From the IMG/VR virus record IMGVR_UViG_3300037882_002241, positions 1 through 64,000 of that record: 64,000 nt of DNA. One strand, 5' to 3'. The translations under genes were made by a program, and so were the position numbers. Numbering within the stretch: position 1 is the stretch's first letter; the number at the start of each line of letters is the position of its first letter. A model generated the notes under the pieces. It searched no databases. It saw only the letters and a program-made list of their open reading frames with translations, and had not been told where the DNA came from. Shown piece after piece: positions 1-64,000 of the stretch. The DNA comes from a virus.

Positions 1-10
1 ATTACTGCAA

Positions 11-46
11 AATAATTATTGACAGATTGATATTATAATTTATAAG
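11..46 (+). promoter_or_regulatory. early promoter for the helicase/methyltransferase pair
   Basis: TTGACA (19-24), 16-nt spacer and TATAAG (41-46), preceded by AATAATTA. It belongs to the repeated promoter family AATAACTATTGACA-N16-TATAxx seen across the window. Confidence 0.7.
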
Positions 47-68
47 AATAGTAACAATGGAGAAAAAA

Positions 69-1451
69 ATGAGAAGTTATCATGATATAATAACACAAAA
101 ATCAGCTAGATTTGAGAGCGTCGGTTTAAATAATTCAGATATTAAATTAAATGATAATCTATTCGACTTTCAAAAAGAATGCGTTGAATTTGCTTTAAAA
201 AAAGGGCGTTCAGCTTTATTTGCTGCAACTGGATTAGGTAAAACAATGATGAGCTTGTCATACGCTGATAATATCATGAGACACACGAATAAACCAGTGT
301 TGATGTTATGCCCTTTAGGTGTAGCAAAACAACATGAAAAAGAATCTCATAAATTTGGATTTAATGCTAATTTATCACGTGAAGGCAATTCACAAAAAAC
401 ACAAATTGACATTGCCAATTATGACGCATTGCATAAATTCGATTTAACAAAATATTGCGGCGTTATATTAGACGAAAGCAGCATTTTAAAAGGATTCAAT
501 GGAAAAACATATAAAGTTTTATGTGATAGCTTTTCACAATATGGCTTTAAATTAGCTGCAACAGCAACACCTAGCCCTAATGACCATATGGAGCTAGGGC
601 AACATAGCCAATTCCTAGGTGCATTAGCTAGTGCTGTTATGTTGAGCAAGTATTTTCAAAATGATACAGGTGACACTGGTCAATGGTTTTTAAAGCCTCA
701 TGCTGAAGATGATTTTTGGGCTTATATTGCTAGCTTTTCAAGATGCTTGTCAATGCCTAGTGACTTAGGTTACAGTGATGATGGATATATTTTAGAACCA
801 CTTAACGAAAAATATCATATCGTTAAATCTGATTTAACCAATAATGCTGGATTTGATAAAAAAACAGGTCAAAATAACTTGTTTAGGATTGTTGATACAA
901 GTGCAACGTCAATCCATTCAGAAAAAAGAATGACTGCTGATTTGCGTGCTTTAAAAACTTGTGAAATTGCAAATTCTATAACAGATTGCAAGGTAATTTG
1001 GGTTGAGACTAACTACGATGCAGATGCTGTCCGCGCTTCTAATTCCAACATTGAGGAGATTAGAGGTGATATGAAAAATGAATTAAAAGAAGAATTAATG
1101 GACGCATTTACAAGTGGTCAAATAAACACTTTAATGACCAAACCTAGCATTGCAGGATTTGGATTAAACTGGCAACATTGCCACAATACTATTTTTGCAG
1201 GGGCTTCATTTTCTTTTGAGATGCAGCACCAAGCTATTCGTCGATTTCATAGATTCGGGCAGAAAAAACAGGTTAATGTTCACTACGTCCAATCTGAAAG
1301 TGAGACTAGGATTTTTGAGGTTTTAAAAAACAAAACTAAAAACTTTCAAGATTTAATAACAAAAATGAAACAAGCACAATCTAAGGAAATACAATCTACA
1401 ACTATTCAAAAATACAAACCAAATGTAAAATTTAATCAACCTAACTTTTAA
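69..1451 (+). CDS. SNF2-type DEAD/DEAH-box helicase
   Basis: Superfamily 2 ATPase of the SNF2 kind, expected to translocate on double-stranded DNA. Visible motifs: Walker A ATGLGKT near residue 55, Walker B ILDESS near 135, TATPSPND (motif III), and the C-terminal QAIRRFHRFGQ typical of SNF2 motif VI. An ATG at 57 is in frame, but GGAGA at 59-63 lies 5 nt before the ATG at 69 and makes the latter the better start. The DNA methyltransferase gene follows after 11 nt. Paired SNF2 helicase and methylase genes occur in other phages; I infer a joint role in DNA modification or anti-restriction. Confidence 0.85.
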   Translation: MRSYHDIITQKSARFESVGLNNSDIKLNDNLFDFQKECVEFALKKGRSALFAATGLGKTMMSLSYADNIMRHTNKPVLMLCPLGVAKQHEKESHKFGFNANLSREGNSQKTQIDIANYDALHKFDLTKYCGVILDESSILKGFNGKTYKVLCDSFSQYGFKLAATATPSPNDHMELGQHSQFLGALASAVMLSKYFQNDTGDTGQWFLKPHAEDDFWAYIASFSRCLSMPSDLGYSDDGYILEPLNEKYHIVKSDLTNNAGFDKKTGQNNLFRIVDTSATSIHSEKRMTADLRALKTCEIANSITDCKVIWVETNYDADAVRASNSNIEEIRGDMKNELKEELMDAFTSGQINTLMTKPSIAGFGLNWQHCHNTIFAGASFSFEMQHQAIRRFHRFGQKKQVNVHYVQSESETRIFEVLKNKTKNFQDLITKMKQAQSKEIQSTTIQKYKPNVKFNQPNF

Positions 1452-1462
1452 GGAAAAATAAA

Positions 1463-2356
1463 ATGAACACCGTAATAAATCAAGTGATTACTGATAACTT
1501 TGCAGCATACAATGGCGATTGTGTTGAAGTATTACCCATGCTTAAAGAAAATAGCATAGGGCTATCAGTATACAGCCCCCCATTTGCATCATTGTTTACG
1601 TTTAGCGACAGTGAGAGAGATATGGCGAACGTATCAAGTAATGAGGAATTTTTTGAATGTTATCAAAAAGTAGTTGATGAGATTTTCAGAACCACAAAAG
1701 AAGGAAGGTTAACTTGCGTTCATTGCATTGATATTCCAACCACAAAGGGTAAAGATGGGGTAGTGGGATTTTATGATTTTAGTGGTGATATTATTAAAGC
1801 CCATATTAAAGCTGGATTTACATATCATGACAGAATTACGATTTGGAAAGACCCTGTAGTTGAAATGCAACGAACTAAAGCGCTTGGATTGCTTTATAAA
1901 ACTTGCCGAACAGACGCAACTCGCACTAGAACTGGCAATGCTGATTACATATTAACATTTAGAAAGCCAGTAGATGGTGTAAATGACAAAACACCTGACC
2001 CAGTTACCCATAATGCGGATGAATATGCTGTATCATTATGGCAAAAAGTCGCAAGCCCCGTTTGGATGGATATTAATCAAAGTGACACCTTGAATGTTAA
2101 AATCGCTAGAAGTGATAAAGATTTAAAACACTTATCCCCTCTTCAGCTTGGAGTAATTGAACGGCTAGTGTTACACTACTCAAATAAAGGAGATGTTGTG
2201 TTAACGCCATTTCTTGGAGTAGGCAGTGAGGCTTATGTAGCATTAAAATTAAATAGAAAAGCGATTGGCATAGAACTTAAGGAAGAATATTTTAAAACCG
2301 CTGTTGGCTATTTAAAAGAGGCTGAAAGCTCGTTTATTAACGGGCGTTTAATATAG
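1463..2356 (+). CDS. DNA methyltransferase, beta-class (N4-cytosine or N6-adenine)
   Basis: S-adenosylmethionine-dependent DNA methylase. The catalytic motif IV appears as SPPF near residue 38, close to the N-terminus. The AdoMet-binding motif I (FLGVGSEA) lies near residue 250, so the order catalytic-then-cofactor marks the beta class. SPPx favours N4-cytosine methylation, but N6-adenine cannot be excluded. The ribosome-binding site AAGGA precedes the ATG. It forms an operon with the SNF2 helicase. No restriction endonuclease is next to it, so it acts as an orphan methylase, probably in self-protection. Confidence 0.85.
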   Translation: MNTVINQVITDNFAAYNGDCVEVLPMLKENSIGLSVYSPPFASLFTFSDSERDMANVSSNEEFFECYQKVVDEIFRTTKEGRLTCVHCIDIPTTKGKDGVVGFYDFSGDIIKAHIKAGFTYHDRITIWKDPVVEMQRTKALGLLYKTCRTDATRTRTGNADYILTFRKPVDGVNDKTPDPVTHNADEYAVSLWQKVASPVWMDINQSDTLNVKIARSDKDLKHLSPLQLGVIERLVLHYSNKGDVVLTPFLGVGSEAYVALKLNRKAIGIELKEEYFKTAVGYLKEAESSFINGRLI

Positions 2357-2367
2357 TAATTTAATCT

Positions 2368-2404
2368 ATATATGGGCTGGCTGATAAAACACCTGCCCAT
2401 ATAT
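2368..2404. terminator. hairpin between convergent genes
   Basis: ATATATGGGC (2368-2377) pairs perfectly with GCCCATATAT (2395-2404) around a 17-nt loop. It sits between the end of the methyltransferase gene and the oppositely oriented gene ending at 2487. The U-tract is weak, so it is only a probable bidirectional terminator. Confidence 0.5.
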
Positions 2405-2486
2405 TTAATGTATTAACCTAAAAAAATGGTTAACAACACATTTAATGCTATTAACCACCTTATGTTTATATTTTAAATTATTATTG

Positions 2487-2666
2487 CTATAGCGCCATTT
2501 CAAGCTTTAAGGATAGCATAGGATTACCCTTAGCCTTTGGCGAACTTCGCCTATCTACAATTTTCCAAGTCTTGCCAGCCTTATCAGTAAAATTACCACC
2601 GACCATTGACGAGTTATAAACAGCAGTTGAAACAATCAAGTTTTTTTTAATAACAGCATTTGCCAT
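2487..2666 (-). CDS. small hypothetical protein
   Basis: Unrecognised 59-residue protein starting MANAVIKKNL, rich in Lys, Gly and Ser. An upstream in-frame ATG exists at 2681, but the AAGGG Shine-Dalgarno lies between the two ATGs and 7 nt before the one at 2666. It is the last gene of the leftward operon, after the transglycosylase. Confidence 0.6.
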   Translation of the reverse strand: MANAVIKKNLIVSTAVYNSSMVGGNFTDKAGKTWKIVDRRSSPKAKGNPMLSLKLEMAL

Positions 2667-2687
2667 TGTGTTTCCCTTCATGAAAAC

Positions 2688-3221
2688 TTAGTTATAGTTA
2701 GAATATCTCGACATAAGATATTCCATAGCCGCATCACGACCAGTTTTAGCCTTGACGGGTTCAGTATGTCGAATTTTCCGACCATCTGAATTATTTGACG
2801 CATAGCTTTTTGAACCAGCGTTAACGACCTTGTAAGAATATGCGCTAGGATTGCATGAAGCGCCTAAACCCGCATTATGAAGCTTTGCAGCCCCTTTAAT
2901 CGTGCCACACTTTGAATGTGCGATTGATAAATGCTTAATGCCGTAATATGCGTTAGTCTCGCAGTTATACAAAGCCTGCTTTGTGCCACGATAGCCAATA
3001 CCCTTAGCTGTTGCATATTTTAGTTGATATAAACCAATCTCACCAACGCCGCCAGTTACATGGCATTTAAAGCCACTCTCTACTTTAGCAACGCCAACAA
3101 CTAATTGTTCAGGCAATCTGAAATTATCTCTATTAACGCGCTTAATCATTTCTAATGGGTTAGCCATAGCTGGTGAACATGAATTAACTAAAGCTGCAAA
3201 TGCTATTAATTTATACTTCAT
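2688..3221 (-). CDS. secreted lytic transglycosylase (SLT-like)
   Basis: Probable peptidoglycan-cleaving enzyme of about 177 residues. It opens with a signal peptide (MKYKLIAFAALVNS, cleavage likely after AMA). VAKVESGF carries the presumed catalytic Glu, and GEIGLYQL matches the GLxQ motif of SLT-fold transglycosylases. AGGG lies about 9 nt before the ATG at 3221; the ATG at 3230 is too close to it. The start overlaps the end of the membrane-protein gene upstream. It lies in the early region, away from the main lysis genes, so a role in DNA entry or host-wall remodelling is possible. Confidence 0.75.
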   Translation of the reverse strand: MKYKLIAFAALVNSCSPAMANPLEMIKRVNRDNFRLPEQLVVGVAKVESGFKCHVTGGVGEIGLYQLKYATAKGIGYRGTKQALYNCETNAYYGIKHLSIAHSKCGTIKGAAKLHNAGLGASCNPSAYSYKVVNAGSKSYASNNSDGRKIRHTEPVKAKTGRDAAMEYLMSRYSNYN

Positions 3222-3507
3222 TTTTCGCATCCCTCTTTAATTCGTTTTTAACAGAAAAGTATTGTAAAATGCTCTTAACTGCTAAAAAAACACATATAAC
3301 CGTTAATACATTTAATATATATGCACTATAAGTGTGCAAGCTGGTTACTATATTTATTAAAGGACTATCAACTTCTTTAATAAAATAATGCCACAACTGA
3401 TAAAAAGAAGCACTAACAACCCAAAAAACTGAATCAAACCTGTGACTTTTCAAGTCATCCTCATCTACTTCGTATTTAGATTCAAACATTTTTAAAAAAA
3501 ACTTCAT
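3211..3507 (-). CDS. small membrane protein
   Basis: 98 residues with one or two hydrophobic segments (about 28-45 and a clear one near 65-85, AYILNVLTVICVFLAVKSIL) and a basic C-terminus. Its end overlaps the start of the transglycosylase gene by 11 nt, which suggests coupled translation. It could help export the enzyme or act like a holin, but no family is recognised. Confidence 0.6.
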   Translation of the reverse strand: MKFFLKMFESKYEVDEDDLKSHRFDSVFWVVSASFYQLWHYFIKEVDSPLINIVTSLHTYSAYILNVLTVICVFLAVKSILQYFSVKNELKRDAKNEV

Positions 3508-3535
3508 TTTGATTATCCTATAATGTCAATAATCA

Positions 3536-3775
3536 TTAACGGCTTTTTAATTGATTTGCAAGCGAAAATTCAACAATCATTGAAATTAATTGCACCGTTG
3601 TATCGGCATTTAGCATCGACCGCATATATTTTACACGGTTATTAACTGCCATTGTTGAAATTCCTAAAAGCAGGCTTATATCTTCAACCCTTTTGCCTTG
3701 ACGCAATAAGTTAACTATATCAAGGTTTATGCCTTTAATTTCAAATTGCTTTGTGACGCTTTTTTCAAAATTCAT
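3536..3775 (-). CDS. single-domain LuxR/GerE-type HTH protein
   Basis: 79 residues made almost wholly of a LuxR-type DNA-binding domain: IVNLLRQGKRVEDISLLLGI then STMAVNNRVKYMRSML match the GerE scaffold and recognition helices, followed by a fourth helix. No sensor domain is present. Probably a phage transcription regulator acting as a dimer. It follows the unknown 229-residue gene with almost no gap. Confidence 0.75.
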   Translation of the reverse strand: MNFEKSVTKQFEIKGINLDIVNLLRQGKRVEDISLLLGISTMAVNNRVKYMRSMLNADTTVQLISMIVEFSLANQLKSR

Positions 3776-3776
3776 G

Positions 3777-4466
3777 TCACACTCCGTATTCCGCGCTGTT
3801 CATTTCACCTATTGATTTGAATTTATGACCTCGCTCTTTTATTTCTTGATTGCGCCTAAAATAGTTCACAAGCCCCCCAGCTGTTGCTGCTATCATTAAT
3901 GCCCCGTTTTGTAATTCTGTTCTGTCTATATACGGATTGCGACCGCTACGCCCTATGTTTCTTATGATTTGCTCACAACCTTCGTCATACCAAAAACCCT
4001 CATATATACGCTTGAAAACGTGTGAATATGCCATTTCAGAATGGCTGAAAGGCTTACCAGTATCGGAATTTATAACATTGTTGTCGATATATTCATGAAT
4101 ATCAGTTAACTTGTGAATTGCCGCTTGTTTAGCTAACATTACGTTTTCTTGTGCGCCACGATTGCCACCGCCATCAACTTTAACGCTTGCATAATCCATG
4201 CCTTTACGCCCGTCTTTTTCTAATGGCGCTGATATTAATTCATATGCTTTTAGTGCATCATATTGCTCTTGTGTAAAGCTACCTTTGGAAAAAAACTTGT
4301 TTTTATTAACATCTAGGTAATCACTCACCGCCGCAAGTGGGTTAGTTACACCAACAATTTTACCAAATTCAGTCTTTACAACCATATGGCTCATTACATA
4401 ATCAGCTTGCGTTCTGATTTTAGCAACTGATATAGACTTAATAGGCTCAAATTTATGTTCAGGCAT
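3777..4466 (-). CDS. hypothetical protein, possibly regulatory
   Basis: 229 residues, soluble, mixed charge, no motif I recognise. AAAGAGATACT precedes the ATG. It sits immediately upstream of the LuxR-type HTH gene and may work with it, for instance in late-gene control; this is only a positional inference. Confidence 0.6.
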   Translation of the reverse strand: MPEHKFEPIKSISVAKIRTQADYVMSHMVVKTEFGKIVGVTNPLAAVSDYLDVNKNKFFSKGSFTQEQYDALKAYELISAPLEKDGRKGMDYASVKVDGGGNRGAQENVMLAKQAAIHKLTDIHEYIDNNVINSDTGKPFSHSEMAYSHVFKRIYEGFWYDEGCEQIIRNIGRSGRNPYIDRTELQNGALMIAATAGGLVNYFRRNQEIKERGHKFKSIGEMNSAEYGV

Positions 4467-4530
4467 AGTATCTCTTTAAGGCTAGTTTTAACACTACTAA
4501 CCTTAAAGTTTATTAAACGCAAGTTATTTC

Positions 4531-4716
4531 TTAACCGCCATTAAACCAATCGTTAAGCTCATCTTTGATTGTTTCATAGCTCTTGCCATCAATTACATCC
4601 TTCTTTAGACCATCTAAAGCGTGAACCATATCTCTATAATCGGGGCTTCCTCTACCTCTAAAATGTTGTGCTATTTCAGTCGCTATTTCTATTACTTGTA
4701 TTTGGTTAATTTTCAT
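4531..4716 (-). CDS. small hypothetical protein
   Basis: 61 residues, helical and charged, with an RGRGSP turn in the middle. It overlaps the end of the upstream gene by 11 nt, consistent with an operon of small early proteins. No family recognised. Confidence 0.55.
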   Translation of the reverse strand: MKINQIQVIEIATEIAQHFRGRGSPDYRDMVHALDGLKKDVIDGKSYETIKDELNDWFNGG

Positions 4717-5002
4717 TTTCTGTTTCCTTAAATTCTACAAATATAAACCCTATTGCACCGTCAATTTCATCTTGATAATCAGTGTTATTGATATAATATG
4801 ATAGTGATGCAATAGTATCAAAATCATTTAAATCAAAATTACCATCAATGTGCAAATTAACAGATTCCGTAACCATCTTATGCAAATCGTCAAGATTATC
4901 AACTGCTGAAAAACAACCACGTAAATATAAAACATTCACACCATAGCATGAGTTTTCTTCTTTATGAATAGCAACCCAAAAACCAAATTTTATATCACTC
5001 AT
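4706..5002 (-). CDS. hypothetical acidic protein
   Basis: 98 residues, acidic, probably a single alpha/beta domain. It overlaps the next upstream gene at an ATGA junction (4999-5002), indicating coupled translation. Function unknown. Confidence 0.6.
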   Translation of the reverse strand: MSDIKFGFWVAIHKEENSCYGVNVLYLRGCFSAVDNLDDLHKMVTESVNLHIDGNFDLNDFDTIASLSYYINNTDYQDEIDGAIGFIFVEFKETENEN

Positions 5003-5427
5003 TTGTATTTATCTCCAAATAGTTTTTGTTCTAAATCATCACTTAATCCGCCATAAACATTAATCAATGCGTCAATTTCATAATTTGGCACATATGGATA
5101 AATAGTATTGCCTATCTCATCTGAAATTGAATCTTCGGCGAATTGAACAAAAGGAAAAGGAATAAAATAATTATCATCCTGTTTTATATAACCAACTTCA
5201 AATTTTGAAAAATAGTTATAATCATCACAATCATCTCTTGGCTGGCAATAGTGAGTGCGTGAGGCTTGGACACTCAATGAAACTCCCTTATTTAAGGTGA
5301 TACGCTCAAAAATACTAGGATTCAAGAAAACTTCACCTTTGTCATTATGATATTTCTTAAATAGGCTATTATCTTTCATTGCATTAAGTATTTCACCTAT
5401 TTTAGGGTATTGTAAATTGTCTTTCAT
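4999..5427 (-). CDS. hypothetical protein
   Basis: 142 residues, soluble, Asp- and Tyr-rich (RDDCDDYNYFS). Its start shares a base with the stop of the upstream Cys-rich gene. No family recognised. Confidence 0.6.
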   Translation of the reverse strand: MKDNLQYPKIGEILNAMKDNSLFKKYHNDKGEVFLNPSIFERITLNKGVSLSVQASRTHYCQPRDDCDDYNYFSKFEVGYIKQDDNYFIPFPFVQFAEDSISDEIGNTIYPYVPNYEIDALINVYGGLSDDLEQKLFGDKYK

Positions 5428-5618
5428 TACTCATCATAACCCTTACATTCATCTGATCTATCAATTAAATATGGTGTTTTATTCGACAAAAAATCCTTAA
5501 ATAAAATACAAACAAAATCACCCGATTTAGTTAAATCCCTAAAATCACAATCAACACTGCAAAAATTACCACATTTTGATGTTCTTATTTTGTGTGTTAT
5601 AACAATCTCACGTTCCAT
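5427..5618 (-). CDS. small Cys-rich protein (CGxFCxxxC family)
   Basis: 63 residues with CGNFCSVDCDF followed by two single cysteines. The same layout is seen in the products at 10679-10909, 10919-11122 and 14967-15203, so this is one of four paralogues in the window. The spacing suggests a small zinc-binding fold. Role unknown. Confidence 0.65.
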   Translation of the reverse strand: MEREIVITHKIRTSKCGNFCSVDCDFRDLTKSGDFVCILFKDFLSNKTPYLIDRSDECKGYDE

Positions 5619-5628
5619 TATGCCACTC

Positions 5629-5862
5629 CTAAAAAAAATACTTTACTGTTACAGTGAAACTCTCACTAGTGAACTTGAAATCATTAGCAAAAACAACACC
5701 AAAAACTAAGCATCCAAATACAAGACCATCATCATTAATTTGTGATAAATCAGTAAAAAAAGTTTTAGAGCGCTGTCTAATTATGTCAACTAAAAATATA
5801 AATAGGTGCGATGACGCATAGAATAAAATTGTAATGAATATTGTATTTAATATAAGTTTCAT
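5629..5862 (-). CDS. small membrane protein
   Basis: 77 residues with an N-terminal hydrophobic segment (LILNTIFITILFYASSHLFIF) and a second one near 48-60 (GLVFGCLVFGVVFA). Stop and start overlap with the upstream gene at 5862. Function unknown. Confidence 0.6.
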   Translation of the reverse strand: MKLILNTIFITILFYASSHLFIFLVDIIRQRSKTFFTDLSQINDDGLVFGCLVFGVVFANDFKFTSESFTVTVKYFF

Positions 5863-6113
5863 TATGCTACTCCTAGTTCTGCGAGCAATTCATCGTCTTC
5901 TTTTGTAAATACAATTTTACCAGATGGTTTTAATTTGCGTTTAACTACATAGCCTGAATTTTGTAACTGTGATTTAACTGAATACAAATGATTTGCTAAA
6001 AATGAAGCGCAACCAAACTGCATAACCATTTCTACATACGCATTCATCCCATTTTCTGAAACAGGTTGAAATTTTACGAACAATCCATCTTTATAATACG
6101 TTAAATCAGTCAT
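5862..6113 (-). CDS. hypothetical protein
   Basis: 83 residues, ending in an acidic helix after a basic stretch (VVKRKLKPSGK). It overlaps the upstream repeat-protein gene by 4 nt (ATGA). No recognised domain. Confidence 0.55.
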   Translation of the reverse strand: MTDLTYYKDGLFVKFQPVSENGMNAYVEMVMQFGCASFLANHLYSVKSQLQNSGYVVKRKLKPSGKIVFTKEDDELLAELGVA

Positions 6114-6655
6114 TTTTGTAACTCCCTTAATTTTATTAAGGTATCAACAATTAAAATCGCCTCCCGATTGTTAGCCCAATGATTAATGGCTTCTTCGACT
6201 GTAAAGTTTCTACACTCTGCTAATATCCTGCCACAGGATGACATGAAAAAACAATGCCCACGAGTGTCAACTAAATAATTTATTACGCCACTAACCCGTG
6301 CACTGCCGCTAACCCGTGCAGTGCCGCTAACCCGTGCAGCACCGCTAACCCATGCAGTGCCGCTAACCCGTGCAGCACCGCTAACCCATGCAGTGCCGCT
6401 AACCCATGCAGTGCCGCTAACCCGTGCACCGTCGAAAACCTGTGCAGTGCCGCTAACCCGTGCAGCACCGCTAACCCATGCAGTGCCGCTAACCCGTGCA
6501 TCGTCGAAAACCCATGCATCGTCGAAATGTGATAAATTTATTTCACTCTGAACATACCCACCAACTTCACCTTTTTTTACGTCACCAAAATTAATGAGTG
6601 CCTTTACTCTAAAAAGCCCGTCAATGCCCGTTTTAATTAATTCATATTTTTTCAT
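6110..6655 (-). CDS. hexapeptide-repeat (left-handed beta-helix-like) protein
   Basis: 181 residues. The N-terminal part (MKKYELIKTG...VGGYV) is typical of a widespread phage family in which a short leader is followed by short repeats. Residues about 45-125 are repeats of the type ARVSGTAWVSGA, which should stack into a parallel beta-helix. A 55-residue tail follows. The repeats are nearly identical in DNA, which invites copy-number change. First gene behind the promoter at 6679-6706. Function unknown; YdcK-like proteins are related in style. Confidence 0.75.
   Translation of the reverse strand: MKKYELIKTGIDGLFRVKALINFGDVKKGEVGGYVQSEINLSHFDDAWVFDDARVSGTAWVSGAARVSGTAQVFDGARVSGTAWVSGTAWVSGAARVSGTAWVSGAARVSGTARVSGSARVSGVINYLVDTRGHCFFMSSCGRILAECRNFTVEEAINHWANNREAILIVDTLIKLRELQK
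6290..6525 (-). repeat. coding tandem repeats of the beta-helix gene
   Basis: Units near 15-18 nt such as GCCGCTAACCCGTGCA recur about a dozen times with small changes. They encode the xVSGxA repeats. Some flanking units (GTCGAAAACC) encode the divergent VFDGA type. Confidence 0.85.
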
Positions 6656-6678
6656 TTATTCTATCCGTTGTTAGGTTC

Positions 6679-6706
6679 AATATAAACTAATTTATCAACC
6701 TGTCAA
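6679..6706 (-). promoter_or_regulatory. early promoter
   Basis: On the minus strand TTGACA (6706-6701), 16-nt spacer, TATATT (6684-6679), followed by the shared untranslated segment AACAACGGA. Confidence 0.7.
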
Positions 6707-6718
6707 TAGTTTTTTTCA

Positions 6719-7081
6719 CTAAAAATCAAAAATTAACAATCCATAATCAATATCTTTTAATGATATATTCTCGATAACAGCAACTTCGCACTCATCACTT
6801 AAATCAATTCCATCACCAAATGATTGACTAACAAAATCAACTGCATTTATTGGTCTTTCAATTACGAAAATCGCTATTTTGCCTTCACTATTATCTTCAC
6901 TGTCTCTTGGAAGTCGCGCAAAATATTCTGCAACTTCAACTTTAGTCGAAAATGATATATGTTTGTCGCCATATGGGGCAACTTTAATAAAACCTTCTTT
7001 TATTATTTTTTCTGAATAGCAAGTCCCGTGATAAATAGGATTAATGAAATCATTAATTTGTTTTCCAAAACACTTAAACAT
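6719..7081 (-). CDS. ADP-ribosyltransferase-like protein
   Basis: 120 residues. PIYHGT near residue 16, then IIKEGF, HISFST and VAEYFA follow the order seen in small ART-fold proteins (His in the first strand, Ser/Thr in STxx, acidic residue late in the chain). A late acidic strand (ECEVAVIE) could carry the catalytic Glu. If real, it would modify a host or phage target with NAD. It could also be a non-catalytic relative or an RNA 2'-phosphotransferase-like protein. It starts where the stop of the multi-HTH gene ends. Confidence 0.5.
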   Translation of the reverse strand: MFKCFGKQINDFINPIYHGTCYSEKIIKEGFIKVAPYGDKHISFSTKVEVAEYFARLPRDSEDNSEGKIAIFVIERPINAVDFVSQSFGDGIDLSDECEVAVIENISLKDIDYGLLIFDF

Positions 7082-8250
7082 TACAAATAACTCCCTACCA
7101 ATGAATTTGTGTTATACCTTTTAAGTGTCAAAGAACTTTCATGTGTCAGTTTGCGACCACCTGCTACAGTATTGTTAGGTGGTATTAATTTTCTTATTTC
7201 ACCATCACAAACATAAGGTAACAACTCAATAACTTCATGCTCTTTTAGCCCAGTTACAACGCAAATCATATCTACACCATTGCCTACGTTATACAATTCA
7301 CGAACCCGTGACTTATTTCTAAATATAATTTCATCGCGAGATAAATCTTCTATTTTTTGTGTTTTTTTTAATAAATTGTTATCTTTTACAAATTTTGATA
7401 TGTTATTTCTACCAACATGCACTATGGATTCAATCTGCGCCATAGTCATTTGTTGATAAAACTCAGTTATAAAATCACTAACCTTATAATTTTCACCGTC
7501 ATATGATATTATTTTATTCATATGATTTTTAAAAACAACACCCTTTTGATTGATTTTAATACGAGGTTTATAAGATGATATTACCCCTCTTTTTCTCTTA
7601 ACCCTACTTTGAATAAATCCTTTAGGTTTTTTTAAACCCATACTCATTCTTTTTTTGAAGACATTACTTTCAGAACACCCGATAATGGTTGCAAGGTGAA
7701 CGTCATTTAATGTTTTGTAAAACAATTCAATCAATGATTGACGTGAATACGATTTGCCATCATAAACAACCTCTTTAATCCAGTCATAATCAATTTTAGG
7801 TTCATTTTTTTGCTTAAAACATTCAGTGGCTTTTCGCTCTTGTGGTGATAGACTTGATTTTAAATACCTTAATCTTTCAAGCTTTCCTTTTACAGCAGTC
7901 TCAGGCAAATCAACCATTACCGATAGTTTAGCATTACTATGGGTTTTCCAATATTTATCAAGAATATTTAAACGTGACAATTTAATGCCATCACATTCAA
8001 GTAGGTATTCCCAATTATAATGTCCACGCTCGTTTAAATGTGTATTGTTTTTTTCAATGTAATTCTTATTTTGCACCTTAACTAAATCAAGCTTTTTCAT
8101 ACCACGTGAAACGGCACTTTCAGATATTCCTAAAATATTACCCATTTCACGAATAAGTATTTTCTTGTAATTTTTTTGCAAAAACTCACTTGCAGTTAAT
8201 TGTAAACCATTATGAGTGATTACCTTTGACCAGTCCATGTTATTTGACAT
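7081..8250 (-). CDS. protein with repeated HTH units
   Basis: 389 basic residues. At least four units of about 70-80 residues have the pattern: W/I...DGxxxxxxxFL or equivalent, then a helix-turn-helix such as MGNILGISESAVSRGMKKL, VMVDLPETAVKGKLERL, ATIIGCSESNVFKKRMSM, IESIVHVGRNNISKFV and MICVVTGLKEHEVIELL. It probably binds extended DNA. No enzymatic domain is visible. A regulator or a homing-enzyme-style DNA-recognition protein are both possible. Confidence 0.6.
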   Translation of the reverse strand: MSNNMDWSKVITHNGLQLTASEFLQKNYKKILIREMGNILGISESAVSRGMKKLDLVKVQNKNYIEKNNTHLNERGHYNWEYLLECDGIKLSRLNILDKYWKTHSNAKLSVMVDLPETAVKGKLERLRYLKSSLSPQERKATECFKQKNEPKIDYDWIKEVVYDGKSYSRQSLIELFYKTLNDVHLATIIGCSESNVFKKRMSMGLKKPKGFIQSRVKRKRGVISSYKPRIKINQKGVVFKNHMNKIISYDGENYKVSDFITEFYQQMTMAQIESIVHVGRNNISKFVKDNNLLKKTQKIEDLSRDEIIFRNKSRVRELYNVGNGVDMICVVTGLKEHEVIELLPYVCDGEIRKLIPPNNTVAGGRKLTHESSLTLKRYNTNSLVGSYL

Positions 8251-8251
8251 T

Positions 8252-8590
8252 TTAAATTTCCGTATCTGGAATAATTATAAATTTATTTTTGAAATTTTCA
8301 TGCTCTACCAATGTATTGTCTTTAATCAATAAAAAACCTTTATAATTAGTAACCTCACCTAAATAAAAATCTTTATAACGCCATAAATATACCATCACAA
8401 AGTCACCTTTCTTTAAATTACCCCAGTCATCACGCCATTTTAAAGGTTGGGGGTTAGCGGCGATTATATGAGGTGCGGCAGCTTGTAAGGATTCATCCAA
8501 TAAATAGCTAGATGGCAACCACTCATCGCTCCTAACGTAGCAATCTTGAACTGCTCCTATAGCATCATCACTTATTACAAATTCATTCAT
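8252..8590 (-). CDS. hypothetical protein
   Basis: About 112 residues starting MNEFVISDDAIG. The ATG at 8617 is in frame, but a GGGGAGTT site lies between it and the ATG at 8590, so the shorter form is preferred. The first half resembles short phage proteins with DESLQAAAPHI; the second half looks like a small beta-barrel. Function unknown. Confidence 0.6.
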   Translation of the reverse strand: MNEFVISDDAIGAVQDCYVRSDEWLPSSYLLDESLQAAAPHIIAANPQPLKWRDDWGNLKKGDFVMVYLWRYKDFYLGEVTNYKGFLLIKDNTLVEHENFKNKFIIIPDTEI

Positions 8591-8609
8591 TTTCTTAACT
8601 CCCCGATTA

Positions 8610-8867
8610 TTAGGCAATATCTGTATCTGTTTTATTTCGATTGAAATACATAGCCTCAGCGATTAGAGGCGTAATATTTAGATATTTAGAAATGCGCTCA
8701 ATCTTATCTGTATCATTTAAAAATGGCTCAATCAGTGGGTTAGCCTTTTGAAGAAATGGGAATACGTCGTTTAACATATCATCTAAAGTCCCCGTAAGCT
8801 GACAAGCATTGTTAAAATACTTGTCGATAGCAAGTAATGCGGATTGCGGTATGGTGATTTTAGCCAT
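8610..8867 (-). CDS. small hypothetical protein
   Basis: 85 mostly helical residues without a recognised motif. GGGAGTTAAGAAA precedes the ATG. Part of the operon from the promoter at 9497-9524. Confidence 0.55.
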   Translation of the reverse strand: MAKITIPQSALLAIDKYFNNACQLTGTLDDMLNDVFPFLQKANPLIEPFLNDTDKIERISKYLNITPLIAEAMYFNRNKTDTDIA

Positions 8868-8871
8868 TTTC

Positions 8872-9111
8872 TTAACTCCCAGACTTCAAAGCTTTTTTAA
8901 AAGCACCTAGATTAAATCTTAAATCATAGCCCATCAGTTTACGTTCACTTTCAGTTAAAGTAACTAATTGGTCTTTCATTTCATCTATGCAATCTTGAAA
9001 CCAATGTTTCTGCGTTTCGGTTAGCTTGATATTCATTGTTCCAGTTACAAAGTCATAATGTCTTAGCAAGAGCTGCCCCATAGCTTGGCGTTTTTCCATA
9101 TCTATTTGCAT
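8872..9111 (-). CDS. small hypothetical protein
   Basis: 79 helical residues (ETQKHWFQDCIDEMKDQL). The Shine-Dalgarno AGGA is followed by the ATG at 9111. Function unknown. Confidence 0.55.
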   Translation of the reverse strand: MQIDMEKRQAMGQLLLRHYDFVTGTMNIKLTETQKHWFQDCIDEMKDQLVTLTESERKLMGYDLRFNLGAFKKALKSGS

Positions 9112-9114
9112 GAT

Positions 9115-9240
9115 TTATCCTAACACAACTACACATAAAATAGGGAATACGATTGTGCATACAAATATTGCAGTTAAAGTTGCTAAGATTTTAGCACCGT
9201 CAATTACCATTTCTGTAATTAATTTAATATTGTTTTTCAT
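9115..9240 (-). CDS. single-span membrane micro-protein
   Basis: 41 residues: a polar start (MKNNIKLITEMVIDG) and one transmembrane helix (ILATLTAIFVCTIVFPILCVVVL). The strong GAGGAG site upstream supports translation. It sits between two operon genes with short gaps. Confidence 0.6.
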   Translation of the reverse strand: MKNNIKLITEMVIDGAKILATLTAIFVCTIVFPILCVVVLG

Positions 9241-9245
9241 TTTAA

Positions 9246-9473
9246 TTACTCCTCAATAATTTCAGAATTAAAATCTAATTCGTTTAGAGTAAAAGTAAAT
9301 GGGGTCTTGTCAATCATATATAACGAACCAATTTCGTTATTAAATTGGTTATCACTTGCTTTTTCTTCAATTTTTTCATAAAGAGCATCAAAATTAAAAT
9401 TTTTAATTACCATGCCATCTAACATAGCTTTAATTTCAGATTTTGTTTCTTTTGTTAATATTAAGTGTTTCAT
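9246..9473 (-). CDS. small hypothetical acidic protein
   Basis: 75 residues, first gene of its operon, with CGGAGAAAATAA before the ATG. No recognised motif; the second half is strongly acidic. Confidence 0.55.
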   Translation of the reverse strand: MKHLILTKETKSEIKAMLDGMVIKNFNFDALYEKIEEKASDNQFNNEIGSLYMIDKTPFTFTLNELDFNSEIIEE

Positions 9474-9496
9474 TTATTTTCTCCGTTGTTATGCTA

Positions 9497-9524
9497 TTTA
9501 TAACACAATCCTTCAACGTGTCAA
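9497..9524 (-). promoter_or_regulatory. early promoter
   Basis: Minus strand TTGACA (9524-9519), 16-nt spacer, TATAAA (9502-9497), preceded by AATAACTA and followed by AACAACGGAG before the gene at 9473. Confidence 0.75.
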
Positions 9525-9548
9525 TAGTTATTTATGGAAAAACACAAT

Positions 9549-9758
9549 TTAATTTTCTTCTAAAAATGACAGTGGTAATGCTCTATTCCATACCCTGCCC
9601 AAAGGTTCAAATAAATGGTTGTGGAAAAAATCATCATTCCATTCAAGCACTTCAAAATACACGCCATCACCTAAACAAGCATTAATCTCAACTAAATATC
9701 TAACGCCATTAATTAGCTTTTCTTGTTCTGTTACCCACGGGATTTTATTTTCTATCAT
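9549..9758 (-). CDS. small hypothetical protein
   Basis: 69 residues (MIENKIPWVTEQEKLI), rich in aromatic residues. GGGGAA lies 9 nt before the ATG at 9758, better than the in-frame TTG at 9767. It overlaps the end of the upstream nucleotide-hydrolase gene. Function unknown. Confidence 0.55.
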   Translation of the reverse strand: MIENKIPWVTEQEKLINGVRYLVEINACLGDGVYFEVLEWNDDFFHNHLFEPLGRVWNRALPLSFLEEN

Positions 9759-10449
9759 CTCTGCCAATTCCCCTTGTATGAGTTGCGTGTAGCATCATTA
9801 AATTTGATAGTGCGTGACTTAAATGACTTACACCACTTTCTTTGTCTAATTCTTCACCACCCCACCATTTAAACAAGTGACGCAATATAGCGGCATATAA
9901 ACGCCCGTAATCAAAACCTTTTTCCCAGTTCCTATCACTGTATTTTTTAGCACCGTATGCAAAGCCATCACCTGCGCCTAGTAATGGTTCTATAGGTAAT
10001 AAATCCATTCTTGGCTTGCCGTCATCATTTTTGATTGCGGCTTTAATATCAGTTGAATGTAGCCTTTTATTTTCTGGTAAAAAATCATCAACTAAGTTTC
10101 TTAATTTTAAATAATTATTAACAAGATTAAAAAGATTAGGGTGTTCTTTGAGTAGTTTATCACTATTCCAAAGGTGATACATATCACCATTAATATGAAC
10201 GCTTAATCCAACGATGGTAAAAAAATCTTTCTCAACTAAAACTTTCGTTTTATAGAAAAAAGAATTAACAGGGTCAAAACCAGTATCTGAAAATAACAAT
10301 TTACCACGTATAATATAATCATTAAAAAAATCATAATCTACAGCTAATTTTATGATTAGGTTTTTACATTGAGAATCATTGTTTATGTCTTTTAATATTG
10401 CATCAAACTTTTTAAAAAACTCTGTTCTTTCATGAGCTGTTTTTATCAT
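9745..10449 (-). CDS. dATP/dGTP diphosphohydrolase-like protein
   Basis: 234 residues. The C-terminal 90 (KPRMDLLPIEPL, GAKKYSDRNWEKGF, ILRHLFKWWGGEELDKESG, HLSHALSNLMML) match the family known as dATP/dGTP diphosphohydrolase N-terminal (formerly DUF5664), with the E-E-D-type acidic positions of all-alpha NTP pyrophosphohydrolases. The N-terminal 130 residues are unassigned. The start ATG overlaps the stop of the thioredoxin gene (ATGA). Likely role: shaping the nucleotide pool during phage DNA synthesis. Confidence 0.75.
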   Translation of the reverse strand: MIKTAHERTEFFKKFDAILKDINNDSQCKNLIIKLAVDYDFFNDYIIRGKLLFSDTGFDPVNSFFYKTKVLVEKDFFTIVGLSVHINGDMYHLWNSDKLLKEHPNLFNLVNNYLKLRNLVDDFLPENKRLHSTDIKAAIKNDDGKPRMDLLPIEPLLGAGDGFAYGAKKYSDRNWEKGFDYGRLYAAILRHLFKWWGGEELDKESGVSHLSHALSNLMMLHATHTRGIGRDDRK

Positions 10450-10682
10450 GATTGCCACCCGTTTTTAATTACAATTAACGTAGGGACACTTGAAATTCCC
10501 AATGTATTAGCTAAAACATAATGCTCGTCAAGGTCAATGTAATAAGACGTAGCGTTAAATCCTTCTAATGCTAGCTCTACAGTTGGTTTTAGTGTCTTAC
10601 AAGGGCTACACCATGGCGCACCTGCAAATAGCAATACATTTCCTGTTTTTGGCAATTCTGTGCCTTCTTTATAATTTGTCAT
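10446..10682 (-). CDS. thioredoxin-like protein
   Basis: 78 residues with the redox motif WCSPC near 28 and the cis-proline region ISSVPTLIV. Shorter than bacterial thioredoxins (about 105), as is usual for phage forms. Could reduce ribonucleotide reductase or the Cys-rich phage proteins. ATGA overlaps on both sides show coupled translation. Confidence 0.85.
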   Translation of the reverse strand: MTNYKEGTELPKTGNVLLFAGAPWCSPCKTLKPTVELALEGFNATSYYIDLDEHYVLANTLGISSVPTLIVIKNGWQS

Positions 10683-10909
10683 CTGTTAAAACCCTGTCCG
10701 TCATTATGTATTTCTGAAAAAATACATCTATCATCACGCAATACGCTTTCAACCCCCTTAAATTTTTTAGTAGCAAGTTCACCATATATTAAACATCTTT
10801 CACTATCATCTTTATGTGATTTTAATATTTTATCAAAAAACTTACACGATTTATGACATTCACTACCACTAGAAACTATAATCTCTACTCTAATTTTTTT
10901 TGTTGTCAT
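10679..10909 (-). CDS. small Cys-rich protein (CGxFCxxxC family)
   Basis: 76 residues with ECHKSCKFF and two further cysteines (RCLIYGE, DRCIF). Paralogue of the products at 5427, 10919 and 14967. AGGAGATAGC precedes the ATG. Probably metal-binding; role unknown. Confidence 0.65.
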   Translation of the reverse strand: MTTKKIRVEIIVSSGSECHKSCKFFDKILKSHKDDSERCLIYGELATKKFKGVESVLRDDRCIFSEIHNDGQGFNR

Positions 10910-10918
10910 TGCTATCTC

Positions 10919-11122
10919 CTAAGCTGGTTCTTTGTTAATGCACTGTGGTAATCTTGACCATTTACGGCTAAATCTATCAAATTTCATGATTCTATCATAA
11001 AGCTCGCACCACTCAACATTTTCTGAGTTGAAGTGATCACATTCATATTTACAAAACTTACCACATTCGCTGTGCTTTACTTCGTGTGGTTCTTTTTTAC
11101 GGGGTATTAATGTTGTTTTCAT
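10919..11122 (-). CDS. small Cys-rich protein (CGxFCxxxC family)
   Basis: 67 residues: SECGKFCKYECDHF, then WCELYDR and QCIN. First gene after the promoter at 11146-11173 and adjacent to a paralogue, which suggests tandem duplication. Confidence 0.65.
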   Translation of the reverse strand: MKTTLIPRKKEPHEVKHSECGKFCKYECDHFNSENVEWCELYDRIMKFDRFSRKWSRLPQCINKEPA

Positions 11123-11145
11123 TTATTATCTCCAATGTTAAATTT

Positions 11146-11173
11146 ACAATAGCATAAACTAACGCACTGTCAA
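11146..11173 (-). promoter_or_regulatory. early promoter
   Basis: Minus strand TTGACA (11173-11168), 16-nt spacer, TATTGT (11151-11146), with the same AACTATTGACA upstream block as the other early promoters. Confidence 0.65.
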
Positions 11174-11176
11174 TAG

Positions 11177-11698
11177 TTACTTTGCTTTGTCTGCTTTTAA
11201 ATTATCGGTTACGTTCTTAAACAATTCCGCAACCTTTAGCTTTTGTTCTTCATCAATAGGAACTGGTTCTATGCCGTCTAAAACCAATTTAATTAAATAA
11301 ATTTCAACTTTTATAGGTTGCTGCAATTCATTGCATTTATTGATAAATTCAGAAGTTTGCGGCTTATATCTTACATCACCATACTGCCCTGTAATGTAGT
11401 TGTGAATAACTTTTTTAATAAAACTTAACGGAATATGTTTAATATATTCAATCATGTGCTTGATTTGAATAATCAATCTATCATCTGAAAGATTACTAGC
11501 ATATTCAGCGAAATAAGGCTCTAATACTAAAGTTAGCGTATTAAAATCAGCCAATGGCTTTGGTTTTTCAAGTGAGCTTAACCTATCAGTTAAAACTTGC
11601 CTTGTTTTTGCAGTTAATGGCTTTGATAATCTCAAGAAGTCCTTGCCATCTTTAAAGCAACGTTCGCTCTCGTCTATAATTTTCTTCACCAATATCAT
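11177..11698 (-). CDS. replication-region protein, start region formed by IS end
   Basis: About 173 residues beginning MILVKKIIDE. Helical, no recognised motif; its place after the replisome-organiser-like gene suggests a replication accessory, for example a helicase loader. An open frame runs upstream to 11782 but those codons lie in the right end of the TnpB element. GGAGAGG inside that end lies 6 nt before the ATG at 11698, so the element seems to supply the ribosome-binding site. The original N-terminus may have been lost or may have started here already. Confidence 0.6.
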   Translation of the reverse strand: MILVKKIIDESERCFKDGKDFLRLSKPLTAKTRQVLTDRLSSLEKPKPLADFNTLTLVLEPYFAEYASNLSDDRLIIQIKHMIEYIKHIPLSFIKKVIHNYITGQYGDVRYKPQTSEFINKCNELQQPIKVEIYLIKLVLDGIEPVPIDEEQKLKVAELFKNVTDNLKADKAK

Positions 11699-11699
11699 T

Positions 11700-11733
11700 G
11701 ACATCCTCTCCATCTCTAAAGATGGGGATTCCC
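11700..11733 (-). repeat. right-end hairpin of the TnpB element, probable omega-RNA 3' part
   Basis: Minus strand: CCCCATCT, loop TTAG, AGATGGAG, then AGGATGTC at the border. In TnpB systems the RNA covering the 3' end of the gene and this right end carries the guide, read from the flanking DNA. Here the guide would begin AATGATATTGGTGAAG, that is, the start of the downstream gene. Confidence 0.65.
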
Positions 11734-11765
11734 TTTCAGAAGTTAGCACTTCGTAGATAGTTGCA

Positions 11766-12899
11766 TTAGCTTGCATTAACAAACCTCTGTCTTACACCAT
11801 CTCCATGCTCTAACACGGTATGTCCTACCGCTAGTATATTCTTTGCAGCGTTCAAATCTCGGCTCATTGTATTGTCACATGATACGCACTCATAGAACCT
11901 TTTTGAAAGATTCTTCATCTGCTTATTTACTGCACCACAACATGAGCAAAGTTGAGTTGAAGGGAAAAACCTATCAATCTTAACCATTACTTTACCATAT
12001 CGTTTTGCTTTTTCTTCAATCATCGAGATTGTTGCACCTATTGCAGCATCTGATATTGAACGGGCTAAGTTGTGATTTTTAACCATGCCCCTTAAGTTTA
12101 AATCCTCAACAGCGATAACGTCAAATCTCTTGATTATATCAGTTGTGAATTTATGTTGAAAATCCTTGCGTCTATTAGATACATTTAGCTCTAATTTAGC
12201 TAGCTTTTTACGAGCTAACTCACGACGTTTTGAACCTTGTTTCTTCTTTGCTAACCTCTTAGCTAAAAGCTTTCTTCTCTTATGCACATCTCTTGAAAGT
12301 TTTTGAGATACTATTTCCTCACCGTTAGATAAGCAAGCGAATGACTTTATACCAAAATCTATACCTATGCTTTGACCAGTTTTATTGAATGTATTAACAT
12401 TCTTTTCGACTACAAAAGAAGCGAAATATTGCCCCGATGGATTACGTATAACCGTAACACTAGATGGTGCAGATGGCATCTTGCGGCTCATCTTAATTTT
12501 CACTAGCCCTATTTTAGCAATAGAGAGCCTATTTCCATCTGTGAATTTAAAAGCATTATTTGTGTATCTAGCAGACTGATGTCCTGTTTTTTTCTTAAAA
12601 TTAGGATACTTAGCACGTTTAGCAAAGAAGCTCTGAAAAGCAGTCTGCAAATCATCCAATGATTGCTGCAAAGCTACAGATGAAACTTCATTTAACCAAA
12701 CGTATTCATGCTCTTTTTTTAAGAGAGTTAATGCCGCACTCATAGTGTTAAAATTCATACGAACATTATTGTCTTTAAATGCAGCCGTTCTTTTTGCTAA
12801 AGCATTATTGTAAACTACTCGAACGCAACCGAATGTTTTAGCAAGGTGTTCTTGCTGCGCATCATCAGGGTATATTCTGTAGTTATATCTTAGCTTCAT
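11766..12899 (-). CDS. tnpB: TnpB RNA-guided nuclease (IS605 OrfB)
   Basis: 377 residues, intact. An N-terminal helix-turn-helix starts MKLRYNYRIYPDDAQQ. The RuvC-like triad is visible: Asp in IGIDFGIKS near 176, Glu in VEDLNLRG near 265, Asp in SRDLNAAKNI near 350. A CxxC...CxxC zinc finger (CSCCG ... CVSC) sits before the last Asp. TnpB cuts DNA guided by omega-RNA and helps keep the element. All key residues are present, so it may be active. Confidence 0.9.
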   Translation of the reverse strand: MKLRYNYRIYPDDAQQEHLAKTFGCVRVVYNNALAKRTAAFKDNNVRMNFNTMSAALTLLKKEHEYVWLNEVSSVALQQSLDDLQTAFQSFFAKRAKYPNFKKKTGHQSARYTNNAFKFTDGNRLSIAKIGLVKIKMSRKMPSAPSSVTVIRNPSGQYFASFVVEKNVNTFNKTGQSIGIDFGIKSFACLSNGEEIVSQKLSRDVHKRRKLLAKRLAKKKQGSKRRELARKKLAKLELNVSNRRKDFQHKFTTDIIKRFDVIAVEDLNLRGMVKNHNLARSISDAAIGATISMIEEKAKRYGKVMVKIDRFFPSTQLCSCCGAVNKQMKNLSKRFYECVSCDNTMSRDLNAAKNILAVGHTVLEHGDGVRQRFVNAS

Positions 12900-12962
12900 G
12901 TGTTTATAACTATCACGCTTTATTTATAAGGTCAAGAGTTATTTTTATATTTTAGTTATTTA

Positions 12963-12979
12963 AGAGTTCGCTACGCTCT
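12963..12979 (-). repeat. left-end hairpin of the TnpB element
   Basis: AGAG...CTCT and an inner CG/CG pair with an AA bulge, placed 64 nt upstream of tnpB. IS605-type left ends carry such imperfect hairpins. The assignment is by position and shape. Confidence 0.45.
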
Positions 12980-13004
12980 AAAGGTATCGATTATATCTCT
13001 CTAC

Positions 13005-14009
13005 CTAAAGACGGGCATTACGTGATATAAGGCAATCTGTAACATCTTTTAAATTCCCCATTGTTTCATTAAATTCAATATCTTCTTTTTCTTGGCGTAA
13101 TTTTTCCATTACACCCCCGACCCCTACATGGACTTTCTTCTCTTCTCGCATAACTGATACTTTTTCATAAGTTAACTTCCAGTCCTCTTGATTAAGCCAA
13201 GTTGGCATCATTTTGATAAAGCGTCTTTCCTTACTAGAAGCCCTACAATGAGCCTCAAAAGCCACCGCCCCTGCTAGGATAGCCTCAAAGCTCTCCTTGC
13301 CCTGTAGCGCCCGTTTTAAAGCCGCTGTACACATTTTCTTGTTATGGCTAACGTCACGCTTTGGATACGCCTGCTTTAAAAGCTCATATTGTTCTTCAAG
13401 AATAACTTCTTTAGGTTTTTTATATTCAGTGACGGATTGATTTTGAACTGTCAAATTTCCTTTTACAGTTGAATTATTTTCTAGTTTGTAAGCAACTACA
13501 CTACCATCTTCATTTTCTACAATTTTACCAATAGGTTTATCAAAAGCATATTTCTCAAACATAGGTATAGAGTTATAACCTTTGTTATTTATATATATAT
13601 CTTTATCTTTATCTTTTATATTATCTTTTTCTTTTTCTTTTGGTGAACGTGGCGTTAACGTGACGTTTTCGTTACGTGACTTTTCTAACCTTGCTGCAGT
13701 AGCTGCTTGCGTTCTATTCTGTGACTTATTGTAAGATTCAACAGCATTATCATATGCCTGCTTAAATAAAGGCAAAAACCTACCTTTATCATCTGTAATA
13801 GATTTTCTTAATAATCTTTTCTCATATTTTAACCATTCATCGTCGGTTAAACCTAGTGTAAATGCTATATCCTCATTGCTTGGTAAATAACCCTCATTAC
13901 GCAATGAATGAATTTCTAGGTCACCAATAAAACCACGTTCAACGCGCGTATATGGCTCTAAAAACATCTGTCTTTCATCGATGTCTATTTGGAAATACTT
14001 TAACTTCAT
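13005..14009 (-). CDS. phage replisome-organiser-like protein
   Basis: 334 residues. The N-terminal 80 (SLRNEGYLPSNEDIAFTLGL, TDDEWLKYEK) resemble DUF1376-type replication proteins. A low-complexity linker with Lys/Asp follows. The C-terminal part (EEQYELLKQAYPKRD, ALKRALQG, MMPTWLNQEDW) matches the C-terminal domain often found in phage replication initiators. The ATG at 14009 overlaps the HNH gene stop (ATGA), better than an upstream TTG. Likely recruits the host replisome at the phage origin. Confidence 0.75.
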   Translation of the reverse strand: MKLKYFQIDIDERQMFLEPYTRVERGFIGDLEIHSLRNEGYLPSNEDIAFTLGLTDDEWLKYEKRLLRKSITDDKGRFLPLFKQAYDNAVESYNKSQNRTQAATAARLEKSRNENVTLTPRSPKEKEKDNIKDKDKDIYINNKGYNSIPMFEKYAFDKPIGKIVENEDGSVVAYKLENNSTVKGNLTVQNQSVTEYKKPKEVILEEQYELLKQAYPKRDVSHNKKMCTAALKRALQGKESFEAILAGAVAFEAHCRASSKERRFIKMMPTWLNQEDWKLTYEKVSVMREEKKVHVGVGGVMEKLRQEKEDIEFNETMGNLKDVTDCLISRNARL

Positions 14010-14545
14010 TGTGAAACCCAATCTTCTAATAGTTTAGCTCCTTTAGAGCGGTTACAGGTTATACAAGCAGTTGTTAGGTTTGTGAGACTATTATCTCCAC
14101 CTCTTGAAACTGGGTGTATATGGTCGCACTCTAATTTCTTAGATTGTTCACCACAGTAAGTGCATGTAAAATTGTCTCTTTCAAAAACGAATTCCCTAAT
14201 TATATTCCAGTCACTAGGAACATACCTATCACCATTAAATGGAACACCACGGCATCTTGAAAGATAATTTTTTAAAGCTAAATCATAAGCATCTTTATAA
14301 AATGAGAAAAACATACCATTTTCATCTTTTTTTACAAATCTTAAAATATTTTTAGAATATTTAAGCCATTCATCATCTGTTAACCCAACAAGAAAAGCTA
14401 TATCTTCTAATTTTGGTAAATACCCTTCATTCTCCATTGAGAAACACTCTAAATCAGTTAGAATGCCCCGCTCAAAACGACTGTATGGTCTTAGAAAAGA
14501 CATCCTAGCTGAATTACTAAATGTTATGTAATCAATTTTTTTCAT
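14006..14545 (-). CDS. HNH endonuclease fused to a replisome-organiser-like N-domain
   Basis: 179 residues. Residues 1-100 are a diverged copy of the N-terminus of the next gene (FERGILTDLE, ENEGYLPKLEDIAFLVGLTDDEWLKY). Residues about 115-175 form an HNH nuclease: CTYC, DHIHPVSRGGDNS, CITCNRSKG with all Cys and His residues in place. Looks like a nuclease insertion with partial duplication of the replication gene, as homing endonucleases can cause. It is preceded by a strong structured leader whose terminator ends two bases before the ATG. Confidence 0.75.
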   Translation of the reverse strand: MKKIDYITFSNSARMSFLRPYSRFERGILTDLECFSMENEGYLPKLEDIAFLVGLTDDEWLKYSKNILRFVKKDENGMFFSFYKDAYDLALKNYLSRCRGVPFNGDRYVPSDWNIIREFVFERDNFTCTYCGEQSKKLECDHIHPVSRGGDNSLTNLTTACITCNRSKGAKLLEDWVSQ

Positions 14546-14547
14546 AC

Positions 14548-14665
14548 AAAAAGCCCTTTCAAAGAGTGGCTAAATTTAATTAAGTTAAGTGCGGAAAACC
14601 TAATACAGAATTTTAACCACCCTATGAAAGGGCTTTATAATTTTATTCTGTAATAGGTATTCCGC
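14548..14665 (-). ncRNA. pseudoknot-capable leader/attenuator of the HNH gene (leader C)
   Basis: On the minus strand, a 20-position hairpin (arms 14636-14617 and 14569-14550, two mismatches) ends in five U residues right before the ATG at 14545. Its 47-nt loop contains 14611-14591, which pairs with the segment just upstream, 14665-14645, over 21 positions with two mismatches. The order arm A, arm B, A', B' makes a pseudoknot. A TTGACA with TAAACATAAT nearby (14700-14684) may start it. Confidence 0.65.
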
Positions 14666-14696
14666 TATTCCTTTTTATTACAGATTATGTTTAATG

Positions 14697-14951
14697 TCAA
14701 TGATTATTTAATAAAATTCTTTCTAAATTTAAATCCTGCATATCATGCAAGCTTACAACCCTAATATAATCTATAGGTGATTGTTCAAAGTCCCAAAATA
14801 AGCCCATCTTCCAAGTATATATATCTGGCTTTTTAGGTGGAATCTCTACTTCACCAGCTAAACCATTATAATATTCATTAAATGCAATTTTAATGTAAGC
14901 ACCAGTGTCTAAACAATAATAAACATCATTTTCTTTAAATTTATATTTCAA
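14697..14951 (-). CDS. hypothetical protein
   Basis: 84 residues, beta-rich (YYCLDTGAYIKIAFNEYYNG). AAAGGAGATTAAATTG leads to the ATG. The phrasing resembles small phage proteins of unknown function. Confidence 0.55.
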   Translation of the reverse strand: MKYKFKENDVYYCLDTGAYIKIAFNEYYNGLAGEVEIPPKKPDIYTWKMGLFWDFEQSPIDYIRVVSLHDMQDLNLERILLNNH

Positions 14952-14966
14952 TTTAATCTCCTTTAA

Positions 14967-15203
14967 TTATGGCTTAATGTTTAAACATAATTCATTTCTT
15001 TTAAAAGCCCAATCAAAGCGCGAATATTCAAGTTTATTGCCTGTGAGATGGCACTCGATATGCGGAAAATAACCAGTGTTATCAGTGTTATACATAAACT
15101 TGCAATCACCACACTCACTCTTTATCTCATAATGAACGTCTATACTATCTATTATTTTATTAATAGCAGTTACTTGTTTTTCTGTGAAATCACTACTTGT
15201 CAT
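14967..15203 (-). CDS. small Cys-rich protein (CGxC family)
   Basis: 78 residues. ECGDCKFM near 33, then IECHLTG and ELCLN: the same four-cysteine layout as the products at 5427, 10679 and 10919. Overlaps the upstream stop by 4 nt. Confidence 0.6.
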   Translation of the reverse strand: MTSSDFTEKQVTAINKIIDSIDVHYEIKSECGDCKFMYNTDNTGYFPHIECHLTGNKLEYSRFDWAFKRNELCLNIKP

Positions 15204-15490
15204 TTTAACACTCCAATCGTATCATCTAACCCTATTTTATCACGGCTAATTTTAATAATAGCTAATTGTGTTTTTAAACTAGCATTAAGTGGACGGAAAA
15301 ACCTACATTTACGTTGCCGTGAAGCTGGGTCTGTATCCTTGTTGTTGTTAAGATAGTCTTGTGACGCTTTTTCATATTTTAACGTCACAAAATCTTTCAT
15401 TAAATCAAGGGCAAGTAATTGTATATCACGTGCATCTTGAATGCCAAACTTTAACTCTATGGCTTTAATTAGTGCTTGCTCGTATTTCAC
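15200..15490 (-). CDS. hypothetical protein
   Basis: 96 residues, helical in the first 50 (YEQALIKAIELKFGIQDARD) then basic (RQRKCRFFRPLN). ATGA-type overlaps with both neighbours. No recognised family. Confidence 0.55.
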   Translation of the reverse strand: MKYEQALIKAIELKFGIQDARDIQLLALDLMKDFVTLKYEKASQDYLNNNKDTDPASRQRKCRFFRPLNASLKTQLAIIKISRDKIGLDDTIGVLK

Positions 15491-15753
15491 TTCGTTAAAC
15501 CTTCAAATATATCAAGTGGAATAGCAAATTTAAATACGTCTAATTCATCATCAAAAAAATTACCATTATGAGTGTGAAAAAACTTATCTGAACCTGCAAA
15601 ATAACAGAACTCACCTAACCGCCAGTCATTGCCGCCATAATTAAATAGATATTTAACGCCTTCACGCGCGTTTTTAATATTATAGCTATCTTCGTCATAA
15701 TATTCTATTGTGACAAGGTCTTTCGTTAGGAATTTGTGTAAAAGTTTAATCAT
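15487..15753 (-). CDS. hypothetical protein
   Basis: 88 residues, aromatic and acidic, with the phrase GVKYLFNYGGNDWRLGEFCYF also reminiscent of the product at 9549. Coupled to both neighbours by 4-nt overlaps. Confidence 0.5.
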   Translation of the reverse strand: MIKLLHKFLTKDLVTIEYYDEDSYNIKNAREGVKYLFNYGGNDWRLGEFCYFAGSDKFFHTHNGNFFDDELDVFKFAIPLDIFEGLTK

Positions 15754-15995
15754 AGCTTTAAGTCACTTTTTAAAAAATCTTTATTTAAATTATAAGTATG
15801 ATTATTAAACAACCACTCTTGCATAGTTTTTTTATCAACTACTTTTCCAGCAGTATTTTCACTACCAACAGATGAAATAACATAATAGTTATCACCTTGT
15901 TTTTGTATATTTAAAATCGTGTGGTAAGGAATATAACTAGTGTCCGTTACAATAGGTAAATTGTATTGGTTATTCATATTTAAAATCCTTTTCAA
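15750..15995 (-). CDS. hypothetical protein
   Basis: 81 residues, beta-rich N-terminal half (IPYHTILNIQKQGDNYYVISSV). The product at 28918 also has an IPYHS phrase near its start. Function unknown. Confidence 0.5.
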   Translation of the reverse strand: MKRILNMNNQYNLPIVTDTSYIPYHTILNIQKQGDNYYVISSVGSENTAGKVVDKKTMQEWLFNNHTYNLNKDFLKSDLKL

Positions 15996-16338
15996 CGTTT
16001 AAAAGTTCTTGTGCGATTACATCTAAATCATTCATAAACTTCTTAAAACCACAATCAAATGTTCTTGTCACGCTAATACTGAATGAAGGTGACACTTGAG
16101 ATAAATTTGGACTAACTTTAATTCCTAAAACAGTAAAGTCAGATGTGTCTATATATCTGTTAATTGATAAGAATGAACCTATATTGCTATGATAACTAGT
16201 TAAAATTTTACCAGCTAATTTATAGCTTATATTAAGCTGCAAGTTACTATCTTTAATAACTTGCTCATAGTTACCATTTTCATAATATGCCATTAAATCA
16301 CGCATTTTATGAAATATTTTTAAGTATTTTTCAATCAT
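15970..16338 (-). CDS. hypothetical protein
   Basis: 122 residues, helical ends and a Ser-rich centre. Preceded by AAGGGGGTAAAAA. Overlaps the next gene by 26 nt. No recognised domain. Confidence 0.55.
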   Translation of the reverse strand: MIEKYLKIFHKMRDLMAYYENGNYEQVIKDSNLQLNISYKLAGKILTSYHSNIGSFLSINRYIDTSDFTVLGIKVSPNLSQVSPSFSISVTRTFDCGFKKFMNDLDVIAQELLNVEKDFKYE

Positions 16339-16349
16339 TTTTTACCCCC

Positions 16350-16526
16350 TTAATTGCTAATGCCAAGGTAACGGTTAGCTTCCATGTTAAATTTAAAGTC
16401 TTCACATTGCTTTAAATGTTCAATCTCTTCAATGCGCTCATTTTCTGTCAAAGTGGTTAATGATAATCTAGCGCGTGATACGTTTATGAGGCTGTTGATT
16501 TCAGTTAGTGCTTGTTTATAGGTCAT
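16350..16526 (-). CDS. small helical protein
   Basis: 58 residues, MTYKQALTEINSLINVSRAR then a charged helix (LTENERIEEIEHLKQ). First gene after the promoter at 16549-16576, with CGGAGAAAAAA before the ATG, so translation is likely. Unknown function. Confidence 0.6.
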   Translation of the reverse strand: MTYKQALTEINSLINVSRARLSLTTLTENERIEEIEHLKQCEDFKFNMEANRYLGISN

Positions 16527-16548
16527 TTTTTTCTCCGTTGTTAAGCTA

Positions 16549-16576
16549 GATATATCATTTTATTTCAAGCTGTCAA
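16549..16576 (-). promoter_or_regulatory. early promoter
   Basis: Minus strand TTGACA (16576-16571), 16-nt spacer, TATATC (16554-16549). The sequence from AATAACTATTGACAGC through the -10 is identical to the promoter at 17294-17321. Confidence 0.75.
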
Positions 16577-16585
16577 TAGTTATTT

Positions 16586-16783
16586 TTAACACGCATAATT
16601 AATTAAATAGTAAATTAACACAAAAAAAACGATTAAATATCCAATAGATAATGTGCAATACAACGCTGAAAATGAATCATGCATATCATTATATCTATCA
16701 AAGCCTAGCGCGATAAGCCTTAATCCAATACCAATAATAACTAACATATCAGTTACTAGCATTGTGTTTAAAAATAACGTCAT
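16586..16783 (-). CDS. small two-span membrane protein
   Basis: 65 residues with two hydrophobic helices (MLVTDMLVIIGIGLRLIALG and LSIGYLIVFFVLIYYLI). GGAG lies 7 nt before the ATG at 16783. It overlaps the end of the upstream repeat-protein gene. Function unknown. Confidence 0.6.
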   Translation of the reverse strand: MTLFLNTMLVTDMLVIIGIGLRLIALGFDRYNDMHDSFSALYCTLSIGYLIVFFVLIYYLINYAC

Positions 16784-17270
16784 TTTTTTCTCCAAATTTA
16801 ATTTTTATCATTTCAATCCACATCTTATATATTTTGCCATGAATGTTGTCACCGTGTGTGACACCAACTGATTTGGTGAACTCTTGTAAGCCCCCCCAAA
16901 AGCAACCTGACCTAATAAATATTCCATTTTCGGTGTGCCAAGCTTGCGACGTTGAATTTCTTGAACCAGCGTATCCTAATAAAAATGGTGAGCCATAAAA
17001 AACAATACCTTGAATTTTACACCGCTCACCAAAGACGCACCGCTCACCAAAGCTACACCCCTCACCAAAGACGCACCGCTCACCAAAGACGCACCGCTCA
17101 CCAAAGCTACACCCCTGACCAAAGTTGCACCGCTCACCAAAGACGCACCGCTCACCAAAGCTACACCGCCCACCAAAGCTTTTTATTTTTCTGTAATCAC
17201 CAGTAGGGCATATGCGCCGTCCGCCTATAATCTCGAAATCATCAAATTCGCACTGTTCATATTTTTTCAT
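16749..17270 (-). CDS. Cys-containing hexapeptide-repeat protein
   Basis: 173 residues. After 32 residues (MKKYEQCEFDDFEIIGG), about 11 repeats of the type CxFGER build a probable beta-helix (32-88). The C-terminal 85 residues (KIQGIVFYGSPFLLGYAGS, CFWGGLQEFTKSV) form a separate domain. The start MKKYE is shared with the repeat protein at 6655, so both belong to one family with different repeats. First gene behind the promoter at 17294-17321. Confidence 0.7.
   Translation of the reverse strand: MKKYEQCEFDDFEIIGGRRICPTGDYRKIKSFGGRCSFGERCVFGERCNFGQGCSFGERCVFGERCVFGEGCSFGERCVFGERCKIQGIVFYGSPFLLGYAGSRNSTSQAWHTENGIFIRSGCFWGGLQEFTKSVGVTHGDNIHGKIYKMWIEMIKIKFGEKNDVIFKHNASN
17020..17180 (-). repeat. 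coding tandem repeats
   Basis: Near-identical 18-nt units of the type CTCACCAAAGACGCACCG encode the CxFGER hexapeptides. They explain the apparent open frames on both strands here. Confidence 0.85.
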
Positions 17271-17293
17271 TGTTTTTCTCAGTTGTTAAGCTA

Positions 17294-17321
17294 GATATAT
17301 CATTTTATTTCAAGCTGTCAA
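17294..17321 (-). promoter_or_regulatory. early promoter
   Basis: Minus strand TTGACA (17321-17316), 16-nt spacer, TATATC (17299-17294). Twin of the promoter at 16549-16576. Confidence 0.75.
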
Positions 17322-17530
17322 TAGTTATTTTGCCTAATTTACAGTTTATTTCAAATGTGCCTATTTTATTATGTCATTTAATTTGAAAGTGTTTTGCATT
17401 TTTGTTGATAATCAATCATTAACTTTAAGCCTATGATTATTATATATATTTACACATTATCAAAATTTATTTGAAAGTGTTTTTACTTTTCGTGCATAAT
17501 AAAAGTGAAAAAATGTGTTATGTTTGTTTT
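17322..17530 (+). promoter_or_regulatory. AT-rich divergent control region
   Basis: No gene is visible. TTTGAAAGTGTTTT occurs twice, at 17382-17395 and 17470-17483. The second contains TTGAAA (17471-17476) with an 18-nt spacer to CATAAT (17495-17500), a fair rightward promoter that would transcribe the attenuator-like segment downstream. Confidence 0.45.
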
Positions 17531-17651
17531 GCCTGACTAGCCAGCCCGAACGTCCGAGAAACTAACGAGGTTTATTACCGAAAAGTTTTGAAAACATGGG
17601 AGGTTAGTCAACAAGTAATGTTTATATATATATCTTGTTGACTAGCCTTTT
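17531..17651 (+). promoter_or_regulatory. attenuator-like hairpin with alternative pairing
   Basis: Hairpin arms 17602-17615 and 17634-17647 (14 positions, one G-U) are followed by TTTT. The upstream segment TGACTAGCC (17534-17542) can instead pair with GGTTAGTCA (17602-17610), which would break the hairpin. This is the layout of a terminator/antiterminator pair. Confidence 0.5.
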
Positions 17652-17773
17652 CCCTCTCATCCTCAAAATCTTCAAGGTTTATTACTGCTTAAGATTAGGT
17701 ATATACTAGAAGAATTAGAGTTAAGATAACTAAGTACTTCTCTAAAAAAAACTCCCAAAAAACAAAATAATCA

Positions 17774-17802
17774 TTGACAGATTTAAAAAAATGCCGTAAA
17801 CA
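17774..17802 (+). promoter_or_regulatory. promoter of the 17893 gene
   Basis: TTGACA (17774-17779), 17-nt spacer, TAAACA (17797-17802); CATAAT (17801-17806) overlaps. It would start a leader of about 80 nt. Confidence 0.6.
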
Positions 17803-17831
17803 TAATTGAGCGTTTAACGCTTTCTGTTGTT

Positions 17832-17880
17832 GAGCCTCACGAAGCTAGTCAGTCAGTTTTATTCGTGAGGCTCTTCTTTT
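17832..17880 (+). terminator. terminator-like hairpin before the 17893 gene (leader D)
   Basis: A perfect 12-bp stem (17832-17843 with 17862-17873) is followed by TTCTTTTT, 12 nt before the ATG. The loop starts GCTAGTCAG (844-852 of this kilobase), complementary over 9 nt to 17533-17541 and over 8 nt to 17639-17646. It is therefore likely an attenuator rather than a final terminator. Confidence 0.65.
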
Positions 17881-17892
17881 TCAAGGCTAACC

Positions 17893-18129
17893 ATGTCAAA
17901 CATCAAAAACAAGATTCACCCACAAAGGCTTGATTTTCAAAGTAACTGGCTTGATTTAAGGTTTGGTGATAATGTTTTGTTTGTGCTTAAAAACACATAT
18001 GTTAATGGTGAAATCACTGAAAATAAATATGGCAAATTGCAGGTACACGTTGGCAACCAATTTTGGGCGTTGAGCTTACTTGAAAACTTTGGCTGCAAAT
18101 TTGTGCTGTTGCCGAAATTAAATAGTTGA
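17893..18129 (+). CDS. hypothetical protein
   Basis: 78 residues, beta-rich (FGDNVLFVLKNTYVNGEITE, LQVHVGNQFWALSL), perhaps a small barrel. AAGGCTAACC precedes the ATG. It lies between two structured leaders and opens the rightward early region. No family recognised. Confidence 0.6.
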   Translation: MSNIKNKIHPQRLDFQSNWLDLRFGDNVLFVLKNTYVNGEITENKYGKLQVHVGNQFWALSLLENFGCKFVLLPKLNS

Positions 18130-18154
18130 AAGTTTTTTAAAAATGCGATATGTT
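18126..18154 (+). promoter_or_regulatory. promoter of the antirepressor leader
   Basis: TTGAAA (18126-18131), 17-nt spacer, TATGTT (18149-18154). The predicted start near 18161 coincides with the first base of the structured leader A. Confidence 0.6.
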
Positions 18155-18160
18155 TTTCTT

Positions 18161-18250
18161 GCCTAGGATTAAAACATTTTGCAAAATTTTAGTCTTTAAG
18201 TGAGCAGGTTCCTAGGCAAAATGTGCCTGCTCTCTTAAGGACTTTTTTTT
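18161..18250 (+). ncRNA. pseudoknot-capable leader RNA A with terminator
   Basis: A 15-position stem (18194-18208 with 18226-18240, one mismatch) plus eight U residues ends 10 nt before the ATG. The 17-nt loop holds CCTAGGC (18211-18217), pairing with GCCTAGG at 18161-18167, and GCAAAATGT (18216-18224), pairing with ACATTTTGC at 18174-18182. Both pairings are perfect, cross each other and share two loop bases. Leader B at 24964 has the same layout with different sequence. Confidence 0.75.
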
Positions 18251-18260
18251 GGAAAAAACC

Positions 18261-19091
18261 ATGAACGAATTAATTGAAAATAACAAAACACACCCGAATG
18301 ATTTCAAAGTTACGTTTGATAAAATTATTGAAAAAATGTTTAATGGTAACCCGATTAGAACTGCTTTTATAGGTGGTGCTTATTGGTTTGTTGCGTTAGA
18401 TGTTTGTAAAATTTTAGAAATTATTAATGCGCGTCATGCCGTTTCAAGATTAGATGATGACGAAAAGGGGGTAGTTTTAAACTACACCCTTGGAGGCTCT
18501 CAAGATATGACAATTATTAATGAGAGTGGTCTTTATAATCTTGTGCTATCTTCAAGAAAAACTGTTGCTAAGGAATTTAAGCAATTTGTGACGAAAGAGC
18601 TTATCCCCGCTTTGCGAAAAGGTGAATTAGAAGCTAAACAACCCGTCCAACAATTTGAAATTCCACAAACATTAGGAGACGCACTCTTATTGGCTGGTAA
18701 ACTAGCAAAAGAGAATGAAGCGCAAGCCCTTATTATCAAAGAGCAAGCCCCAAAGGTCGAATATGCTAACGCTGTTTTAAACTGCAAGCAATCAATCCAG
18801 TTGGGTGCTTTTTGCAAGCAAGTTGGATTAGGCAGAAACAAGTTAATGCAATTAATGCGAGACGACAAAATTCTTATTGCTGGCGGAGTGCTTTACAATA
18901 CACCATATCAACAATTTATCGACGCTGGCTATTTTGAAGTCGAAAAATCAGTGTCTAGGAATATGCTACACCAAGGTTTAACAACATACATTACAGGCAA
19001 GGGTGAAATGTGGCTATGCAAGCGGTTAGGTTTAAAAAATAAAAATGACGCTATTGATGGTCAAGAACGTGAAATTTTAAAAATCGCATAA
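18261..19091 (+). CDS. BRO-N/KilAC-type phage antirepressor
   Basis: 276 residues. Residues about 8-112 are a BRO-N domain (AYWFVALDVCKILEI, FVTKELIPALRKG). The C-terminal 110 residues match the KilAC/ANT antirepressor domain (GAFCKQVGLGRNKLMQLMRD, YFEVEKS, TYITGKGEMWL). Such proteins counteract repressors or reprogramme transcription. A TTG at 18249 is in frame, but GGA followed by the ATG at 18261 is the natural start. Its first residues MNELI are shared with the product at 25067. Controlled by leader A. Confidence 0.85.
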   Translation: MNELIENNKTHPNDFKVTFDKIIEKMFNGNPIRTAFIGGAYWFVALDVCKILEIINARHAVSRLDDDEKGVVLNYTLGGSQDMTIINESGLYNLVLSSRKTVAKEFKQFVTKELIPALRKGELEAKQPVQQFEIPQTLGDALLLAGKLAKENEAQALIIKEQAPKVEYANAVLNCKQSIQLGAFCKQVGLGRNKLMQLMRDDKILIAGGVLYNTPYQQFIDAGYFEVEKSVSRNMLHQGLTTYITGKGEMWLCKRLGLKNKNDAIDGQEREILKIA

Positions 19092-19097
19092 TAGTTA

Positions 19098-19126
19098 TTG
19101 ACAGATTGTTATAATCCTGCTATTCA
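19098..19126 (+). promoter_or_regulatory. early promoter
   Basis: ATAGTTATTGACA with TTGACA at 19098-19103 and TATTCA at 19121-19126 (17-nt spacer). It would give a leader of about 170 nt (19130-19305) before the next gene, in which I see only short hairpins. Confidence 0.55.
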
Positions 19127-19305
19127 ACAATAGAGATTAACGAGTGCCTTTTTCTTGTGGTCTTGACTTGTTTAATTAAAGTAAACATGTGGAAAAACTC
19201 CTATAATTACACAAAACACACTCTCATGAAGTAAATTAGGCGCAAGAGAAGTGGGTTTTGTTTTAAACTTAAAATAGCAATAGAAGATTTAAGGGAGTTG
19301 ATAAA

Positions 19306-19512
19306 ATGTTAAACATACAAAACTTCTTATTTTTAACTGTTATTTTTGTTTTATTATTTATTGGTTTTTTAGGTTTTATATTAGAACCAACTGTTAATGA
19401 TGAAAACACCAAGCGTGATAAGTATAGACAGGAATTTAAAGAAGCTTGCTTAAAAGTTGGTGGTCATCCAGTTTTAGGCTATTACAATCAACATAGTGTG
19501 TGTATTAAGTAA
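19306..19512 (+). CDS. small membrane-anchored protein
   Basis: 68 residues: one N-terminal transmembrane helix (FLFLTVIFVLLFIGFLGFIL) and a polar tail with two cysteines. AAGGGAG lies 9 nt before the ATG. Could be an inner-membrane accessory such as a superinfection-exclusion protein, but nothing proves it. Confidence 0.6.
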   Translation: MLNIQNFLFLTVIFVLLFIGFLGFILEPTVNDENTKRDKYRQEFKEACLKVGGHPVLGYYNQHSVCIK

Positions 19513-19540
19513 GGATTGATGAAATGTTATATTCTTAATT

Positions 19541-19570
19541 TGTGACGTATTTTTCAGAATATGCGTCACA
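19541..19570. terminator. convergent terminator
   Basis: TGTGACG (19541-19547) pairs with CGTCACA (19564-19570), with further ATT/AAT pairing inside. It separates the rightward membrane-protein gene from the leftward RusA gene. Confidence 0.6.
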
Positions 19571-20021
19571 GCTTATTTAATAGCTTATTTTTCTTTTTAT
19601 CTTTTAATTCTGTAGTTATTAAATCAAAAACGAAAAAATCAGTTGTTACAATAACTTGAACGAATTGTTCATCACTTCTGCTAACGTAAAATTCACGCTG
19701 CAAGTTGTCATTTTTAATAATACACGCCGTTTGCATTAAATCAAATAACGGTTTTATTAAATTATCACCATCAGCTAGAACGTATAGTTTAGGCAATATA
19801 AAAACAGTATAAAACTCACTTGTAATAGCTATATTTTCGGGAGTGTAAACATTAATACGGTAATGGTTTTCTCTTATCCACGCACCATATTTACCAGTCT
19901 TGGCACGTCCTTTGAAAGGCACGTTATAAGTAGAAGAATTAACACTAGGAGGTTTTGTGCAAAAAAATGTTAAAGCTTTACCGTTGTAAATTTTAGTTAG
20001 CGATTTACTTAATGCTGTCAA
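19566..20021 (-). CDS. rusA: RusA-family Holliday junction resolvase
   Basis: About 151 residues. KPPSVNSSTYNVPFKG near the start and ADGDNLIKPLFDLMQ, then IIKNDNLQ in the middle follow the RusA pattern of conserved acidic residues (DxDN, D, xD). It would resolve four-way junctions in phage recombination. The frame opens upstream to an ATG at 20066, but that stretch lies inside the preceding small gene; a TTG at 20021 just after that gene's stop is the likelier start. Confidence 0.75.
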   Translation of the reverse strand: MTALSKSLTKIYNGKALTFFCTKPPSVNSSTYNVPFKGRAKTGKYGAWIRENHYRINVYTPENIAITSEFYTVFILPKLYVLADGDNLIKPLFDLMQTACIIKNDNLQREFYVSRSDEQFVQVIVTTDFFVFDLITTELKDKKKNKLLNKL

Positions 20022-20023
20022 AA

Positions 20024-20164
20024 TTACAATTCTTTTCCGACACAAAGAATGCCAACAGCTAAACAAAAACCAGAACTTCCTGAACCTAAGATACTAGGTA
20101 TTCCATTAAATTCAATAATAAAACCTAAAATTGACGATAATAAACACAAAATACCGATTAACAT
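20024..20164 (-). CDS. small membrane protein
   Basis: 46 residues, almost wholly hydrophobic (MLIGILCLLSSILGFII, then GFCLAVGILCV), ending GKEL. AGGAGTAATAAA precedes the ATG. Placed between the 20158 gene and rusA with coupled junctions. Function unknown. Confidence 0.65.
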   Translation of the reverse strand: MLIGILCLLSSILGFIIEFNGIPSILGSGSSGFCLAVGILCVGKEL

Positions 20165-20352
20165 TTTATTACTCCTGTAACTGGAATTTCAATAGCTAAT
20201 TCACCATCGCGGACTTGCTCTAGTGTTTTTAAAATTGCATTAAGTTTTTTGATAAACTCCAAATGTTCTTTACACATAAAGCTAAGTCTTGCAACTTGAT
20301 TTGCATCTTTAATTAATTCTTTGACAAGCTCTATTTGCTCGTTTATTGTCAT
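20158..20352 (-). CDS. small helical protein
   Basis: 64 residues, probably a coiled coil (IELVKELIKDANQVARL, FIKKLNAILKTLEQV). GGGAGAGCAAC precedes the ATG. Unknown function. Confidence 0.6.
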   Translation of the reverse strand: MTINEQIELVKELIKDANQVARLSFMCKEHLEFIKKLNAILKTLEQVRDGELAIEIPVTGVIKC

Positions 20353-20371
20353 TGTTGCTCTCCCATTTTTT

Positions 20372-20446
20372 TGGCATAGGTTAACAGATTTGAACTGTTA
20401 CTTTAGGTTTTGGAGACCCACGTGCTACCATTAACACCAAACCCAC
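20372..20446 (-). tRNA. tRNA-Trp (anticodon CCA)
   Basis: 75 nt. Acceptor GTGGGTT with AACCTAT (two G-U pairs), D-arm GTGT/GCAC, anticodon stem TGGGT/ACCTA around loop CTCCAAA, T-arm AACAG/CTGTT with TTCAAAT, discriminator G73 as needed for Trp, and an encoded CCA. It stands alone, 7 kb from the other tRNAs and on the opposite strand. Confidence 0.85.
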
Positions 20447-20671
20447 TAATTTAACCACGTGGCAAGCTTAACATTCATCTTGCATTTTCACACCCTTTGC
20501 TTTGATTTTGCCTGCAACGGTTACTTTTAAAGTGAGGTTTTGTTTAAACTACACGTGAATTACAATTTACTATGGCGTTAAGCGTCAACTCATAAACCAT
20601 AGTAAAGCCTTGTTAGTTAATCCAACAAGGCAAACTGATAGGGGAGTGAACCCCAAGCTCTATACGCAATA
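20447..20671 (-). other. intergenic segment with three hairpins
   Basis: Perfect hairpins lie at 20607-20631 (GCCTTGTT/AACAAGGC) and 20569-20603 (ACTATGG/CCATAGT), plus GGGG/CCCC near 20640-20653. They follow the Cro-like gene on the minus strand and may end its transcript or shape the tRNA-Trp precursor. No convincing gene is visible. Confidence 0.45.
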
Positions 20672-20902
20672 CTAGATAGAGATATTCTTTTTTACACTGC
20701 ACCAATAGTCATACTGGTCACGATAAGTAACAAGCCCGTTAGTTGCAAGTTCTATTTTTTCCATGTTATCATCATTAGGCATACGTATTTTTTTAGTATC
20801 TGTTGCACACCAACGCCAAATGCACGAAAAATCAACCCCAATATCTCTTGAGAGTGCGCTTTGGTTCGGTTTGTGTGTTTCAATATATTCTTTTAAATTC
20901 AT
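20672..20902 (-). CDS. Cro/YdaS-like repressor
   Basis: 76 residues with an HTH of the Cro type: LKEYIETHKPNQSALSRDIG then VDFSCIWRWC, followed by RMPNDDNMEKIELATNG. It faces the rightward operon at 21054 and is the likely early switch protein. The best -10 element ends only 7 nt before the ATG, so its mRNA may be leaderless. Confidence 0.75.
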   Translation of the reverse strand: MNLKEYIETHKPNQSALSRDIGVDFSCIWRWCATDTKKIRMPNDDNMEKIELATNGLVTYRDQYDYWCSVKKNISI

Positions 20903-20908
20903 GCTTAT

Positions 20909-20937
20909 GATATAGTGCGTATTATAACCATTGTCAA
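20909..20937 (-). promoter_or_regulatory. promoter of the Cro-like gene
   Basis: Minus strand TTGACA (20937-20932), 17-nt spacer, TATATC (20914-20909). The expected start of transcription is at or next to the ATG at 20902. Confidence 0.6.
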
Positions 20938-21001
20938 TAGATATTTATTGACTCAATGAAGTTTTTTTAAATTATTTTTTTTGTAAAACACAAAATAACT
21001 A

Positions 21002-21029
21002 TTGACAGATTGACAATTTAGTCTATATT
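21002..21029 (+). promoter_or_regulatory. rightward early promoter
   Basis: AATAACTATTGACA with TTGACA 21002-21007, 16-nt spacer, TATATT 21024-21029, then AACAACGGAGA before the gene at 21054. Operators for the Cro-like protein would be expected in 20903-21053. Confidence 0.75.
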
Positions 21030-21053
21030 AAATTTAACAACGGAGAGAATACA

Positions 21054-21395
21054 ATGAACGAGCAAGCTTTAATAGAAAAATGTCTAAAAAACGCAATTTC
21101 AAATATCACCTGTGATACAGGGCGTTATTACGACCCATCACTTAATCTTGCGACAAATGCAATGAGGCTGGTAAAAGACATTAAGCGGCTTTTTGAAAAC
21201 CAGCTACATTCACTTCTTTTTGCACAAAATGTTGTTGTCCCGAACAATTTTCAGCCTACTTTGTCACAACTTTTAAAGGCTGCATGGGCTGCAATTAAGA
21301 AAATTTCATCTTGGAAAATCAATCATAGTGAAAAACGTCAATCTTATGTAAATTGGTTGAATGAGCGAAATATTACAGCTAATGGAGGTTTATAA
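21054..21395 (+). CDS. hypothetical early protein
   Basis: 113 residues, helical, basic C-terminus. First gene of the rightward early operon. No recognised domain. Confidence 0.6.
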   Translation: MNEQALIEKCLKNAISNITCDTGRYYDPSLNLATNAMRLVKDIKRLFENQLHSLLFAQNVVVPNNFQPTLSQLLKAAWAAIKKISSWKINHSEKRQSYVNWLNERNITANGGL

Positions 21396-21568
21396 TGTTT
21401 TATAAAAATGAGCAAGAATTAAAAGCTGAAATTGAAAGGCTTCAAGGTTGCTATTACAGTGACTATGATGAGTGGCGTTATTGGCTGGATAATCAGATAA
21501 AAATGAAGATTATTATTCCTGAAAATGGCGGTTACAGATTTAACAATGATTTTGTATTAGGAGAATAA
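21395..21568 (+). CDS. small hypothetical protein
   Basis: 57 residues: a short coiled coil (NEQELKAEIERLQGCY) then DYDEWRYWLDNQIKM. Starts at a TAATG junction with AATGGAGG upstream, and ends 1 nt before the next ATG. Confidence 0.6.
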   Translation: MFYKNEQELKAEIERLQGCYYSDYDEWRYWLDNQIKMKIIIPENGGYRFNNDFVLGE

Positions 21569-21569
21569 A

Positions 21570-22190
21570 ATGACGAATGATAAAGTAACTAAAGAATCAC
21601 AAATTACGCTATTGGACGAAATTCGTGAGATAATACTTTCACAGCCAGGTTCATTTGATATGGAGCAATGGCATTCAGAATGTGGAACGTCACATTGTCT
21701 TGCTGGGTGGGTTCAAACTTTACGCGGCGGTTATGAAGCAGAATTATCTGGGGCAGCTCATTTGCCAGATTTTACTGATTTTTTCTATTTTACAACAGAT
21801 AGAGTTAGGGAGTGGCTCGATAAGCGAGCTTACGCCCTTGATGATAAATGTTTCGTAAATAGCCTGTTTGGATTTATGTCAAACAGGCTAAACACTTATT
21901 CCACTTTAGAAGAAGTGGAAAGATTAGACGGTGGTAATATTGATTGCTATAATTGTCATGATTGTCATGATTGCACTAATTGCCGTGATTGCACTAATTG
22001 CCGTGATTGCACTAATTGCCGTGATTGCACTAATTGCACTAATTGCCGTAATTGTCATGATTGCACTAATTGTCATGATTGCACTAATTGCCGTGATTGC
22101 ACTAATTGCCGTGATTGCCGTAATTGCACTAATTGCACTAATTGCTATGATTGTCATGATTGCTATGATTGTCATGATTGTACTAATTAA
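21570..22190 (+). CDS. Cys-repeat protein (NCxDC repeats)
   Basis: 206 residues. Residues 1-125 resemble a phage family of unknown function (MEQWHSECGTSHCLAGWVQT). The last 80 residues are almost only the pentapeptide N-C-x-D-C with x = H, R, T or Y. With about 34 Cys in a row of repeats, a stacked metal-binding or disulphide solenoid is conceivable. Third repeat protein of the window. Confidence 0.7.
   Translation: MTNDKVTKESQITLLDEIREIILSQPGSFDMEQWHSECGTSHCLAGWVQTLRGGYEAELSGAAHLPDFTDFFYFTTDRVREWLDKRAYALDDKCFVNSLFGFMSNRLNTYSTLEEVERLDGGNIDCYNCHDCHDCTNCRDCTNCRDCTNCRDCTNCTNCRNCHDCTNCHDCTNCRDCTNCRDCRNCTNCTNCYDCHDCYDCHDCTN
21945..22188 (+). repeat. coding tandem repeats
   Basis: Units such as GATTGCACTAATTGCC repeat with small changes over about 240 nt and encode the NCxDC pentapeptides. 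Prone to slippage. Confidence 0.85.
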
Positions 22191-22235
22191 AAAAACAAAA
22201 GATTTAATTTGAAGTTTAAGAGGTTGAAAACAAAA

Positions 22236-22721
22236 ATGAAAATGAACATAAATGAGGTTAGGCAACAAATAATTGCCATTAAAGCATTGGTGACAGATGG
22301 TGATGATGTTCTATTGCATGATATGATTGAAGGTGAGACAAGTTTAGAAGATTTATTATTATATCTTTTAAAGCAACTTTCAGAATATGAGGCTGCTATA
22401 ATTGGGCGAAAAGCTTTAATCAAAGATTGGCAAAATTTAAATGCAACTAAGGAATTACAGATTGAAAAAACACGTGAATTAGCATTGCAATTATTGCAAG
22501 ATAGCGGGTTGCCATCATACAGAACGCCACTAGGCAACATATCAATAGCAAAGGGGCGTGATGGTGTATTTATTGACGAAAACCTTCATTATGACGATAG
22601 ATTTTACAAAACAGTTAAAACTTTAGATAAAACTGCAATCAAAGAAGCCATTGCAAATGGTGAAACAATTCAAGGCGTGGTTAAAACCAACGCTAAGCCC
22701 CACATAATTATTAGAAAGTAA
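22236..22721 (+). CDS. Gp157-like (Siphovirus Gp157) family protein
   Basis: 161 residues. A long helical region (LLLYLLKQLSEYEAAIIGRK, KELQIEKTRELALQLLQDSG) then YRTPLGNISIAKGRD follow the Siphovirus Gp157 pattern. Such proteins accompany ERF/RecT recombinases in phages; the exact role is unclear. In-frame TTG and ATG codons lie upstream; the ATG at 22236 after AAGAGG is preferred. Confidence 0.7.
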   Translation: MKMNINEVRQQIIAIKALVTDGDDVLLHDMIEGETSLEDLLLYLLKQLSEYEAAIIGRKALIKDWQNLNATKELQIEKTRELALQLLQDSGLPSYRTPLGNISIAKGRDGVFIDENLHYDDRFYKTVKTLDKTAIKEAIANGETIQGVVKTNAKPHIIIRK

Positions 22722-22726
22722 ATAAA

Positions 22727-23482
22727 ATGGAAGATACAAACTCACAAGTTAATAAGATTTACCCTGCTTTTATTAAAGCACAGGCGGAATTTGAATCTGT
22801 TCAAAAAGATGGCACTGTAAAGGCTGAAAGTAAAACTGGTGCTATAACTCGCAATTATAGCTATGCGACAATATCATCTGTCATTAGCATGATTAAACCA
22901 GTTTTAGCTAAGTATAATTTGGCAGTCATTCAGTTAATTAAAAACTCTAATTTTGAAAAGCACATAACCATTGAAACAAGATTAATTCATGATAGTGGTC
23001 AAGAGATTGTTACTGAATATTCAATGCCTGTTAAAGAGGTGGAGAAAAAAAACTGGGTAAATGGTCAAAACGTAACGGAATATAGATATATTGACTCACA
23101 GGCTCTTGGTTCTGCTATTACATATGCGCGGCGTTACGCTTTAACGTCATTTTTTGGGTTATCAACAGAAGATGATGATGGGCAACTTGCTAGTAAGAAA
23201 GATGAACAAGTTAAAGATTTTAAGCAAGATGAAAAGCCACCTAAGTTTGTTGATAAACCAAAGCAAGAAGTGAAACCAGTTGAACCTGTACTACATGACG
23301 AACAATCAAAGCACTTCAACGGCATGGTGGAAGCCTTAAATTCTTGTAAAACATTGCAAGAATTAAATGACAAGCTCGCCAGTGATAAATTCACAATAGC
23401 ACATGAAAAGCTAACAAAACACGCGATTGGAAGCTTTCAGCTTAACATTGATGCACGCCGCAATCAATTAAAGGAGGTGTAA
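22727..23482 (+). CDS. erf: ERF-family single-strand annealing protein
   Basis: 251 residues. Residues 1-150 match the ERF superfamily (IYPAFIKAQAEFESVQKDG, YSYATISSVISMIKPVLAKY, GSAITYARRYALTSFFGL). The C-terminal part is a Lys/Glu/Pro-rich linker and a short helical end. It anneals complementary single strands in phage recombination, probably with the SSB at 26148 and RusA. Confidence 0.85.
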   Translation: MEDTNSQVNKIYPAFIKAQAEFESVQKDGTVKAESKTGAITRNYSYATISSVISMIKPVLAKYNLAVIQLIKNSNFEKHITIETRLIHDSGQEIVTEYSMPVKEVEKKNWVNGQNVTEYRYIDSQALGSAITYARRYALTSFFGLSTEDDDGQLASKKDEQVKDFKQDEKPPKFVDKPKQEVKPVEPVLHDEQSKHFNGMVEALNSCKTLQELNDKLASDKFTIAHEKLTKHAIGSFQLNIDARRNQLKEV

Positions 23483-23483
23483 G

Positions 23484-23990
23484 ATGATATTATCAGCACA
23501 ATCAATAATTAGAAGGCAAGGGCTATCAGTTTTTAATGGTGAATATATGATACGGCCATTTTATGAGACAAAGCAGTTGTTTGATGGCATGTCTTATGGG
23601 CTATCAAGTGCAGGCTATGACTTTAGACTGTCATTGAACGGTGTTAAAGGCACTGTAAATGATGAATTTATTTTAAAGCCTAAAGAAAACATTCTTGCTT
23701 CTCTCATGGAATATATAAACGTTCCTGATGATATTTTAATCACGTTTGAAAACAAATCAAGCTTGATTAGAAGGCTTATAACTGTTCACAACACAGTATT
23801 TGAACCAAATTGGCAAGGTTATGCAACAGTTGAAATATCAAATTTAAGCAATGAGCCATTCATTTTGAAACATGGTATGCCTATTGGTCAAGGATTATTT
23901 CATCGTCTAGACGAACCAACTGTAAACCCGTATAATGGAAAATATCAAAATCAACCAAATATACCAGTTAAATTTAAGTTAGAGGTGTAA
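23484..23990 (+). CDS. dCTP deaminase-like protein
   Basis: 168 residues of the dCTP deaminase/dUTPase superfamily: SSAGYDFRL, ENKSSLIRRLITVHN, TVEISN and HGMPIGQGLFHR. The Glu in TVEISN matches the catalytic Glu of dCTP deaminases, so deamination of dCTP to dUTP is likelier than dUTPase alone. Would feed thymidylate synthesis. Follows erf directly. Confidence 0.8.
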   Translation: MILSAQSIIRRQGLSVFNGEYMIRPFYETKQLFDGMSYGLSSAGYDFRLSLNGVKGTVNDEFILKPKENILASLMEYINVPDDILITFENKSSLIRRLITVHNTVFEPNWQGYATVEISNLSNEPFILKHGMPIGQGLFHRLDEPTVNPYNGKYQNQPNIPVKFKLEV

Positions 23991-23992
23991 TC

Positions 23993-24247
23993 ATGGAATG
24001 GAAACCAATAATAGAATTAAATGATGATTGTTGCACCATTGAAATAGGATGGGTTGATGATGATTGGGATAGGATTAACCCGTTTGAAACTAGCACTTTT
24101 TTAATTGACGGTGGATTAGCCATTGATAAATCTGAATTTAAACCAGAATATAATTTAAGTGATGCGTTAACAATAGAGCAACTGAAAAAAGAATATGAAG
24201 AACATTATTTCTTCATTCACCCCGAATTTAAAGGAAAAACACATTGA
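23993..24247 (+). CDS. small acidic hypothetical protein
   Basis: 84 residues, strongly acidic (DDCCTIEIGWVDDDWDR). Starts 3 nt after the deaminase stop with GAGGTG upstream. Might be a DNA mimic, but no family is recognised. Confidence 0.55.
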   Translation: MEWKPIIELNDDCCTIEIGWVDDDWDRINPFETSTFLIDGGLAIDKSEFKPEYNLSDALTIEQLKKEYEEHYFFIHPEFKGKTH

Positions 24248-24269
24248 CTTACTTTGACAGTGAAAAATA

Positions 24270-24749
24270 ATGTCTAATGACACAACTATAACCATGAAGC
24301 TAGTCAACGATGTCTTTGTATATGACAAAACAGACTGGCTTAATGAACGATTAATAAGTGAAATGAAGCAAGGTGTAACATACCACGCTTCGTTTGACAG
24401 ACCACGTTCAAAGAAGCACCATAGATGGTTTTTCGCATTAATGGGGTTAGTTCAAAAGGCATATCCTGATAAGTTTAGCAGTTTAGACGTTTTATTGTAT
24501 GCTTTAAAAGATGTAACTAACTTAACAGAATTAGCAATGAACCCTATAACAGGTAAAATGATGGCTAAAGTTGGTTCAATATCTTTTGAGAAAATGAACC
24601 AAGATGATTTTTTTGACTGGTCAGCAAGGGCAATATTGGCACTTAATGAATTTATAGGTGATGATGTTGTTACAATTTTTATGCCTGATAATGTTAAAGA
24701 AAAACCAAAGTTAATAACTGCAATGAATAAACACCGTGAGGAAAAATAA
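24270..24749 (+). CDS. DUF1367-like recombination-region protein
   Basis: 159 residues. RPRSKKHHRWFFALMGLVQKAYP, FSSLDVLLYALK, GSISFEKMNQDDFFDW and LNEFIG follow the pattern of DUF1367 proteins found in the nin regions of lambdoid phages. Function not established; linked to recombination by context here. Confidence 0.65.
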   Translation: MSNDTTITMKLVNDVFVYDKTDWLNERLISEMKQGVTYHASFDRPRSKKHHRWFFALMGLVQKAYPDKFSSLDVLLYALKDVTNLTELAMNPITGKMMAKVGSISFEKMNQDDFFDWSARAILALNEFIGDDVVTIFMPDNVKEKPKLITAMNKHREEK

Positions 24750-24932
24750 ATGCTAGACTCAAAAACACTAAGAGATTTAAGAATAAGACTAACTAATAAA
24801 GAATTCGTCGATTTAATTATTAATAAAAAATTACCTAACATATACGAATGCATATATGATTTAAACAAGAAAATTAATGAACTTGAAGCCTATATTTTTT
24901 TATTAGAAGATAAAATTAAAAATAAAGCTTGA
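24750..24932 (+). CDS. small helical protein
   Basis: 60 residues with a C-terminal coiled coil (INELEAYIFLLEDKIKNK). Starts on the base after the previous stop. The promoter of the next cassette overlaps its end. Confidence 0.55.
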   Translation: MLDSKTLRDLRIRLTNKEFVDLIINKKLPNIYECIYDLNKKINELEAYIFLLEDKIKNKA

Positions 24933-24957
24933 TTAATTGTTTTAAGTAAGCTATAAG
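24929..24957 (+). promoter_or_regulatory. promoter of leader B
   Basis: TTGATT (24929-24934), 17-nt spacer, TATAAG (24952-24957). The predicted start, near 24964, is the first base of the paired leader, as for leader A. Confidence 0.6.
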
Positions 24958-24963
24958 AAAATA

Positions 24964-25056
24964 GCAGTTGCCTTAAATATCTTTGCAAAATTTTCCCTTA
25001 GATGGATACAGGTGGCGACTGCAAAGATTGCCTGTATCTTTCTAAGGGTTTTTTTT
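24964..25056 (+). ncRNA. pseudoknot-capable leader RNA B with terminator
   Basis: An 18-position stem (24995-25012 with 25031-25048, one mismatch) is followed by eight U residues directly before the ribosome-binding site. The loop holds GGCGACTGC (25014-25022), pairing with GCAGTTGCC at 24964-24972 (one G-U), and TGCAAAGAT (25020-25028), pairing with ATCTTTGCA at 24979-24987. Same order, overlap and spacing as leader A, with a different sequence in both helices. Confidence 0.75.
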
Positions 25057-25066
25057 GGAAAAAACT

Positions 25067-26053
25067 ATGAATGAATTAATTAAAGTAGAAGAAACTATAA
25101 ACAATTCACCAATATCAAAATCATTGATTTTTAATCATTTATTAGGTGAAGGGGGGGCATTTTCTGACAATGATGTTAACTGGCATAGATTGGATGTTTT
25201 ATTAAGCGCCTTTTCTGTTGATTTTTTTAATATCTATGAATATCTCGAAAAAAGCCATCTTATAGAAAGATTTAAAAAAAATGTTATAAGCGCAAACTAT
25301 CTTGATGATAGTGGTATTATTTTTTATATAAATGAAAGTGGCATTAAATTAATTGAACCATTACTTTTAAGAAAAAAAGAATTTAGTAATTTTCTTGCAT
25401 TAATAAATTCACATAAATTTATATTAAATGACAATGTTTCTTTTAATGATGACTTGGGGTTCGTGTATGCTTATCATATTAATATCAATGGTGATGATTT
25501 TTATAAAATAGGCAAATCTAAAAGCAGCGTTGATTCACGTGGTAAGGTTATATCTAGCGGGTTGCCATTTAAGGGGCTAGAATTATTAAAATGCACAAAA
25601 GTAGCTAATTATAGTGCCGCTGAATTGCATTTACATAATAAATTCAAAGATTATAGAACGAATGGTGAGTGGTTTAAGTTAGATAAAGTAAATTCTGATT
25701 TATTAACATATCATATGAATAAATTATCTTTAATTGAAAGTAAAATAACAGTTGCACCACAAAGCATGAGTAGCAACTTTTATTTAGGGGATACAGTTGA
25801 AAACCTAAAAACAAATTATGAGTATAATCACTTAACAGATAAAATGTGTGAAGAATCACAGTGGTTCTTTGATGGATTAATGGAAGTCAGTGACGAAACA
25901 CAAATTTTTTTAACTGAAAAGAAAATAAATAGAAATGCACATTTTAAGAAAGATTCTAGTGATGAATCCATAAATAAAAGTGTAAGTGAAATAATAAATT
26001 ACAACCTCATGAATAAATTTATGGGCTGTCATTTAATTTTAGATGAATGGTAA
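25067..26053 (+). CDS. T5orf172/GIY-YIG-like domain protein
   Basis: 328 residues. The middle part (GFVYAYHINI, DDFYKIGKSKSSVDSRG, SAAELHLHNKF, TNGEWFKL) matches the T5orf172 (Mug113-like) fold related to GIY-YIG nucleases. The N-terminal 110 residues look like a winged-helix or other DNA-binding unit (WHRLDVLLSAFS). The first residues MNELI equal those of the antirepressor at 18261. A TTG at 25055 is in frame, but the ATG fits the GGA site. Nuclease or regulator; controlled by leader B. Confidence 0.7.
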   Translation: MNELIKVEETINNSPISKSLIFNHLLGEGGAFSDNDVNWHRLDVLLSAFSVDFFNIYEYLEKSHLIERFKKNVISANYLDDSGIIFYINESGIKLIEPLLLRKKEFSNFLALINSHKFILNDNVSFNDDLGFVYAYHININGDDFYKIGKSKSSVDSRGKVISSGLPFKGLELLKCTKVANYSAAELHLHNKFKDYRTNGEWFKLDKVNSDLLTYHMNKLSLIESKITVAPQSMSSNFYLGDTVENLKTNYEYNHLTDKMCEESQWFFDGLMEVSDETQIFLTEKKINRNAHFKKDSSDESINKSVSEIINYNLMNKFMGCHLILDEW

Positions 26054-26098
26054 AAATCTAAAATTAGCAGAAATTGTCAATTTTAACACAGATAGCTA

Positions 26099-26126
26099 TT
26101 GACATTATGGCAAATTAATATAAATT
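26099..26126 (+). promoter_or_regulatory. early promoter of ssb
   Basis: GATAGCTATTGACA with TTGACA 26099-26104, 16-nt spacer, TAAATT 26121-26126. Confidence 0.65.
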
Positions 26127-26147
26127 AAATACAAATAGGAATTGAAA

Positions 26148-26552
26148 ATGAGTAGCATTAACAAAGTAATTTTAGTTGGTAATTTAACCAAAGACCCTGA
26201 AACTAGGCGCATGACAGATGGTTCACCCGTTGTTTCATTAACACTAGCTACGTCTGAAAAATGGAAAGACAAGAACAGTGGTGAATTTAAGGAAGTGTCG
26301 GAATTTCACAATATTGTGATTTTTAACGATAACCTTGCCAAAATTGCCGAACAATATTTAAGAAAAGGCGCTAAGGTTTATCTTGAAGGTCAGCTTAAAA
26401 CCCGTAAATGGGAAAAAGACGGCGTTATGCGTTATACAACTGAAATTGTATTGCAAAAATACAAAGGTGAATTGGCTATGGTAGGCGGGAAGTCAAGTGA
26501 AGTTACAGAAACAAATAACGCACGTGATTTGGATGACGATATTCCTTTTTAG
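26148..26552 (+). CDS. ssb: single-stranded DNA-binding protein
   Basis: 134 residues. OB-fold of bacterial SSB type: INKVILVGNLTKDPETR, EFHNIVIF, YLRKGAKVYLEGQLKTRKW. The acidic tip DDDIPF is complete, so it can recruit partner proteins. A TTG at 26142 is in frame; the ATG at 26148 after AGGA is the expected start. Protects single strands in replication and works with the ERF annealase. Confidence 0.92.
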   Translation: MSSINKVILVGNLTKDPETRRMTDGSPVVSLTLATSEKWKDKNSGEFKEVSEFHNIVIFNDNLAKIAEQYLRKGAKVYLEGQLKTRKWEKDGVMRYTTEIVLQKYKGELAMVGGKSSEVTETNNARDLDDDIPF

Positions 26553-26590
26553 GAAAGTAATCCTACTTAATAACTAAGGAGTATCTAGTT

Positions 26591-26812
26591 TTGACCTTTG
26601 ACCATTTAAATTATATACATGGATTGCTTGATAAGGTAAATTCAAGCGAGTTACCAGTTGTAACTTATTCTAAAAGACCAATTGGTAAGTCAATCCTAAA
26701 AAATAAACTTGTTAAAGGTAATAACAAAATTAGAGGGTTGGACGCTATGTGCGTTGGAATAGATGATATGATTCGATGGGAATATAAAAATGAGCAGAAA
26801 ACGACTATCTAG
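26591..26812 (+). CDS. hypothetical protein with TTG start
   Basis: 73 basic residues (TYSKRPIGKSILKNKLVKGN). AAGGAG lies 9 nt before the TTG, and no ATG fits better. It overlaps the HNH gene by 23 nt. Possibly a small recombination-region protein. Confidence 0.55.
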   Translation: MTFDHLNYIHGLLDKVNSSELPVVTYSKRPIGKSILKNKLVKGNNKIRGLDAMCVGIDDMIRWEYKNEQKTTI

Positions 26813-27155
26813 CACCCGCGTAATAGACATTTTTGAAGCGTATGACAAAAAGTGTTATGTGTGCAAAGAACAATTAGGCGGTCGTGATAGCTGGCATTTA
26901 GACCACGTTGTAGCACGTTGCATAGGTGGTAAAGATGAAATTGAAAACCTAGCCCCTATTTGTTTAACGTGTCACGGCATTAAAACAGATAAGGGTGTAT
27001 TCAGTGATAAGTCACGGGGTGCTAAAGTTAAACGGGTTAGATTAGAACAAACAGGATATAAGCCTATAAAAAAGCATAAAATACCGTCAAGGGGATTTAA
27101 ACAAGGCACATCACCACGGGTTAAAGATATTAATGACGATTTAATGGAGTGTTAA
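26790..27155 (+). CDS. HNH endonuclease
   Basis: 121 residues. CYVCKEQLGGRDSWHLDHVV, NLAPICLTCH carry the two CxxC pairs and the D-H...N...H residues of HNH nucleases. The basic tail (KVKRVRLEQTG, KKHKIPSRG) suits DNA binding. Free-standing, in the recombination operon; might act like NinG or as a homing enzyme. Confidence 0.75.
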   Translation: MSRKRLSSTRVIDIFEAYDKKCYVCKEQLGGRDSWHLDHVVARCIGGKDEIENLAPICLTCHGIKTDKGVFSDKSRGAKVKRVRLEQTGYKPIKKHKIPSRGFKQGTSPRVKDINDDLMEC

Positions 27156-27346
27156 TGGTGAGCAAGAACAATTATCTAAGAAAATACAGTGACTTTGATT
27201 TGCATGAGATTGCAACAACTAAGCAATGTCCTGAATGGGTAAAAGATAAAACAGCGGAAGAAGCATATGAATGTGGTTATTTTCATGCTTTAACCGCCGT
27301 CAAAGATGATACGTTAATTGTAGAGGTATTAGAAGATGAGTGTTGA
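27155..27346 (+). CDS. small hypothetical protein
   Basis: 63 residues (MVSKNNYLRKYSDFDLHEIA). Starts at a TAATG junction with GGAG upstream. The tRNA promoter overlaps its end. Confidence 0.6.
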   Translation: MVSKNNYLRKYSDFDLHEIATTKQCPEWVKDKTAEEAYECGYFHALTAVKDDTLIVEVLEDEC

Positions 27347-27370
27347 CATTGGCTAATTTTTCAGATAAAT
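27343..27370 (+). promoter_or_regulatory. promoter of the tRNA cluster
   Basis: TTGACA (27343-27348), 16-nt spacer, ATAAAT (27365-27370). Confidence 0.6.
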
Positions 27371-27455
27371 AATTAATACAGACAAGTTAGTTTATTGGTA
27401 AAACACGGCAACGTCAGTTGAGAATTAGGTTTGGTTCATGAACGTCCGCCATAAA

Positions 27456-27530
27456 TGCGCTGTAGCTCAGTGGTAGAGCGGAAGATTGAAAATCTTCGCG
27501 TCGCTTGTTCAATCCAAGCCAGTGCAACCA
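27456..27530 (+). tRNA. tRNA-Phe (anticodon GAA)
   Basis: 75 nt. Acceptor TGCGCTG/CAGTGCA, D-arm GCTC/GAGC, anticodon stem GAAGA/TCTTC with loop TTGAAAA, T-arm GCTTG/CAAGC with TTCAATC, A73 and encoded CCA. The 5' base is U rather than the usual G. Confidence 0.88.
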
Positions 27531-27535
27531 AATAT

Positions 27536-27611
27536 CTCGCAATAGCAAAACGGTTAATGCGCACGCCTGCAAAGCAGTAAGGTGACAGTTCGAATCTGTC
27601 TTGCGAGTCCA
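27536..27611 (+). tRNA. tRNA-Cys (anticodon GCA), degenerate anticodon stem
   Basis: 76 nt. Acceptor CTCGCAA/TTGCGAG, T-arm GACAG/CTGTC with TTCGAAT, loop CTGCAAA, U73 as required for Cys, encoded CCA. Only the two inner pairs of the anticodon stem form (CACGC against GCAGT), so it may be weak or need help to fold. Confidence 0.75.
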
Positions 27612-27615
27612 ATAT

Positions 27616-27691
27616 TCGGGGGAAGTTTAACTGGTTGAACGTCTCTCTTTGACAGAGAAGGTATTAGGTTCGATACCTAAGCCCCGAGCCA
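27616..27691 (+). tRNA. tRNA-Gln (anticodon TTG)
   Basis: 76 nt. Acceptor TCGGGGG/GCCCCGA (last pair open), D-arm GTTT/GAAC, anticodon stem TCTCT/AGAGA with loop CTTTGAC, T-arm TTAGG/CCTAA, G73, encoded CCA. Confidence 0.88.
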
Positions 27692-27692
27692 T

Positions 27693-27767
27693 CGCACGTT
27701 AGCATTAAGGCAATGCCATTTGCTCATAACAAATACTAACTAGGTTCGATTCCTAGACGTGTGACCA
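27693..27767 (+). tRNA. tRNA with CAT anticodon (Met elongator or Ile2)
   Basis: 75 nt, starting 1 nt after the previous CCA. Acceptor CGCACGT/ACGTGTG, D-arm GCAT/ATGC, anticodon stem ATTTG/CAAAT with loop CTCATAA, T-arm CTAGG/CCTAG, A73, encoded CCA. Lacks the three G-C pairs of initiator tRNA. Whether C34 is lysidine-modified (Ile) cannot be seen. Confidence 0.85.
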
Positions 27768-27775
27768 TTTTTTTA

Positions 27776-27804
27776 TTGACATTATTAAGTAAATTATGTA
27801 TATT
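27776..27804 (+). promoter_or_regulatory. promoter before the tandem RNA motif
   Basis: TTGACA (27776-27781), 17-nt spacer, TATATT (27799-27804), giving a start just before the first motif copy. Confidence 0.5.
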
Positions 27805-27816
27805 GATTTTGACAGT

Positions 27817-27913
27817 AACTACTAAGGCTATGATTTATTATCCTCAAAGTAGTAGTTCATATGATAACACCTCAAGGCTATGGTAGCGTGTTATCCTCAA
27901 AGTGAGGGGTTAT
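27817..27913 (+). ncRNA. two tandem copies of an unassigned structured RNA motif
   Basis: Copy 1 (27817-27857) and copy 2 (27864-27913) share AAGGCTATG and TTATCCTCAAAGT, separated by 5 or 8 variable bases. The core is closed by an outer stem that differs between copies yet stays paired: AACTACT/AGTAGTT, and ATAACACCTC/GAGGGGTTAT (one mismatch). Copy 2 is followed by TCTTTTT. It resembles tandem aptamers or a paired terminator; no known family came to mind. Confidence 0.6.
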
Positions 27914-27933
27914 TCTTTTTAACACTTGTAAAC

Positions 27934-27960
27934 AAAAAAATAGGACACCCGAAGATGTCC
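27934..27960 (-). terminator. rho-independent terminator
   Basis: Minus strand stem GGACATC/GGTGTCC (27960-27954 and 27949-27943) closed by a UUCG tetraloop and followed by TATTTTTTT. Ends the leftward transcript of the gene at 28123. Confidence 0.8.
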
Positions 27961-28122
27961 CACTTAAATGTTAATAGATTTTTTGAAACTTTGGCATAGT
28001 TTTTTTAAAAAATACTTTTAAGTCTTACGGGGAAGGTTTTAAAAATTAACCATGACGAAAAAAGTTAAAACCAACGCTCCCATAAGCACATATGTATTAT
28101 ATAGCTATCAATCTTTAAAATG

Positions 28123-28299
28123 TCAAGCACTTAATCTACGATTATATTCATTTTGCCCCATTAAATATAGCTCATAGTAAATAGAGCCTTTCTTTAATTT
28201 GACGGGTTCATCTTCAATCAAACAACATTCATAAAAATCATGGGCTAGGTTCATGTATGTGTCATAACCTGCAATATGGGCAATGTCTTTAGCTGTCAT
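28123..28299 (-). CDS. small hypothetical protein
   Basis: 58 residues: MTAKDIAHIAGYDTYMNLAH then a short beta part. AAGGAATAAACC precedes the ATG and a terminator follows 160 nt downstream, which support a real gene. The 27961-28122 stretch between them holds only U-rich runs. Confidence 0.55.
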   Translation of the reverse strand: MTAKDIAHIAGYDTYMNLAHDFYECCLIEDEPVKLKKGSIYYELYLMGQNEYNRRLSA

Positions 28300-28360
28300 T
28301 GGTTTATTCCTTGTGTTGTGTTTATCTTATGTTATTTTGTTGATTGTGTCAAGATTGCTA

Positions 28361-28387
28361 TTGACATAACGATTGTTGTGGTATATC
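28361..28387 (+). promoter_or_regulatory. promoter of the tRNA-like RNA
   Basis: GCTATTGACA with TTGACA 28361-28366 and TATATC 28382-28387 (15-nt spacer); TATAAT at 28390-28395 is an alternative -10. Confidence 0.5.
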
Positions 28388-28410
28388 TATATAATATAAG
28401 AGCATGAAAA

Positions 28411-28563
28411 TGATAATATGGGTAGCCATTGTGGGTGTAATAGGAGCGAAGTAGATTACTCCCCAGAGAATTAAAAAGACTGGTTACCCCTCTCAGTGAT
28501 AAGGCGTAATTAACCTTTAGAGATGATGCAGGTGCAAGTCCTGTATGGCTAACCATATTATTA
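28411..28563 (+). ncRNA. tRNA-like structured RNA
   Basis: The ends 28411-28429 and 28545-28563 pair over 19 positions with one internal G-A mismatch and one G-U. Inside this, TAGCCAT (28423-28429) and ATGGCTA (28545-28551) form a perfect 7-bp acceptor-like helix followed by A and CCA. Before it stands a T-arm-like hairpin, GCAGG-TGCAAGT-CCTGT. The interior (about 100 nt) has further stems but no clear anticodon arm. It could be a tRNA relic, a stable phage RNA, or the leader of the gene at 28605. Confidence 0.5.
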
Positions 28564-28604
28564 TTTGTAAATGTTGATTTATTAAAATAATAGAGGAGAA
28601 TAAA

Positions 28605-28916
28605 ATGTTAAAAACTTACGTTAGAAAACCGCTAGAAGTTCAAGCTATTGAATTGACTAGAGATAATTTGCAAGATGTAGCAAATTGGTTGAATAAACTT
28701 GATTTGCCTAAAGTATTTTTTGAAAGAAATATATCACACTTTGATGTTAAGAATAATTTCTGGCTTGGGGGTTTTAGTGATGACGGCATTTTAAGGGTGG
28801 AGATATCAGTTGGTGAATATATAACATATGATAAATTTCATGGGTTCAACCATCGCGAACATATATTGAGTTGTTTGTGTAATGGTGATTTTGAAGTTAA
28901 AGAGGAAGGAGAATAA
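28605..28916 (+). CDS. hypothetical phage protein
   Basis: 103 residues. RKPLEVQAIELTRDNLQDVANWL and VEISVGEYITYD resemble a widespread small phage family of unknown role. GAGGAGAATAAA precedes the ATG. Follows the tRNA-like RNA by about 40 nt. Confidence 0.65.
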   Translation: MLKTYVRKPLEVQAIELTRDNLQDVANWLNKLDLPKVFFERNISHFDVKNNFWLGGFSDDGILRVEISVGEYITYDKFHGFNHREHILSCLCNGDFEVKEEGE

Positions 28917-28917
28917 A

Positions 28918-29127
28918 ATGATAATACCACCATTAGCGCTAGAAAAACACTTTATACCTTATCACTCAATACAAAGCATTGATTTTTCCTATGAAGGATG
29001 TGTTTGTATTACTTATGAATATCAAAAAATGCAATCTTTTGACAAGGGAAGTGAAGATTATAAAAAAGTTAGAAGTTACGCTGATTTTGTTAGTAAAATT
29101 ACAATGTTGTCATTTGGAATGAATTAA
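28918..29127 (+). CDS. small hypothetical protein
   Basis: 69 residues (MIIPPLALEKHFIPYHSIQS). AAGGAGAATAAA before the ATG at 28918 favours it over an upstream in-frame start inside the previous gene. A GSEDYKKVRSYADFVSKI helix ends the protein. Last rightward gene before the leftward late region. Confidence 0.6.
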   Translation: MIIPPLALEKHFIPYHSIQSIDFSYEGCVCITYEYQKMQSFDKGSEDYKKVRSYADFVSKITMLSFGMN

Positions 29128-29144
29128 ACAACTACAATGACCAT

Positions 29145-29870
29145 CTATAAACAAAACTTAGCGTCACGGGCATTGTAACCCTTTAAGAAATACTCTTGGC
29201 GTTGTTTACCACTGCCATGAGTATATTCACTAGGTTTTGTTGTGTTTCCGCTTATAATATCATCACCAATAGCATTAGCAAGGTGTAATGCACCGTCTTT
29301 AATCTTTGCAGCTAACTTATGTGATTTAAACGACTTACCCATATAATAGCCTGTTAAGCAATCAGATTGCAATTCAACCTTAACCCCGCCTAAACCTAGT
29401 AAGCCATTCGTGTATTGTATATGATGCGCTAATTCATGAGCTAAAACATAAATATAAGCTATCTCTTTTGAAACGCCATCTTTGCAGCCTTTAAAGCGGA
29501 CGCATAACCCATCTTGTGATTTTTGGTTAATATAAATGCCTTTATCGCTAGGGCAGTAAAATAAGCCGCCATATAGGCTTTCTAATCCACAAGCGGTGTT
29601 ATCACCATCTTTAATAAGATTGATTTTAACGCCCGTTTTTAGCAACCCTGTAGGATTGTAAACAGTCTGAAAATCTTTTACAATTAGTGTTGTTAAATCT
29701 TTAAAATCAATCGCAGCGTTTTTGTTGTTTTCCGTCGCCACATATAATCCAGCGCTTGCGAATATTGCCCCCGCTAAAGGGACACCTAAAGAAAAGGCTA
29801 TTTTCTTAGTGCGTGTATCAACTATTTTAACAATGGCGGGTTTAGCCTTAGTTTTTAACCATTTAAACAT
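29145..29870 (-). CDS. YpfJ-like neutral zinc metallopeptidase
   Basis: 241 residues. An N-terminal hydrophobic segment (LGVPLAGAIFASAGLYVA) anchors it or acts as an export signal. AHELAHHIQ is a complete HExxH zinc site near 138, and ELQSDCLTGYYMG gives the third ligand. CPSDKGIYI and the order of motifs match the YpfJ/zinicin-like family. It lies at the end of the lysis operon. Target unknown; a periplasmic protease acting on host or virion proteins is possible. Confidence 0.75.
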   Translation of the reverse strand: MFKWLKTKAKPAIVKIVDTRTKKIAFSLGVPLAGAIFASAGLYVATENNKNAAIDFKDLTTLIVKDFQTVYNPTGLLKTGVKINLIKDGDNTACGLESLYGGLFYCPSDKGIYINQKSQDGLCVRFKGCKDGVSKEIAYIYVLAHELAHHIQYTNGLLGLGGVKVELQSDCLTGYYMGKSFKSHKLAAKIKDGALHLANAIGDDIISGNTTKPSEYTHGSGKQRQEYFLKGYNARDAKFCL

Positions 29871-29872
29871 TA

Positions 29873-29980
29873 CTAATTCCCTGCTTTAATGCAGATTTTC
29901 TCTGATTGATAGCACGTTGTTTTAACTTGTGGCTTATGTGTAACTTGTGTTTCTCCGCATTTTTTAGCATTCCAAAACAT
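29873..29980 (-). CDS. possible small protein
   Basis: 35 residues with three Cys and many Lys/Thr. No clear Shine-Dalgarno, but the frame fills the gap between two late genes. Confidence 0.35.
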   Translation of the reverse strand: MFWNAKKCGETQVTHKPQVKTTCYQSEKICIKAGN

Positions 29981-29993
29981 ATCTTAATCTGTC

Positions 29994-30413
29994 TTAGTTT
30001 TCTCTTGTGGTTGGTTGTTTTTGTGTTAGCAAGTTAATCTTGCTAGAAAGAACATTTTGAACACCGTCAATTCGTTCTATACGTTGATTAAATTCAACTT
30101 TTTGCTGTTCTTGTGTTTTTTTTATTTCAGAAATTTCATTTTTGTTGTCTTGATAACCATTCGTTAATTTTTCAATTGTATCAGAAAGTCTATCCATTTT
30201 TTCATGTGTTTTCCTAGTTTCTAATATACTAGCAGTTTGCAGCTCTTGGTTTCTTATATTAACCTCAAAATATTTTTCAGCAGCCTTGTTATTTAATGAC
30301 ACCCAGATAACAAGTGCAATACCAATTAAAACTAGCACAATATTTATGTATTTTTTATCTGCTTTGTTAATTACGTTATTCGCTGTCTCTGAAGCGGCAT
30401 CTATAGGGTTCAT
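29994..30413 (-). CDS. membrane-anchored coiled-coil protein
   Basis: 139 residues: one transmembrane helix (YINIVLVLIGIALVIWVSL) at 24-42, then a long coiled coil (ILETRKTHEKMDRLSDTIEKL and further). Overlaps the outer spanin gene by 4 nt. Probably part of the lysis or superinfection-control set. Confidence 0.65.
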   Translation of the reverse strand: MNPIDAASETANNVINKADKKYINIVLVLIGIALVIWVSLNNKAAEKYFEVNIRNQELQTASILETRKTHEKMDRLSDTIEKLTNGYQDNKNEISEIKKTQEQQKVEFNQRIERIDGVQNVLSSKINLLTQKQPTTREN

Positions 30414-30697
30414 TTAAGATTGTCTTTCTCTAATTTCGCTTTTTCTTCTTGGCATTTACGCGCTTTTTCACGCATATTTGCATAATCTTCAAACGCATTA
30501 AGCATAGCAGTAGCAGGTTTATCGCCACGTGCGCTTAATTCTTCATATTCGGTTAGTAATTCATTCTGCTCTGCTTTTGGTATTTCACGTAAATCAATGC
30601 AGATTAAATAAGGTTTTTGAACAGTAACAACTTTTTCAGAATTCGCCGTTACGCAACCTGTCACGGTAATCATTATGGCGAGGAGGTTCAACTTCAT
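30410..30697 (-). CDS. outer-membrane spanin (Rz1-like lipoprotein)
   Basis: 95 residues starting MKLNLLAIMITVTGC: a lipoprotein signal with lipobox VTGC. The mature part is charged and helical. It begins inside the inner-spanin gene in another frame, as Rz1 genes do. An in-frame ATG at 30730 is less fitting. It should join the inner spanin to fuse the two membranes at lysis. Confidence 0.75.
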   Translation of the reverse strand: MKLNLLAIMITVTGCVTANSEKVVTVQKPYLICIDLREIPKAEQNELLTEYEELSARGDKPATAMLNAFEDYANMREKARKCQEEKAKLEKDNLK

Positions 30698-30890
30698 TAA
30701 TAATTGTTTCAATCTCTTTAACCTTAACATTCGTTTTTTGTGATTCTATAACTTCGTCAATCTTGGCTTTATTGTAACCGTCAATCCTAGCTTTATCTAG
30801 CTTTGATTGCTCTTGATATTGACGGATTTGCTCTATTACCCTAGAAAAAAAGGGTAATAGATTGTTAATAAACGTAAAAAACGCTATCAT
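30636..30890 (-). CDS. inner-membrane spanin (Rz-like)
   Basis: 84 residues with a weak N-terminal hydrophobic segment (MIAFFTFINNLLPFFSRVI) and a long charged helix. Its 3' third is overlapped by the Rz1-like gene, the usual embedded arrangement. Follows the holin candidate by 1 nt. Confidence 0.65.
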   Translation of the reverse strand: MIAFFTFINNLLPFFSRVIEQIRQYQEQSKLDKARIDGYNKAKIDEVIESQKTNVKVKEIETIINEVEPPRHNDYRDRLRNGEF

Positions 30891-30891
30891 T

Positions 30892-31107
30892 TTAAGAACT
30901 TAAACCTAATGATGTTTTAGCAGTAAATCGACCATATAAGGCTAAAGCACCACCTACAAAAGCAGCTATCGTGTCATATGACTCGTTTAATACAGCAATC
31001 TTTGAAGCATCTAAATCATATCCAAAGAACCCTAATAGAGTTGGTAAAAACATAATAATAACACCCCAAACGGTTTTTGAGGCTAACGGATTTTTTACTT
31101 CGCTCAT
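30892..31107 (-). CDS. holin candidate
   Basis: 71 residues with two hydrophobic helices (TVWGVIIMFLPTLLGFFGYD and IAAFVGGALALYGRF). Size, helices and position just before the spanins and after the endolysin suggest a holin that forms membrane lesions. Confidence 0.7.
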   Translation of the reverse strand: MSEVKNPLASKTVWGVIIMFLPTLLGFFGYDLDASKIAVLNESYDTIAAFVGGALALYGRFTAKTSLGLSS

Positions 31108-31109
31108 AG

Positions 31110-31271
31110 TTAAATTCCTTTGATTTTTTGTGTGGTATAAATAACGCCTTTTTCAACACATTGAACAGTGCCAATAGTTGCTTTATTTACATAACCACCG
31201 AACGCGTTAACTTTTTTATCTGCAATATTGCCAGCAGAAAGAGCAATAATTAAAATGGCTAAAAATTCCAT
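31110..31271 (-). CDS. small secreted or membrane protein
   Basis: 53 residues: MEFLAILIIALSAGNIADKK is a signal-like start, followed by a small beta domain (VNAFGGYVNKATIGTVQC). GAGGTAAATT precedes the ATG. Located between endolysin and holin genes. Confidence 0.6.
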   Translation of the reverse strand: MEFLAILIIALSAGNIADKKVNAFGGYVNKATIGTVQCVEKGVIYTTQKIKGI

Positions 31272-31311
31272 AATTTACCTCATATTTACCCACTAAGCAG
31301 GGTTTTTGCTA

Positions 31312-31340
31312 TTGACACGATATGTGTAATCTGTTAGATT
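31312..31340 (+). promoter_or_regulatory. isolated rightward promoter
   Basis: GCTATTGACA with TTGACA 31312-31317, 17-nt spacer, TAGATT 31335-31340, pointing against the late operon. Confidence 0.5.
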
Positions 31341-31370
31341 GTTAATAACATTAAACGGGAGAAAACACAA

Positions 31371-31472
31371 ATGGATTATTTATACATTGGTTTAAGTATT
31401 GTTATCACTGCATTTTTAATAAGCGGCTATTATGCCTTTAAAGATGGTCACAATTATTACAACATGGATTAA
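31371..31472 (+). CDS. rightward membrane micro-protein
   Basis: 33 residues with one transmembrane helix (LYIGLSIVITAFLISGYYAF). GGGAG lies before the ATG and an early-type promoter 30 nt upstream. It is antisense to the late operon and its stop overlaps the endolysin stop. Could be a lysis or holin antagonist; unproven. Confidence 0.6.
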   Translation: MDYLYIGLSIVITAFLISGYYAFKDGHNYYNMD

Positions 31473-31861
31473 AGCTCAATTTGAATGTGAGGTTTATCCC
31501 ATGCGTTTTTCCAATCACCACCCCACGTGATTTTATGATTTAATTCTTTTGCAGATTCTTTAAAGCAATCAGCTATATGGTAAAAATCTTTAATAGCAAG
31601 CCAATCAGGTAATCCTTCTTTATTCAACGGGCAAAAATCAACCGCATGAGAAAAACCATCTAATTGTTTTAAATGCATGCTTTTTTTCGTTTGAGTAAAT
31701 CCTGCGTTGTAAAGCCTTACTTGTTCTGCATATGCACGAACGCCACATGTAATGATAAATTTTACATCTGATTTTTGAGCTGCAAGTTCTGTAATTTTTA
31801 CTAAAGACGGGTGAACGCCTTTAAGTTTTAACAGTGAATTTTTATTTAATATAATAGCCAT
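31469..31861 (-). CDS. M15-family endolysin (peptidoglycan peptidase)
   Basis: 130 residues. SMHLKQLDGFSHAVDFCP carries the His/Asp zinc ligands of VanY/M15 peptidases (SxHxxGxAxD type) and WGGDWKNAWDKPHIQIE the last His. Cuts stem peptides of peptidoglycan. The start MAIILNKNS at 31861 overlaps the preceding stop (TAATG); upstream in-frame codons belong to the previous gene. Cytoplasmic, needs the holin. Confidence 0.85.
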   Translation of the reverse strand: MAIILNKNSLLKLKGVHPSLVKITELAAQKSDVKFIITCGVRAYAEQVRLYNAGFTQTKKSMHLKQLDGFSHAVDFCPLNKEGLPDWLAIKDFYHIADCFKESAKELNHKITWGGDWKNAWDKPHIQIEL

Positions 31862-32322
31862 TATCTTGTCCATGCTTGAAGTGATAGGTTTATGCCATAT
31901 GAGCAATTAGCTGACCATAAGCCATCACCTATCCAGTTATAAGAAAAGTCAAACTCACCATTCTCTAAGGGACACCATGTAGCAATGTTTGAACGCTGCC
32001 CGCCACCTATATGGGATTCAATAGATTGCCCCATATAGTTCGCGTGGTGCATAGTTGATGATGGTGACTTAAAAGAACAAGTAACTTGCCCCTCTTGTGG
32101 GTTCGTGCCATGAGTAATGACTAATAAGCCACAAAGAAAGGCGGATTTTGCATCAGCACTAACACCCAAAGGTTTTAAATCAATCCTATGCCACTGGTTT
32201 TGACCACCGATATTCGGAGGAATAAAATTAGCGGCGTTCATGCTGTTCATGAATATGGCAATCGGGTGCTTGCTAGACCTCTTATCAGTGTAAATCTCAG
32301 TTGATTTTTGCCAAAAACTCAT
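31861..32322 (-). CDS. hypothetical late protein
   Basis: 153 residues, beta-rich with N/G/S stretches (GDGLWSANCSYGINLSLQAW). Lies between the fibre genes and the endolysin; may be a small virion or fibre-associated protein. No family recognised. Confidence 0.6.
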   Translation of the reverse strand: MSFWQKSTEIYTDKRSSKHPIAIFMNSMNAANFIPPNIGGQNQWHRIDLKPLGVSADAKSAFLCGLLVITHGTNPQEGQVTCSFKSPSSTMHHANYMGQSIESHIGGGQRSNIATWCPLENGEFDFSYNWIGDGLWSANCSYGINLSLQAWTR

Positions 32323-32459
32323 TGTGCTTTTAAATCTTCTTTTGTAAATGAATATACAACCGCGTCAATAACATAATACATACCCGCCATGCAAGCTGTC
32401 ACAGTTATTAATTCACCTGTAATAGGTGATACGATTTTAATTTGTTTAGGATTTACCAT
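32319..32459 (-). CDS. small hypothetical protein
   Basis: 46 residues (MVNPKQIKIVSPITGELITV), with a short hydrophobic centre. ATGA overlap with the next gene. Precedes the 31861-32322 gene and is likely translated with it. Confidence 0.55.
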   Translation of the reverse strand: MVNPKQIKIVSPITGELITVTACMAGMYYVIDAVVYSFTKEDLKAQ

Positions 32460-32461
32460 AA

Positions 32462-33475
32462 TTAAACCTCGTTCATTGTTAATTTAGCGCTTGTGGTAGC
32501 ATTAAATGTACCTGTTAAATATGTATTAGGTGCATTTACAGCTAAATAGCCACGAATATTTATAACGTCACCAACTGCAAAATCAGCAATATACTCGATT
32601 GTCACAAAATCTACTTGAGAAGCATTAGTTTGGTTAAGCAAAGTTGTTGGGGTAAATTTTAAACCCTGCTCTTTATAAACACCATTAACAAAAACTGTAG
32701 TTGTTGCTGAACCCAAAGAAGCTATTGCACCGCTATCATATGTATGAGTAGTATGGATTTGTGAAAACAAACGATAACGACCTGCTTTTGTGATCGTGAT
32801 ATTACCTGCCGTTGGAATAGTAAATATATCATTAGCAACAGTTGTATCATATTTAACTGTTGTGAATGTGCCAGCAACTACGCCCGTTTGGTTAGCGGAC
32901 ATCGAAGCACGTGCATAAAGAGGTTTGCGGTTTGTGTCTTGCTTCCAAGTTGCGCCATCATATGTAGCCCATGAAGTTCCTTCAACACCCGAAACAATGC
33001 CAGTTGTTGTGTTATACCATCTATCACCTGCTACAGCTGGCGACGGTGGTGTAGCACTAGCTGTTGATTTTGCAATACCTGTCAATGAAGCCGCATTGCC
33101 GACAGCTTGCTGTAAAGCATTAGGAGTCCCAGCCCCACTTGCGTTAAGAGCTGAAGCTAACCCAGCAGGTGTAATGGCGCGTGTCGCATCTGTTCCAGCT
33201 CCTGTTTCAGTGGTATCGGCTAATTCAACAATGCCGATTGCAGTCGTTGACGCATTAACGACTGAATCAATATCCCATGTAGTGCCGTTGAATATTTTAA
33301 ACACTGGGGGCGTTGCACCTGTATCATACCACACTTGACCTAATACAGCAGATAAAGGTGCAGTAGCACTCGATACCGTTGCTGGTGCAACACGAGCTGG
33401 ATTTAGTGTTACTTTGTTACTTGCAATAGTAAAATCAGTTGTTTTTAAATCACTAGGAAATAGTGCAGTAGTCAT
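32462..33475 (-). CDS. tail fibre protein with C1q-like end
   Basis: 337 residues. The N-terminal DLKTTDFTIASNKVTLNP phrase recurs in weaker form in the tailspike gene next to it, so both may attach to the same partner. Gly/Ala/Thr-rich repeats follow (VVNASTTAIGIVELAD, TRAITPAGLASAL). The C-terminal 140 residues (FTIPTAGNITITKAGRYRLF, VNGVYKEQG) look like a C1q/TNF-type trimer head. Probably a receptor-binding fibre. Confidence 0.7.
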   Translation of the reverse strand: MTTALFPSDLKTTDFTIASNKVTLNPARVAPATVSSATAPLSAVLGQVWYDTGATPPVFKIFNGTTWDIDSVVNASTTAIGIVELADTTETGAGTDATRAITPAGLASALNASGAGTPNALQQAVGNAASLTGIAKSTASATPPSPAVAGDRWYNTTTGIVSGVEGTSWATYDGATWKQDTNRKPLYARASMSANQTGVVAGTFTTVKYDTTVANDIFTIPTAGNITITKAGRYRLFSQIHTTHTYDSGAIASLGSATTTVFVNGVYKEQGLKFTPTTLLNQTNASQVDFVTIEYIADFAVGDVINIRGYLAVNAPNTYLTGTFNATTSAKLTMNEV

Positions 33476-33495
33476 TGTTTATATCCTTAAAGTTT

Positions 33496-35757
33496 TTAGA
33501 ATGAAGCCCAAACAGAAGCACCATCATTACCCGCAGTATAGCACCGCCAGCCTTCAGTTGTTAATGTAGGTGTGGAGTTTAGAAATACGTCACCAACGGA
33601 AGCCGCTAGTGTAGGAGAAGCCGTTGCAAAACCTCTCATATTCATAGCTGCATTGGTTGTGCCTATAGCAGCACCTGCAATTAAAATAGATCGTTTAGTT
33701 GCTGATGGATAAAGCTCATTTTTATGAATTGCAAAATTAGCACCATCAACACGAATAGATTCTGAAGTTGAAGATGATATTTTTGAGTTTTTAACTGTGC
33801 CATTACCATTTAAACGCAAGCCATAATTACTTGTGCCAATTCCTGTAGATGAAATTTCAAGACCATCAATCATAGTGTTGGTATAAGCCGCGTTTACATA
33901 AACGGCGGGGCGTGAATTTGTAGCACTTGCAGCTTTGTAATTGCCCCCAATAAGTTTTAACCCGTCACCAGTCGAAGATGAAAGTGCGAATAAAGCATAA
34001 TCAGTTGCATCAATTTGTGCATTGCTAATCAAAACGTCATCAATAACACCGCCAATAGTAACCCCACGTGTTGCACCTCTTAGAATAGGGTTATACATTT
34101 TAACCCGTCTAATCGTGTCATCACTTGAACCCGATCCGACTAAATACATACTCGACAAGAATGCACCTTCACTTGTAAAGTTGATAAATTCAACGTCCGT
34201 CCACGCTTGGATTAAAGCGCCGTATGATAAAGTCGAAGGCGAAGCACCAGTCCACCTTGACTTGAAATTTACAATCTTCATGCCGCGACCTGTATTAGCA
34301 ACAGTTGGCGCAGGTGACGTCATAAGAACCGTTAATCCACTTGCACCCTCTTTATCAATATCTACATTTATATTAGTGACGATAAAATTTTCATAAGCAT
34401 TTAAAACTGTTGCAGGTTGATTGTTGCGTTTAAATTCTATGCCACCGCCACAACCTCTTATTGTCACATTAGAGATTATAACATCTTGTGCAACCGCTGC
34501 AAAGCAATCAAACCCGTTTTGTTGCTGTGCCGTATCAGGATTTAAAACTCCGCAATCTTCAATAAGCACGTTATTGATAAAGCCCCGCCTTAAAGCAATT
34601 CCACCTTGTGTTGATGAAAGTTTAACACCTTCATTAATGCCACAACCTCTTGTTCTTAGATTGTTAACCATAAATCCTTCATGCCCACCATTGGCGTTAT
34701 TCAATGAGAAACCCCACTGAAATGGCTTGTAAATGTCTAAGTTATTTACGTTTAAATCTTTTGATTGACTGACCCAGCAAGCCTGTTGACCACCTTCTAT
34801 TCTTACACGCCCGATATTAACGCCCTCAATAATTCCAGTGGTTTTACCAATGTTTAAGCAACGAACGGGAGTGATATTAACAGCACTTGCAGTAAATGAT
34901 GAGGCGTAATCTGCATAAATAACACCTTTGATTGTCACATCTAAAACTGTTGCATAATCGTCAATGACATTTAAAATTGTGTTAGCATTAGTTAAATCTG
35001 TAGTATCAAAATTAGCCAAAACTGAAGATTGACCAACACCTTGCAAGAATACATATTTCTTTAAATTTACTGCTTTAACTTTGTATGTTTTGCCACTTAA
35101 AAGAACAAAGCCACCGCCCTTATTGTTAATATAATCTATTGCAGACTGCAAGGCTAGGCTATCATTCGTTGAATTATCACCAACCGCGCCGAATTGTTCG
35201 GGTCTAACTTCATTCTCATATAATCCCCACCATCTTAAATCAGCACTTTGAACATGCCATGTTTCAATTGGTGAAGGTGCAGCCGTTAAACTTTTATAAG
35301 TTGCGCCGCCTAATTTGTTTAATGCACTATAATCTCGTGTTGTAACGTATTTTACAGAATTTGGTATTGTAGCACCTTGCAAAGCCACATAAGATTCAAC
35401 TGTGTAAACCTCATTACGTGTTTCTTGAAATTCTACGTAATTTGAACCATCATAACGGTATTGAATATTTGCGTCTTTTGCAACGTATATAACACCAACG
35501 CGCCCAGTTGCGGGGAAAGAAACAAAATCATTATATTCTTCATATTCGTCAAGAGTTGGTAAAGCAGATTCGATTAACGTAATTCTATTATTTAAACCAG
35601 TGTCAGCATTCGTTCTTGCTAAAATCTCATTATCGAGTGCAGCTTGGCTTGCACCTCCTGTTGCATTTGATATTATTAACGGGTTAATTTTTAGCTTACC
35701 ATTATCTATAACAAAGTTATCAGAATCTAAGTCATTCTCGAATATGGCTTTTAACAT
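33496..35757 (-). CDS. tailspike with pectate-lyase-like beta-helix
   Basis: 753 residues. After an attachment region (1-180) comes PEQFGAVGDNSTNDSLALQ, the start of the pectate-lyase superfamily domain common in phage tailspikes, followed by many beta-helix rungs (about 190-660). A short C-terminal domain has TPTLTTEGWRCYTAG. Likely binds and possibly cleaves host surface polysaccharide. Its first residues resemble those of the fibre gene downstream. Confidence 0.8.
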   Translation of the reverse strand: MLKAIFENDLDSDNFVIDNGKLKINPLIISNATGGASQAALDNEILARTNADTGLNNRITLIESALPTLDEYEEYNDFVSFPATGRVGVIYVAKDANIQYRYDGSNYVEFQETRNEVYTVESYVALQGATIPNSVKYVTTRDYSALNKLGGATYKSLTAAPSPIETWHVQSADLRWWGLYENEVRPEQFGAVGDNSTNDSLALQSAIDYINNKGGGFVLLSGKTYKVKAVNLKKYVFLQGVGQSSVLANFDTTDLTNANTILNVIDDYATVLDVTIKGVIYADYASSFTASAVNITPVRCLNIGKTTGIIEGVNIGRVRIEGGQQACWVSQSKDLNVNNLDIYKPFQWGFSLNNANGGHEGFMVNNLRTRGCGINEGVKLSSTQGGIALRRGFINNVLIEDCGVLNPDTAQQQNGFDCFAAVAQDVIISNVTIRGCGGGIEFKRNNQPATVLNAYENFIVTNINVDIDKEGASGLTVLMTSPAPTVANTGRGMKIVNFKSRWTGASPSTLSYGALIQAWTDVEFINFTSEGAFLSSMYLVGSGSSDDTIRRVKMYNPILRGATRGVTIGGVIDDVLISNAQIDATDYALFALSSSTGDGLKLIGGNYKAASATNSRPAVYVNAAYTNTMIDGLEISSTGIGTSNYGLRLNGNGTVKNSKISSSTSESIRVDGANFAIHKNELYPSATKRSILIAGAAIGTTNAAMNMRGFATASPTLAASVGDVFLNSTPTLTTEGWRCYTAGNDGASVWASF

Positions 35758-35766
35758 GGAACTTCC

Positions 35767-36264
35767 TTAAAACTTTGTTAATAATTTGAGTTGTGTTGTT
35801 CTTGTGACGTTTATTTTTGTTTTCATGTCACTATCATCTTTAAACGGGCGATTATCAACAATCTTTTGAGCTGTTTTTAAACCCCAATCGGGGAGCATAT
35901 CTAATTGTTCAACAGTTGCCGTGTTTATGTTGACCAATAATGAAGGCTCAACGATAACCTTTGAGTTTAATTCAGTTATTTTATCTTTTAGCCTATTTAT
36001 CTCATTTTGAACATTAACTATAATCTGTGAAAAATCGTTAACCTTAATCTTTAACGCATCAAATTCTTTTTGATTAACAGTATTTTGGATAGGTATATTT
36101 ACATTTTGGCTATCAATCAAATTAGAGATATAACCAGCATCTAAACATTCGTTATATGTCAAAGCACGATTGTTCGTCTTAAATATATGGCGTGTTGAAG
36201 TTATATCATGATTAGATATTTGATAAGATTTACCATCAACAGTTAATTTAAAATTCTTACGCAT
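35767..36264 (-). CDS. coiled-coil protein with ComEA-type HhH end
   Basis: 165 residues. N-terminal small domain (LTVDGKSYQISNHDI), central coiled coil (EFDALKIKVNDFSQIIVNVQ), and a C-terminal helix-hairpin-helix: VNINTATVEQLDMLPDWGLK, then TAQKIVDNRPF. Such HhH domains bind DNA or, in some proteins, act as assembly modules. Its place between tailspike and tail genes makes a structural or DNA-ejection role possible. Confidence 0.65.
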   Translation of the reverse strand: MRKNFKLTVDGKSYQISNHDITSTRHIFKTNNRALTYNECLDAGYISNLIDSQNVNIPIQNTVNQKEFDALKIKVNDFSQIIVNVQNEINRLKDKITELNSKVIVEPSLLVNINTATVEQLDMLPDWGLKTAQKIVDNRPFKDDSDMKTKINVTRTTQLKLLTKF

Positions 36265-37148
36265 TATAATGGTGTCAATTCTGTGATTGAATAAATCTCG
36301 TTAAATCCGCTTAGTGTATTAAAATTAATAGCAAGACCCAGTGAATAAACTATTGGAGTGCCTATTAATAAACCTGATAAAAACCCACTGTGTGAAGTTG
36401 AAGTCCCAGCAACAGGATTTCCTTGGCTATCTGTCGATGCTGACGTTGATTCCCCCAACGCAGTTACACCATAGCCTGATAATTCTACATAATTGTAAGT
36501 AGTCCCGCTAGGTGGTGTTGTGTTGTCTGACCCTTTAATCATTATTTCAAATAAATTATTTAGAAACATACCTTTTGTAACGTCAGCGATGGCTGCAAAC
36601 GGTGCATACGATCCATTGCCTTTTTGCACACCTAACGTTTTAGTTGGCTGACCCAGTGGATAAGCACGACCTTTTATGTTATAAGCAATGCCATTTTTTA
36701 AACCGTGTATAATGCCATCAACAATAGTTACACCATCGGGCAATGGGTTTGTGTTTGTGTTTGTGTCACCAGCAACTAATTCACCATTGGCATTGCGTGT
36801 AATGGTTACGTTATCAATCAATGTATTCGCCGCAATAACTCTAGGTAAATCAGCTTGTGTCATAGCAACCCATGCACCAGCTTTATAGACTTTATATTCA
36901 CCAGCTACATTAGTGCTTTCACCTTGATTAGTGCCGTTTAAATCTTCCCAAATTTTAGTTAAATCAGTTGGTGCAGAATAGCTGGCAATGTAAAACAGGT
37001 TAGCGTCTTCTAATGACTTTGCAATCATATCACGTAAAGGGTATGAACGGCGTTTTTTAAGTATCGGTGCAACGTTAGCAGATATGCTAGGTTCATATTC
37101 TGAAATGGTTGTTCTTTGCGCTTTAATATTAAGTGTATTGATAGTCAT
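36264..37148 (-). CDS. tail structural protein
   Basis: 294 residues, beta-rich with Asn/Thr/Gly tracts and a hydrophobic end. Adjacent to baseplate genes; probably a baseplate or fibre-attachment protein. No family recognised. Confidence 0.6.
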   Translation of the reverse strand: MTINTLNIKAQRTTISEYEPSISANVAPILKKRRSYPLRDMIAKSLEDANLFYIASYSAPTDLTKIWEDLNGTNQGESTNVAGEYKVYKAGAWVAMTQADLPRVIAANTLIDNVTITRNANGELVAGDTNTNTNPLPDGVTIVDGIIHGLKNGIAYNIKGRAYPLGQPTKTLGVQKGNGSYAPFAAIADVTKGMFLNNLFEIMIKGSDNTTPPSGTTYNYVELSGYGVTALGESTSASTDSQGNPVAGTSTSHSGFLSGLLIGTPIVYSLGLAINFNTLSGFNEIYSITELTPL

Positions 37149-37158
37149 TTTTTATTCC

Positions 37159-37875
37159 TTAAGGTGCAGCGTAAAATGTTAATGATGGTGTAACGCTCAA
37201 ATCAGTAACTTGAACAGTTGCCCATGAATTAGGCGTTAATGAAACGTAACCTCTTACGTTTCCTGCTAAGTCAAGCAATGCTTCTGTTGCATTAATATTT
37301 GAGTTTTGCCACATATGGTAGTGTGTATTATTTGATAAATCAGTAACTTCAATCAACGGCATTAGGTTATATTGTGCCATCGCCATTGCATTAAGATTAG
37401 TTGAAAGAACGGTGCAAGGTGCGCCAGCAGTTGCACCTTTACGGATTATTAGAATAGCGTCATCTGCTAAAGGTAAAGAAGCCGCGCCACCATTAGCAGT
37501 AGGGCATCCGATTTTAGCAATCTCATTCGCTAATTCATCTTTTGAGAAAACTTGGCTTGTTAGATAATCTAAATAACTACCCAAAACGTTATCAGCTAAA
37601 CCATCATTACATGAAGGAATAACCTCTTTAGTTCCAGTAATTTTATTCTTGAAACGTGCTAATGAAGCTATTCCCGAAAATATATTAGATAACAAACTTT
37701 GAATTTGTGGAATAGTCCACTTAACATCACGATTGCAATCATTGGGCGGATATTGTGGTGGACAGCCCCATTCAACTTTAGTAGCATCTTCAGCTAATGG
37801 ATTATACAAGCCACCTTGAATATTAGCACTTCCTACATTGCCTTGAGTTCCATCTTGTTGACCGAAAAATGACAT
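37159..37875 (-). CDS. tail structural protein with Cys-rich N-part
   Basis: 238 residues; WGCPPQYPPNDCNRD and further Cys (PSCNDG, GCPTANG, APCTVL). Located between the gp48-like gene and the tail genes at 36264. Probably part of the baseplate periphery. Confidence 0.6.
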   Translation of the reverse strand: MSFFGQQDGTQGNVGSANIQGGLYNPLAEDATKVEWGCPPQYPPNDCNRDVKWTIPQIQSLLSNIFSGIASLARFKNKITGTKEVIPSCNDGLADNVLGSYLDYLTSQVFSKDELANEIAKIGCPTANGGAASLPLADDAILIIRKGATAGAPCTVLSTNLNAMAMAQYNLMPLIEVTDLSNNTHYHMWQNSNINATEALLDLAGNVRGYVSLTPNSWATVQVTDLSVTPSLTFYAAP

Positions 37876-38825
37876 TATCTTAACTCCATAGGCTGTGAAA
37901 CAAGCCAGTATTTTTTAATTAAACAAACAGCTAATGTTTTTAGAGGGTCATAAATATCATTATCACCACAACCTTTTATAACAGCCGTTACTTTTATTTT
38001 AGGCGTATGACCTACTGGCGCACACATTAACAACCCACCATCTTTATTGCACGGGTCTATTGAACATAAGCCAATAGGTGCGGGCATTAATAAATCTGTG
38101 TTTCTTACTAGCTTTAATCTTAAAACCTCTATAGGAGGGCAAGTGCTTTCTGAATATGTATAACCGTCTTGAACAGTCATACATGGTTCAATAAACTTTT
38201 TAGCGGAAACATTATCATTATGCTCATATGTGTAACCAATTCTAGGGTTATCGCACGGAATTTCATTATCAATCATTAATGATAAGCCTAAAAACTGTAA
38301 TGCGTTATTCCATTGCACTAGGTTTTGAGCAAAATCATTGCGGGTTATTCTTAAATAAAAACGCAATAGGTTATAATCAGCAGCACGCTGTGATTCATCA
38401 CTTAAAAAGCAATTTGTTGTTTCACAAAAACCACAATCTTTAGGCTCGCATTCTATAGCAGATCCGCAAGCTTTATCAATGCCATATTTTTTAAGCCAAA
38501 ATGAAGGTGTTTTGCTTGTTAATGGGTTCATATCCTGCAATGTATTTAATGTTTTTGATAAAACCTCTTGAACATGACGGGTTCTAAATTTAAACCATCT
38601 TTCAAAAAAGCTAGGCTTGCATGGTTCACAATCCGTTATAGGTTCACATATTGCTAGAGGTGCAGCAATAGGCTTTTGTTTATTAATTACCCAAGCCATA
38701 CCATAAGGCAAAAGCTTTTCTAATGAGCAATCTAAACCACACCAATCACACAAATCTCTTGGCTTGCATAATTCTATAGTATCACTTTTACAAACCACTA
38801 AAGCGCCTGTGAAATCAACAGTCAT
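37875..38825 (-). CDS. baseplate protein, Mu gp48/YmfQ-like, very Cys-rich
   Basis: 316 residues. LLPYGMAWVINK and later TLQDMNPLTSKTPSFWLKKYG follow the pattern of YmfQ/DUF2313 baseplate proteins that lie just after gpJ in Mu-like tails. It carries over twenty cysteines, including CKPRDLCDWCGLDC and CEPKDCGFCETTNC, which is not usual for the family. The start overlaps the J-like gene. Confidence 0.6.
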   Translation of the reverse strand: MTVDFTGALVVCKSDTIELCKPRDLCDWCGLDCSLEKLLPYGMAWVINKQKPIAAPLAICEPITDCEPCKPSFFERWFKFRTRHVQEVLSKTLNTLQDMNPLTSKTPSFWLKKYGIDKACGSAIECEPKDCGFCETTNCFLSDESQRAADYNLLRFYLRITRNDFAQNLVQWNNALQFLGLSLMIDNEIPCDNPRIGYTYEHNDNVSAKKFIEPCMTVQDGYTYSESTCPPIEVLRLKLVRNTDLLMPAPIGLCSIDPCNKDGGLLMCAPVGHTPKIKVTAVIKGCGDNDIYDPLKTLAVCLIKKYWLVSQPMELR

Positions 38826-39921
38826 ACTGTATTTCGCCTAAATATGGCATAACGTCACATTGTGCGGATATATAGCCTTCGTTTTCTTCATAATCAGCAG
38901 AATTGAATGAATAGGCAACTAACCCGACGCACCCACCGACTGATTTTATAATCGAGGTTATATCAGATTTGCAATAAGTTCCACCAACACATAAAGATGC
39001 TAAATACTCTCTAATCTCAGTAGCAACCATATTGCGTGAAGATGAATTTAAAGAACCCGCACCTTTAACAAAAATGTTAATTGGTGATAATTTAGCAGCC
39101 TTAACTGTTATTTTAGCGCCGAATAATTTTGAGCCATATTGTGTTGAGCCATAATCAATATCAAAAACTTTATTTTGAACATTAGTTAAAAATCTGTCAT
39201 CGGGAATATTATTTAAAAACCCTGCTGCAAATACATAAACGTCTAGTTCACCAACGCAACACTGGCATGATGAAACGCAAGCATTAGTTACACTCGGATA
39301 ACGCAAAGCACGCAAAGCATACCACGGCGCAGAACCAACAGGGGAATCTAAACTTTCACCATATAACACACGATTTAAATATTCAGTCTTGCAATCCTCT
39401 TCATTTACACCACCGTTAGCATAAACTGTTTGGATTAAACTTTGTATATTCTGAATATTAGTATCAAGGTAACCTTGACCATTAACATTGCCACCAGCAC
39501 CAGCCTCACTTGCGATAATTGAAACTCGTTCACTGCCTGTTATACCAATTTGTGTAGGGTTATAATCGCCATCAACGTCTATTACAAACGTCTTACCATT
39601 TACATTTAATGACAAATTTGAAGGAATAGATGTGCCGTTAATTCCGTTAACAATAGCAATGCCTCTTGATTTACCAGCAGCGCGTCTAGGAATACCTAAT
39701 AATGCACCCCTTGCCTCGATTGCCTCACAAGATTCACCTTGACCATCTATTAAACGGCGTGCCATTGCTTCGACTTCGCCTTCTAGCAAGCCTCTTTCCA
39801 TAGCTTGCATTCTTGCAAGCTCTAATGTTATAGGGTCATGAGGCGCACCATTTAAAACCATAGCTTTAAAATTAGCTTCACTCTCGCTGATATAAGATTT
39901 TACGTCACGTGAAAAAAGCAT
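38815..39921 (-). CDS. baseplate J-like protein
   Basis: 368 residues. ALLGIPRRAAGKSRGIAIVN and ITGSERVSIIASEAGAGGNV, then ESLDSPVGSAPWYALRA, YGAKITVKAAK-like phrases match the Baseplate_J family (P2 gpJ, Mu gp47). It forms the baseplate wedge together with the W-like protein. A Cys-cluster (CVSSCQCC) sits in the middle. Confidence 0.75.
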   Translation of the reverse strand: MLFSRDVKSYISESEANFKAMVLNGAPHDPITLELARMQAMERGLLEGEVEAMARRLIDGQGESCEAIEARGALLGIPRRAAGKSRGIAIVNGINGTSIPSNLSLNVNGKTFVIDVDGDYNPTQIGITGSERVSIIASEAGAGGNVNGQGYLDTNIQNIQSLIQTVYANGGVNEEDCKTEYLNRVLYGESLDSPVGSAPWYALRALRYPSVTNACVSSCQCCVGELDVYVFAAGFLNNIPDDRFLTNVQNKVFDIDYGSTQYGSKLFGAKITVKAAKLSPINIFVKGAGSLNSSSRNMVATEIREYLASLCVGGTYCKSDITSIIKSVGGCVGLVAYSFNSADYEENEGYISAQCDVMPYLGEIQYDC

Positions 39922-40442
39922 TATTTCGCCCAGTTATAATAAGTGTTGCGTGTATCGCGAGTTAGATTATAGGATTCATCATTTATCATTATGTTTAAAT
40001 CATAATTATAAGCACCAGTCATTTTATATGAGACACTAACATTCAAATCTAAACCTAATGATTTTAACTTTTCTTTTAAATCAGTAGTCAAGGTTGCTAT
40101 GTAATCTTTAATTACTTCACGGCTTAACCCTATTTTTTTGTTATTCCACAATGAATTGCCATGCTTTAAAGAAACAAATCCATCACTTGGTGCACCTCTT
40201 CTTACACCATAACCGCAACTTTTATCTTGTGAATCCGAGTTTATTATAGCATAAACAACGTGACGCATCCAGTTTTTCTTAACAAAACCACCATTTACAC
40301 TATCTATACAAGCATCTAATGGATTGCATTTTATTAATTCACCACATTCATTGTAAAACTCACCACACTCTATAGGTTGGAATGAAAACAATACATTTTG
40401 TTGTGGAATATTAGCTATTTGCGGGCAATTATCAATTATCAT
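39921..40442 (-). CDS. probable W/gp25-like baseplate wedge protein
   Basis: 173 residues; position between the V-like and J-like genes is that of P2 gpW/Mu gp46. The C-terminal half (VIKDYIATLTTDLKEKLKSL, YDLNIMINDESYNLTR) fits the mixed helix-strand end of such proteins. Cys-rich start. Confidence 0.55.
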   Translation of the reverse strand: MIIDNCPQIANIPQQNVLFSFQPIECGEFYNECGELIKCNPLDACIDSVNGGFVKKNWMRHVVYAIINSDSQDKSCGYGVRRGAPSDGFVSLKHGNSLWNNKKIGLSREVIKDYIATLTTDLKEKLKSLGLDLNVSVSYKMTGAYNYDLNIMINDESYNLTRDTRNTYYNWAK

Positions 40443-40451
40443 TTTTTGCCC

Positions 40452-40991
40452 TTATGGTATGTTAGGAGCTGTAACAAGCCCACTAGAAGTCAATGTGCCA
40501 TTTAAGGTTAAGTTACCTTCAAAAGACCAGTCACCACTTATCTTTTTATCTTTTAAATTTATAATAACACCATTACCTTTAATTTCACCTGTTTTAGGGT
40601 CAAAGGTAAAGTCATCACTTAATTTTATTGGTAAATTATCAGTGTTAACCTGCAAGCCATCCTCATTCAATTCTATTGATTGATTAGGATTTAAAGGGTT
40701 AGGTAAATACCCACCTTCTTTTTTAGGTATAAACTGATTTTTCCTTAAACTTTCGTTATTACTTAAGAACGGCTTTGAATCATCACCATAGCTATAGTTT
40801 AATTCAGCATAACCCGATTTTATATAAGCATTAGTAGGCGTAAATGGAACTTGTTTAAGCTTTAACCCAGTGATTAGGGTAACGTCAGCTACCATACCAC
40901 CGTCATTACCCTTGCGTAAATTTTCATACTTTACACGCCCGTTTAAACGAGTGCGAGCATCAGCATCAAAGACATCACCAAACCAACTCAA
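40452..40991 (-). CDS. baseplate assembly/spike protein, gpV-like
   Basis: 179 residues. MSWFGDVFDADARTRLNGRVK and the OB-like region (VADVTLITGLKLKQVPF), then a Gly-rich repetitive end (GDWSFEGNLTLNGTLTSSG) typical of gpV spike proteins. Would form the central membrane-piercing tip. Confidence 0.65.
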   Translation of the reverse strand: MSWFGDVFDADARTRLNGRVKYENLRKGNDGGMVADVTLITGLKLKQVPFTPTNAYIKSGYAELNYSYGDDSKPFLSNNESLRKNQFIPKKEGGYLPNPLNPNQSIELNEDGLQVNTDNLPIKLSDDFTFDPKTGEIKGNGVIINLKDKKISGDWSFEGNLTLNGTLTSSGLVTAPNIP

Positions 40992-42058
40992 TAGACTATC
41001 TCATTTACTTTTGATTTACTTGCAACCTTGCCTTTGTTTTCCTTATTAGAAAAACCTGTAACTGGTGCAAACTTTAAGGTTGCCTCATACGTTTCTTTAG
41101 CCCCGTGTAAATCAACGGTTTTAATAACTAATTCATCATCTAAACCATGAGGAGGTGAAACAATCCTATGCTTATTCATAGCTAACCATACCTCACCAGA
41201 AGGCGCTAACAAAGAGGGAATTGTAATAGTCACTTCATTGTCAGCTGTAGCACGTCTATTTGCCTCATAAATTGCACGGCTTTTTAACGATTTTGGCGTT
41301 TGGTCACCACTTGCAAATATATACAACAAACCATCATTATTAAGTTTAGATTTTTTCTCTTGATTAGGAGAGAATGAAGCCTCAAAATCCGTTTCAGCAC
41401 TTAAATTACGACCACCGAATGCTATATTTTTATTAGACGATTTTTCATCTGAAAACTTGCTTATTATCTTATGAAAATGAACACCATGAACTAAATCACA
41501 ACCCGTTTCATTATAACCTTTTTGTGAAGCTACAATTTCGCCTTCGGCATTTTCATAAATATGAATGCCACGGTCACGAGTTAAAAGATGTAATTCCCTA
41601 TCAGTTTTTGTCAAGCCTGTAGTTGTAAATCGCGTTACAGTGTCATCTTCTATTTCGTCAATTTTAATTTTTACGCCAGCGTTTTTTCCTAATTCCTTAA
41701 GAATGTCACTAGTTTTGGCATTTAGCATATCACCAGTTTTAACAATAGCAGTTGATTTTGTCTTAGCACTATTAGATTTTACACTTAAGCTAATCGAAAC
41801 GTCTTCTAAATCTGTTTTTCTTTCAGGTAACTCTAATTCACCAGTTAACATAAGCTTTTCGCCCATATAAACTTTTGCCTTTAAACCCTTTACTAAATCA
41901 GGTCTAAGCATTGTTTTAGCGTCATAATTATGAATAGGTAATTCAAAAGTAGCAGTATTTCGATTAATATCTTGTGCATCCAAATGAATTTTGAAGCTAG
42001 AGAAATTACACTCTATACTTCCTTCTAATTCAAGCCTAACGGGCTGCCGCATAAACAT
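40988..42058 (-). CDS. tail hub protein, gpD/Mu gp44-like
   Basis: 356 residues. MRQPVRLELEG, ELELPERKTDLEDVSISLSV, ILKELGKNAGVKIK and HLLTRDRGIHIYENAEGEIV match late-control gene D/Mu gp44 type hubs that cap the tube and carry the spike. Overlaps the N-like gene by 23 nt and the V-like gene by 4 nt. Confidence 0.7.
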   Translation of the reverse strand: MFMRQPVRLELEGSIECNFSSFKIHLDAQDINRNTATFELPIHNYDAKTMLRPDLVKGLKAKVYMGEKLMLTGELELPERKTDLEDVSISLSVKSNSAKTKSTAIVKTGDMLNAKTSDILKELGKNAGVKIKIDEIEDDTVTRFTTTGLTKTDRELHLLTRDRGIHIYENAEGEIVASQKGYNETGCDLVHGVHFHKIISKFSDEKSSNKNIAFGGRNLSAETDFEASFSPNQEKKSKLNNDGLLYIFASGDQTPKSLKSRAIYEANRRATADNEVTITIPSLLAPSGEVWLAMNKHRIVSPPHGLDDELVIKTVDLHGAKETYEATLKFAPVTGFSNKENKGKVASKSKVNEIVY

Positions 42059-43160
42059 TACCTATCATGAACAATGGCGTTAAATGAGGATTAAGCGATT
42101 CAATCTCTTTAAATCTTGAACCATCACCATAAAACTCATGCGCTAAACTTATAGAATTACTATAAACGTTTACATAATGAGTTACAATAGGGGCTAGGCT
42201 TTTAGTTCTCATTAAATAATCAGCTAAATATGTTTTTTCTAATTCATACATAGCTTTTATCAGTTCATGAGAACCCACATTAGAGGCTGCATTAATTTCA
42301 GAACGCAAAGCCCCTATAATTAATTCCCTATCCTTATACGCCTCATTAGAGGTTAAATAAACCTTATCTTTTAGACTATCAATAAGCTTGGCAATAGCAG
42401 CTAATCTTGTGCATTGAATAATAGCATCTTGGCAATTTGAAGCGGGACTTATAGCAACTGGAATTTTTAAATCATGAATTAACTTTTTTAAGCCAACTGA
42501 TAATTCTTCACTTGGTGTTAACTCATTAATTCTATTAATTGTATTGTTGTAAGCATCATTAGGTCTATAAGCCCAATTATCACCATCCGTTGATATTGAA
42601 CCACTCACATAACTTAAGTTTTTGTTAATTAAGTTTTCAATGTTTGTTGCAACAGATTGAATTTGAGGATAACGCCACGAAGGGACTGCATTAAACGAAT
42701 AGCGGCTATTAAAACTTAATGCAATGGCTAAAAATAATGAATTTAAAGCTATGCCTAAAGCATTAAAGCCGCAGGTTATATCTTCACCCCATTCATTGCC
42801 TGTGATTGTTACAGTTGTAACACCTAATGAGGATTTATAATCAGTGTTAAATTCAACAGAATGAACATTAGCAAGCATTAATCCAAATGACGGGTGTATA
42901 AGAGCGTGAGGCATAGGAGCTTGTGCAGCTAGTCGTAAAGCATTTTCTTGTAATTGTATTCCTTCACCGTATAGCATACAAGTGAATGAAAACGATTCCG
43001 CCTTATTGCCTGTATCTGTTGTTACTGGTGAATTACGCCCGTAAATATCAGATTGTGCAGCGCCCTTATTTACAGTTAATTGGCTATTGTGTAGCCATAA
43101 AGGAAATCCTTGATAGCTAAACTCTAAATAATCGGGTGAAGGGCAAGTATTATCAAACAT
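42036..43160 (-). CDS. DNA-circularisation/N-like baseplate protein (Mu gp43-like)
   Basis: 374 residues. YLEFSYQGFPLWLHNSQLTV, ESFSFTCMLYGEG and HALIHPSFGLMLANV match the DNA-circularisation N-terminal family (Mu gp43, P22-type N). In Mu-like tails it follows the tape measure and contacts the hub. Confidence 0.75.
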   Translation of the reverse strand: MFDNTCPSPDYLEFSYQGFPLWLHNSQLTVNKGAAQSDIYGRNSPVTTDTGNKAESFSFTCMLYGEGIQLQENALRLAAQAPMPHALIHPSFGLMLANVHSVEFNTDYKSSLGVTTVTITGNEWGEDITCGFNALGIALNSLFLAIALSFNSRYSFNAVPSWRYPQIQSVATNIENLINKNLSYVSGSISTDGDNWAYRPNDAYNNTINRINELTPSEELSVGLKKLIHDLKIPVAISPASNCQDAIIQCTRLAAIAKLIDSLKDKVYLTSNEAYKDRELIIGALRSEINAASNVGSHELIKAMYELEKTYLADYLMRTKSLAPIVTHYVNVYSNSISLAHEFYGDGSRFKEIESLNPHLTPLFMIGNVYAAAR

Positions 43161-43172
43161 TTATTCTTGACC

Positions 43173-45401
43173 TTAAATAGGAAAATTGTAAGCAGGTGCA
43201 GAAATAGTAGGGGGTTTAATAATAGCAGTTTCAATGATTGCCTTCATTCTTTGACCCATAATATCACCCGCTTGGCTAGCACTATCAATCATTTTTTTGC
43301 CCATTGAATCGCCACCTGTCACTAGACTAGTAGTTAGGATTCCACCTACATTTTCATAGGATTGTGTCATTTTAGCACTAGCGGATTCAACTGATTTATT
43401 TAATTCAGCTGTTATCTTTTGTGGCGTTATATATGTTGCATTATCATAATCAGCGGATTCAGGCTGCCTGTTTTTTACATTGCGACCAGCACTTTCGCCA
43501 TTCACCATGTCATCCATTATTCTATTGTATTCATTGCCAAAAGTTACAATCTTTTCTTTCTCATTTTCAATGGCATCTTTAATCATTCTGTCTTTTTTAT
43601 GAGCTAGATTGCCAGCCTTAGTGAATTTTCTTTCAGCATGAGCTTTTTTAATCTCTTTATCTATTTCTTTAACAGGTTCACTTTCAATAGCTTGTTTTAT
43701 GCCTTCTTTTGCAGCTTGAACTTCAGGCAAAGCGTCTGTTTTTTTACCTAGGTGAATTAATCCTTCAACCGCGAAAGCAACAGCACCAGCAGCACCCGCA
43801 AATTTAACGGCAGTTCTTGCTATACCCGACAATGAACCACCTATACCACCAATGCCAGTGTTAAATGCTATTTTACCTAACAGTCCATTAGCGACGATTA
43901 ATTTATTATTAACCCCCTCATTACCATCCTTAAAAACTTTTGAAACTGCCAACGTTGGAAGTGCAATCATGCCCTTAACAGTATTAGGTGTTTCTTCACT
44001 GTTAGCAAGCGAATTTAACCCACCAGCTAAACCACCCATTATAGAGCTATAAATAGGCTGCAATGTCTTCGTTTGTGCATCAACAGCGTTTTTGAATTGT
44101 GAAGCAACAGCAGCGTTAGTTGATTGAATATCAGTGCCAACTAAAGCCTTAACTGATTTTTCAGATATATCAATTTTACGGGTTCGGTCAAGGTTACTTT
44201 TTATTTCATCACGTTTATCAATATTGAATTTTACAAATTCACTAGAGCCTTTTTGAAACCCTAGTTTAGTTATGGCTTCACCAACCGCGCCAGCATCTGT
44301 TAAATCAACACCCATTTTTTCAAGAATAGGAACTACTTTTTTCTCAACCCATTCAAAAGGATTAGCTTGTAATAATTTATAATCAGCCGCGCCAGTTTCC
44401 GTTCTTAAGCCATAACTTTTCAGAGTTTCTTTGTTTTTAACTGCAAGATTAGAGCGCGTCAAATCATCAGCAAACATTCTTAATGATTCACCACCCGATT
44501 TACCACCGTATTCATCTGCCATTTGACCGATGGTTATAATAGCGTCAGAATTTAAACCACGCTTTGCACCTTTAGCGCTTTTCATGTATTCTTTAACTTG
44601 GTCTGCTTTTAAATCTTTACCGCCCGATAATAAAACCTTAGTTAAGGCTTCCATAGCAATGTTAAATTCTTTGGCATTATCAGCCATGCCCATTAAATCA
44701 GCCGTTTTGGTTAGTTTACCAGCCGAATCAGCACCTAGCCTTGCATCTCCACCATTGTTTAACGTTACGGCTTGAGCAACCTTACCAATTACCCTAGCAA
44801 TGTCACCCATTTGGCGTTTATCTTGCAATGAAGAATCGGCAGTTCTTAATGCCTCTTGAATAGCACCTGCAGTTTGCGTTCTATATTCATTAGATATTTC
44901 AGTCCCTAATTTTTCTATTGTCGCTTTAGTTTCAGGGCTTTCAGCATAAATCAACTTATTTAAGCTTCTATTACGTGAACCTTCTGTTATGCCTTGCCCA
45001 CCAGCAGAAGCACCAACACCAACTTTATTAAAACTGCCATAAGTAGCATGAGCGCCAGCACGCCACTTCATACGGTCTATTGTGCTAGATTCTGCCCATG
45101 TCTTACCACGTTTCATATTAGATTGCTGAACATTAGCACTTCTAATACCAATAGAGTTTAAGTGCTGCAATGCTTTTGCTTGGCGGTTATAAGCATCCGT
45201 TACTTTATCAATGCCGTTTACATTCACATTGACTTTTCTTAATGACATAGGCTCTAATGGCATAGCCATTTTAGAAGCACCACTTTTCATCATAGCTTGC
45301 GTTTTTGCTAATTTTGCATAAGCCGCGTTAAGCTTAAGAACCACCTTGCTTGCATGGTCAACCGCCGTCAATTTTGCTTCGACTTTATAAGAAGTGGTCA
45401 T
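43173..45401 (-). CDS. tail tape-measure protein
   Basis: 742 residues, largely helical with a hydrophobic, Gly/Ala-rich zone (about 500-560: GGIGGSLSGIARTAVKFAGA). The N-terminal YKVEAKLTAVDHASKVVLKL is typical of phage tape measures. Sets tail length; 742 residues predicts a tail of roughly 110 nm at the usual 1.5 angstrom per residue. Its ATG overlaps the TGA of the -1 frame upstream. Confidence 0.8.
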   Translation of the reverse strand: MTTSYKVEAKLTAVDHASKVVLKLNAAYAKLAKTQAMMKSGASKMAMPLEPMSLRKVNVNVNGIDKVTDAYNRQAKALQHLNSIGIRSANVQQSNMKRGKTWAESSTIDRMKWRAGAHATYGSFNKVGVGASAGGQGITEGSRNRSLNKLIYAESPETKATIEKLGTEISNEYRTQTAGAIQEALRTADSSLQDKRQMGDIARVIGKVAQAVTLNNGGDARLGADSAGKLTKTADLMGMADNAKEFNIAMEALTKVLLSGGKDLKADQVKEYMKSAKGAKRGLNSDAIITIGQMADEYGGKSGGESLRMFADDLTRSNLAVKNKETLKSYGLRTETGAADYKLLQANPFEWVEKKVVPILEKMGVDLTDAGAVGEAITKLGFQKGSSEFVKFNIDKRDEIKSNLDRTRKIDISEKSVKALVGTDIQSTNAAVASQFKNAVDAQTKTLQPIYSSIMGGLAGGLNSLANSEETPNTVKGMIALPTLAVSKVFKDGNEGVNNKLIVANGLLGKIAFNTGIGGIGGSLSGIARTAVKFAGAAGAVAFAVEGLIHLGKKTDALPEVQAAKEGIKQAIESEPVKEIDKEIKKAHAERKFTKAGNLAHKKDRMIKDAIENEKEKIVTFGNEYNRIMDDMVNGESAGRNVKNRQPESADYDNATYITPQKITAELNKSVESASAKMTQSYENVGGILTTSLVTGGDSMGKKMIDSASQAGDIMGQRMKAIIETAIIKPPTISAPAYNFPI

Positions 45402-45580
45402 TTTTTCTTAGATATTCCGTGTAAGGTTAAAAAGTCGTCAAAATTATTGCCGTAAAAGTCGTTAATATCACTCATTACACGGGTTATTGGCATTGTATCA
45501 TAACTAGTAGGATTTAAACGCTGTAAATGCCTTACTCTTCGACAAGTTCTAACAAATCCAAGTCCGCTACTATAAAAGGG
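45398..45580 (-). CDS. -1 frameshift extension of the tail chaperone
   Basis: A second frame opens inside the end of the 45532-46275 gene and runs on for about 60 codons, ending RVMSDINDFYGNNFDDFLTL...KKK. Its TGA overlaps the tape-measure ATG. The heptamer C-CCT-TTT (45580-45574 on the minus strand) fits the X-XXY-YYZ slippery rule. Phage tail chaperones commonly produce such fusions at this position (lambda G/GT, P2 E/E'). Confidence 0.55.
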   Translation of the reverse strand, partial: PFYSSGLGFVRTCRRVRHLQRLNPTSYDTMPITRVMSDINDFYGNNFDDFLTLHGISKKK

Positions 45581-46275
45581 GAGTATAACAGAGCTTCAAT
45601 TCTATAGAAGTCCTTAATGGTCAAATTATCAACGTATGAATCACTAATCTGAAACGTATTAGGTAACAAATCTTCATTTTCATGATTGTAAGGTTCTAAG
45701 TAATTCTTAATAAATGAACGGACAATCATTAAGCTACTAGCATTAGACTTAGTAATCTCGCCTTCTAAATCACCATATGAACGGTTTTTAATGCAAACTA
45801 ATGATATTTGCTCTTTAGAGCCGTTTACCTCAACTTCAATAGGCGAAGTTAACTTAATTACAGATTGTTCAAGCAAAGGATTAGCAACTAATCTTTCGCC
45901 CTTATCTAAAAAGTAATAACTTTCATTATCAAATTCAGCGGCATTTTGATATAATTCAATCAATTCTAAATCAGTTGATTTTTTAATAAAGTCTTTAGAA
46001 ACAATATTAACCATTCTTGAATCATTATGAACCCGCATCACAATAGTATGCAATGCAAGCCCATTATATTTTAAATAATCACTTTCAGTAAGCTTAAAAG
46101 CCCCATCATTAACGGTTAAAAGTGTAAATATGTAAGCTTGTGCTTTTTTGTTTTCAATGCCGCCTAACTTGGCGATTTGAAGCATATCTTTAACTTTTAA
46201 CACATTATCTGCTAAAGATAAGGTTGTCGCCTCACCATTAGCAAACTTAAACGGGGTTTTTAATCTTAATTTCAT
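45532..46275 (-). CDS. tail assembly chaperone
   Basis: 247 residues (MKLRLKTPFKFANGEATTLS). Soluble, acidic end. Lies exactly between tube and tape-measure genes, the place of tail assembly chaperones. Longer than usual (100-150), so part may have another role. Probably makes a frameshifted long form. Confidence 0.65.
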   Translation of the reverse strand: MKLRLKTPFKFANGEATTLSLADNVLKVKDMLQIAKLGGIENKKAQAYIFTLLTVNDGAFKLTESDYLKYNGLALHTIVMRVHNDSRMVNIVSKDFIKKSTDLELIELYQNAAEFDNESYYFLDKGERLVANPLLEQSVIKLTSPIEVEVNGSKEQISLVCIKNRSYGDLEGEITKSNASSLMIVRSFIKNYLEPYNHENEDLLPNTFQISDSYVDNLTIKDFYRIEALLYSPFIVADLDLLELVEE

Positions 46276-46691
46276 TAAGTGATTTTCTGATAAGTAAAGC
46301 CAACTTGGCGACGATTTTCATCAATCCTAACGAATTTTGAAATAATAGTCAAGGTAACAGTGCTATTTTCAGCATTAAAAGTTGAATCCAAAACTTCCCA
46401 TTGTGAAGTCACATAAGCGAAACCACCGAATGTAAAGATTAGAGGCTTATTGAAAGAACACCCGCGCTCATAAGTATGTGCGCCGAAGTTTTCATCTACT
46501 AGAATTTCAAGTTCTCTAATGCCAGCAGATTCATCATGCTGAATTGACGTTTTGCCTAATCCTTGGTCATTTGTCGTGCCATGGTGATACTTAAAAGTAA
46601 AGCTTTGGCTTTTAATAATGTGTTGCTTCCCACCAATATTTAAAGTGGGAAACGCGTTTGAAGTTGGGCATGAATTTTCGTTAATAGACAT
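46275..46691 (-). CDS. tail tube protein
   Basis: 138 residues, beta-rich, with GKQHIIKSQSFTFKYHHG and NAENSTVTLTIISKFVRID. Size and place between sheath and chaperone genes identify it as the tube subunit. Confidence 0.65.
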   Translation of the reverse strand: MSINENSCPTSNAFPTLNIGGKQHIIKSQSFTFKYHHGTTNDQGLGKTSIQHDESAGIRELEILVDENFGAHTYERGCSFNKPLIFTFGGFAYVTSQWEVLDSTFNAENSTVTLTIISKFVRIDENRRQVGFTYQKIT

Positions 46692-46702
46692 TCAATTATT
46701 CC

Positions 46703-48274
46703 TTAGCAAGATGAAGTTGTTAATGAAACGCTAGAACGAACACTCGAAATAGCACGAACACGAGAAAGGTTTTCACCAATAAGAACAAGTGCTGTAGGGT
46801 CACCTGCACAAGCAGCGCGTAATTGGTCATCTAAGAACGATTGCAATTTAGCATCGAAGTCTTGCTCATCGAAAATAATACCAACCAATTGTTGGTGAAA
46901 GTTTTTCCAAAGGGCTTTTACTTCGACCATATTATAGCCGCCTCGTGTTCTCATTGATTCAGGCAATAACTTGCTAAATGCAGCTCCGCGTTGGACTGGT
47001 GTATTTTCTTTGAATACATAATTTGAACCAAAGTTTTGTAACACCCACTCGTCAAGTAATTGAACATACTTAGCCATAACGCGGAAATCAGCAGGGCTTG
47101 AAATCGTTGTGATTGCTTTGTTATTAGCGTCAACACGGTAAGAGAAACGCTCACGTGCGATTGATTGATAACCATTAGTTACAGTTACTGGAGTAATACC
47201 AGCTTCCCACATTGCTTTAAAATCAGCACTTGAAACAGAAGAATAGCAATCTTGATTTTCAGGTAAGCAAGCCATAATTGACTGTGCATTTAAAATCGGG
47301 TTCGCAGGGTCATCACAACCCAAACAACATGAAATAACAGCGCGCGCAACAGCAGTCATATAAGGTGCATTTTGATATTCAGCCAATAAACCTAACGTAG
47401 TTGCTTTAAAGTTCCAACGTGCGCCAGCATCACCCGTTTCACCAAATACAGTGTTTTCAGTAGGTGTGCCTTTAATAGCCATCCAAAGATTGCCAAAGCA
47501 GTTAGTTCCAAAACATACATTGTTTTTTGAGTTGTAAGCAGTGAAAACTTCACGCATAGTCGTTGCATCACTAGAAGCCAAAGCAGAACAAGCAAAGCAG
47601 CAGTTGCCTAAACCAGCTACTAAACCAGTAGTATTTAAACCACCAGCACCAGCAGTCGTTTCAGTTAATGCGCCTAATGGTGAATCAATAACTTGCGGGG
47701 CGCGACGGCTGTCAATGTAAACCATATTGAGGTTATCATATTCACCCGCATCTTTTGCAGTGATTGTTACAACGTTTGTAGCTGCAACAATAGTATAAGC
47801 AAAAGAAGGTTCAGGGCTAAATGCAACTTGAATTGCAGCCGCAGCCGCAGCATCAGTCATACCAGCCGTAAACAAAACAGACTTAGTAACTGAACCAATC
47901 TTAATGGTTTTCGTATGTGTTGTTGTAATAGCGGTTGTGGTAAATTCTTTAACAGCAGCAACCGCAGTCGCTAATACTGGCAAGAAAATAGCATGAATTG
48001 CAGTGCGACCTGTTGGGCATGAGCAAAAAGCCTTATCTAATGCAGTATAAGCAACATTTTTAGTGCCAATAAGTGAAGCTACAACACTTAAGCTTGAAAA
48101 GCTAAATACCTTGTTGGCAACAATATTGCTATTCGCTGGCAATGAAGCTGGCATAGGAAGCATAAGCAATGTAGAGCAATCAACCCGTGAAGGTAAAATC
48201 TCTGTAATGCAAACACCGTTAAAATCTTGCGTAAAATTAGCATTATTTAAATAATTTGTAATTACATTACTCAT
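46703..48274 (-). CDS. tail sheath protein
   Basis: 523 residues, the size expected of a sheath, directly before the tube gene. The C-terminal part with VMAKYVQLLDEWVLQNFGSN and FDAKLQSFLDDQLRAACAG fits the conserved sheath core in outline. Contains an unusual number of Cys pairs (NCCFACSA, ISCCLGC). Confidence 0.7.
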   Translation of the reverse strand: MSNVITNYLNNANFTQDFNGVCITEILPSRVDCSTLLMLPMPASLPANSNIVANKVFSFSSLSVVASLIGTKNVAYTALDKAFCSCPTGRTAIHAIFLPVLATAVAAVKEFTTTAITTTHTKTIKIGSVTKSVLFTAGMTDAAAAAAIQVAFSPEPSFAYTIVAATNVVTITAKDAGEYDNLNMVYIDSRRAPQVIDSPLGALTETTAGAGGLNTTGLVAGLGNCCFACSALASSDATTMREVFTAYNSKNNVCFGTNCFGNLWMAIKGTPTENTVFGETGDAGARWNFKATTLGLLAEYQNAPYMTAVARAVISCCLGCDDPANPILNAQSIMACLPENQDCYSSVSSADFKAMWEAGITPVTVTNGYQSIARERFSYRVDANNKAITTISSPADFRVMAKYVQLLDEWVLQNFGSNYVFKENTPVQRGAAFSKLLPESMRTRGGYNMVEVKALWKNFHQQLVGIIFDEQDFDAKLQSFLDDQLRAACAGDPTALVLIGENLSRVRAISSVRSSVSLTTSSC

Positions 48275-48277
48275 CTT

Positions 48278-48532
48278 TTAAATCCGTTTCTTAGGTTGGT
48301 TAAATTGTGGTTTTTCTTCAATCACTTTAGTTATTGGTTGTTTGCCTAAAGCCTCGAAATCTTGATTGCTTGGTGTTCTTTCACTTGAGAAAACACCATC
48401 ACGCTTTGCACGTTGATATTCATCACCTGCCATAATTAGATATTCACCAGCCGCTGCTAGCCGAATATTGCCGTCCGTAAACCGCAGAAAAGCCGATTTT
48501 TTATCAGCAACTGTAACTATTTTATAACTCAT
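48278..48532 (-). CDS. small neck/tail protein
   Basis: 84 residues; beta-rich first half (ADKKSAFLRFTDGNIRLAAA) and a basic tail. Overlaps the next gene by 4 nt. Probably a small tail-completion protein by place. Confidence 0.55.
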   Translation of the reverse strand: MSYKIVTVADKKSAFLRFTDGNIRLAAAGEYLIMAGDEYQRAKRDGVFSSERTPSNQDFEALGKQPITKVIEEKPQFNQPKKRI

Positions 48533-49104
48533 TTAAAGTTTTCCTTGATATGAACACCATCTAACAAAACCCCGTTTCGTTGTGATTGATTGTCTCTTAT
48601 AACTTGGTAGTTATAATTAGTTTTATAGGTTAATGTGCCTTGAACAGCGTATAGCAATTCAGACTTTGTGCCATTACCTGCTAACTGTGGTAAAATGTAA
48701 ATATTAGTAATATCGCAATAAGCATCATTGCCTAATAATCTAATTTTTCTTGCTTGAAGTGTTCTAACTATGCTTGAAATTGTTCTGTCAATGAGCAAAA
48801 TGTTGTTTTTAATCTTGTCATTTACTTCATCAATCAATTCAAAGTCTAAAGTTACGTTTGAATCAAACCTAATTAGTATTTCAAATTCAGCAACAAAAAC
48901 CTTGCTAGTTACTGGATAGCCCATAGGATTATCACCAACACTTTTAACGTCAATTTCAAGGCTTGAAACAATAGCTTGAGGATAACCTAAAAACTTTTGA
49001 GGAAAACTAACGCCTTTGCCGTCACTTAATGCAGGTGCAGCGCGTTTTTCTAATTCTCCACATTCATCTATTAATATTTGAGCAATATTTATAACATGAA
49101 ACAT
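48529..49104 (-). CDS. probable tail terminator/completion protein
   Basis: 191 residues. FHVINIAQILIDECGELEKR then beta strands (VFVAEFEILIRFDS). Position between the gp10-like protein and sheath suits a tail terminator (U-type). Confidence 0.55.
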   Translation of the reverse strand: MFHVINIAQILIDECGELEKRAAPALSDGKGVSFPQKFLGYPQAIVSSLEIDVKSVGDNPMGYPVTSKVFVAEFEILIRFDSNVTLDFELIDEVNDKIKNNILLIDRTISSIVRTLQARKIRLLGNDAYCDITNIYILPQLAGNGTKSELLYAVQGTLTYKTNYNYQVIRDNQSQRNGVLLDGVHIKENFK

Positions 49105-49499
49105 TATTTATACCGTATGAACCCGTCTAATGAATGATTTTCTTGCTTTAATGCAGCGTTCAATGCTTCTCTATACATTTTACGAGCAGCCATCTTAATT
49201 GTGCCTTTAGTTAAATAAACTGCATAATGTGTATTTGTCCCTAATACAGCTTCGTCACTATTAGAATTAACTTTTGTTGTTCTTAAAAGTAAACCCGTGT
49301 CTTTTGCGGGGAAATCACCAGCAGCAGAAGCCCTATGAACACGCCCACGTTTTCTATAAATACGACCGCGACCCTTTTTGCTATGTTCTGCAACAAAGTA
49401 TGACTTAGCGTCTTTAATCGTGTTTTTTAAGTAATCTCTAACAATAGCTTTATCATAGATTAGCTTTGGTTGCTTAGGTAACTGCTCAACTTTAATCAT
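49104..49499 (-). CDS. HK97 gp10-like tail-component protein
   Basis: 131 residues; DTGLLLRTTKV and LGTNTHYAVYLTKGTIKMAARKM are the classic phrases of the HK97 gp10 family. A basic N-terminal half. Connects head and tail. Confidence 0.7.
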   Translation of the reverse strand: MIKVEQLPKQPKLIYDKAIVRDYLKNTIKDAKSYFVAEHSKKGRGRIYRKRGRVHRASAAGDFPAKDTGLLLRTTKVNSNSDEAVLGTNTHYAVYLTKGTIKMAARKMYREALNAALKQENHSLDGFIRYK

Positions 49500-49942
49500 G
49501 AGAATGGTATGTAAAGCTTAGTTGGTTTATCTAATCGAACAAGTTTAACGTCTTTGATTATATCTGTTCTGCATACAAAGTAATACAAACCCTTTGATAT
49601 AAATTCTTGACCTATTTTGTTAATTTTATAAATGTAATCTATTTTTTGACCATATCGTCTATAAGGTCTATAAATATTATGGTTAATCTGTGGTAAGTAA
49701 TCGTTATCTATACGAACCCAAATGCCAGTGTCATTTTCATTAGATGGTGTATTATTTTCATAGTTTTTAGGGGATATAGGCTGTTGATTGTAAATAGCAG
49801 CAGAATACCACTTAGCTTGGATATTTTTTAGATATTGCTCATCTGCATATTGTGCAGGTTCAATCACCTGTTCGGTTATTAATATGCGTTCGTTAAATTC
49901 ACCAGTTGCAGGGGGGCGGCGTGATAATTTATCAGATAGCAT
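49496..49942 (-). CDS. head closure (head-tail joining) protein
   Basis: 148 residues; FNERILITEQVIEP and GLYYFVCRTDIIKDVKLVRL recall head-closure proteins of the SPP1 gp16 class. Position after the connector supports this. Confidence 0.55.
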   Translation of the reverse strand: MLSDKLSRRPPATGEFNERILITEQVIEPAQYADEQYLKNIQAKWYSAAIYNQQPISPKNYENNTPSNENDTGIWVRIDNDYLPQINHNIYRPYRRYGQKIDYIYKINKIGQEFISKGLYYFVCRTDIIKDVKLVRLDKPTKLYIPFS

Positions 49943-50453
49943 AGCGGCGGTATGCCCCTAATAATGCTAATGCACCACTATCCTTAATAGGGTCATTAAT
50001 ATTTTCAACAGAACGTGTTGAACCGCTAATAGAAGCTCTATTTATAGCACTACCATCATGTGTATATAAATGTGAGGCTAAGTGATAAACTGCTTCCATC
50101 ATATCTGCTGGCATTTGTTCAATACTTTCAATTCCACTAACCCACTCGCAATAAAGTGAACGATTGAAATAAGCTGGAATTCTAATCTCACCATTTGAAT
50201 CTGTTCTGTGTAAATGCCCTTCAATGTAGACATCACCTTTATTCGGTATTGGTCTTAAAGTTGCTTGACCTGCATTAAAATCAATAGCAGTTTCAATTTT
50301 CAATAACTTAATGGCGCGACCTGTGTAATTTTCAACTTGCAAAATAGCAGCGCTTAAAACGCCTTTAATCTTACCGTCAAAATGATTGGGCAGGTCTTCA
50401 TATCCTAGACGATTAACTTTAAAATCTTTAAATAATTCGTCAAAGATAGCCAT
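49932..50453 (-). CDS. head-tail connector (gp6/gp15-like)
   Basis: 173 residues. LSAAILQVENYTGRAI, then ADMMEAVYHLASHLYTHDG and PIKDSGALALLGAYRR match the helical connector family (HK97 gp6, DNA-packaging connector). Forms a ring below the portal. Confidence 0.7.
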   Translation of the reverse strand: MAIFDELFKDFKVNRLGYEDLPNHFDGKIKGVLSAAILQVENYTGRAIKLLKIETAIDFNAGQATLRPIPNKGDVYIEGHLHRTDSNGEIRIPAYFNRSLYCEWVSGIESIEQMPADMMEAVYHLASHLYTHDGSAINRASISGSTRSVENINDPIKDSGALALLGAYRRYAI

Positions 50454-50456
50454 TTT

Positions 50457-50963
50457 TTAGCACTTTACAATTTGAGCCATAGCACAATCAGGAATCTCAA
50501 CAATTAAGCCCTCATCACATTGCGACTTTAGTTTAACTTTATATTCAAATTTATAGATTGAACCAGCAACAGCCAATGAATTAGTGTTGTGGCGGATTCT
50601 AATGCCTCTAGGCTTATCTGTAGAGAAAATCTTAATTTGCTCTAACGTAAAGTTATTTACACCAGCAACTAATGGCGTAGCACTTGTAATGCTATCTAAT
50701 GCACTTAGTTGCGCTGGCGTTAATTCAGCTAATAAAACATTGTTCATGTCTGAAATCTTAAAATAGATTAATGAGACAAAGTTATATTTAATGCCGTTTT
50801 CTAAAGGGCGTAAAAAGTTCTCAAAAGAAAAAAACGAGCTATTCAACTCATTTTGACGTAGGAAAATATTACCCCCACCGCAGCAACAATCAACAGGAAC
50901 GCCACAACCATTTTCAATAGTGTTGTGTGTATGACCACGTAATGGGAAGTAAGCATTTAGCAT
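50457..50963 (-). CDS. virion-associated protein with Cys cluster
   Basis: 168 residues; NGCGVPVDCCCGGG near residue 18-31, then a beta-rich body. Follows a terminator hairpin, so it may have its own transcript or rely on read-through. No family recognised. Confidence 0.55.
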   Translation of the reverse strand: MLNAYFPLRGHTHNTIENGCGVPVDCCCGGGNIFLRQNELNSSFFSFENFLRPLENGIKYNFVSLIYFKISDMNNVLLAELTPAQLSALDSITSATPLVAGVNNFTLEQIKIFSTDKPRGIRIRHNTNSLAVAGSIYKFEYKVKLKSQCDEGLIVEIPDCAMAQIVKC

Positions 50964-50997
50964 GATTTTTTTCTTTTCAAAACTTTAGGAGAAAGAA

Positions 50998-51017
50998 CGG
51001 GGGCTGTTACACCCCCG
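50998..51017 (-). terminator. G/C-rich terminator hairpin
   Basis: Minus strand CGGGGG-TGTAACAG-CCCCCG followed by TTCTTTCT. Lies after the capsid genes and may lower expression of the downstream neck genes relative to the capsid. Confidence 0.7.
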
Positions 51018-51024
51018 CTTTATT

Positions 51025-51156
51025 TTAGCAAGGCTTCGTGCCGACGCAAGGCGCAGCAGGAATAACAAGCACAAGAGCTGGCGCAGGGCAAGCTACAGGA
51101 GTGCGGACTTCAGCAGCATGGCAGCCGTTTGAAGCAGTAGTGATATAATTAGGCAT
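51025..51156 (-). CDS. small Pro/Ala/Cys-rich protein
   Basis: 43 residues: MPNYITTASNGCHAAEVRTP then PVACPAPALVLVIPAAPC. AAGGATAAATAATT precedes the ATG. Immediately before a terminator, after the decoration protein genes. Perhaps a small capsid peptide. Confidence 0.6.
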   Translation of the reverse strand: MPNYITTASNGCHAAEVRTPVACPAPALVLVIPAAPCVGTKPC

Positions 51157-51158
51157 AA

Positions 51159-51428
51159 TTATTTATCCTTATATGATTTGTATGGTTTTGTTTCTTTAAT
51201 AGGCTCATCATTTTTGACAGGTCTATCAATATTTTCTAAGTATCCGTAGTGCATCATAGATTCTAGATAAGGAAGGCTTTCACCTGCCTCATCAAGATTA
51301 TAAACTGCGCCATTTTGAAAGAACAGCTCACTTTTAGCAGCACCATAATAGAACCCTGTTAAAACTGAACCATCTTCTAAAATCTTTGTGTCACTACCAA
51401 TAGATTTGATTTTGACAAATTTACTCAT
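51159..51428 (-). CDS. hypothetical capsid-region protein
   Basis: 89 residues; a small beta domain (VKIKSIGSDTKILEDGSVL) and a basic tail. Overlaps neither neighbour but is closely spaced. Function unknown. Confidence 0.55.
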   Translation of the reverse strand: MSKFVKIKSIGSDTKILEDGSVLTGFYYGAAKSELFFQNGAVYNLDEAGESLPYLESMMHYGYLENIDRPVKNDEPIKETKPYKSYKDK

Positions 51429-51829
51429 TAGATATACTCTAAAGTTACAGATACACCAGCAGCAGCACCAATAGGCTCTACTTTAATCCACTTAGTGTTA
51501 ACTTTGTTGCGAAGCTCATAAATAACTTGTGAACCAGCTTTAACACCAATTTGAGTTGCAGTTGCTACCGCGCCGTTAGCAGTGAATGTCGCCAAGAAGT
51601 CTACATTAGCTGGCAAAGTGCCAGGGCAGTAGCATTCATCAGCCTTACGCTTTACCCAGTTAGTATCAGGTAAACATCCAGTTACGTCACTACCAGCAGT
51701 TCCCCAAATTTCAAATTGAGTTGTTGCAGCATTAGCAGAATCAAAGTGAAATACGAGTTGTGCGCGACCTTGTGGGGCTTCTACGGGGGTTACTACACCC
51801 CCAGCGAATACGATTTTATGTGTTTTCAT
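51428..51829 (-). CDS. probable head decoration protein
   Basis: 133 residues, beta-rich (TATQIGVKAGSQVIYELRNK, EPIGAAAGVSVTLEYI). Directly downstream of the capsid gene, where decoration proteins usually lie. Three Cys. Confidence 0.55.
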   Translation of the reverse strand: MKTHKIVFAGGVVTPVEAPQGRAQLVFHFDSANAATTQFEIWGTAGSDVTGCLPDTNWVKRKADECYCPGTLPANVDFLATFTANGAVATATQIGVKAGSQVIYELRNKVNTKWIKVEPIGAAAGVSVTLEYI

Positions 51830-51841
51830 AGTTTTAAATCC

Positions 51842-53308
51842 TTATGGAGAAATTAATTTGATTGCAGCATTAGGGCAATTCATTACGAAGTCCCATTCAG
51901 CATGACCAACAAAAACGTCACAGAACGAGCCATTTGAACCAGTATAACGGGTTACAGTTGGTGAAGTGTGCATAATCAATGTAGCAACTTGTTTTAAGTC
52001 ACCAACGATATAATTAGCCTTCATTGGCTGCAATCCACCGACTGAATTGCCGTAGCCCGATGTATGGAATGAACGATTAGTTGTTCTAACAGGAATACCT
52101 TGAACCTCTAATTGACCATTAACGAATTGAACTGCACGACTTGGGTTAGTCGAAGTATCAGCCATTGCAGATAGTTGCGTTCTGCCTAAACGTGTCGTGT
52201 AAATTTTTACATTAGATTTGTTTTGGATTGTTAACGCGTCATATGCAGCGACAAGAGCTTGCCATGTGATAAATGCAGGAGCAGGAACAGCGCCAGTTGT
52301 TAATTGCGTTTTCTCGATTTTATCAAGCCAATTATCAACATTAGCACCATTACCAAACATAATATGTGCGTTCATGCCATTAATCATTTGTTGCGAAATA
52401 CCACGACGAACACGACCAGCAATATCAAGCGTTGAATCTTCAATCTGATGACGGTGCATACAGAATTTAGAACCCATAAGCTTAACGCGGCGGGTTACTT
52501 CAGGTGCTAATACAAGGTTATTACCGTTTGGCATTTCACAAGTATCATCGTTTACGAAAACAGCCTCTTGATATTCAAGAAAATCAGGTGCATATTTGTA
52601 ATCACGTTTACGAACGGAGCGGAAAGCAAACTCACCCAATAGGTTATCAGGTTCATCTAAGCAGGTTTTGAAATCACGAAGAATTTCAGGGTCATAATAC
52701 GAACCACCACCAACTAATGAGAAGTTCATAGCAGGGCTATTCATAATCTTACGAGCATATTCTAAATCATTGCCCTTAAGCACATCAGAAGCGGCAGAGA
52801 AAAGGCTAGAATTAGAAAACTTAGACTTAAATGCAGTAGCAGCTTTATTGTAAGAATCTGATTTTGTGTTGTAAAGTGAGGAAGTATGCTCATGATAAGC
52901 CTCTAATTCTTCTTTACGAGCTGTAAATTCTTTAGCAAGTTCAATTTCATCTTCGACATGAGCAGAAAGAATATCAAAGCCTAATTCTTTGCTAAAAGAA
53001 CCACGTGATTGCTCACCATTCAATGATTTTTCTTTTAATCCACGTGATTCAGCCGCTTGCATAATTGCATCTAAATTAGTATACTTTTCTTTCAAATCTG
53101 AAATAGAAGCATCTTTGTCATTTAGTTGCTTTTGAAATTCATTGGTTGCTTCAAGGATTGCTTTGTTGATTGATTCATCATTAGAAGACTTGAATTTAGC
53201 CTCAAATTTCGTTTCAAGAGCTTGAAAATGTTTCGCTGTCTCATCTGTAGCGACAAGGGCAATTTTTGCAAAAACATCTTCCTTTGTTGTAATATTTTCG
53301 GTTGTCAT
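51842..53308 (-). CDS. HK97-fold major capsid protein with delta domain
   Basis: 488 residues. The first 110 are charged coiled coil (AILEATNEFQKQLNDKDASI), the typical scaffolding delta domain removed by the protease. The rest contains DFLEYQEAVFVNDDT, KFCMHRHQIEDSTLDI, and IPVRTTNRSFHTSG in HK97-like order. Preceded by the protease gene. Confidence 0.85.
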   Translation of the reverse strand: MTTENITTKEDVFAKIALVATDETAKHFQALETKFEAKFKSSNDESINKAILEATNEFQKQLNDKDASISDLKEKYTNLDAIMQAAESRGLKEKSLNGEQSRGSFSKELGFDILSAHVEDEIELAKEFTARKEELEAYHEHTSSLYNTKSDSYNKAATAFKSKFSNSSLFSAASDVLKGNDLEYARKIMNSPAMNFSLVGGGSYYDPEILRDFKTCLDEPDNLLGEFAFRSVRKRDYKYAPDFLEYQEAVFVNDDTCEMPNGNNLVLAPEVTRRVKLMGSKFCMHRHQIEDSTLDIAGRVRRGISQQMINGMNAHIMFGNGANVDNWLDKIEKTQLTTGAVPAPAFITWQALVAAYDALTIQNKSNVKIYTTRLGRTQLSAMADTSTNPSRAVQFVNGQLEVQGIPVRTTNRSFHTSGYGNSVGGLQPMKANYIVGDLKQVATLIMHTSPTVTRYTGSNGSFCDVFVGHAEWDFVMNCPNAAIKLISP

Positions 53309-53333
53309 GTGACTATCCTATATTGGGTTATGA

Positions 53334-54080
53334 TTATTTGAGAATGTCTAAAAGAACATCGTCAACTGTTTTGAAAACCAAATCACTTGGCTTTGTGAAA
53401 AGCGAACCATCAATCTTTTTTAAATCAGATATGAAAATTTGCGCTTGTTTTTGGCTCAAACCGAACACTTCCCGTGTTAAATCTTCGCACACTCTAACAT
53501 CCATTGAAAATTTATCCTTATTGGTAAGCATAAAATCCTTAAAGGCTGTTATAGAATCTTTTTTTACTTCCTCTTGCTCTAAACCAAAGGTTTTTAAAGC
53601 TTGGGAAAATGTTACTTGTGAACCCGCAATAGCAGGGTTAACACATAATGAAATCTCGTCTAAAAATGTTTCTGTAATATCAATCTTTGTGCCGTCACTT
53701 GACTTTTTAGTTTTAGTACGGTCAACTTCAATGCCAACACTTGCACCTAATGGCTTACCACCGTTTTCAGCATTAAAATTAATATATGACGCGGCATCTT
53801 TGCCATATTGATTATCAAGATTTAACTTTGATTTTGCATATAGATATTCATCATCTTGATATAATTCAGTAATAACGCCAATTGGCATTGAATATGTATC
53901 ATGTGACCATAGCAAAGCAGGTTTTAAACCACTTTCAATATACTTTGAAAAGCAACCTTTTTTAAATTCAAAGATTTTATGCCCTGTGACGTTGAAAGCG
54001 CAAGCCTTCATTGTAAACTCACCATTTTCTAATACTTTAGTTTTACCTTGATTAGAAATGTCATTTTGAAAAAATCTCAT
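53334..54080 (-). CDS. prohead protease (HK97-type, peptidase U35)
   Basis: 248 residues. ALLWSHDTYSMPIG holds the catalytic His, and LGASVGIEVD the Ser. A C-terminal 80-residue region may be removed on maturation. Cleaves the delta domain of the capsid protein. Overlaps the portal gene by 4 nt. Confidence 0.85.
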   Translation of the reverse strand: MRFFQNDISNQGKTKVLENGEFTMKACAFNVTGHKIFEFKKGCFSKYIESGLKPALLWSHDTYSMPIGVITELYQDDEYLYAKSKLNLDNQYGKDAASYINFNAENGGKPLGASVGIEVDRTKTKKSSDGTKIDITETFLDEISLCVNPAIAGSQVTFSQALKTFGLEQEEVKKDSITAFKDFMLTNKDKFSMDVRVCEDLTREVFGLSQKQAQIFISDLKKIDGSLFTKPSDLVFKTVDDVLLDILK

Positions 54081-55255
54081 TGTTTTTCAACCTTATTTTG
54101 TTTGTCTTCGATTTGAAGCTTTGTTTTATCAATTTTAATAAATTTTTCAGTAGGGAGTAACGCCCCGCATATCGTGTTTAGTAATGGTTCAGCATATTCC
54201 GCATAAACAGTCATTTCTAAAAAGTGTAATCGTGATTGCATCATGTTTTCATACGTGCCTTGACCAACGCCAATTAAATCAGATGGAACGCCCATGGCTA
54301 TTGCAATATCTTTTTCAACCTGTTGCATTAAATCAACTTTGAAAAGGTCACTTGTAATCTGTGATAAACTGTTAACATTTACATCACCGAAGGCTAACAT
54401 ATGCTTACCTTCATCTTTAGCGCCTTTTAAACGGGCGACTAAAGATTTGCTCATCTCTTCAATAGCATTAGAAGCCATTTCCGCAGGGGGAATAACTGAA
54501 ATAATGCTAGGTAATATAGGGTTTTTCTCTAGGGTTACAGAAGCTCTATGATATTGCATCGTTTGCAATTTAGCTGCTTGAACGGCTGCAATTAACGGAA
54601 TAAACGGGGTTTTACTATCAAAAGCGCTAGGTGTATATTTAACAGCGAACCCATTAGGCGCATCAATTATAGCCCAATCTGTGTAATTTAAGATAAAAGG
54701 TATAACATCGGATTCATCACCCTTGCTTTTATGACGAATACCAACCTCTTTTTCTGAATTTTCACGGTCTTTGACAACGATATAATCTGCATAAGGGCAA
54801 ATCTCAATATAAAGACGTTGTGAGCTTTCAGTAAATGCTAATTTTAAAAAGCAACCACCTTTTAGCATCTGTTGCCAAAAAATTAACTGTAGCATTTCAT
54901 TCTTTGACGAATACAACAAAGGATTAATCAAAGCGTCATATACGTATTCAGGCTTAATAGCCTTAGCTCTTTTTACGCCTTTAATATCTTTAACAGGATT
55001 GCCGCTATTCGATTTTAAAGCCTCAAATTGAACATTAGAAGCCTCAGAACGTATCAACTGGACACAACGTGCTAAAGTAGGGTTGCGTGTAACATAGGCT
55101 ATTAATTCCCTATCTGTTACATGAGATAAAAGAAAAGGGTTGTTGCTATCGTCTTCTATTTTAAACGGATTGAATTTTTCAGGTTCACATGGGGTTACAG
55201 GCTGTGAAGACATAGTAACAGTCTCTTTATTGCCAAACAACCCGAATAAATTCAT
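54077..55255 (-). CDS. HK97-family portal protein
   Basis: 392 residues. YVTRNPTLARCVQLIRSEAS, LKGGCFLKLAF, EKDIAIAMGVPSDLIGVGQG and FLEMTVYAEYAEPLL fit HK97 gp3-type portals. Forms the dodecameric channel for DNA packaging. Confidence 0.88.
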   Translation of the reverse strand: MNLFGLFGNKETVTMSSQPVTPCEPEKFNPFKIEDDSNNPFLLSHVTDRELIAYVTRNPTLARCVQLIRSEASNVQFEALKSNSGNPVKDIKGVKRAKAIKPEYVYDALINPLLYSSKNEMLQLIFWQQMLKGGCFLKLAFTESSQRLYIEICPYADYIVVKDRENSEKEVGIRHKSKGDESDVIPFILNYTDWAIIDAPNGFAVKYTPSAFDSKTPFIPLIAAVQAAKLQTMQYHRASVTLEKNPILPSIISVIPPAEMASNAIEEMSKSLVARLKGAKDEGKHMLAFGDVNVNSLSQITSDLFKVDLMQQVEKDIAIAMGVPSDLIGVGQGTYENMMQSRLHFLEMTVYAEYAEPLLNTICGALLPTEKFIKIDKTKLQIEDKQNKVEKQ

Positions 55256-55257
55256 TA

Positions 55258-55452
55258 TTAGCGTTCAATCGTCTTTTTAGTGTTGTCTATTGGTGCAACA
55301 GATTGTGCATTAGCACTTAATCCACTTAATGTAGGGGCAGGAGCAGATACTAAACCAGCAGAAGCTACACTTGAAACACCACCGCGCCAATTGTAATTAG
55401 CTATTTGCTGTTGGACTGGGGTCATTCCACCACATGAAGAACATCCACTCAT
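55258..55452 (-). CDS. small Cys-motif protein
   Basis: 64 residues beginning MSGCSSCGGMTPVQQQIANY, then a Ser/Ala/Pro-rich tail. Located just before the portal gene. CxxC suggests metal or disulphide; unknown role. Confidence 0.6.
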   Translation of the reverse strand: MSGCSSCGGMTPVQQQIANYNWRGGVSSVASAGLVSAPAPTLSGLSANAQSVAPIDNTKKTIER

Positions 55453-55745
55453 TGATTTAACTCCGCTTTTTTCTTAGCTTGTCTTATTTCAAATAAAATA
55501 TATGTTAGAGCTAATGGATACGTTAAAAGCACCCAATTGCTTAAGAAGCATAAACCAACTGTTAATAACGTATTAATAACACCAGCAAGAATAAACCTAA
55601 CCGCTATGCAGCCTGTGCATCCTTCAGGATTATTTTCTGTTATTGTTGCTTTCCAGTTTCTCTCTGCCCAAAACAAAAACGCATTACCTGTCTTTGTCAT
55701 GTAAACCCAAGGATAAAAATAGTTATCCTGTAAATACTTAACCAT
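55449..55745 (-). CDS. membrane protein in the head gene cluster
   Basis: 98 residues with two hydrophobic helices (AVRFILAGVINTLLTVGLCF and WVLLTYPLALTYILF) and CTGC before the first. The ATG at 55745 overlaps the upstream stop region. Membrane proteins are unusual between portal and terminase genes. Confidence 0.6.
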   Translation of the reverse strand: MVKYLQDNYFYPWVYMTKTGNAFLFWAERNWKATITENNPEGCTGCIAVRFILAGVINTLLTVGLCFLSNWVLLTYPLALTYILFEIRQAKKKAELNQ

Positions 55746-56076
55746 TAATAACGCCCGATAATTCACCCTCTAGCGATAGATTAATTGCTTGCCATAATGC
55801 ATCTGGTTTATCACAAAGCCAATTAGTGTTTAATGTAATGCCAGCACCATCAATGACAGAATAAATCTGTGACATCATGCCGTTCAGAAAAGGCTTCGTA
55901 ATTAAAGCAGCATCTTTGCCACATTTATCAGTAAACTTCTCAAAGTATGGCATCACATTAACGTTTTGAACACTAGGGCGATAAGCACATTCTACTTTAG
56001 GATTAGGCAAAAACGTCGTTACATTGCCAACAATTGAATATGTGCCAGCAACTCCCGAATTAGGTATAATAGCCAT
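55738..56076 (-). CDS. hypothetical late protein
   Basis: 112 residues; beta-rich start (GVAGTYSIVGNVTTFLPNP) and three Cys. May be a small virion protein. No recognised family. Confidence 0.55.
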   Translation of the reverse strand: MAIIPNSGVAGTYSIVGNVTTFLPNPKVECAYRPSVQNVNVMPYFEKFTDKCGKDAALITKPFLNGMMSQIYSVIDGAGITLNTNWLCDKPDALWQAINLSLEGELSGVING

Positions 56077-56078
56077 TG

Positions 56079-56222
56079 TTAATCTTTCTTAACTTTTGCT
56101 TTTATGGGCTTATCATCTGAAATAAAGTTACCCTTATCATCATATGCCATAACTTTAGGCATAGGCATTTCGTTCTTTGCCTCTGGCATTTTAGGTAATT
56201 CGTGTTTAACTTCTTCAATCAT
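56079..56222 (-). CDS. small charged protein
   Basis: 47 residues, Met/Pro/Lys-rich (MIEEVKHELPKMPEAKNEMP). TAGGAGATTACA precedes the ATG, a strong site. Precedes the 55738 gene. Confidence 0.6.
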   Translation of the reverse strand: MIEEVKHELPKMPEAKNEMPMPKVMAYDDKGNFISDDKPIKAKVKKD

Positions 56223-56231
56223 TGTAATCTC

Positions 56232-59174
56232 CTAAGCGCAAGGTAAGCGGATGTTATTGAGTGACACCCATAGCAAACCTCCAGCAGGGGAAGCAGCACC
56301 GTTAACGCCCAAAGTGAAATAAGGATTAACTGCTGTGTTGAATGAATCAGCATAAGCGCGAACAAACACTCCGTTTTGACCACCGACCACGCCATTAACA
56401 AATCTAACTTGCCCGTTAACCATCTTTGCGTCACCGACTGTGCTTGCTGCTATAGGCACTGAAATAATAGGTTCACCTAGAACATTTGCGCCTGATATAA
56501 ACGCAATGTTTGGTGAGCCAGTAATGCTTGCACTAAGCTGTATTATGCCCACAATCTCAACAGCACCACGTGGGTCATCATCGAGTGTTAGGTTGCGGTA
56601 TTGGCAGGTATAAGGTGCACTATAATTGGCAACAACACCAGCAACGGCAGGTAATGCCGCTGTCGCTGCTGGAGGTGTGCTACCCGCAACAGTTACGTTA
56701 CGCCATTCGCCCGTATTGTGAGATTGGTCATATAGAGCTGAAAGTGCTAAAGATGGGGGGCTACCGTAACCTGCTTGGATATAAGTGCCGTCCGCAAATC
56801 TAACGCGATTTTTTCCAATACTAATACCAGTAGCACTCGAAACCGCGCCTTCATACTTAGCAACCATGATTGCGCCAGTTGGAATTAATGAATTACCGCC
56901 GTAATAAGCAATAACAAAATCACTATCAAACGAACCACCGCCGCCCGAATATGCAGGTGGAATATAATAAAGTGCTTCCCAAACTCCGAGAGGCACAAAA
57001 CGGCGACCGCCTATTGTTTGAATTTGACGAGTTACGTTTGAACCTACGTTAACGACTGGAATTTGAAAGTTAGCGGCTGGCACATTAATGTAATTATAGC
57101 CGTTGCCCCATGAAGCATAGCCGTCTGAAATACCATAAATTAACGTATTGTCATCCCATGAAACAGCAATACCTGTTGCTGAACCAAGTATCCCATTAAC
57201 TGTAGTGCCACTAAAGAATGTCGAAGTTAACCAACGACCATGTTTTAAACCCTTGTGGGTAATGCCTTTGTTACGGTGTAAAGCATCTGTTTCATGGTCA
57301 GCAGGGGTTGTCATGAAGTGAGCGTCACCAGCTCTTAAAGCTTTCTGAACGCCACCGACTAGAATTTGGATTGTCGAGTTTGCACCCGTAGTTTGACGTG
57401 AAGCAATAGGCATCCAATGACATGGAACTGTAACAGCCCCAGAGTAACCGCTAATTACGAATTGTGGTGTAACCGTAGGGTTATCAATGTTCGGAACTAA
57501 GAAAAGTGTTTCATTGTCATTTAAATCAACAACAGTTGTCGAAGTTGGCACGATAGGGTGAACACCACGTAAAGCGCCACCAAACCATGCAGGCTTTTCA
57601 GCAGCTGTCATTAGACGCCATGAGCGTGCAGCCGCACCGTTAACGACGCCGACCGCCGCGCCTACTGCTCTATTAGCACTTGTTGAATCGAAATAACCTG
57701 ACGAGTTTACGTTAGGTGTTGAACCCGAATCAATCCAACGAATAGCCCCAGTAAAGCCAAATACCACTGGAATTGCGCTGTTTCCGCCTGGACAAAAGAA
57801 GTAACCCTCACCCATTGCACGTTGCTTCATAGCAGACCAAGCGTCAGATGTAATCCTACCACCGCGCCCCGTTTGAGAACATAAGCCGACAACGTCACCT
57901 GTGCCTAATGTAAAGACTGAGGCATCATCACGTTTAGCAACCATAATATAATCATTAGAATTTAAGAAAATATCTAGCGCGTTTGTATTTACAGTGTAAG
58001 GAACGATTAAGAAGTTAGCAGGAACTGAGGTTGGTGCAGAACCCGAGACGTGTTTATAATAAAGTGTATCCCATGCGTTAAGCGGTATGCCGCCTGTAGC
58101 AATAGAGCTACCAGCTGTAGCCGCAACAACAGCGCGAGTGCCACCGCCTGCAACTGGAACAGCGAAGCCATCAGCTGGCATGTCTATTCTAAAGTAACCG
58201 CTAGGCTCTACAGAATTAGTGCCAGTTGTCATGATATGGTAAAAGCCAACCCAACGAATCTCCCCATTAAGAGAAATCTTAGTAGCAGCCTGTGAAGAAA
58301 ATCTGTCTTGTAAATTGCGTTGCTTTTGAACTATCTGTGTCCATGAACCCCATGTAGTAGCTGAAGTTGACATACGATAATATTTGCGACCATCGTCAAG
58401 ATAAGCCTCTTGGCGGATTTGACCGCCACTCATATCACTAGCTTGACCATACTTACGAAACGTATTAACACCTACATAAGGGCTAGGCGCAGGTATGACG
58501 CCAGCAGCAACAGTCATACCAACAACAGCGGCATCTTTAAAATCAAAGTATGAACCAGCGTTTGTAAAGTCTTGTGGTAAATCGTTGGCGTTACGAGTAT
58601 CAGCAGAGCCAACGGCATTAGGTATAACCACCTTGCCTGTAGGGTCAACGCCGATTGCCATCGTATTAAGAACAGAAGTTGGCGTAGTATTCGGATTTAA
58701 TTTACGTAATGCAAAGCCCGAATCATTAACAACTAGGCTGTCTACTTCTAAAGTTGTAGTAGGGTCAACATTTAAACCCACGTTACCATTGCGGCGAATG
58801 TTTTCTGTAATGTCTGTTGTGCCATCAGGTGAAGTTGTCGCACCAGCAGCAGAACGCCAAAAATCAGCAGCAGCACTTGACGCCGCCTGTGATTGCCACG
58901 TATTACCTAAAGTCTCAAATTCGCCAAATTGATTAATGCCGATTACAGTGCCATACATTGTGAATGGAACAGTGCCACTATTCTGAACGCGAACAAAAGT
59001 GCCATCAGCTTGAACCGTTGGCAAAGGTAACGTAATCGTTTGATTAGCAGTAGTTTGATTAATTTTAAAAGCAGCCGCCTTATCAACTGTATTAACAGCA
59101 GTGCCGATAACACCCCCAGCAGGTAAGTTGGCGATTAAAAGCGGGTCGACTATAAGCCTATTTGAAATATTCAT
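56232..59174 (-). CDS. large fibre-like virion protein in the head cluster
   Basis: 980 residues, rich in Gly/Ala/Thr/Asn and beta strands. Phrases such as TTTLEVDSLVVNDSG, RKYYRMSTSATTWGSWTQIV and repeated NGEIRWVGFY/TGAIRWIDSG/ATGIAVSWDDN with NSSGYF units suggest fibre domains repeated three times. Unusually it lies between terminase and portal, not in the tail region. A head fibre or a receptor-binding fibre are both possible. Confidence 0.65.
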   Translation of the reverse strand: MNISNRLIVDPLLIANLPAGGVIGTAVNTVDKAAAFKINQTTANQTITLPLPTVQADGTFVRVQNSGTVPFTMYGTVIGINQFGEFETLGNTWQSQAASSAAADFWRSAAGATTSPDGTTDITENIRRNGNVGLNVDPTTTLEVDSLVVNDSGFALRKLNPNTTPTSVLNTMAIGVDPTGKVVIPNAVGSADTRNANDLPQDFTNAGSYFDFKDAAVVGMTVAAGVIPAPSPYVGVNTFRKYGQASDMSGGQIRQEAYLDDGRKYYRMSTSATTWGSWTQIVQKQRNLQDRFSSQAATKISLNGEIRWVGFYHIMTTGTNSVEPSGYFRIDMPADGFAVPVAGGGTRAVVAATAGSSIATGGIPLNAWDTLYYKHVSGSAPTSVPANFLIVPYTVNTNALDIFLNSNDYIMVAKRDDASVFTLGTGDVVGLCSQTGRGGRITSDAWSAMKQRAMGEGYFFCPGGNSAIPVVFGFTGAIRWIDSGSTPNVNSSGYFDSTSANRAVGAAVGVVNGAAARSWRLMTAAEKPAWFGGALRGVHPIVPTSTTVVDLNDNETLFLVPNIDNPTVTPQFVISGYSGAVTVPCHWMPIASRQTTGANSTIQILVGGVQKALRAGDAHFMTTPADHETDALHRNKGITHKGLKHGRWLTSTFFSGTTVNGILGSATGIAVSWDDNTLIYGISDGYASWGNGYNYINVPAANFQIPVVNVGSNVTRQIQTIGGRRFVPLGVWEALYYIPPAYSGGGGSFDSDFVIAYYGGNSLIPTGAIMVAKYEGAVSSATGISIGKNRVRFADGTYIQAGYGSPPSLALSALYDQSHNTGEWRNVTVAGSTPPAATAALPAVAGVVANYSAPYTCQYRNLTLDDDPRGAVEIVGIIQLSASITGSPNIAFISGANVLGEPIISVPIAASTVGDAKMVNGQVRFVNGVVGGQNGVFVRAYADSFNTAVNPYFTLGVNGAASPAGGLLWVSLNNIRLPCA

Positions 59175-59557
59175 TATACGTCAATCCGTATTAAAGCGTT
59201 AGGAATAGGGTTTACAACAGAAATTGTAATAGCATTAGGGTTTTCAGCAATTAAACCATGGTCAACACGTAACATAGGAGTAAATCGAGTATCCCAAACG
59301 GTAATCTCAACAGGAGAACTACCTCTGTTATGTGTTATGATATTATTACCAGCGGTTAAGCTTTGTGAAATAGGTATAACATCGGGCGTTGCAGCAACAG
59401 AACATTCACCAAACGTAAACCCACCTTGTGGAACATTTTGTAAATTAAAGTTTTCATCCGCATAAGTGCCACTAATAATGCCACCATCAGGACGGCGAAC
59501 GAAATTCGCTTTATAAGAGCGCCCGTTAACGCAAATCCATTCTTCACAGCATGACAT
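59174..59557 (-). CDS. virion-associated protein
   Basis: 127 residues. MSCCEEWICVNGRSYKANFV then a beta domain with ITHNRGSSPVEITVWDTRF, which resembles the short beta-sandwich linkers of phage fibres. Precedes the 980-residue fibre-like gene by one overlapping base, so it may serve as its adaptor. Its leader has three hairpins at 34-nt spacing. Confidence 0.55.
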   Translation of the reverse strand: MSCCEEWICVNGRSYKANFVRRPDGGIISGTYADENFNLQNVPQGGFTFGECSVAATPDVIPISQSLTAGNNIITHNRGSSPVEITVWDTRFTPMLRVDHGLIAENPNAITISVVNPIPNALIRIDV

Positions 59558-59579
59558 AGTTAAATCCTTAAATTAGAAG

Positions 59580-59671
59580 GAGCGACCCATCACTAGGCGG
59601 CTCGTTTAGGTATGCCAGACCCATTTCTAGGCGTGGCATTGGAGTAGGAGCGACCCATCACTAGGCGGCTC
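59580..59671 (-). ncRNA. three tandem hairpins with fixed core and 34-nt spacing
   Basis: Hairpins lie at 59580-59603, 59614-59637 and 59648-59671, exactly 34 nt apart. Each has a 16-nt core (plus strand GACCCAT..., CTAGGCG; only two to three bases vary) closed by a 4-bp stem. The stem is GAGC/GCTC in copies 1 and 3 but GCCA/TGGC in copy 2, so the pairing is kept while the bases change. They form the 5' leader of the gene at 59557. Translational operator, protein-binding or packaging signal are possible. Confidence 0.6.
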
Positions 59672-59680
59672 ATTGATTAG

Positions 59681-60484
59681 TTAAACTTGACGTAATCGAA
59701 TTTTACGACCACGGTCATTGTATATCGGTTTTCCGTATTTAATCAAAACACGGGGATAAATTTCAGCTTTAATCGTTTGGCTTGGATTACCTAGAATAAT
59801 CTGCCTTTCATTATCAGGGTCATTACACCCTATAGCAAAAGCAAAATATTGAACTTGATTGCCAATGGTTCTTGTGCTGTCACAAAACATAGGTCGGTCA
59901 TTATTTACACCTGCAAATGTTCTATTTCCACCTTGACCATTCTTACCAAGAGCTGAATGCTCTTGACCGAAAGTCACGCCGTTTAGGTTGCCATTACCGC
60001 CACCCCAGTTTGAATTAATATCGGCAATGCGAACGATAGGGAAATTATATGCTTTGTTATTCGTATCTAAAAACCAATTTTGCAAGTCAAAAATCTGATA
60101 TTGATTATTAGATATCAATTCTCGCTCTGTGATACGTTCAGGAGGTTGCGACCCGCTTCTTGTGTTATGACGACCATTGCGAACCCTTGATATATCATTA
60201 GAGCCATCCCAACTTGCAGGGTGTACCCAGCCACGCTTATTGTCGTAACGATAACGGACACCATTGCCTAAAGCACGAGAAACACCCGCAGAATAACCGC
60301 TCTTATAACGTAACAAAGCAGCAAATGGCTTTAAATCTTTCAATCTTTCCCATTCAGCTTTTGTTAATCCACCAACAGAAACAGTATCATGCTGCCCCGA
60401 TTGAACACCATTAGGGTTCAAGAAAAGCCTTGCTTGTGGCAGGATTAAACCACCACCAATACTTAATGAACCACCGCTTGACAT
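59681..60484 (-). CDS. late protein, probably structural
   Basis: 267 residues with Gly/Asn-rich zones (WGGGNGNLNGVTFGQEHS) and a basic end. Lies between two head genes; overlap at 60484. No family recognised. Confidence 0.55.
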   Translation of the reverse strand: MSSGGSLSIGGGLILPQARLFLNPNGVQSGQHDTVSVGGLTKAEWERLKDLKPFAALLRYKSGYSAGVSRALGNGVRYRYDNKRGWVHPASWDGSNDISRVRNGRHNTRSGSQPPERITERELISNNQYQIFDLQNWFLDTNNKAYNFPIVRIADINSNWGGGNGNLNGVTFGQEHSALGKNGQGGNRTFAGVNNDRPMFCDSTRTIGNQVQYFAFAIGCNDPDNERQIILGNPSQTIKAEIYPRVLIKYGKPIYNDRGRKIRLRQV

Positions 60485-61278
60485 TATGCAAAAGTCCCGT
60501 GAATGTTAGCATAAGCGTTGCCTATTGCTCTAATTTTATATTCACGGCGCAAAGTTTGCTCTTGACCACGTGATAAATTAAATTCCTTTGTTTCACCATT
60601 TAGTAAATAAGCGATTGTGCCATCGGGCATATCAACTTCAATTCGGTTAGGTGACGATTGACCGTTTGTTACGCCAGCCGCTGTGACTGTAACAGATAAT
60701 AAATCACCCGCAATTAAACCTGTATCAACAGTATCAGGCTGTCCCGCAAAATTAGGATTAGAAGCAGATAAACCAGCTCCCGCAATTTGTGGTAATGCAG
60801 AACCAGTAACATTTACGTTATTCGAAATAACACAAGCGCCCTTTAAAATACCAGCAGGCTTAACCAAAGAAGCAACACCTGTATCATCATTTTGCCAGTA
60901 AACTACACCATTAGGAATACCGTTTTTCTTTACAACTAATTGTGAGTAATTAACGCCATTTAAGCACCATGCAACAGGGTCACTCTCGAAATCATTATCA
61001 GGGCAATTAACTAAAGTGTTAATACTTGCAACAGGAAAAGCCGCACCAGTTGATAAATTCAAAGCGGTTGTATTTTCAGGAATGCCCGTCGTATTAGTGT
61101 CTAGCCATTGATGAACAATTCTAATTCTATCACCCGCATCAGTGCAACGATAAATAACCTCACTGTCATATTTTGGCAATGGCAACGGGTTAGGTTGTGG
61201 CGGTGGCAAATCAGGAAGCGTAACATTAGGCGCGGGGCAAGCCACGCCGTTAACTACTTGAAACATTACTTGGGTCAT
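60484..61278 (-). CDS. late protein, probably structural
   Basis: 264 residues. A Pro-rich N-part (LPDLPPPQPNPLPLPK), then beta-rich units with Cys (CTDAGDRIR, NCPDND). The end (GETKEFNLSRGQEQTLRREY) may be a small sandwich domain. Follows terminase closely. Confidence 0.55.
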   Translation of the reverse strand: MTQVMFQVVNGVACPAPNVTLPDLPPPQPNPLPLPKYDSEVIYRCTDAGDRIRIVHQWLDTNTTGIPENTTALNLSTGAAFPVASINTLVNCPDNDFESDPVAWCLNGVNYSQLVVKKNGIPNGVVYWQNDDTGVASLVKPAGILKGACVISNNVNVTGSALPQIAGAGLSASNPNFAGQPDTVDTGLIAGDLLSVTVTAAGVTNGQSSPNRIEVDMPDGTIAYLLNGETKEFNLSRGQEQTLRREYKIRAIGNAYANIHGTFA

Positions 61279-61281
61279 TGT

Positions 61282-62586
61282 TTAAATCTCTTGGAACATC
61301 ATACTAGGTGATATTGTGTGTTTACTTGACGGCATTAATTCCGTCATTGCCCAAACTAGGGCATCTAATCTATCAGGTGAACCTTTGCCTTTAAACCCCA
61401 TATTGCTCATTTCAAGCATCTGTGATTCTAATGCACCAAGTCCTTTTATATGTTTAACCTTGCCCTGCTCATATAATGTAGCAACAGGTTCAGCACGAAT
61501 ATGCTTGCCACGTGAAGCTGTAACAGCAGTATATGACACTCTAGCATCAACGTTACGTATGACACTTTTAACCATATCACCGCCAAAATTACTTTCAGCA
61601 ACAATCCTGTCCGCACTATATTTATAATAAGCTTGTACCGCTTGATTAGCCCATCCTTCAGGCGTTAATGAGCAAGTAACGTCGTCAATAACGTAATATA
61701 AGCCATCTTCACCAAGTCCGCAAATTACAATGCCTTGATAGTCACCAGCCTCATTGCCTTTGCCACTAGGGTCTACACCAACAATAACGCGTTTCATAAC
61801 TGGCAATTCATCACCAACTGTCATATGACAATCGTCAATCATTTTACCAGTCCACAACGCGCCTTCAATATCCTCTAATATCTCACCCTCTAATTCTTGG
61901 CGACCGATACGAGTCCCCTCATAATCTTTTTGCAAATCTTCGTAAAAGTTTTCTGAAAGGTTAGCTTTATTATCAATTGTGCGACCACGGATAATCTTAG
62001 CATCCGCTCGCTTTATAATCTCTTTAATGGCAGGTAATGGGCGGGGAGTAGTCGAAAAGTAAATTCTAGCCTTTAGGTTTTCGCCACCGATTTTAGAACG
62101 CATTGCAAATCGTAAATTATACAATACTGAATCTATATTTTTACCGTAAGCTGCAAATTCTTCTAAACCAGCCCAGCTAATGTTTAAGCCACGAATCCTA
62201 TCAGGCTCTGTTGCATACATTAAGTAAATCATTGAGCCGTTAGCAAGGTATAGCTCACCATCACTAATTCTTAAAGCATCTTTCCAAGAACCGCCACGCA
62301 AGCATTGTGTTGGTATAATGGTTTTTAAACCACTTTCGCCATCTAGTGTGATTTTCTTTAAGTCACCATGTGTTGGTGCTATTATAACGCCCTTAGTATT
62401 AGCGTGCAGTGCAGCCTTTAAAAAGCAATTACTATTTAACGCCCATGTCTTACCAAAACCTCGACCGCATAGCCATCCATGCCATTTAAAGTCTTCAGTC
62501 TCATCTACAATTTGATTGGGGCGGGCTTTTGTGTAAAATTCACTAGCGAAAGCAGCAACAGCCGCTTGATATGGTGATAAATTCAT
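61282..62586 (-). CDS. terL: terminase large subunit
   Basis: 434 residues. CGRGFGKTWAL is the Walker A, ISWAGLEEFA the Walker B region, FSTTPRPLP motif III, and VGVDPSGKGNEAGD, VAESNFGGD the nuclease acidic residues. Packages DNA into the prohead through the portal. The start at 62586 (MNLSPYQAAV) follows AAGG; the frame is open further up. Confidence 0.9.
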   Translation of the reverse strand: MNLSPYQAAVAAFASEFYTKARPNQIVDETEDFKWHGWLCGRGFGKTWALNSNCFLKAALHANTKGVIIAPTHGDLKKITLDGESGLKTIIPTQCLRGGSWKDALRISDGELYLANGSMIYLMYATEPDRIRGLNISWAGLEEFAAYGKNIDSVLYNLRFAMRSKIGGENLKARIYFSTTPRPLPAIKEIIKRADAKIIRGRTIDNKANLSENFYEDLQKDYEGTRIGRQELEGEILEDIEGALWTGKMIDDCHMTVGDELPVMKRVIVGVDPSGKGNEAGDYQGIVICGLGEDGLYYVIDDVTCSLTPEGWANQAVQAYYKYSADRIVAESNFGGDMVKSVIRNVDARVSYTAVTASRGKHIRAEPVATLYEQGKVKHIKGLGALESQMLEMSNMGFKGKGSPDRLDALVWAMTELMPSSKHTISPSMMFQEI

Positions 62587-62656
62587 AAACCTTAAACGCC
62601 GTAGCTTATTAATTAGCACCGTTTAATTTATAAATCAATAGCTAAAAGTAGCTAGT

Positions 62657-62755
62657 TTACAAGCCAATTAACATCATACATAGCAATACAATAAATCCCA
62701 CTGCTAATATAAGCAACCTTTCGTCGTACTTGTCCATTGCTAATTTTTCTTTCAT
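62657..62755 (-). CDS. membrane micro-protein
   Basis: 32 residues with one helix (LILAVGFIVLLCMMLIGL). The sequence AGTAGCTAGTTTA spans its stop and recurs at the stop of the next small gene. Confidence 0.5.
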   Translation of the reverse strand: MKEKLAMDKYDERLLILAVGFIVLLCMMLIGL

Positions 62756-62766
62756 GAGTAGCTAGT

Positions 62767-62850
62767 TTAGGTTATTATCCTTAATAAATACATATACATC
62801 AAAACAAAAAACGCAATTAAAATTAATGTAATATTATCTTCGCTCATCAT
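62767..62850 (-). CDS. membrane micro-protein
   Basis: 27 residues (MMSEDNITLILIAFFVLMYM), one transmembrane helix. GAGAGATT before the ATG. Ends in the same 13-nt repeat as its neighbour. Confidence 0.45.
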   Translation of the reverse strand: MMSEDNITLILIAFFVLMYMYLLRIIT

Positions 62851-63032
62851 AATCTCTCGTATAAAATGACTGAATAGTGCAATAGCATCAAACCTATTGC
62901 AGTTACAAAAATAATCCATTGCCAGCCGTGTTTATTTTCTTTTCTGAAAAATAAATCTTCTATGCCTTCGGTAATTAATAAAACTCCGATTAAAGCTGAA
63001 ATAATACATGGTATCCAAATCCAGTTTATCAT
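62847..63032 (-). CDS. two-span membrane protein
   Basis: 61 residues: MINWIWIPCIISALIGVLLI and WQWIIFVTAIGLMLLHYS, ending YERL. TAATG overlap with the upstream paralogue. Start at 63032 is preferred over the earlier ATG at 63062. Confidence 0.6.
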   Translation of the reverse strand: MINWIWIPCIISALIGVLLITEGIEDLFFRKENKHGWQWIIFVTAIGLMLLHYSVILYERL

Positions 63033-63196
63033 TATAATCTCTCCCATATGATAGTAGCACAATAAAACATTAAACAGGATGCAAATAAATTAACAGTCAA
63101 TTCTATCAAGCTCTTACCCCTATTTTCATATAAAGCATATACAAAAACTCTCGCACCAATAACACAAGCACTTATAAATAATATCCAGTTTAACAC
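63032..63196 (-). CDS. two-span membrane protein with GTG start
   Basis: 54 residues: MLNWILFISACVIGARVFVY and LTVNLFASCLMFYCATII, ending WERL. Shares start (M-L/I-N-W-I) and end (ERL) with the next gene, so the two look like tandem paralogues. G(A)GAGAAATAAA precedes the GTG. Confidence 0.55.
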   Translation of the reverse strand: MLNWILFISACVIGARVFVYALYENRGKSLIELTVNLFASCLMFYCATIIWERL

Positions 63197-63197
63197 T

Positions 63198-63455
63198 TTA
63201 TTTCTCTCTCATAAATTCTATTATTTCTAAAAACGTATTATGGGTTATCATGTTACGCATAACTCTACAACCTAACTCCATATTTGTCTCATCATTATCA
63301 CTAATAACATTGAACATAATTGTGGTTTCATAGTTATCGTCTTGAAACTTGATGTATTTATCCTTACCGCTGCAGATTTCGCGGCTAAGGTAAGTGTCAT
63401 TATCTATTGTAATCTTATTTTCAAAACGCCCACATAAAAAATCTATTGTTAACAT
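63198..63455 (-). CDS. hypothetical protein
   Basis: 85 residues, beta-rich (FENKITIDNDTYLSREI) with a helical end. Adjacent to the membrane-protein genes. No family recognised. Confidence 0.55.
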   Translation of the reverse strand: MLTIDFLCGRFENKITIDNDTYLSREICSGKDKYIKFQDDNYETTIMFNVISDNDETNMELGCRVMRNMITHNTFLEIIEFMREK

Positions 63456-63467
63456 TTTATTTTCCCC

Positions 63468-63734
63468 TTATTTACCTATCGTTGATACATCACAACTCAA
63501 ACCCTGATTTGCCAGCCACGCCTTAGCGATAGCCTCTTCGCCTATGGCAACAGCAGCTTTGACAACATCTCTTGCTTCTAAGGATTCGGCGACAAATACC
63601 CACTCTTGGTGTCGTCTCTTAAATTCATCGAGCGTAATTTCAGGCAGCCCCGTGTTTAATGAGCGATGGTTGTGTGATTTTAAAACTGCTGCTTTTAAAG
63701 CATCTTCCGTTGGTTCGTATTTCATTTTTTCCAT
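63468..63734 (-). CDS. hypothetical helical protein
   Basis: About 88 residues (MEKMKYEPTEDALKAAVLKS, ITLDEFKRRHQEWVF). Small helical protein upstream of terminase. A small-terminase role cannot be shown. GGAG sits 10 nt before this ATG; another ATG 9 nt upstream is possible. Confidence 0.5.
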   Translation of the reverse strand: MEKMKYEPTEDALKAAVLKSHNHRSLNTGLPEITLDEFKRRHQEWVFVAESLEARDVVKAAVAIGEEAIAKAWLANQGLSCDVSTIGK

Positions 63735-63739
63735 TTTTT

Positions 63740-63976
63740 TCATTCTCCTTTATTATAAAAAAGTTTTATTATTATTGACGACAATAAAAACATCATAGAT
63801 GCTACCATAAATTCATGCCAACCAACAACAATGCCAAAAAGCATAAGGAACAATATGATAAACATTGATACTAAACCAACAACAAAACTCCACGATAGTA
63901 AGTTTAGGATTACCCTATCAAGAAACCCTGCAAAATCTATGCCATCAATGCTTTTTAACCATTCATCATCATTCAT
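63740..63976 (-). CDS. membrane protein
   Basis: 78 residues with two helices (SFVVGLVSMFIILFLMLFGI and FMVASMMFLLSSIIIKLF). GGGAGA lies 6 nt before this ATG. The gene may be the first of its operon or continue one beyond the window. Confidence 0.55.
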   Translation of the reverse strand: MNDDEWLKSIDGIDFAGFLDRVILNLLSWSFVVGLVSMFIILFLMLFGIVVGWHEFMVASMMFLLSSIIIKLFYNKGE

Positions 63977-64000
63977 TTTCATTCTCCCAAAAACAAAACG

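Follow-up and report, generated by a model that had tools for sequence, protein, structure and literature searches.

C4 is a structured RNA found in antirepressor operons of phages; it has two short segments of complementarity, a trait shared by the two leaders described here. It is the antisense RNA of P1/P7 immI and corresponds to RF01695 (PMC2864571). In the P4 CI RNA/seqA-seqC system, transcription terminates prematurely in a phage leader under the control of short RNA pairings at two sites (PMC4825925); control of a phage leader by RNA pairing is the principle that this system and C4 have in common with A and B. The isrK-orf45-anrP operon of the Salmonella prophage Gifsy-1 contains IsrK, a 77-nt terminated leader with roles both in cis and in trans (PMC4825925). 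All three serve as RNA switches in regulatory operons of phages, in two cases ahead of an antirepressor, and are relatives in kind of leaders A and B, which lie in 64,000 nucleotides of viral DNA (the window; part of IMG/VR record IMGVR_UViG_3300037882_002241, which has 67,802 bases). Judging from their sequences, we file A and B as a variant of the RNA-controlled phage leader attenuators, and not as members of the IsrK, P4 CI/seqA or C4 groups.

The nearest described case is Gifsy-1 IsrK. Both are phage leaders of about 77-90 nt with an intrinsic terminator, predicted in our case, and leader A likewise has an antirepressor gene downstream. Alternative leader pairings and short and readthrough isoforms have been described for IsrK and are predicted for A and B, but IsrK pairs with some 30 nt of orf45, which lies downstream, and its effect is on translation (PMC4825925). 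In A and B, the complementarity is instead within the leader, between the 5' tail and the terminator loop, and the Rfam isrK model matched neither the window at the gathering score nor the leaders up to E=10. The P4 CI RNA differs in being a separately processed antisense RNA, and no separate antisense segment was found in the phage carrying A and B. With C4 (RF01695) there was also no match over the window at the gathering score or to E=10 on the leaders, and the targets in A and B are placed in the terminator loop, not over the downstream ribosome-binding site. The C4 arrangement of two operon targets, one at the ribosome-binding site, was not found in A or B; the only notable plus-strand complements of each loop were X' and Y' of the same leader. 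Type III toxin-antitoxin loci (ToxI/CptI) also resemble A and B in having a promoter, a pseudoknot-capable RNA and a terminator, followed by a gene. This assignment was rejected, as direct reading gave one unit per leader and not tandem RNA repeats, and no ToxN/AbiQ-type protein was found, the Pfam matches downstream being Bro-N plus ANT and MUG113/T5orf172.

Both leaders are on the plus strand, and were read from the sequence, folded, and dissected with a purpose-written scanner. They share one order of elements: predicted promoter, X', spacer, Y', linker, hairpin with XY in its loop, U-tract, GGAAAAAAC, and ATG. Leader A spans positions 18159-18250. Its predicted promoter (18126-18154) is composed of TTGAAA (18126-18131), 17 nt, and TATGTT (18149-18154); the consensus scan scored it 9/12, on its own no better than chance, and the region aligned with the promoter region of B. 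Segment X' (UUGCCUAGGA, 18159-18168) pairs with 18210-18219 (UCCUAGGCAA) at -16.8 kcal/mol, and the length of this helix depends on the transcription start: 10 bp for a start at 18159 or earlier, 8 bp for one at 18161. Segment Y' (ACAUUUUGC, 18174-18182) forms 9 bp with 18216-18224 (-9.7 kcal/mol), and is followed by the linker AAAAUUUU (18183-18190), which the A/B comparison showed to be common to both leaders. The terminator hairpin (18191-18243) has an 18-bp stem with a U.G-closed CAGGU/GCCUG top, and its 15-nt loop (18210-18224) holds X and then Y, overlapping by 4 nt. Seven U after the stem, a Shine-Dalgarno-like GGA and the ATG at 18261 complete the unit (18244-18263).

Leader B occupies positions 24963-25056. 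Its promoter (24929-24957; TTGATT at 24929-24934, 17 nt, TATAAG at 24952-24957) was absent from the consensus-scan list and is predicted from sequence reading and the A/B alignment; the 5' ends of both leaders are predictions, as are the promoters. Here, X' (GCAGUUGCC, 24964-24972) forms 9 bp with 25014-25022, including one G-U (-16.8 kcal/mol), and Y' (AUCUUUGCA, 24979-24987) forms 9 bp with 25020-25028 (-10.1 kcal/mol). The shared linker AAAUUUU (24988-24994) leads to the terminator hairpin (24995-25048), which has the same CAGGU/GCCUG top and a 16-nt loop (25014-25029) where X precedes Y with a 3-nt overlap; eight U, GGA, and the ATG at 25067 follow (25049-25069). In both leaders XY almost exactly fills the loop, the X'-Y' spacer is UUAAA or UUAAAU, the terminator stem has 18-20 bp with U7-8 before the Shine-Dalgarno sequence and ATG, and these last two are outside the predicted helices by sequence and folding. 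Sequence and folding placed the elements where the initial annotation had located them. Its 9-bp Y'-Y helices stood in both leaders, as did the U-tract beside the ribosome-binding site, and its other lengths held for B (9-bp X'-X, an overlap of two or three bases, 8-nt U-tract) but had to be corrected for A, where X'-X is longer than 7 bp, the overlap larger, and the U-tract one base shorter.

The gene after leader A (18261-19091, plus strand) encodes an antirepressor with Pfam Bro-N and KilAC (ANT) domains and a PHROG match to anti-repressor Ant. Leader B precedes a gene with a T5orf172/MUG113 (GIY-YIG-like) Pfam domain and PHROG matches of the homing-endonuclease type (25067-26053, plus strand). 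The genes upstream of the leaders are on the same strand. Since the A/B alignment showed that the first coding bases are almost identical too, the cassette from promoter through leader to start codon seems, on this sequence likeness, to have been duplicated ahead of unrelated genes.

Of 37 base pairs compared between the two copies, 25 had changed, and 23 of these 25 are paired in both copies, 21 of them by two-sided changes, bearing out the earlier claim that the helix sequences differ and the pairing is kept. Two-sided changes with pairing kept were found in 7/9 pairs of X'-X, 5/9 of Y'-Y, and 9/19 of the terminator stem, the latter with two further one-sided changes. Hybrid A/B helices would retain only 2/9 pairs of X'-X, 4-5/9 of Y'-Y, and 10-12/19 of the terminator. 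Identity at paired positions is 27/74, against full identity in the 5-nt spacer and the 7-nt linker that were compared; from the U-tract to GGAAAAAAC, one U is the only difference. With a 0.375 chance of pairing, the binomial probability for 23/25 is about 2e-8, a figure that serves only as a guide because a single template switch could alter several pairs together, so that independent events may be fewer than changed pairs; two sequences also make R-scape statistics impossible. The order of the segments was assessed by holding the loop fixed and shuffling the 31-nt tail, with an ordered two-helix score: shuffled tails reached the observed score in 1/20,000 cases for A and 0/20,000 for B, placing the chance of the X/Y order at about 5e-5 or less per copy. 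As the sequence has changed almost wholly and the pairing is kept, structure has been preserved by evolution, and on these sequence comparisons A and B are paralogues whose structure is under selection. The proposal of a selected RNA present twice in one layout, with covarying helices and an intrinsic terminator next to the ribosome-binding site, was upheld.

Relatives were sought by several routes. Rfam searches (the window at the gathering score, both leaders up to E=10) gave chance matches only, and no homologue was found by DNA similarity when the leaders and window positions 1-50000 were compared with 50,697 phage records. No closely related phage emerged when the proteins of viral contigs were searched with the antirepressor, T5orf172, ERF and terminase; the SSB of this phage is closest to alphaproteobacterial SSBs (best 165 bits, versus 137 in gammaproteobacteria). 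Among viral contigs, two patterns on the shared linker and U-tract had zero matches, and a looser one had 34, none with the layout. One exact leader pattern had no match in genome contigs, where 80 antirepressor loci were also devoid of such a leader, as were the antirepressor loci of Campylobacter, Arsenophonus, Microcystis, Enterobacter and ICP1. A stem-top pattern had three matches in 385 alphaproteobacterial genomes, none with the layout. Finally, a covariance model built on two sequences, A and B, was run over 385 alphaproteobacterial and 369 gammaproteobacterial genomes plus 20 from two alphaproteobacterial orders, and in these roughly 770 genomes its one weak match was discarded, being within a coding region and without X/Y. 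Since every negative search relied either on exact patterns or on a model of two sequences, which misses the probable member described below, they are weak evidence of absence and do not establish that the layout is rare.

That probable member, L191, was among 25 viral stretches matched by the pattern CAGGTN{10,24}GCCTGN{8,20}TTTTTTNGGA. It occupies positions 3733-3838 of an unrelated viral contig and has the same element order, stem top and spacer with other helices: X' is GUAGGAA (3739-3745), the X'-Y' spacer contains UAAA, and Y' is UGAUUGAG (3753-3760). The hairpin (11+5 bp, with a U.G-closed CAGGU/GCCUG top) has the loop AUUCCUACAUUAUUCAAUCA, where X lies one base past the loop start and Y exactly at the loop end, and is followed by a run of U, GGA, and ATG. 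The search pattern had preselected the stem top, U-tract and GGA, but it did not specify the long stem, the ATG, the UAAA in the spacer, or where X and Y lie. Its pairings of 7 and 8 bp are modestly above chance (tail-shuffle p = 0.00245). Across 1.8 Mb there were 135 sites with a terminator hairpin followed by Shine-Dalgarno sequence and ATG; a score of at least 34 for X/Y at both loop ends was confined to A, B and L191, the next being 28, and shuffles reached 34 in about 0.4% per candidate. The sequence thus points to L191 as a probable distant member of this layout, a grade short of proof because up to 25 stretches were examined. Its downstream ORF (75 aa) had no Pfam or PHROG match, and its tail showed no preference for its own loop by computed energy. 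The covariance model matched it at an unconvincing 7.4 bits; the L191 helices differ, which makes a two-sequence model a poor probe, and since MAFFT aligned the helices of A, B and L191 out of register, no three-member model was made. The view that no known family has this layout was right for the layout, which had no Rfam match, but overlooked the relatives in kind, and homologues keeping X/X' and Y/Y' came down to this one distant candidate, with none in the other searches or from the covariance model.

Folding of growing prefixes gave X'-X the lowest energy from the point at which X has been made (A -17.0, B -18.6, L191 -10.7; in L191, GCCU beside X' additionally pairs with the stem AGGU), and the terminator takes over (-28 for A and -30 for B) when its 3' arm is mostly out. 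In both A and B, the tail connection between X' and the stem measures 22 nt, the helices are 0-1 nt apart, and 5-8 nt cross X'-X. As these connections suffice, X'-X and the terminator may form an H-type pseudoknot in cis. It is unlikely that X, Y and the full hairpin all pair at once. Y' is joined to the stem base by 7-8 nt, and if Y'-Y formed alongside the complete terminator this link would need to bridge about 27 bp; the two thus appear incompatible, as judged from lengths and not from a 3D model. The main partner of both X' and Y' in A and B is not a terminator arm, so neither is a classical antiterminator; and since computed energies make Y'-Y far weaker than the terminator, any effect of it would have to be kinetic.

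An intrinsic terminator lies between the predicted promoter and the gene in both A and B. From the layout, covariation, terminator adjacency and energies we infer transcription, termination, switching and its trigger, and the likeliest reading, though about an even call, is that A and B are paralogous, gene-specific transcription attenuators, with X'-X associated with termination and Y'-Y opposing it. The promoter just upstream would yield an RNA of about 90 nt, usually ending at the hairpin beside the Shine-Dalgarno sequence, and the default state of the antirepressor or T5orf172 gene would be off. During synthesis of the loop, X' at the 5' end would pair first with X; this helix and the terminator could together form a coaxial H-type pseudoknot, so that X'-X would favor termination. 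Y' would alternatively pair with Y, which partly overlaps X, and since its link is too short for the complete terminator in cis, this pairing would favor delay or readthrough. The balance might be tipped by an RNA in trans, including the terminated product of the leader itself, by a protein, by RNA polymerase pausing, or by ribosome arrival. The helices may have diverged between copies so that each leader best recognizes itself.

Computed tail-loop energies bear on another explanation, that the terminated leader of about 90 nt is a trans-acting small RNA whose free X'Y' tail binds the XY loop of other copies, giving self-dosage or immunity-like control of the antirepressor. The A tail had -17.4 on loop A and -6.5 on loop B, and the B tail -17.8 on loop B and -9.7 on loop A, so that the two are largely orthogonal; the terminated RNA, in its minimum-energy fold, leaves most of the tail and the complementary loop unpaired; and IsrK, a terminated leader of 77 nt ahead of the antirepressor gene anrP, acts in trans (PMC4825925). 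However, the same pairings are possible in cis at a far higher local concentration, and the phage has no notable second complementary site, the best others having 10-11 nt, about the chance level. By analogy with Gifsy-1 IsrK, P4 CI or P1 C4, a trans-acting role is possible, but we find this explanation rather unlikely. The divergence of the helices weighs against a loop-tail pseudoknot bound by the antirepressor, the T5orf172 protein or a put/Q-like antitermination factor that would control readthrough. The identical linker and near-identical U-tract and Shine-Dalgarno region could form a shared recognition surface for a protein, but A and B have almost no sequence in common in the putative pseudoknot helices, a better fit to RNA-RNA specificity than to a single shared protein, and the genes downstream are unrelated; we regard this explanation as improbable.

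The hairpin could also be an ordinary terminator of upstream transcription, the leader having a post-transcriptional role only, such as 5'-end protection or tuning of ribosome access in the readthrough mRNA. Its position and U-tract next to the Shine-Dalgarno sequence, with upstream genes on the same strand, agree with this, but the Shine-Dalgarno sequence and ATG being outside the predicted helices does not, and this reading does not account for the conservation of the crossing order of X'Y' and XY; we give it little credence. Finally, X'/X and Y'/Y are also inverted repeats at the DNA level, TTTGCAAA is a DNA palindrome, and the whole unit from promoter to first codons is duplicated before unrelated genes, as might be seen for operators or a recombination or cassette-insertion site resembling RNA by accident. 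Nevertheless, it is the pairing and not the repeat sequence that is conserved, orientation, U-tract and Shine-Dalgarno position fit an RNA, and TTTGCAAA occurs at three further places, all within predicted genes, making this highly improbable. An integron-like DNA site was rejected on content.

Returning to the self-recognizing attenuator, we propose tentatively, with somewhat less than even confidence, that A and B represent a new phage leader RNA family, defined by double tail-loop pairing, fast self-specific divergence and a cassette placed before unrelated genes, and working as such an attenuator or as a self-counting small RNA. If the switch works as proposed, A and B would be a naturally diverged pair in which to study the evolution of RNA-RNA specificity. 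The switch would then be a compact, RNA-only control of an antirepressor with all the information in 90 nt, and its specificity would be re-codable by paired changes, offering a possible set of orthogonal transcription switches. For the phage, such control of the antirepressor would be an obvious lever on the developmental decision.

A third leader-like terminator was observed at 17800-17892, with a stem formed by GAGCCTCACGAA and TTCGTGAGGCTC (z -5.1), a long loop, and a U-tract located immediately 5' of the SD/ATG of the ORF at 17893-18129. When this leader-like region was scanned, no convincing X'/Y', i.e., the 5'-tail segments that pair with the hairpin loop in leaders A and B, were found. 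Upstream of the ORF at 19306, the intergenic stretch 19098-19305 contained promoter-like motifs, and within it a hairpin at 19211-19261 was followed by TTTT; this region is possibly a fourth terminator leader. Similar non-coding regions were observed upstream of a Bro-N/KilAC antirepressor in two phage records outside the window, at approximately 3512-4035 in L087 (Campylobacter phage DA10) and at 2123-2635 in L088. A strong AATAAGCACACT hairpin was detected there, and its loop, TTGCTAG, was complementary to CTAGCAA close by downstream. This non-coding region may represent another antirepressor leader RNA.

Strongly periodic repeats were found in three genes of the window, at 21570-22190, 16749-17270, and 6110-6655, with the repeat types NCRDCTNC, FGERCV, and VSGTAR, and several frames were open in the underlying DNA. 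A TnpB-type transposase gene was located at 11766-12899 (PHROG transposase, E 1e-117), and its plasmid-borne relatives showed at most about 46% identity. The phage SSB (26151-26552) was most similar to alphaproteobacterial SSBs, with 68% identity at best, and this similarity hints at an alphaproteobacterial host.
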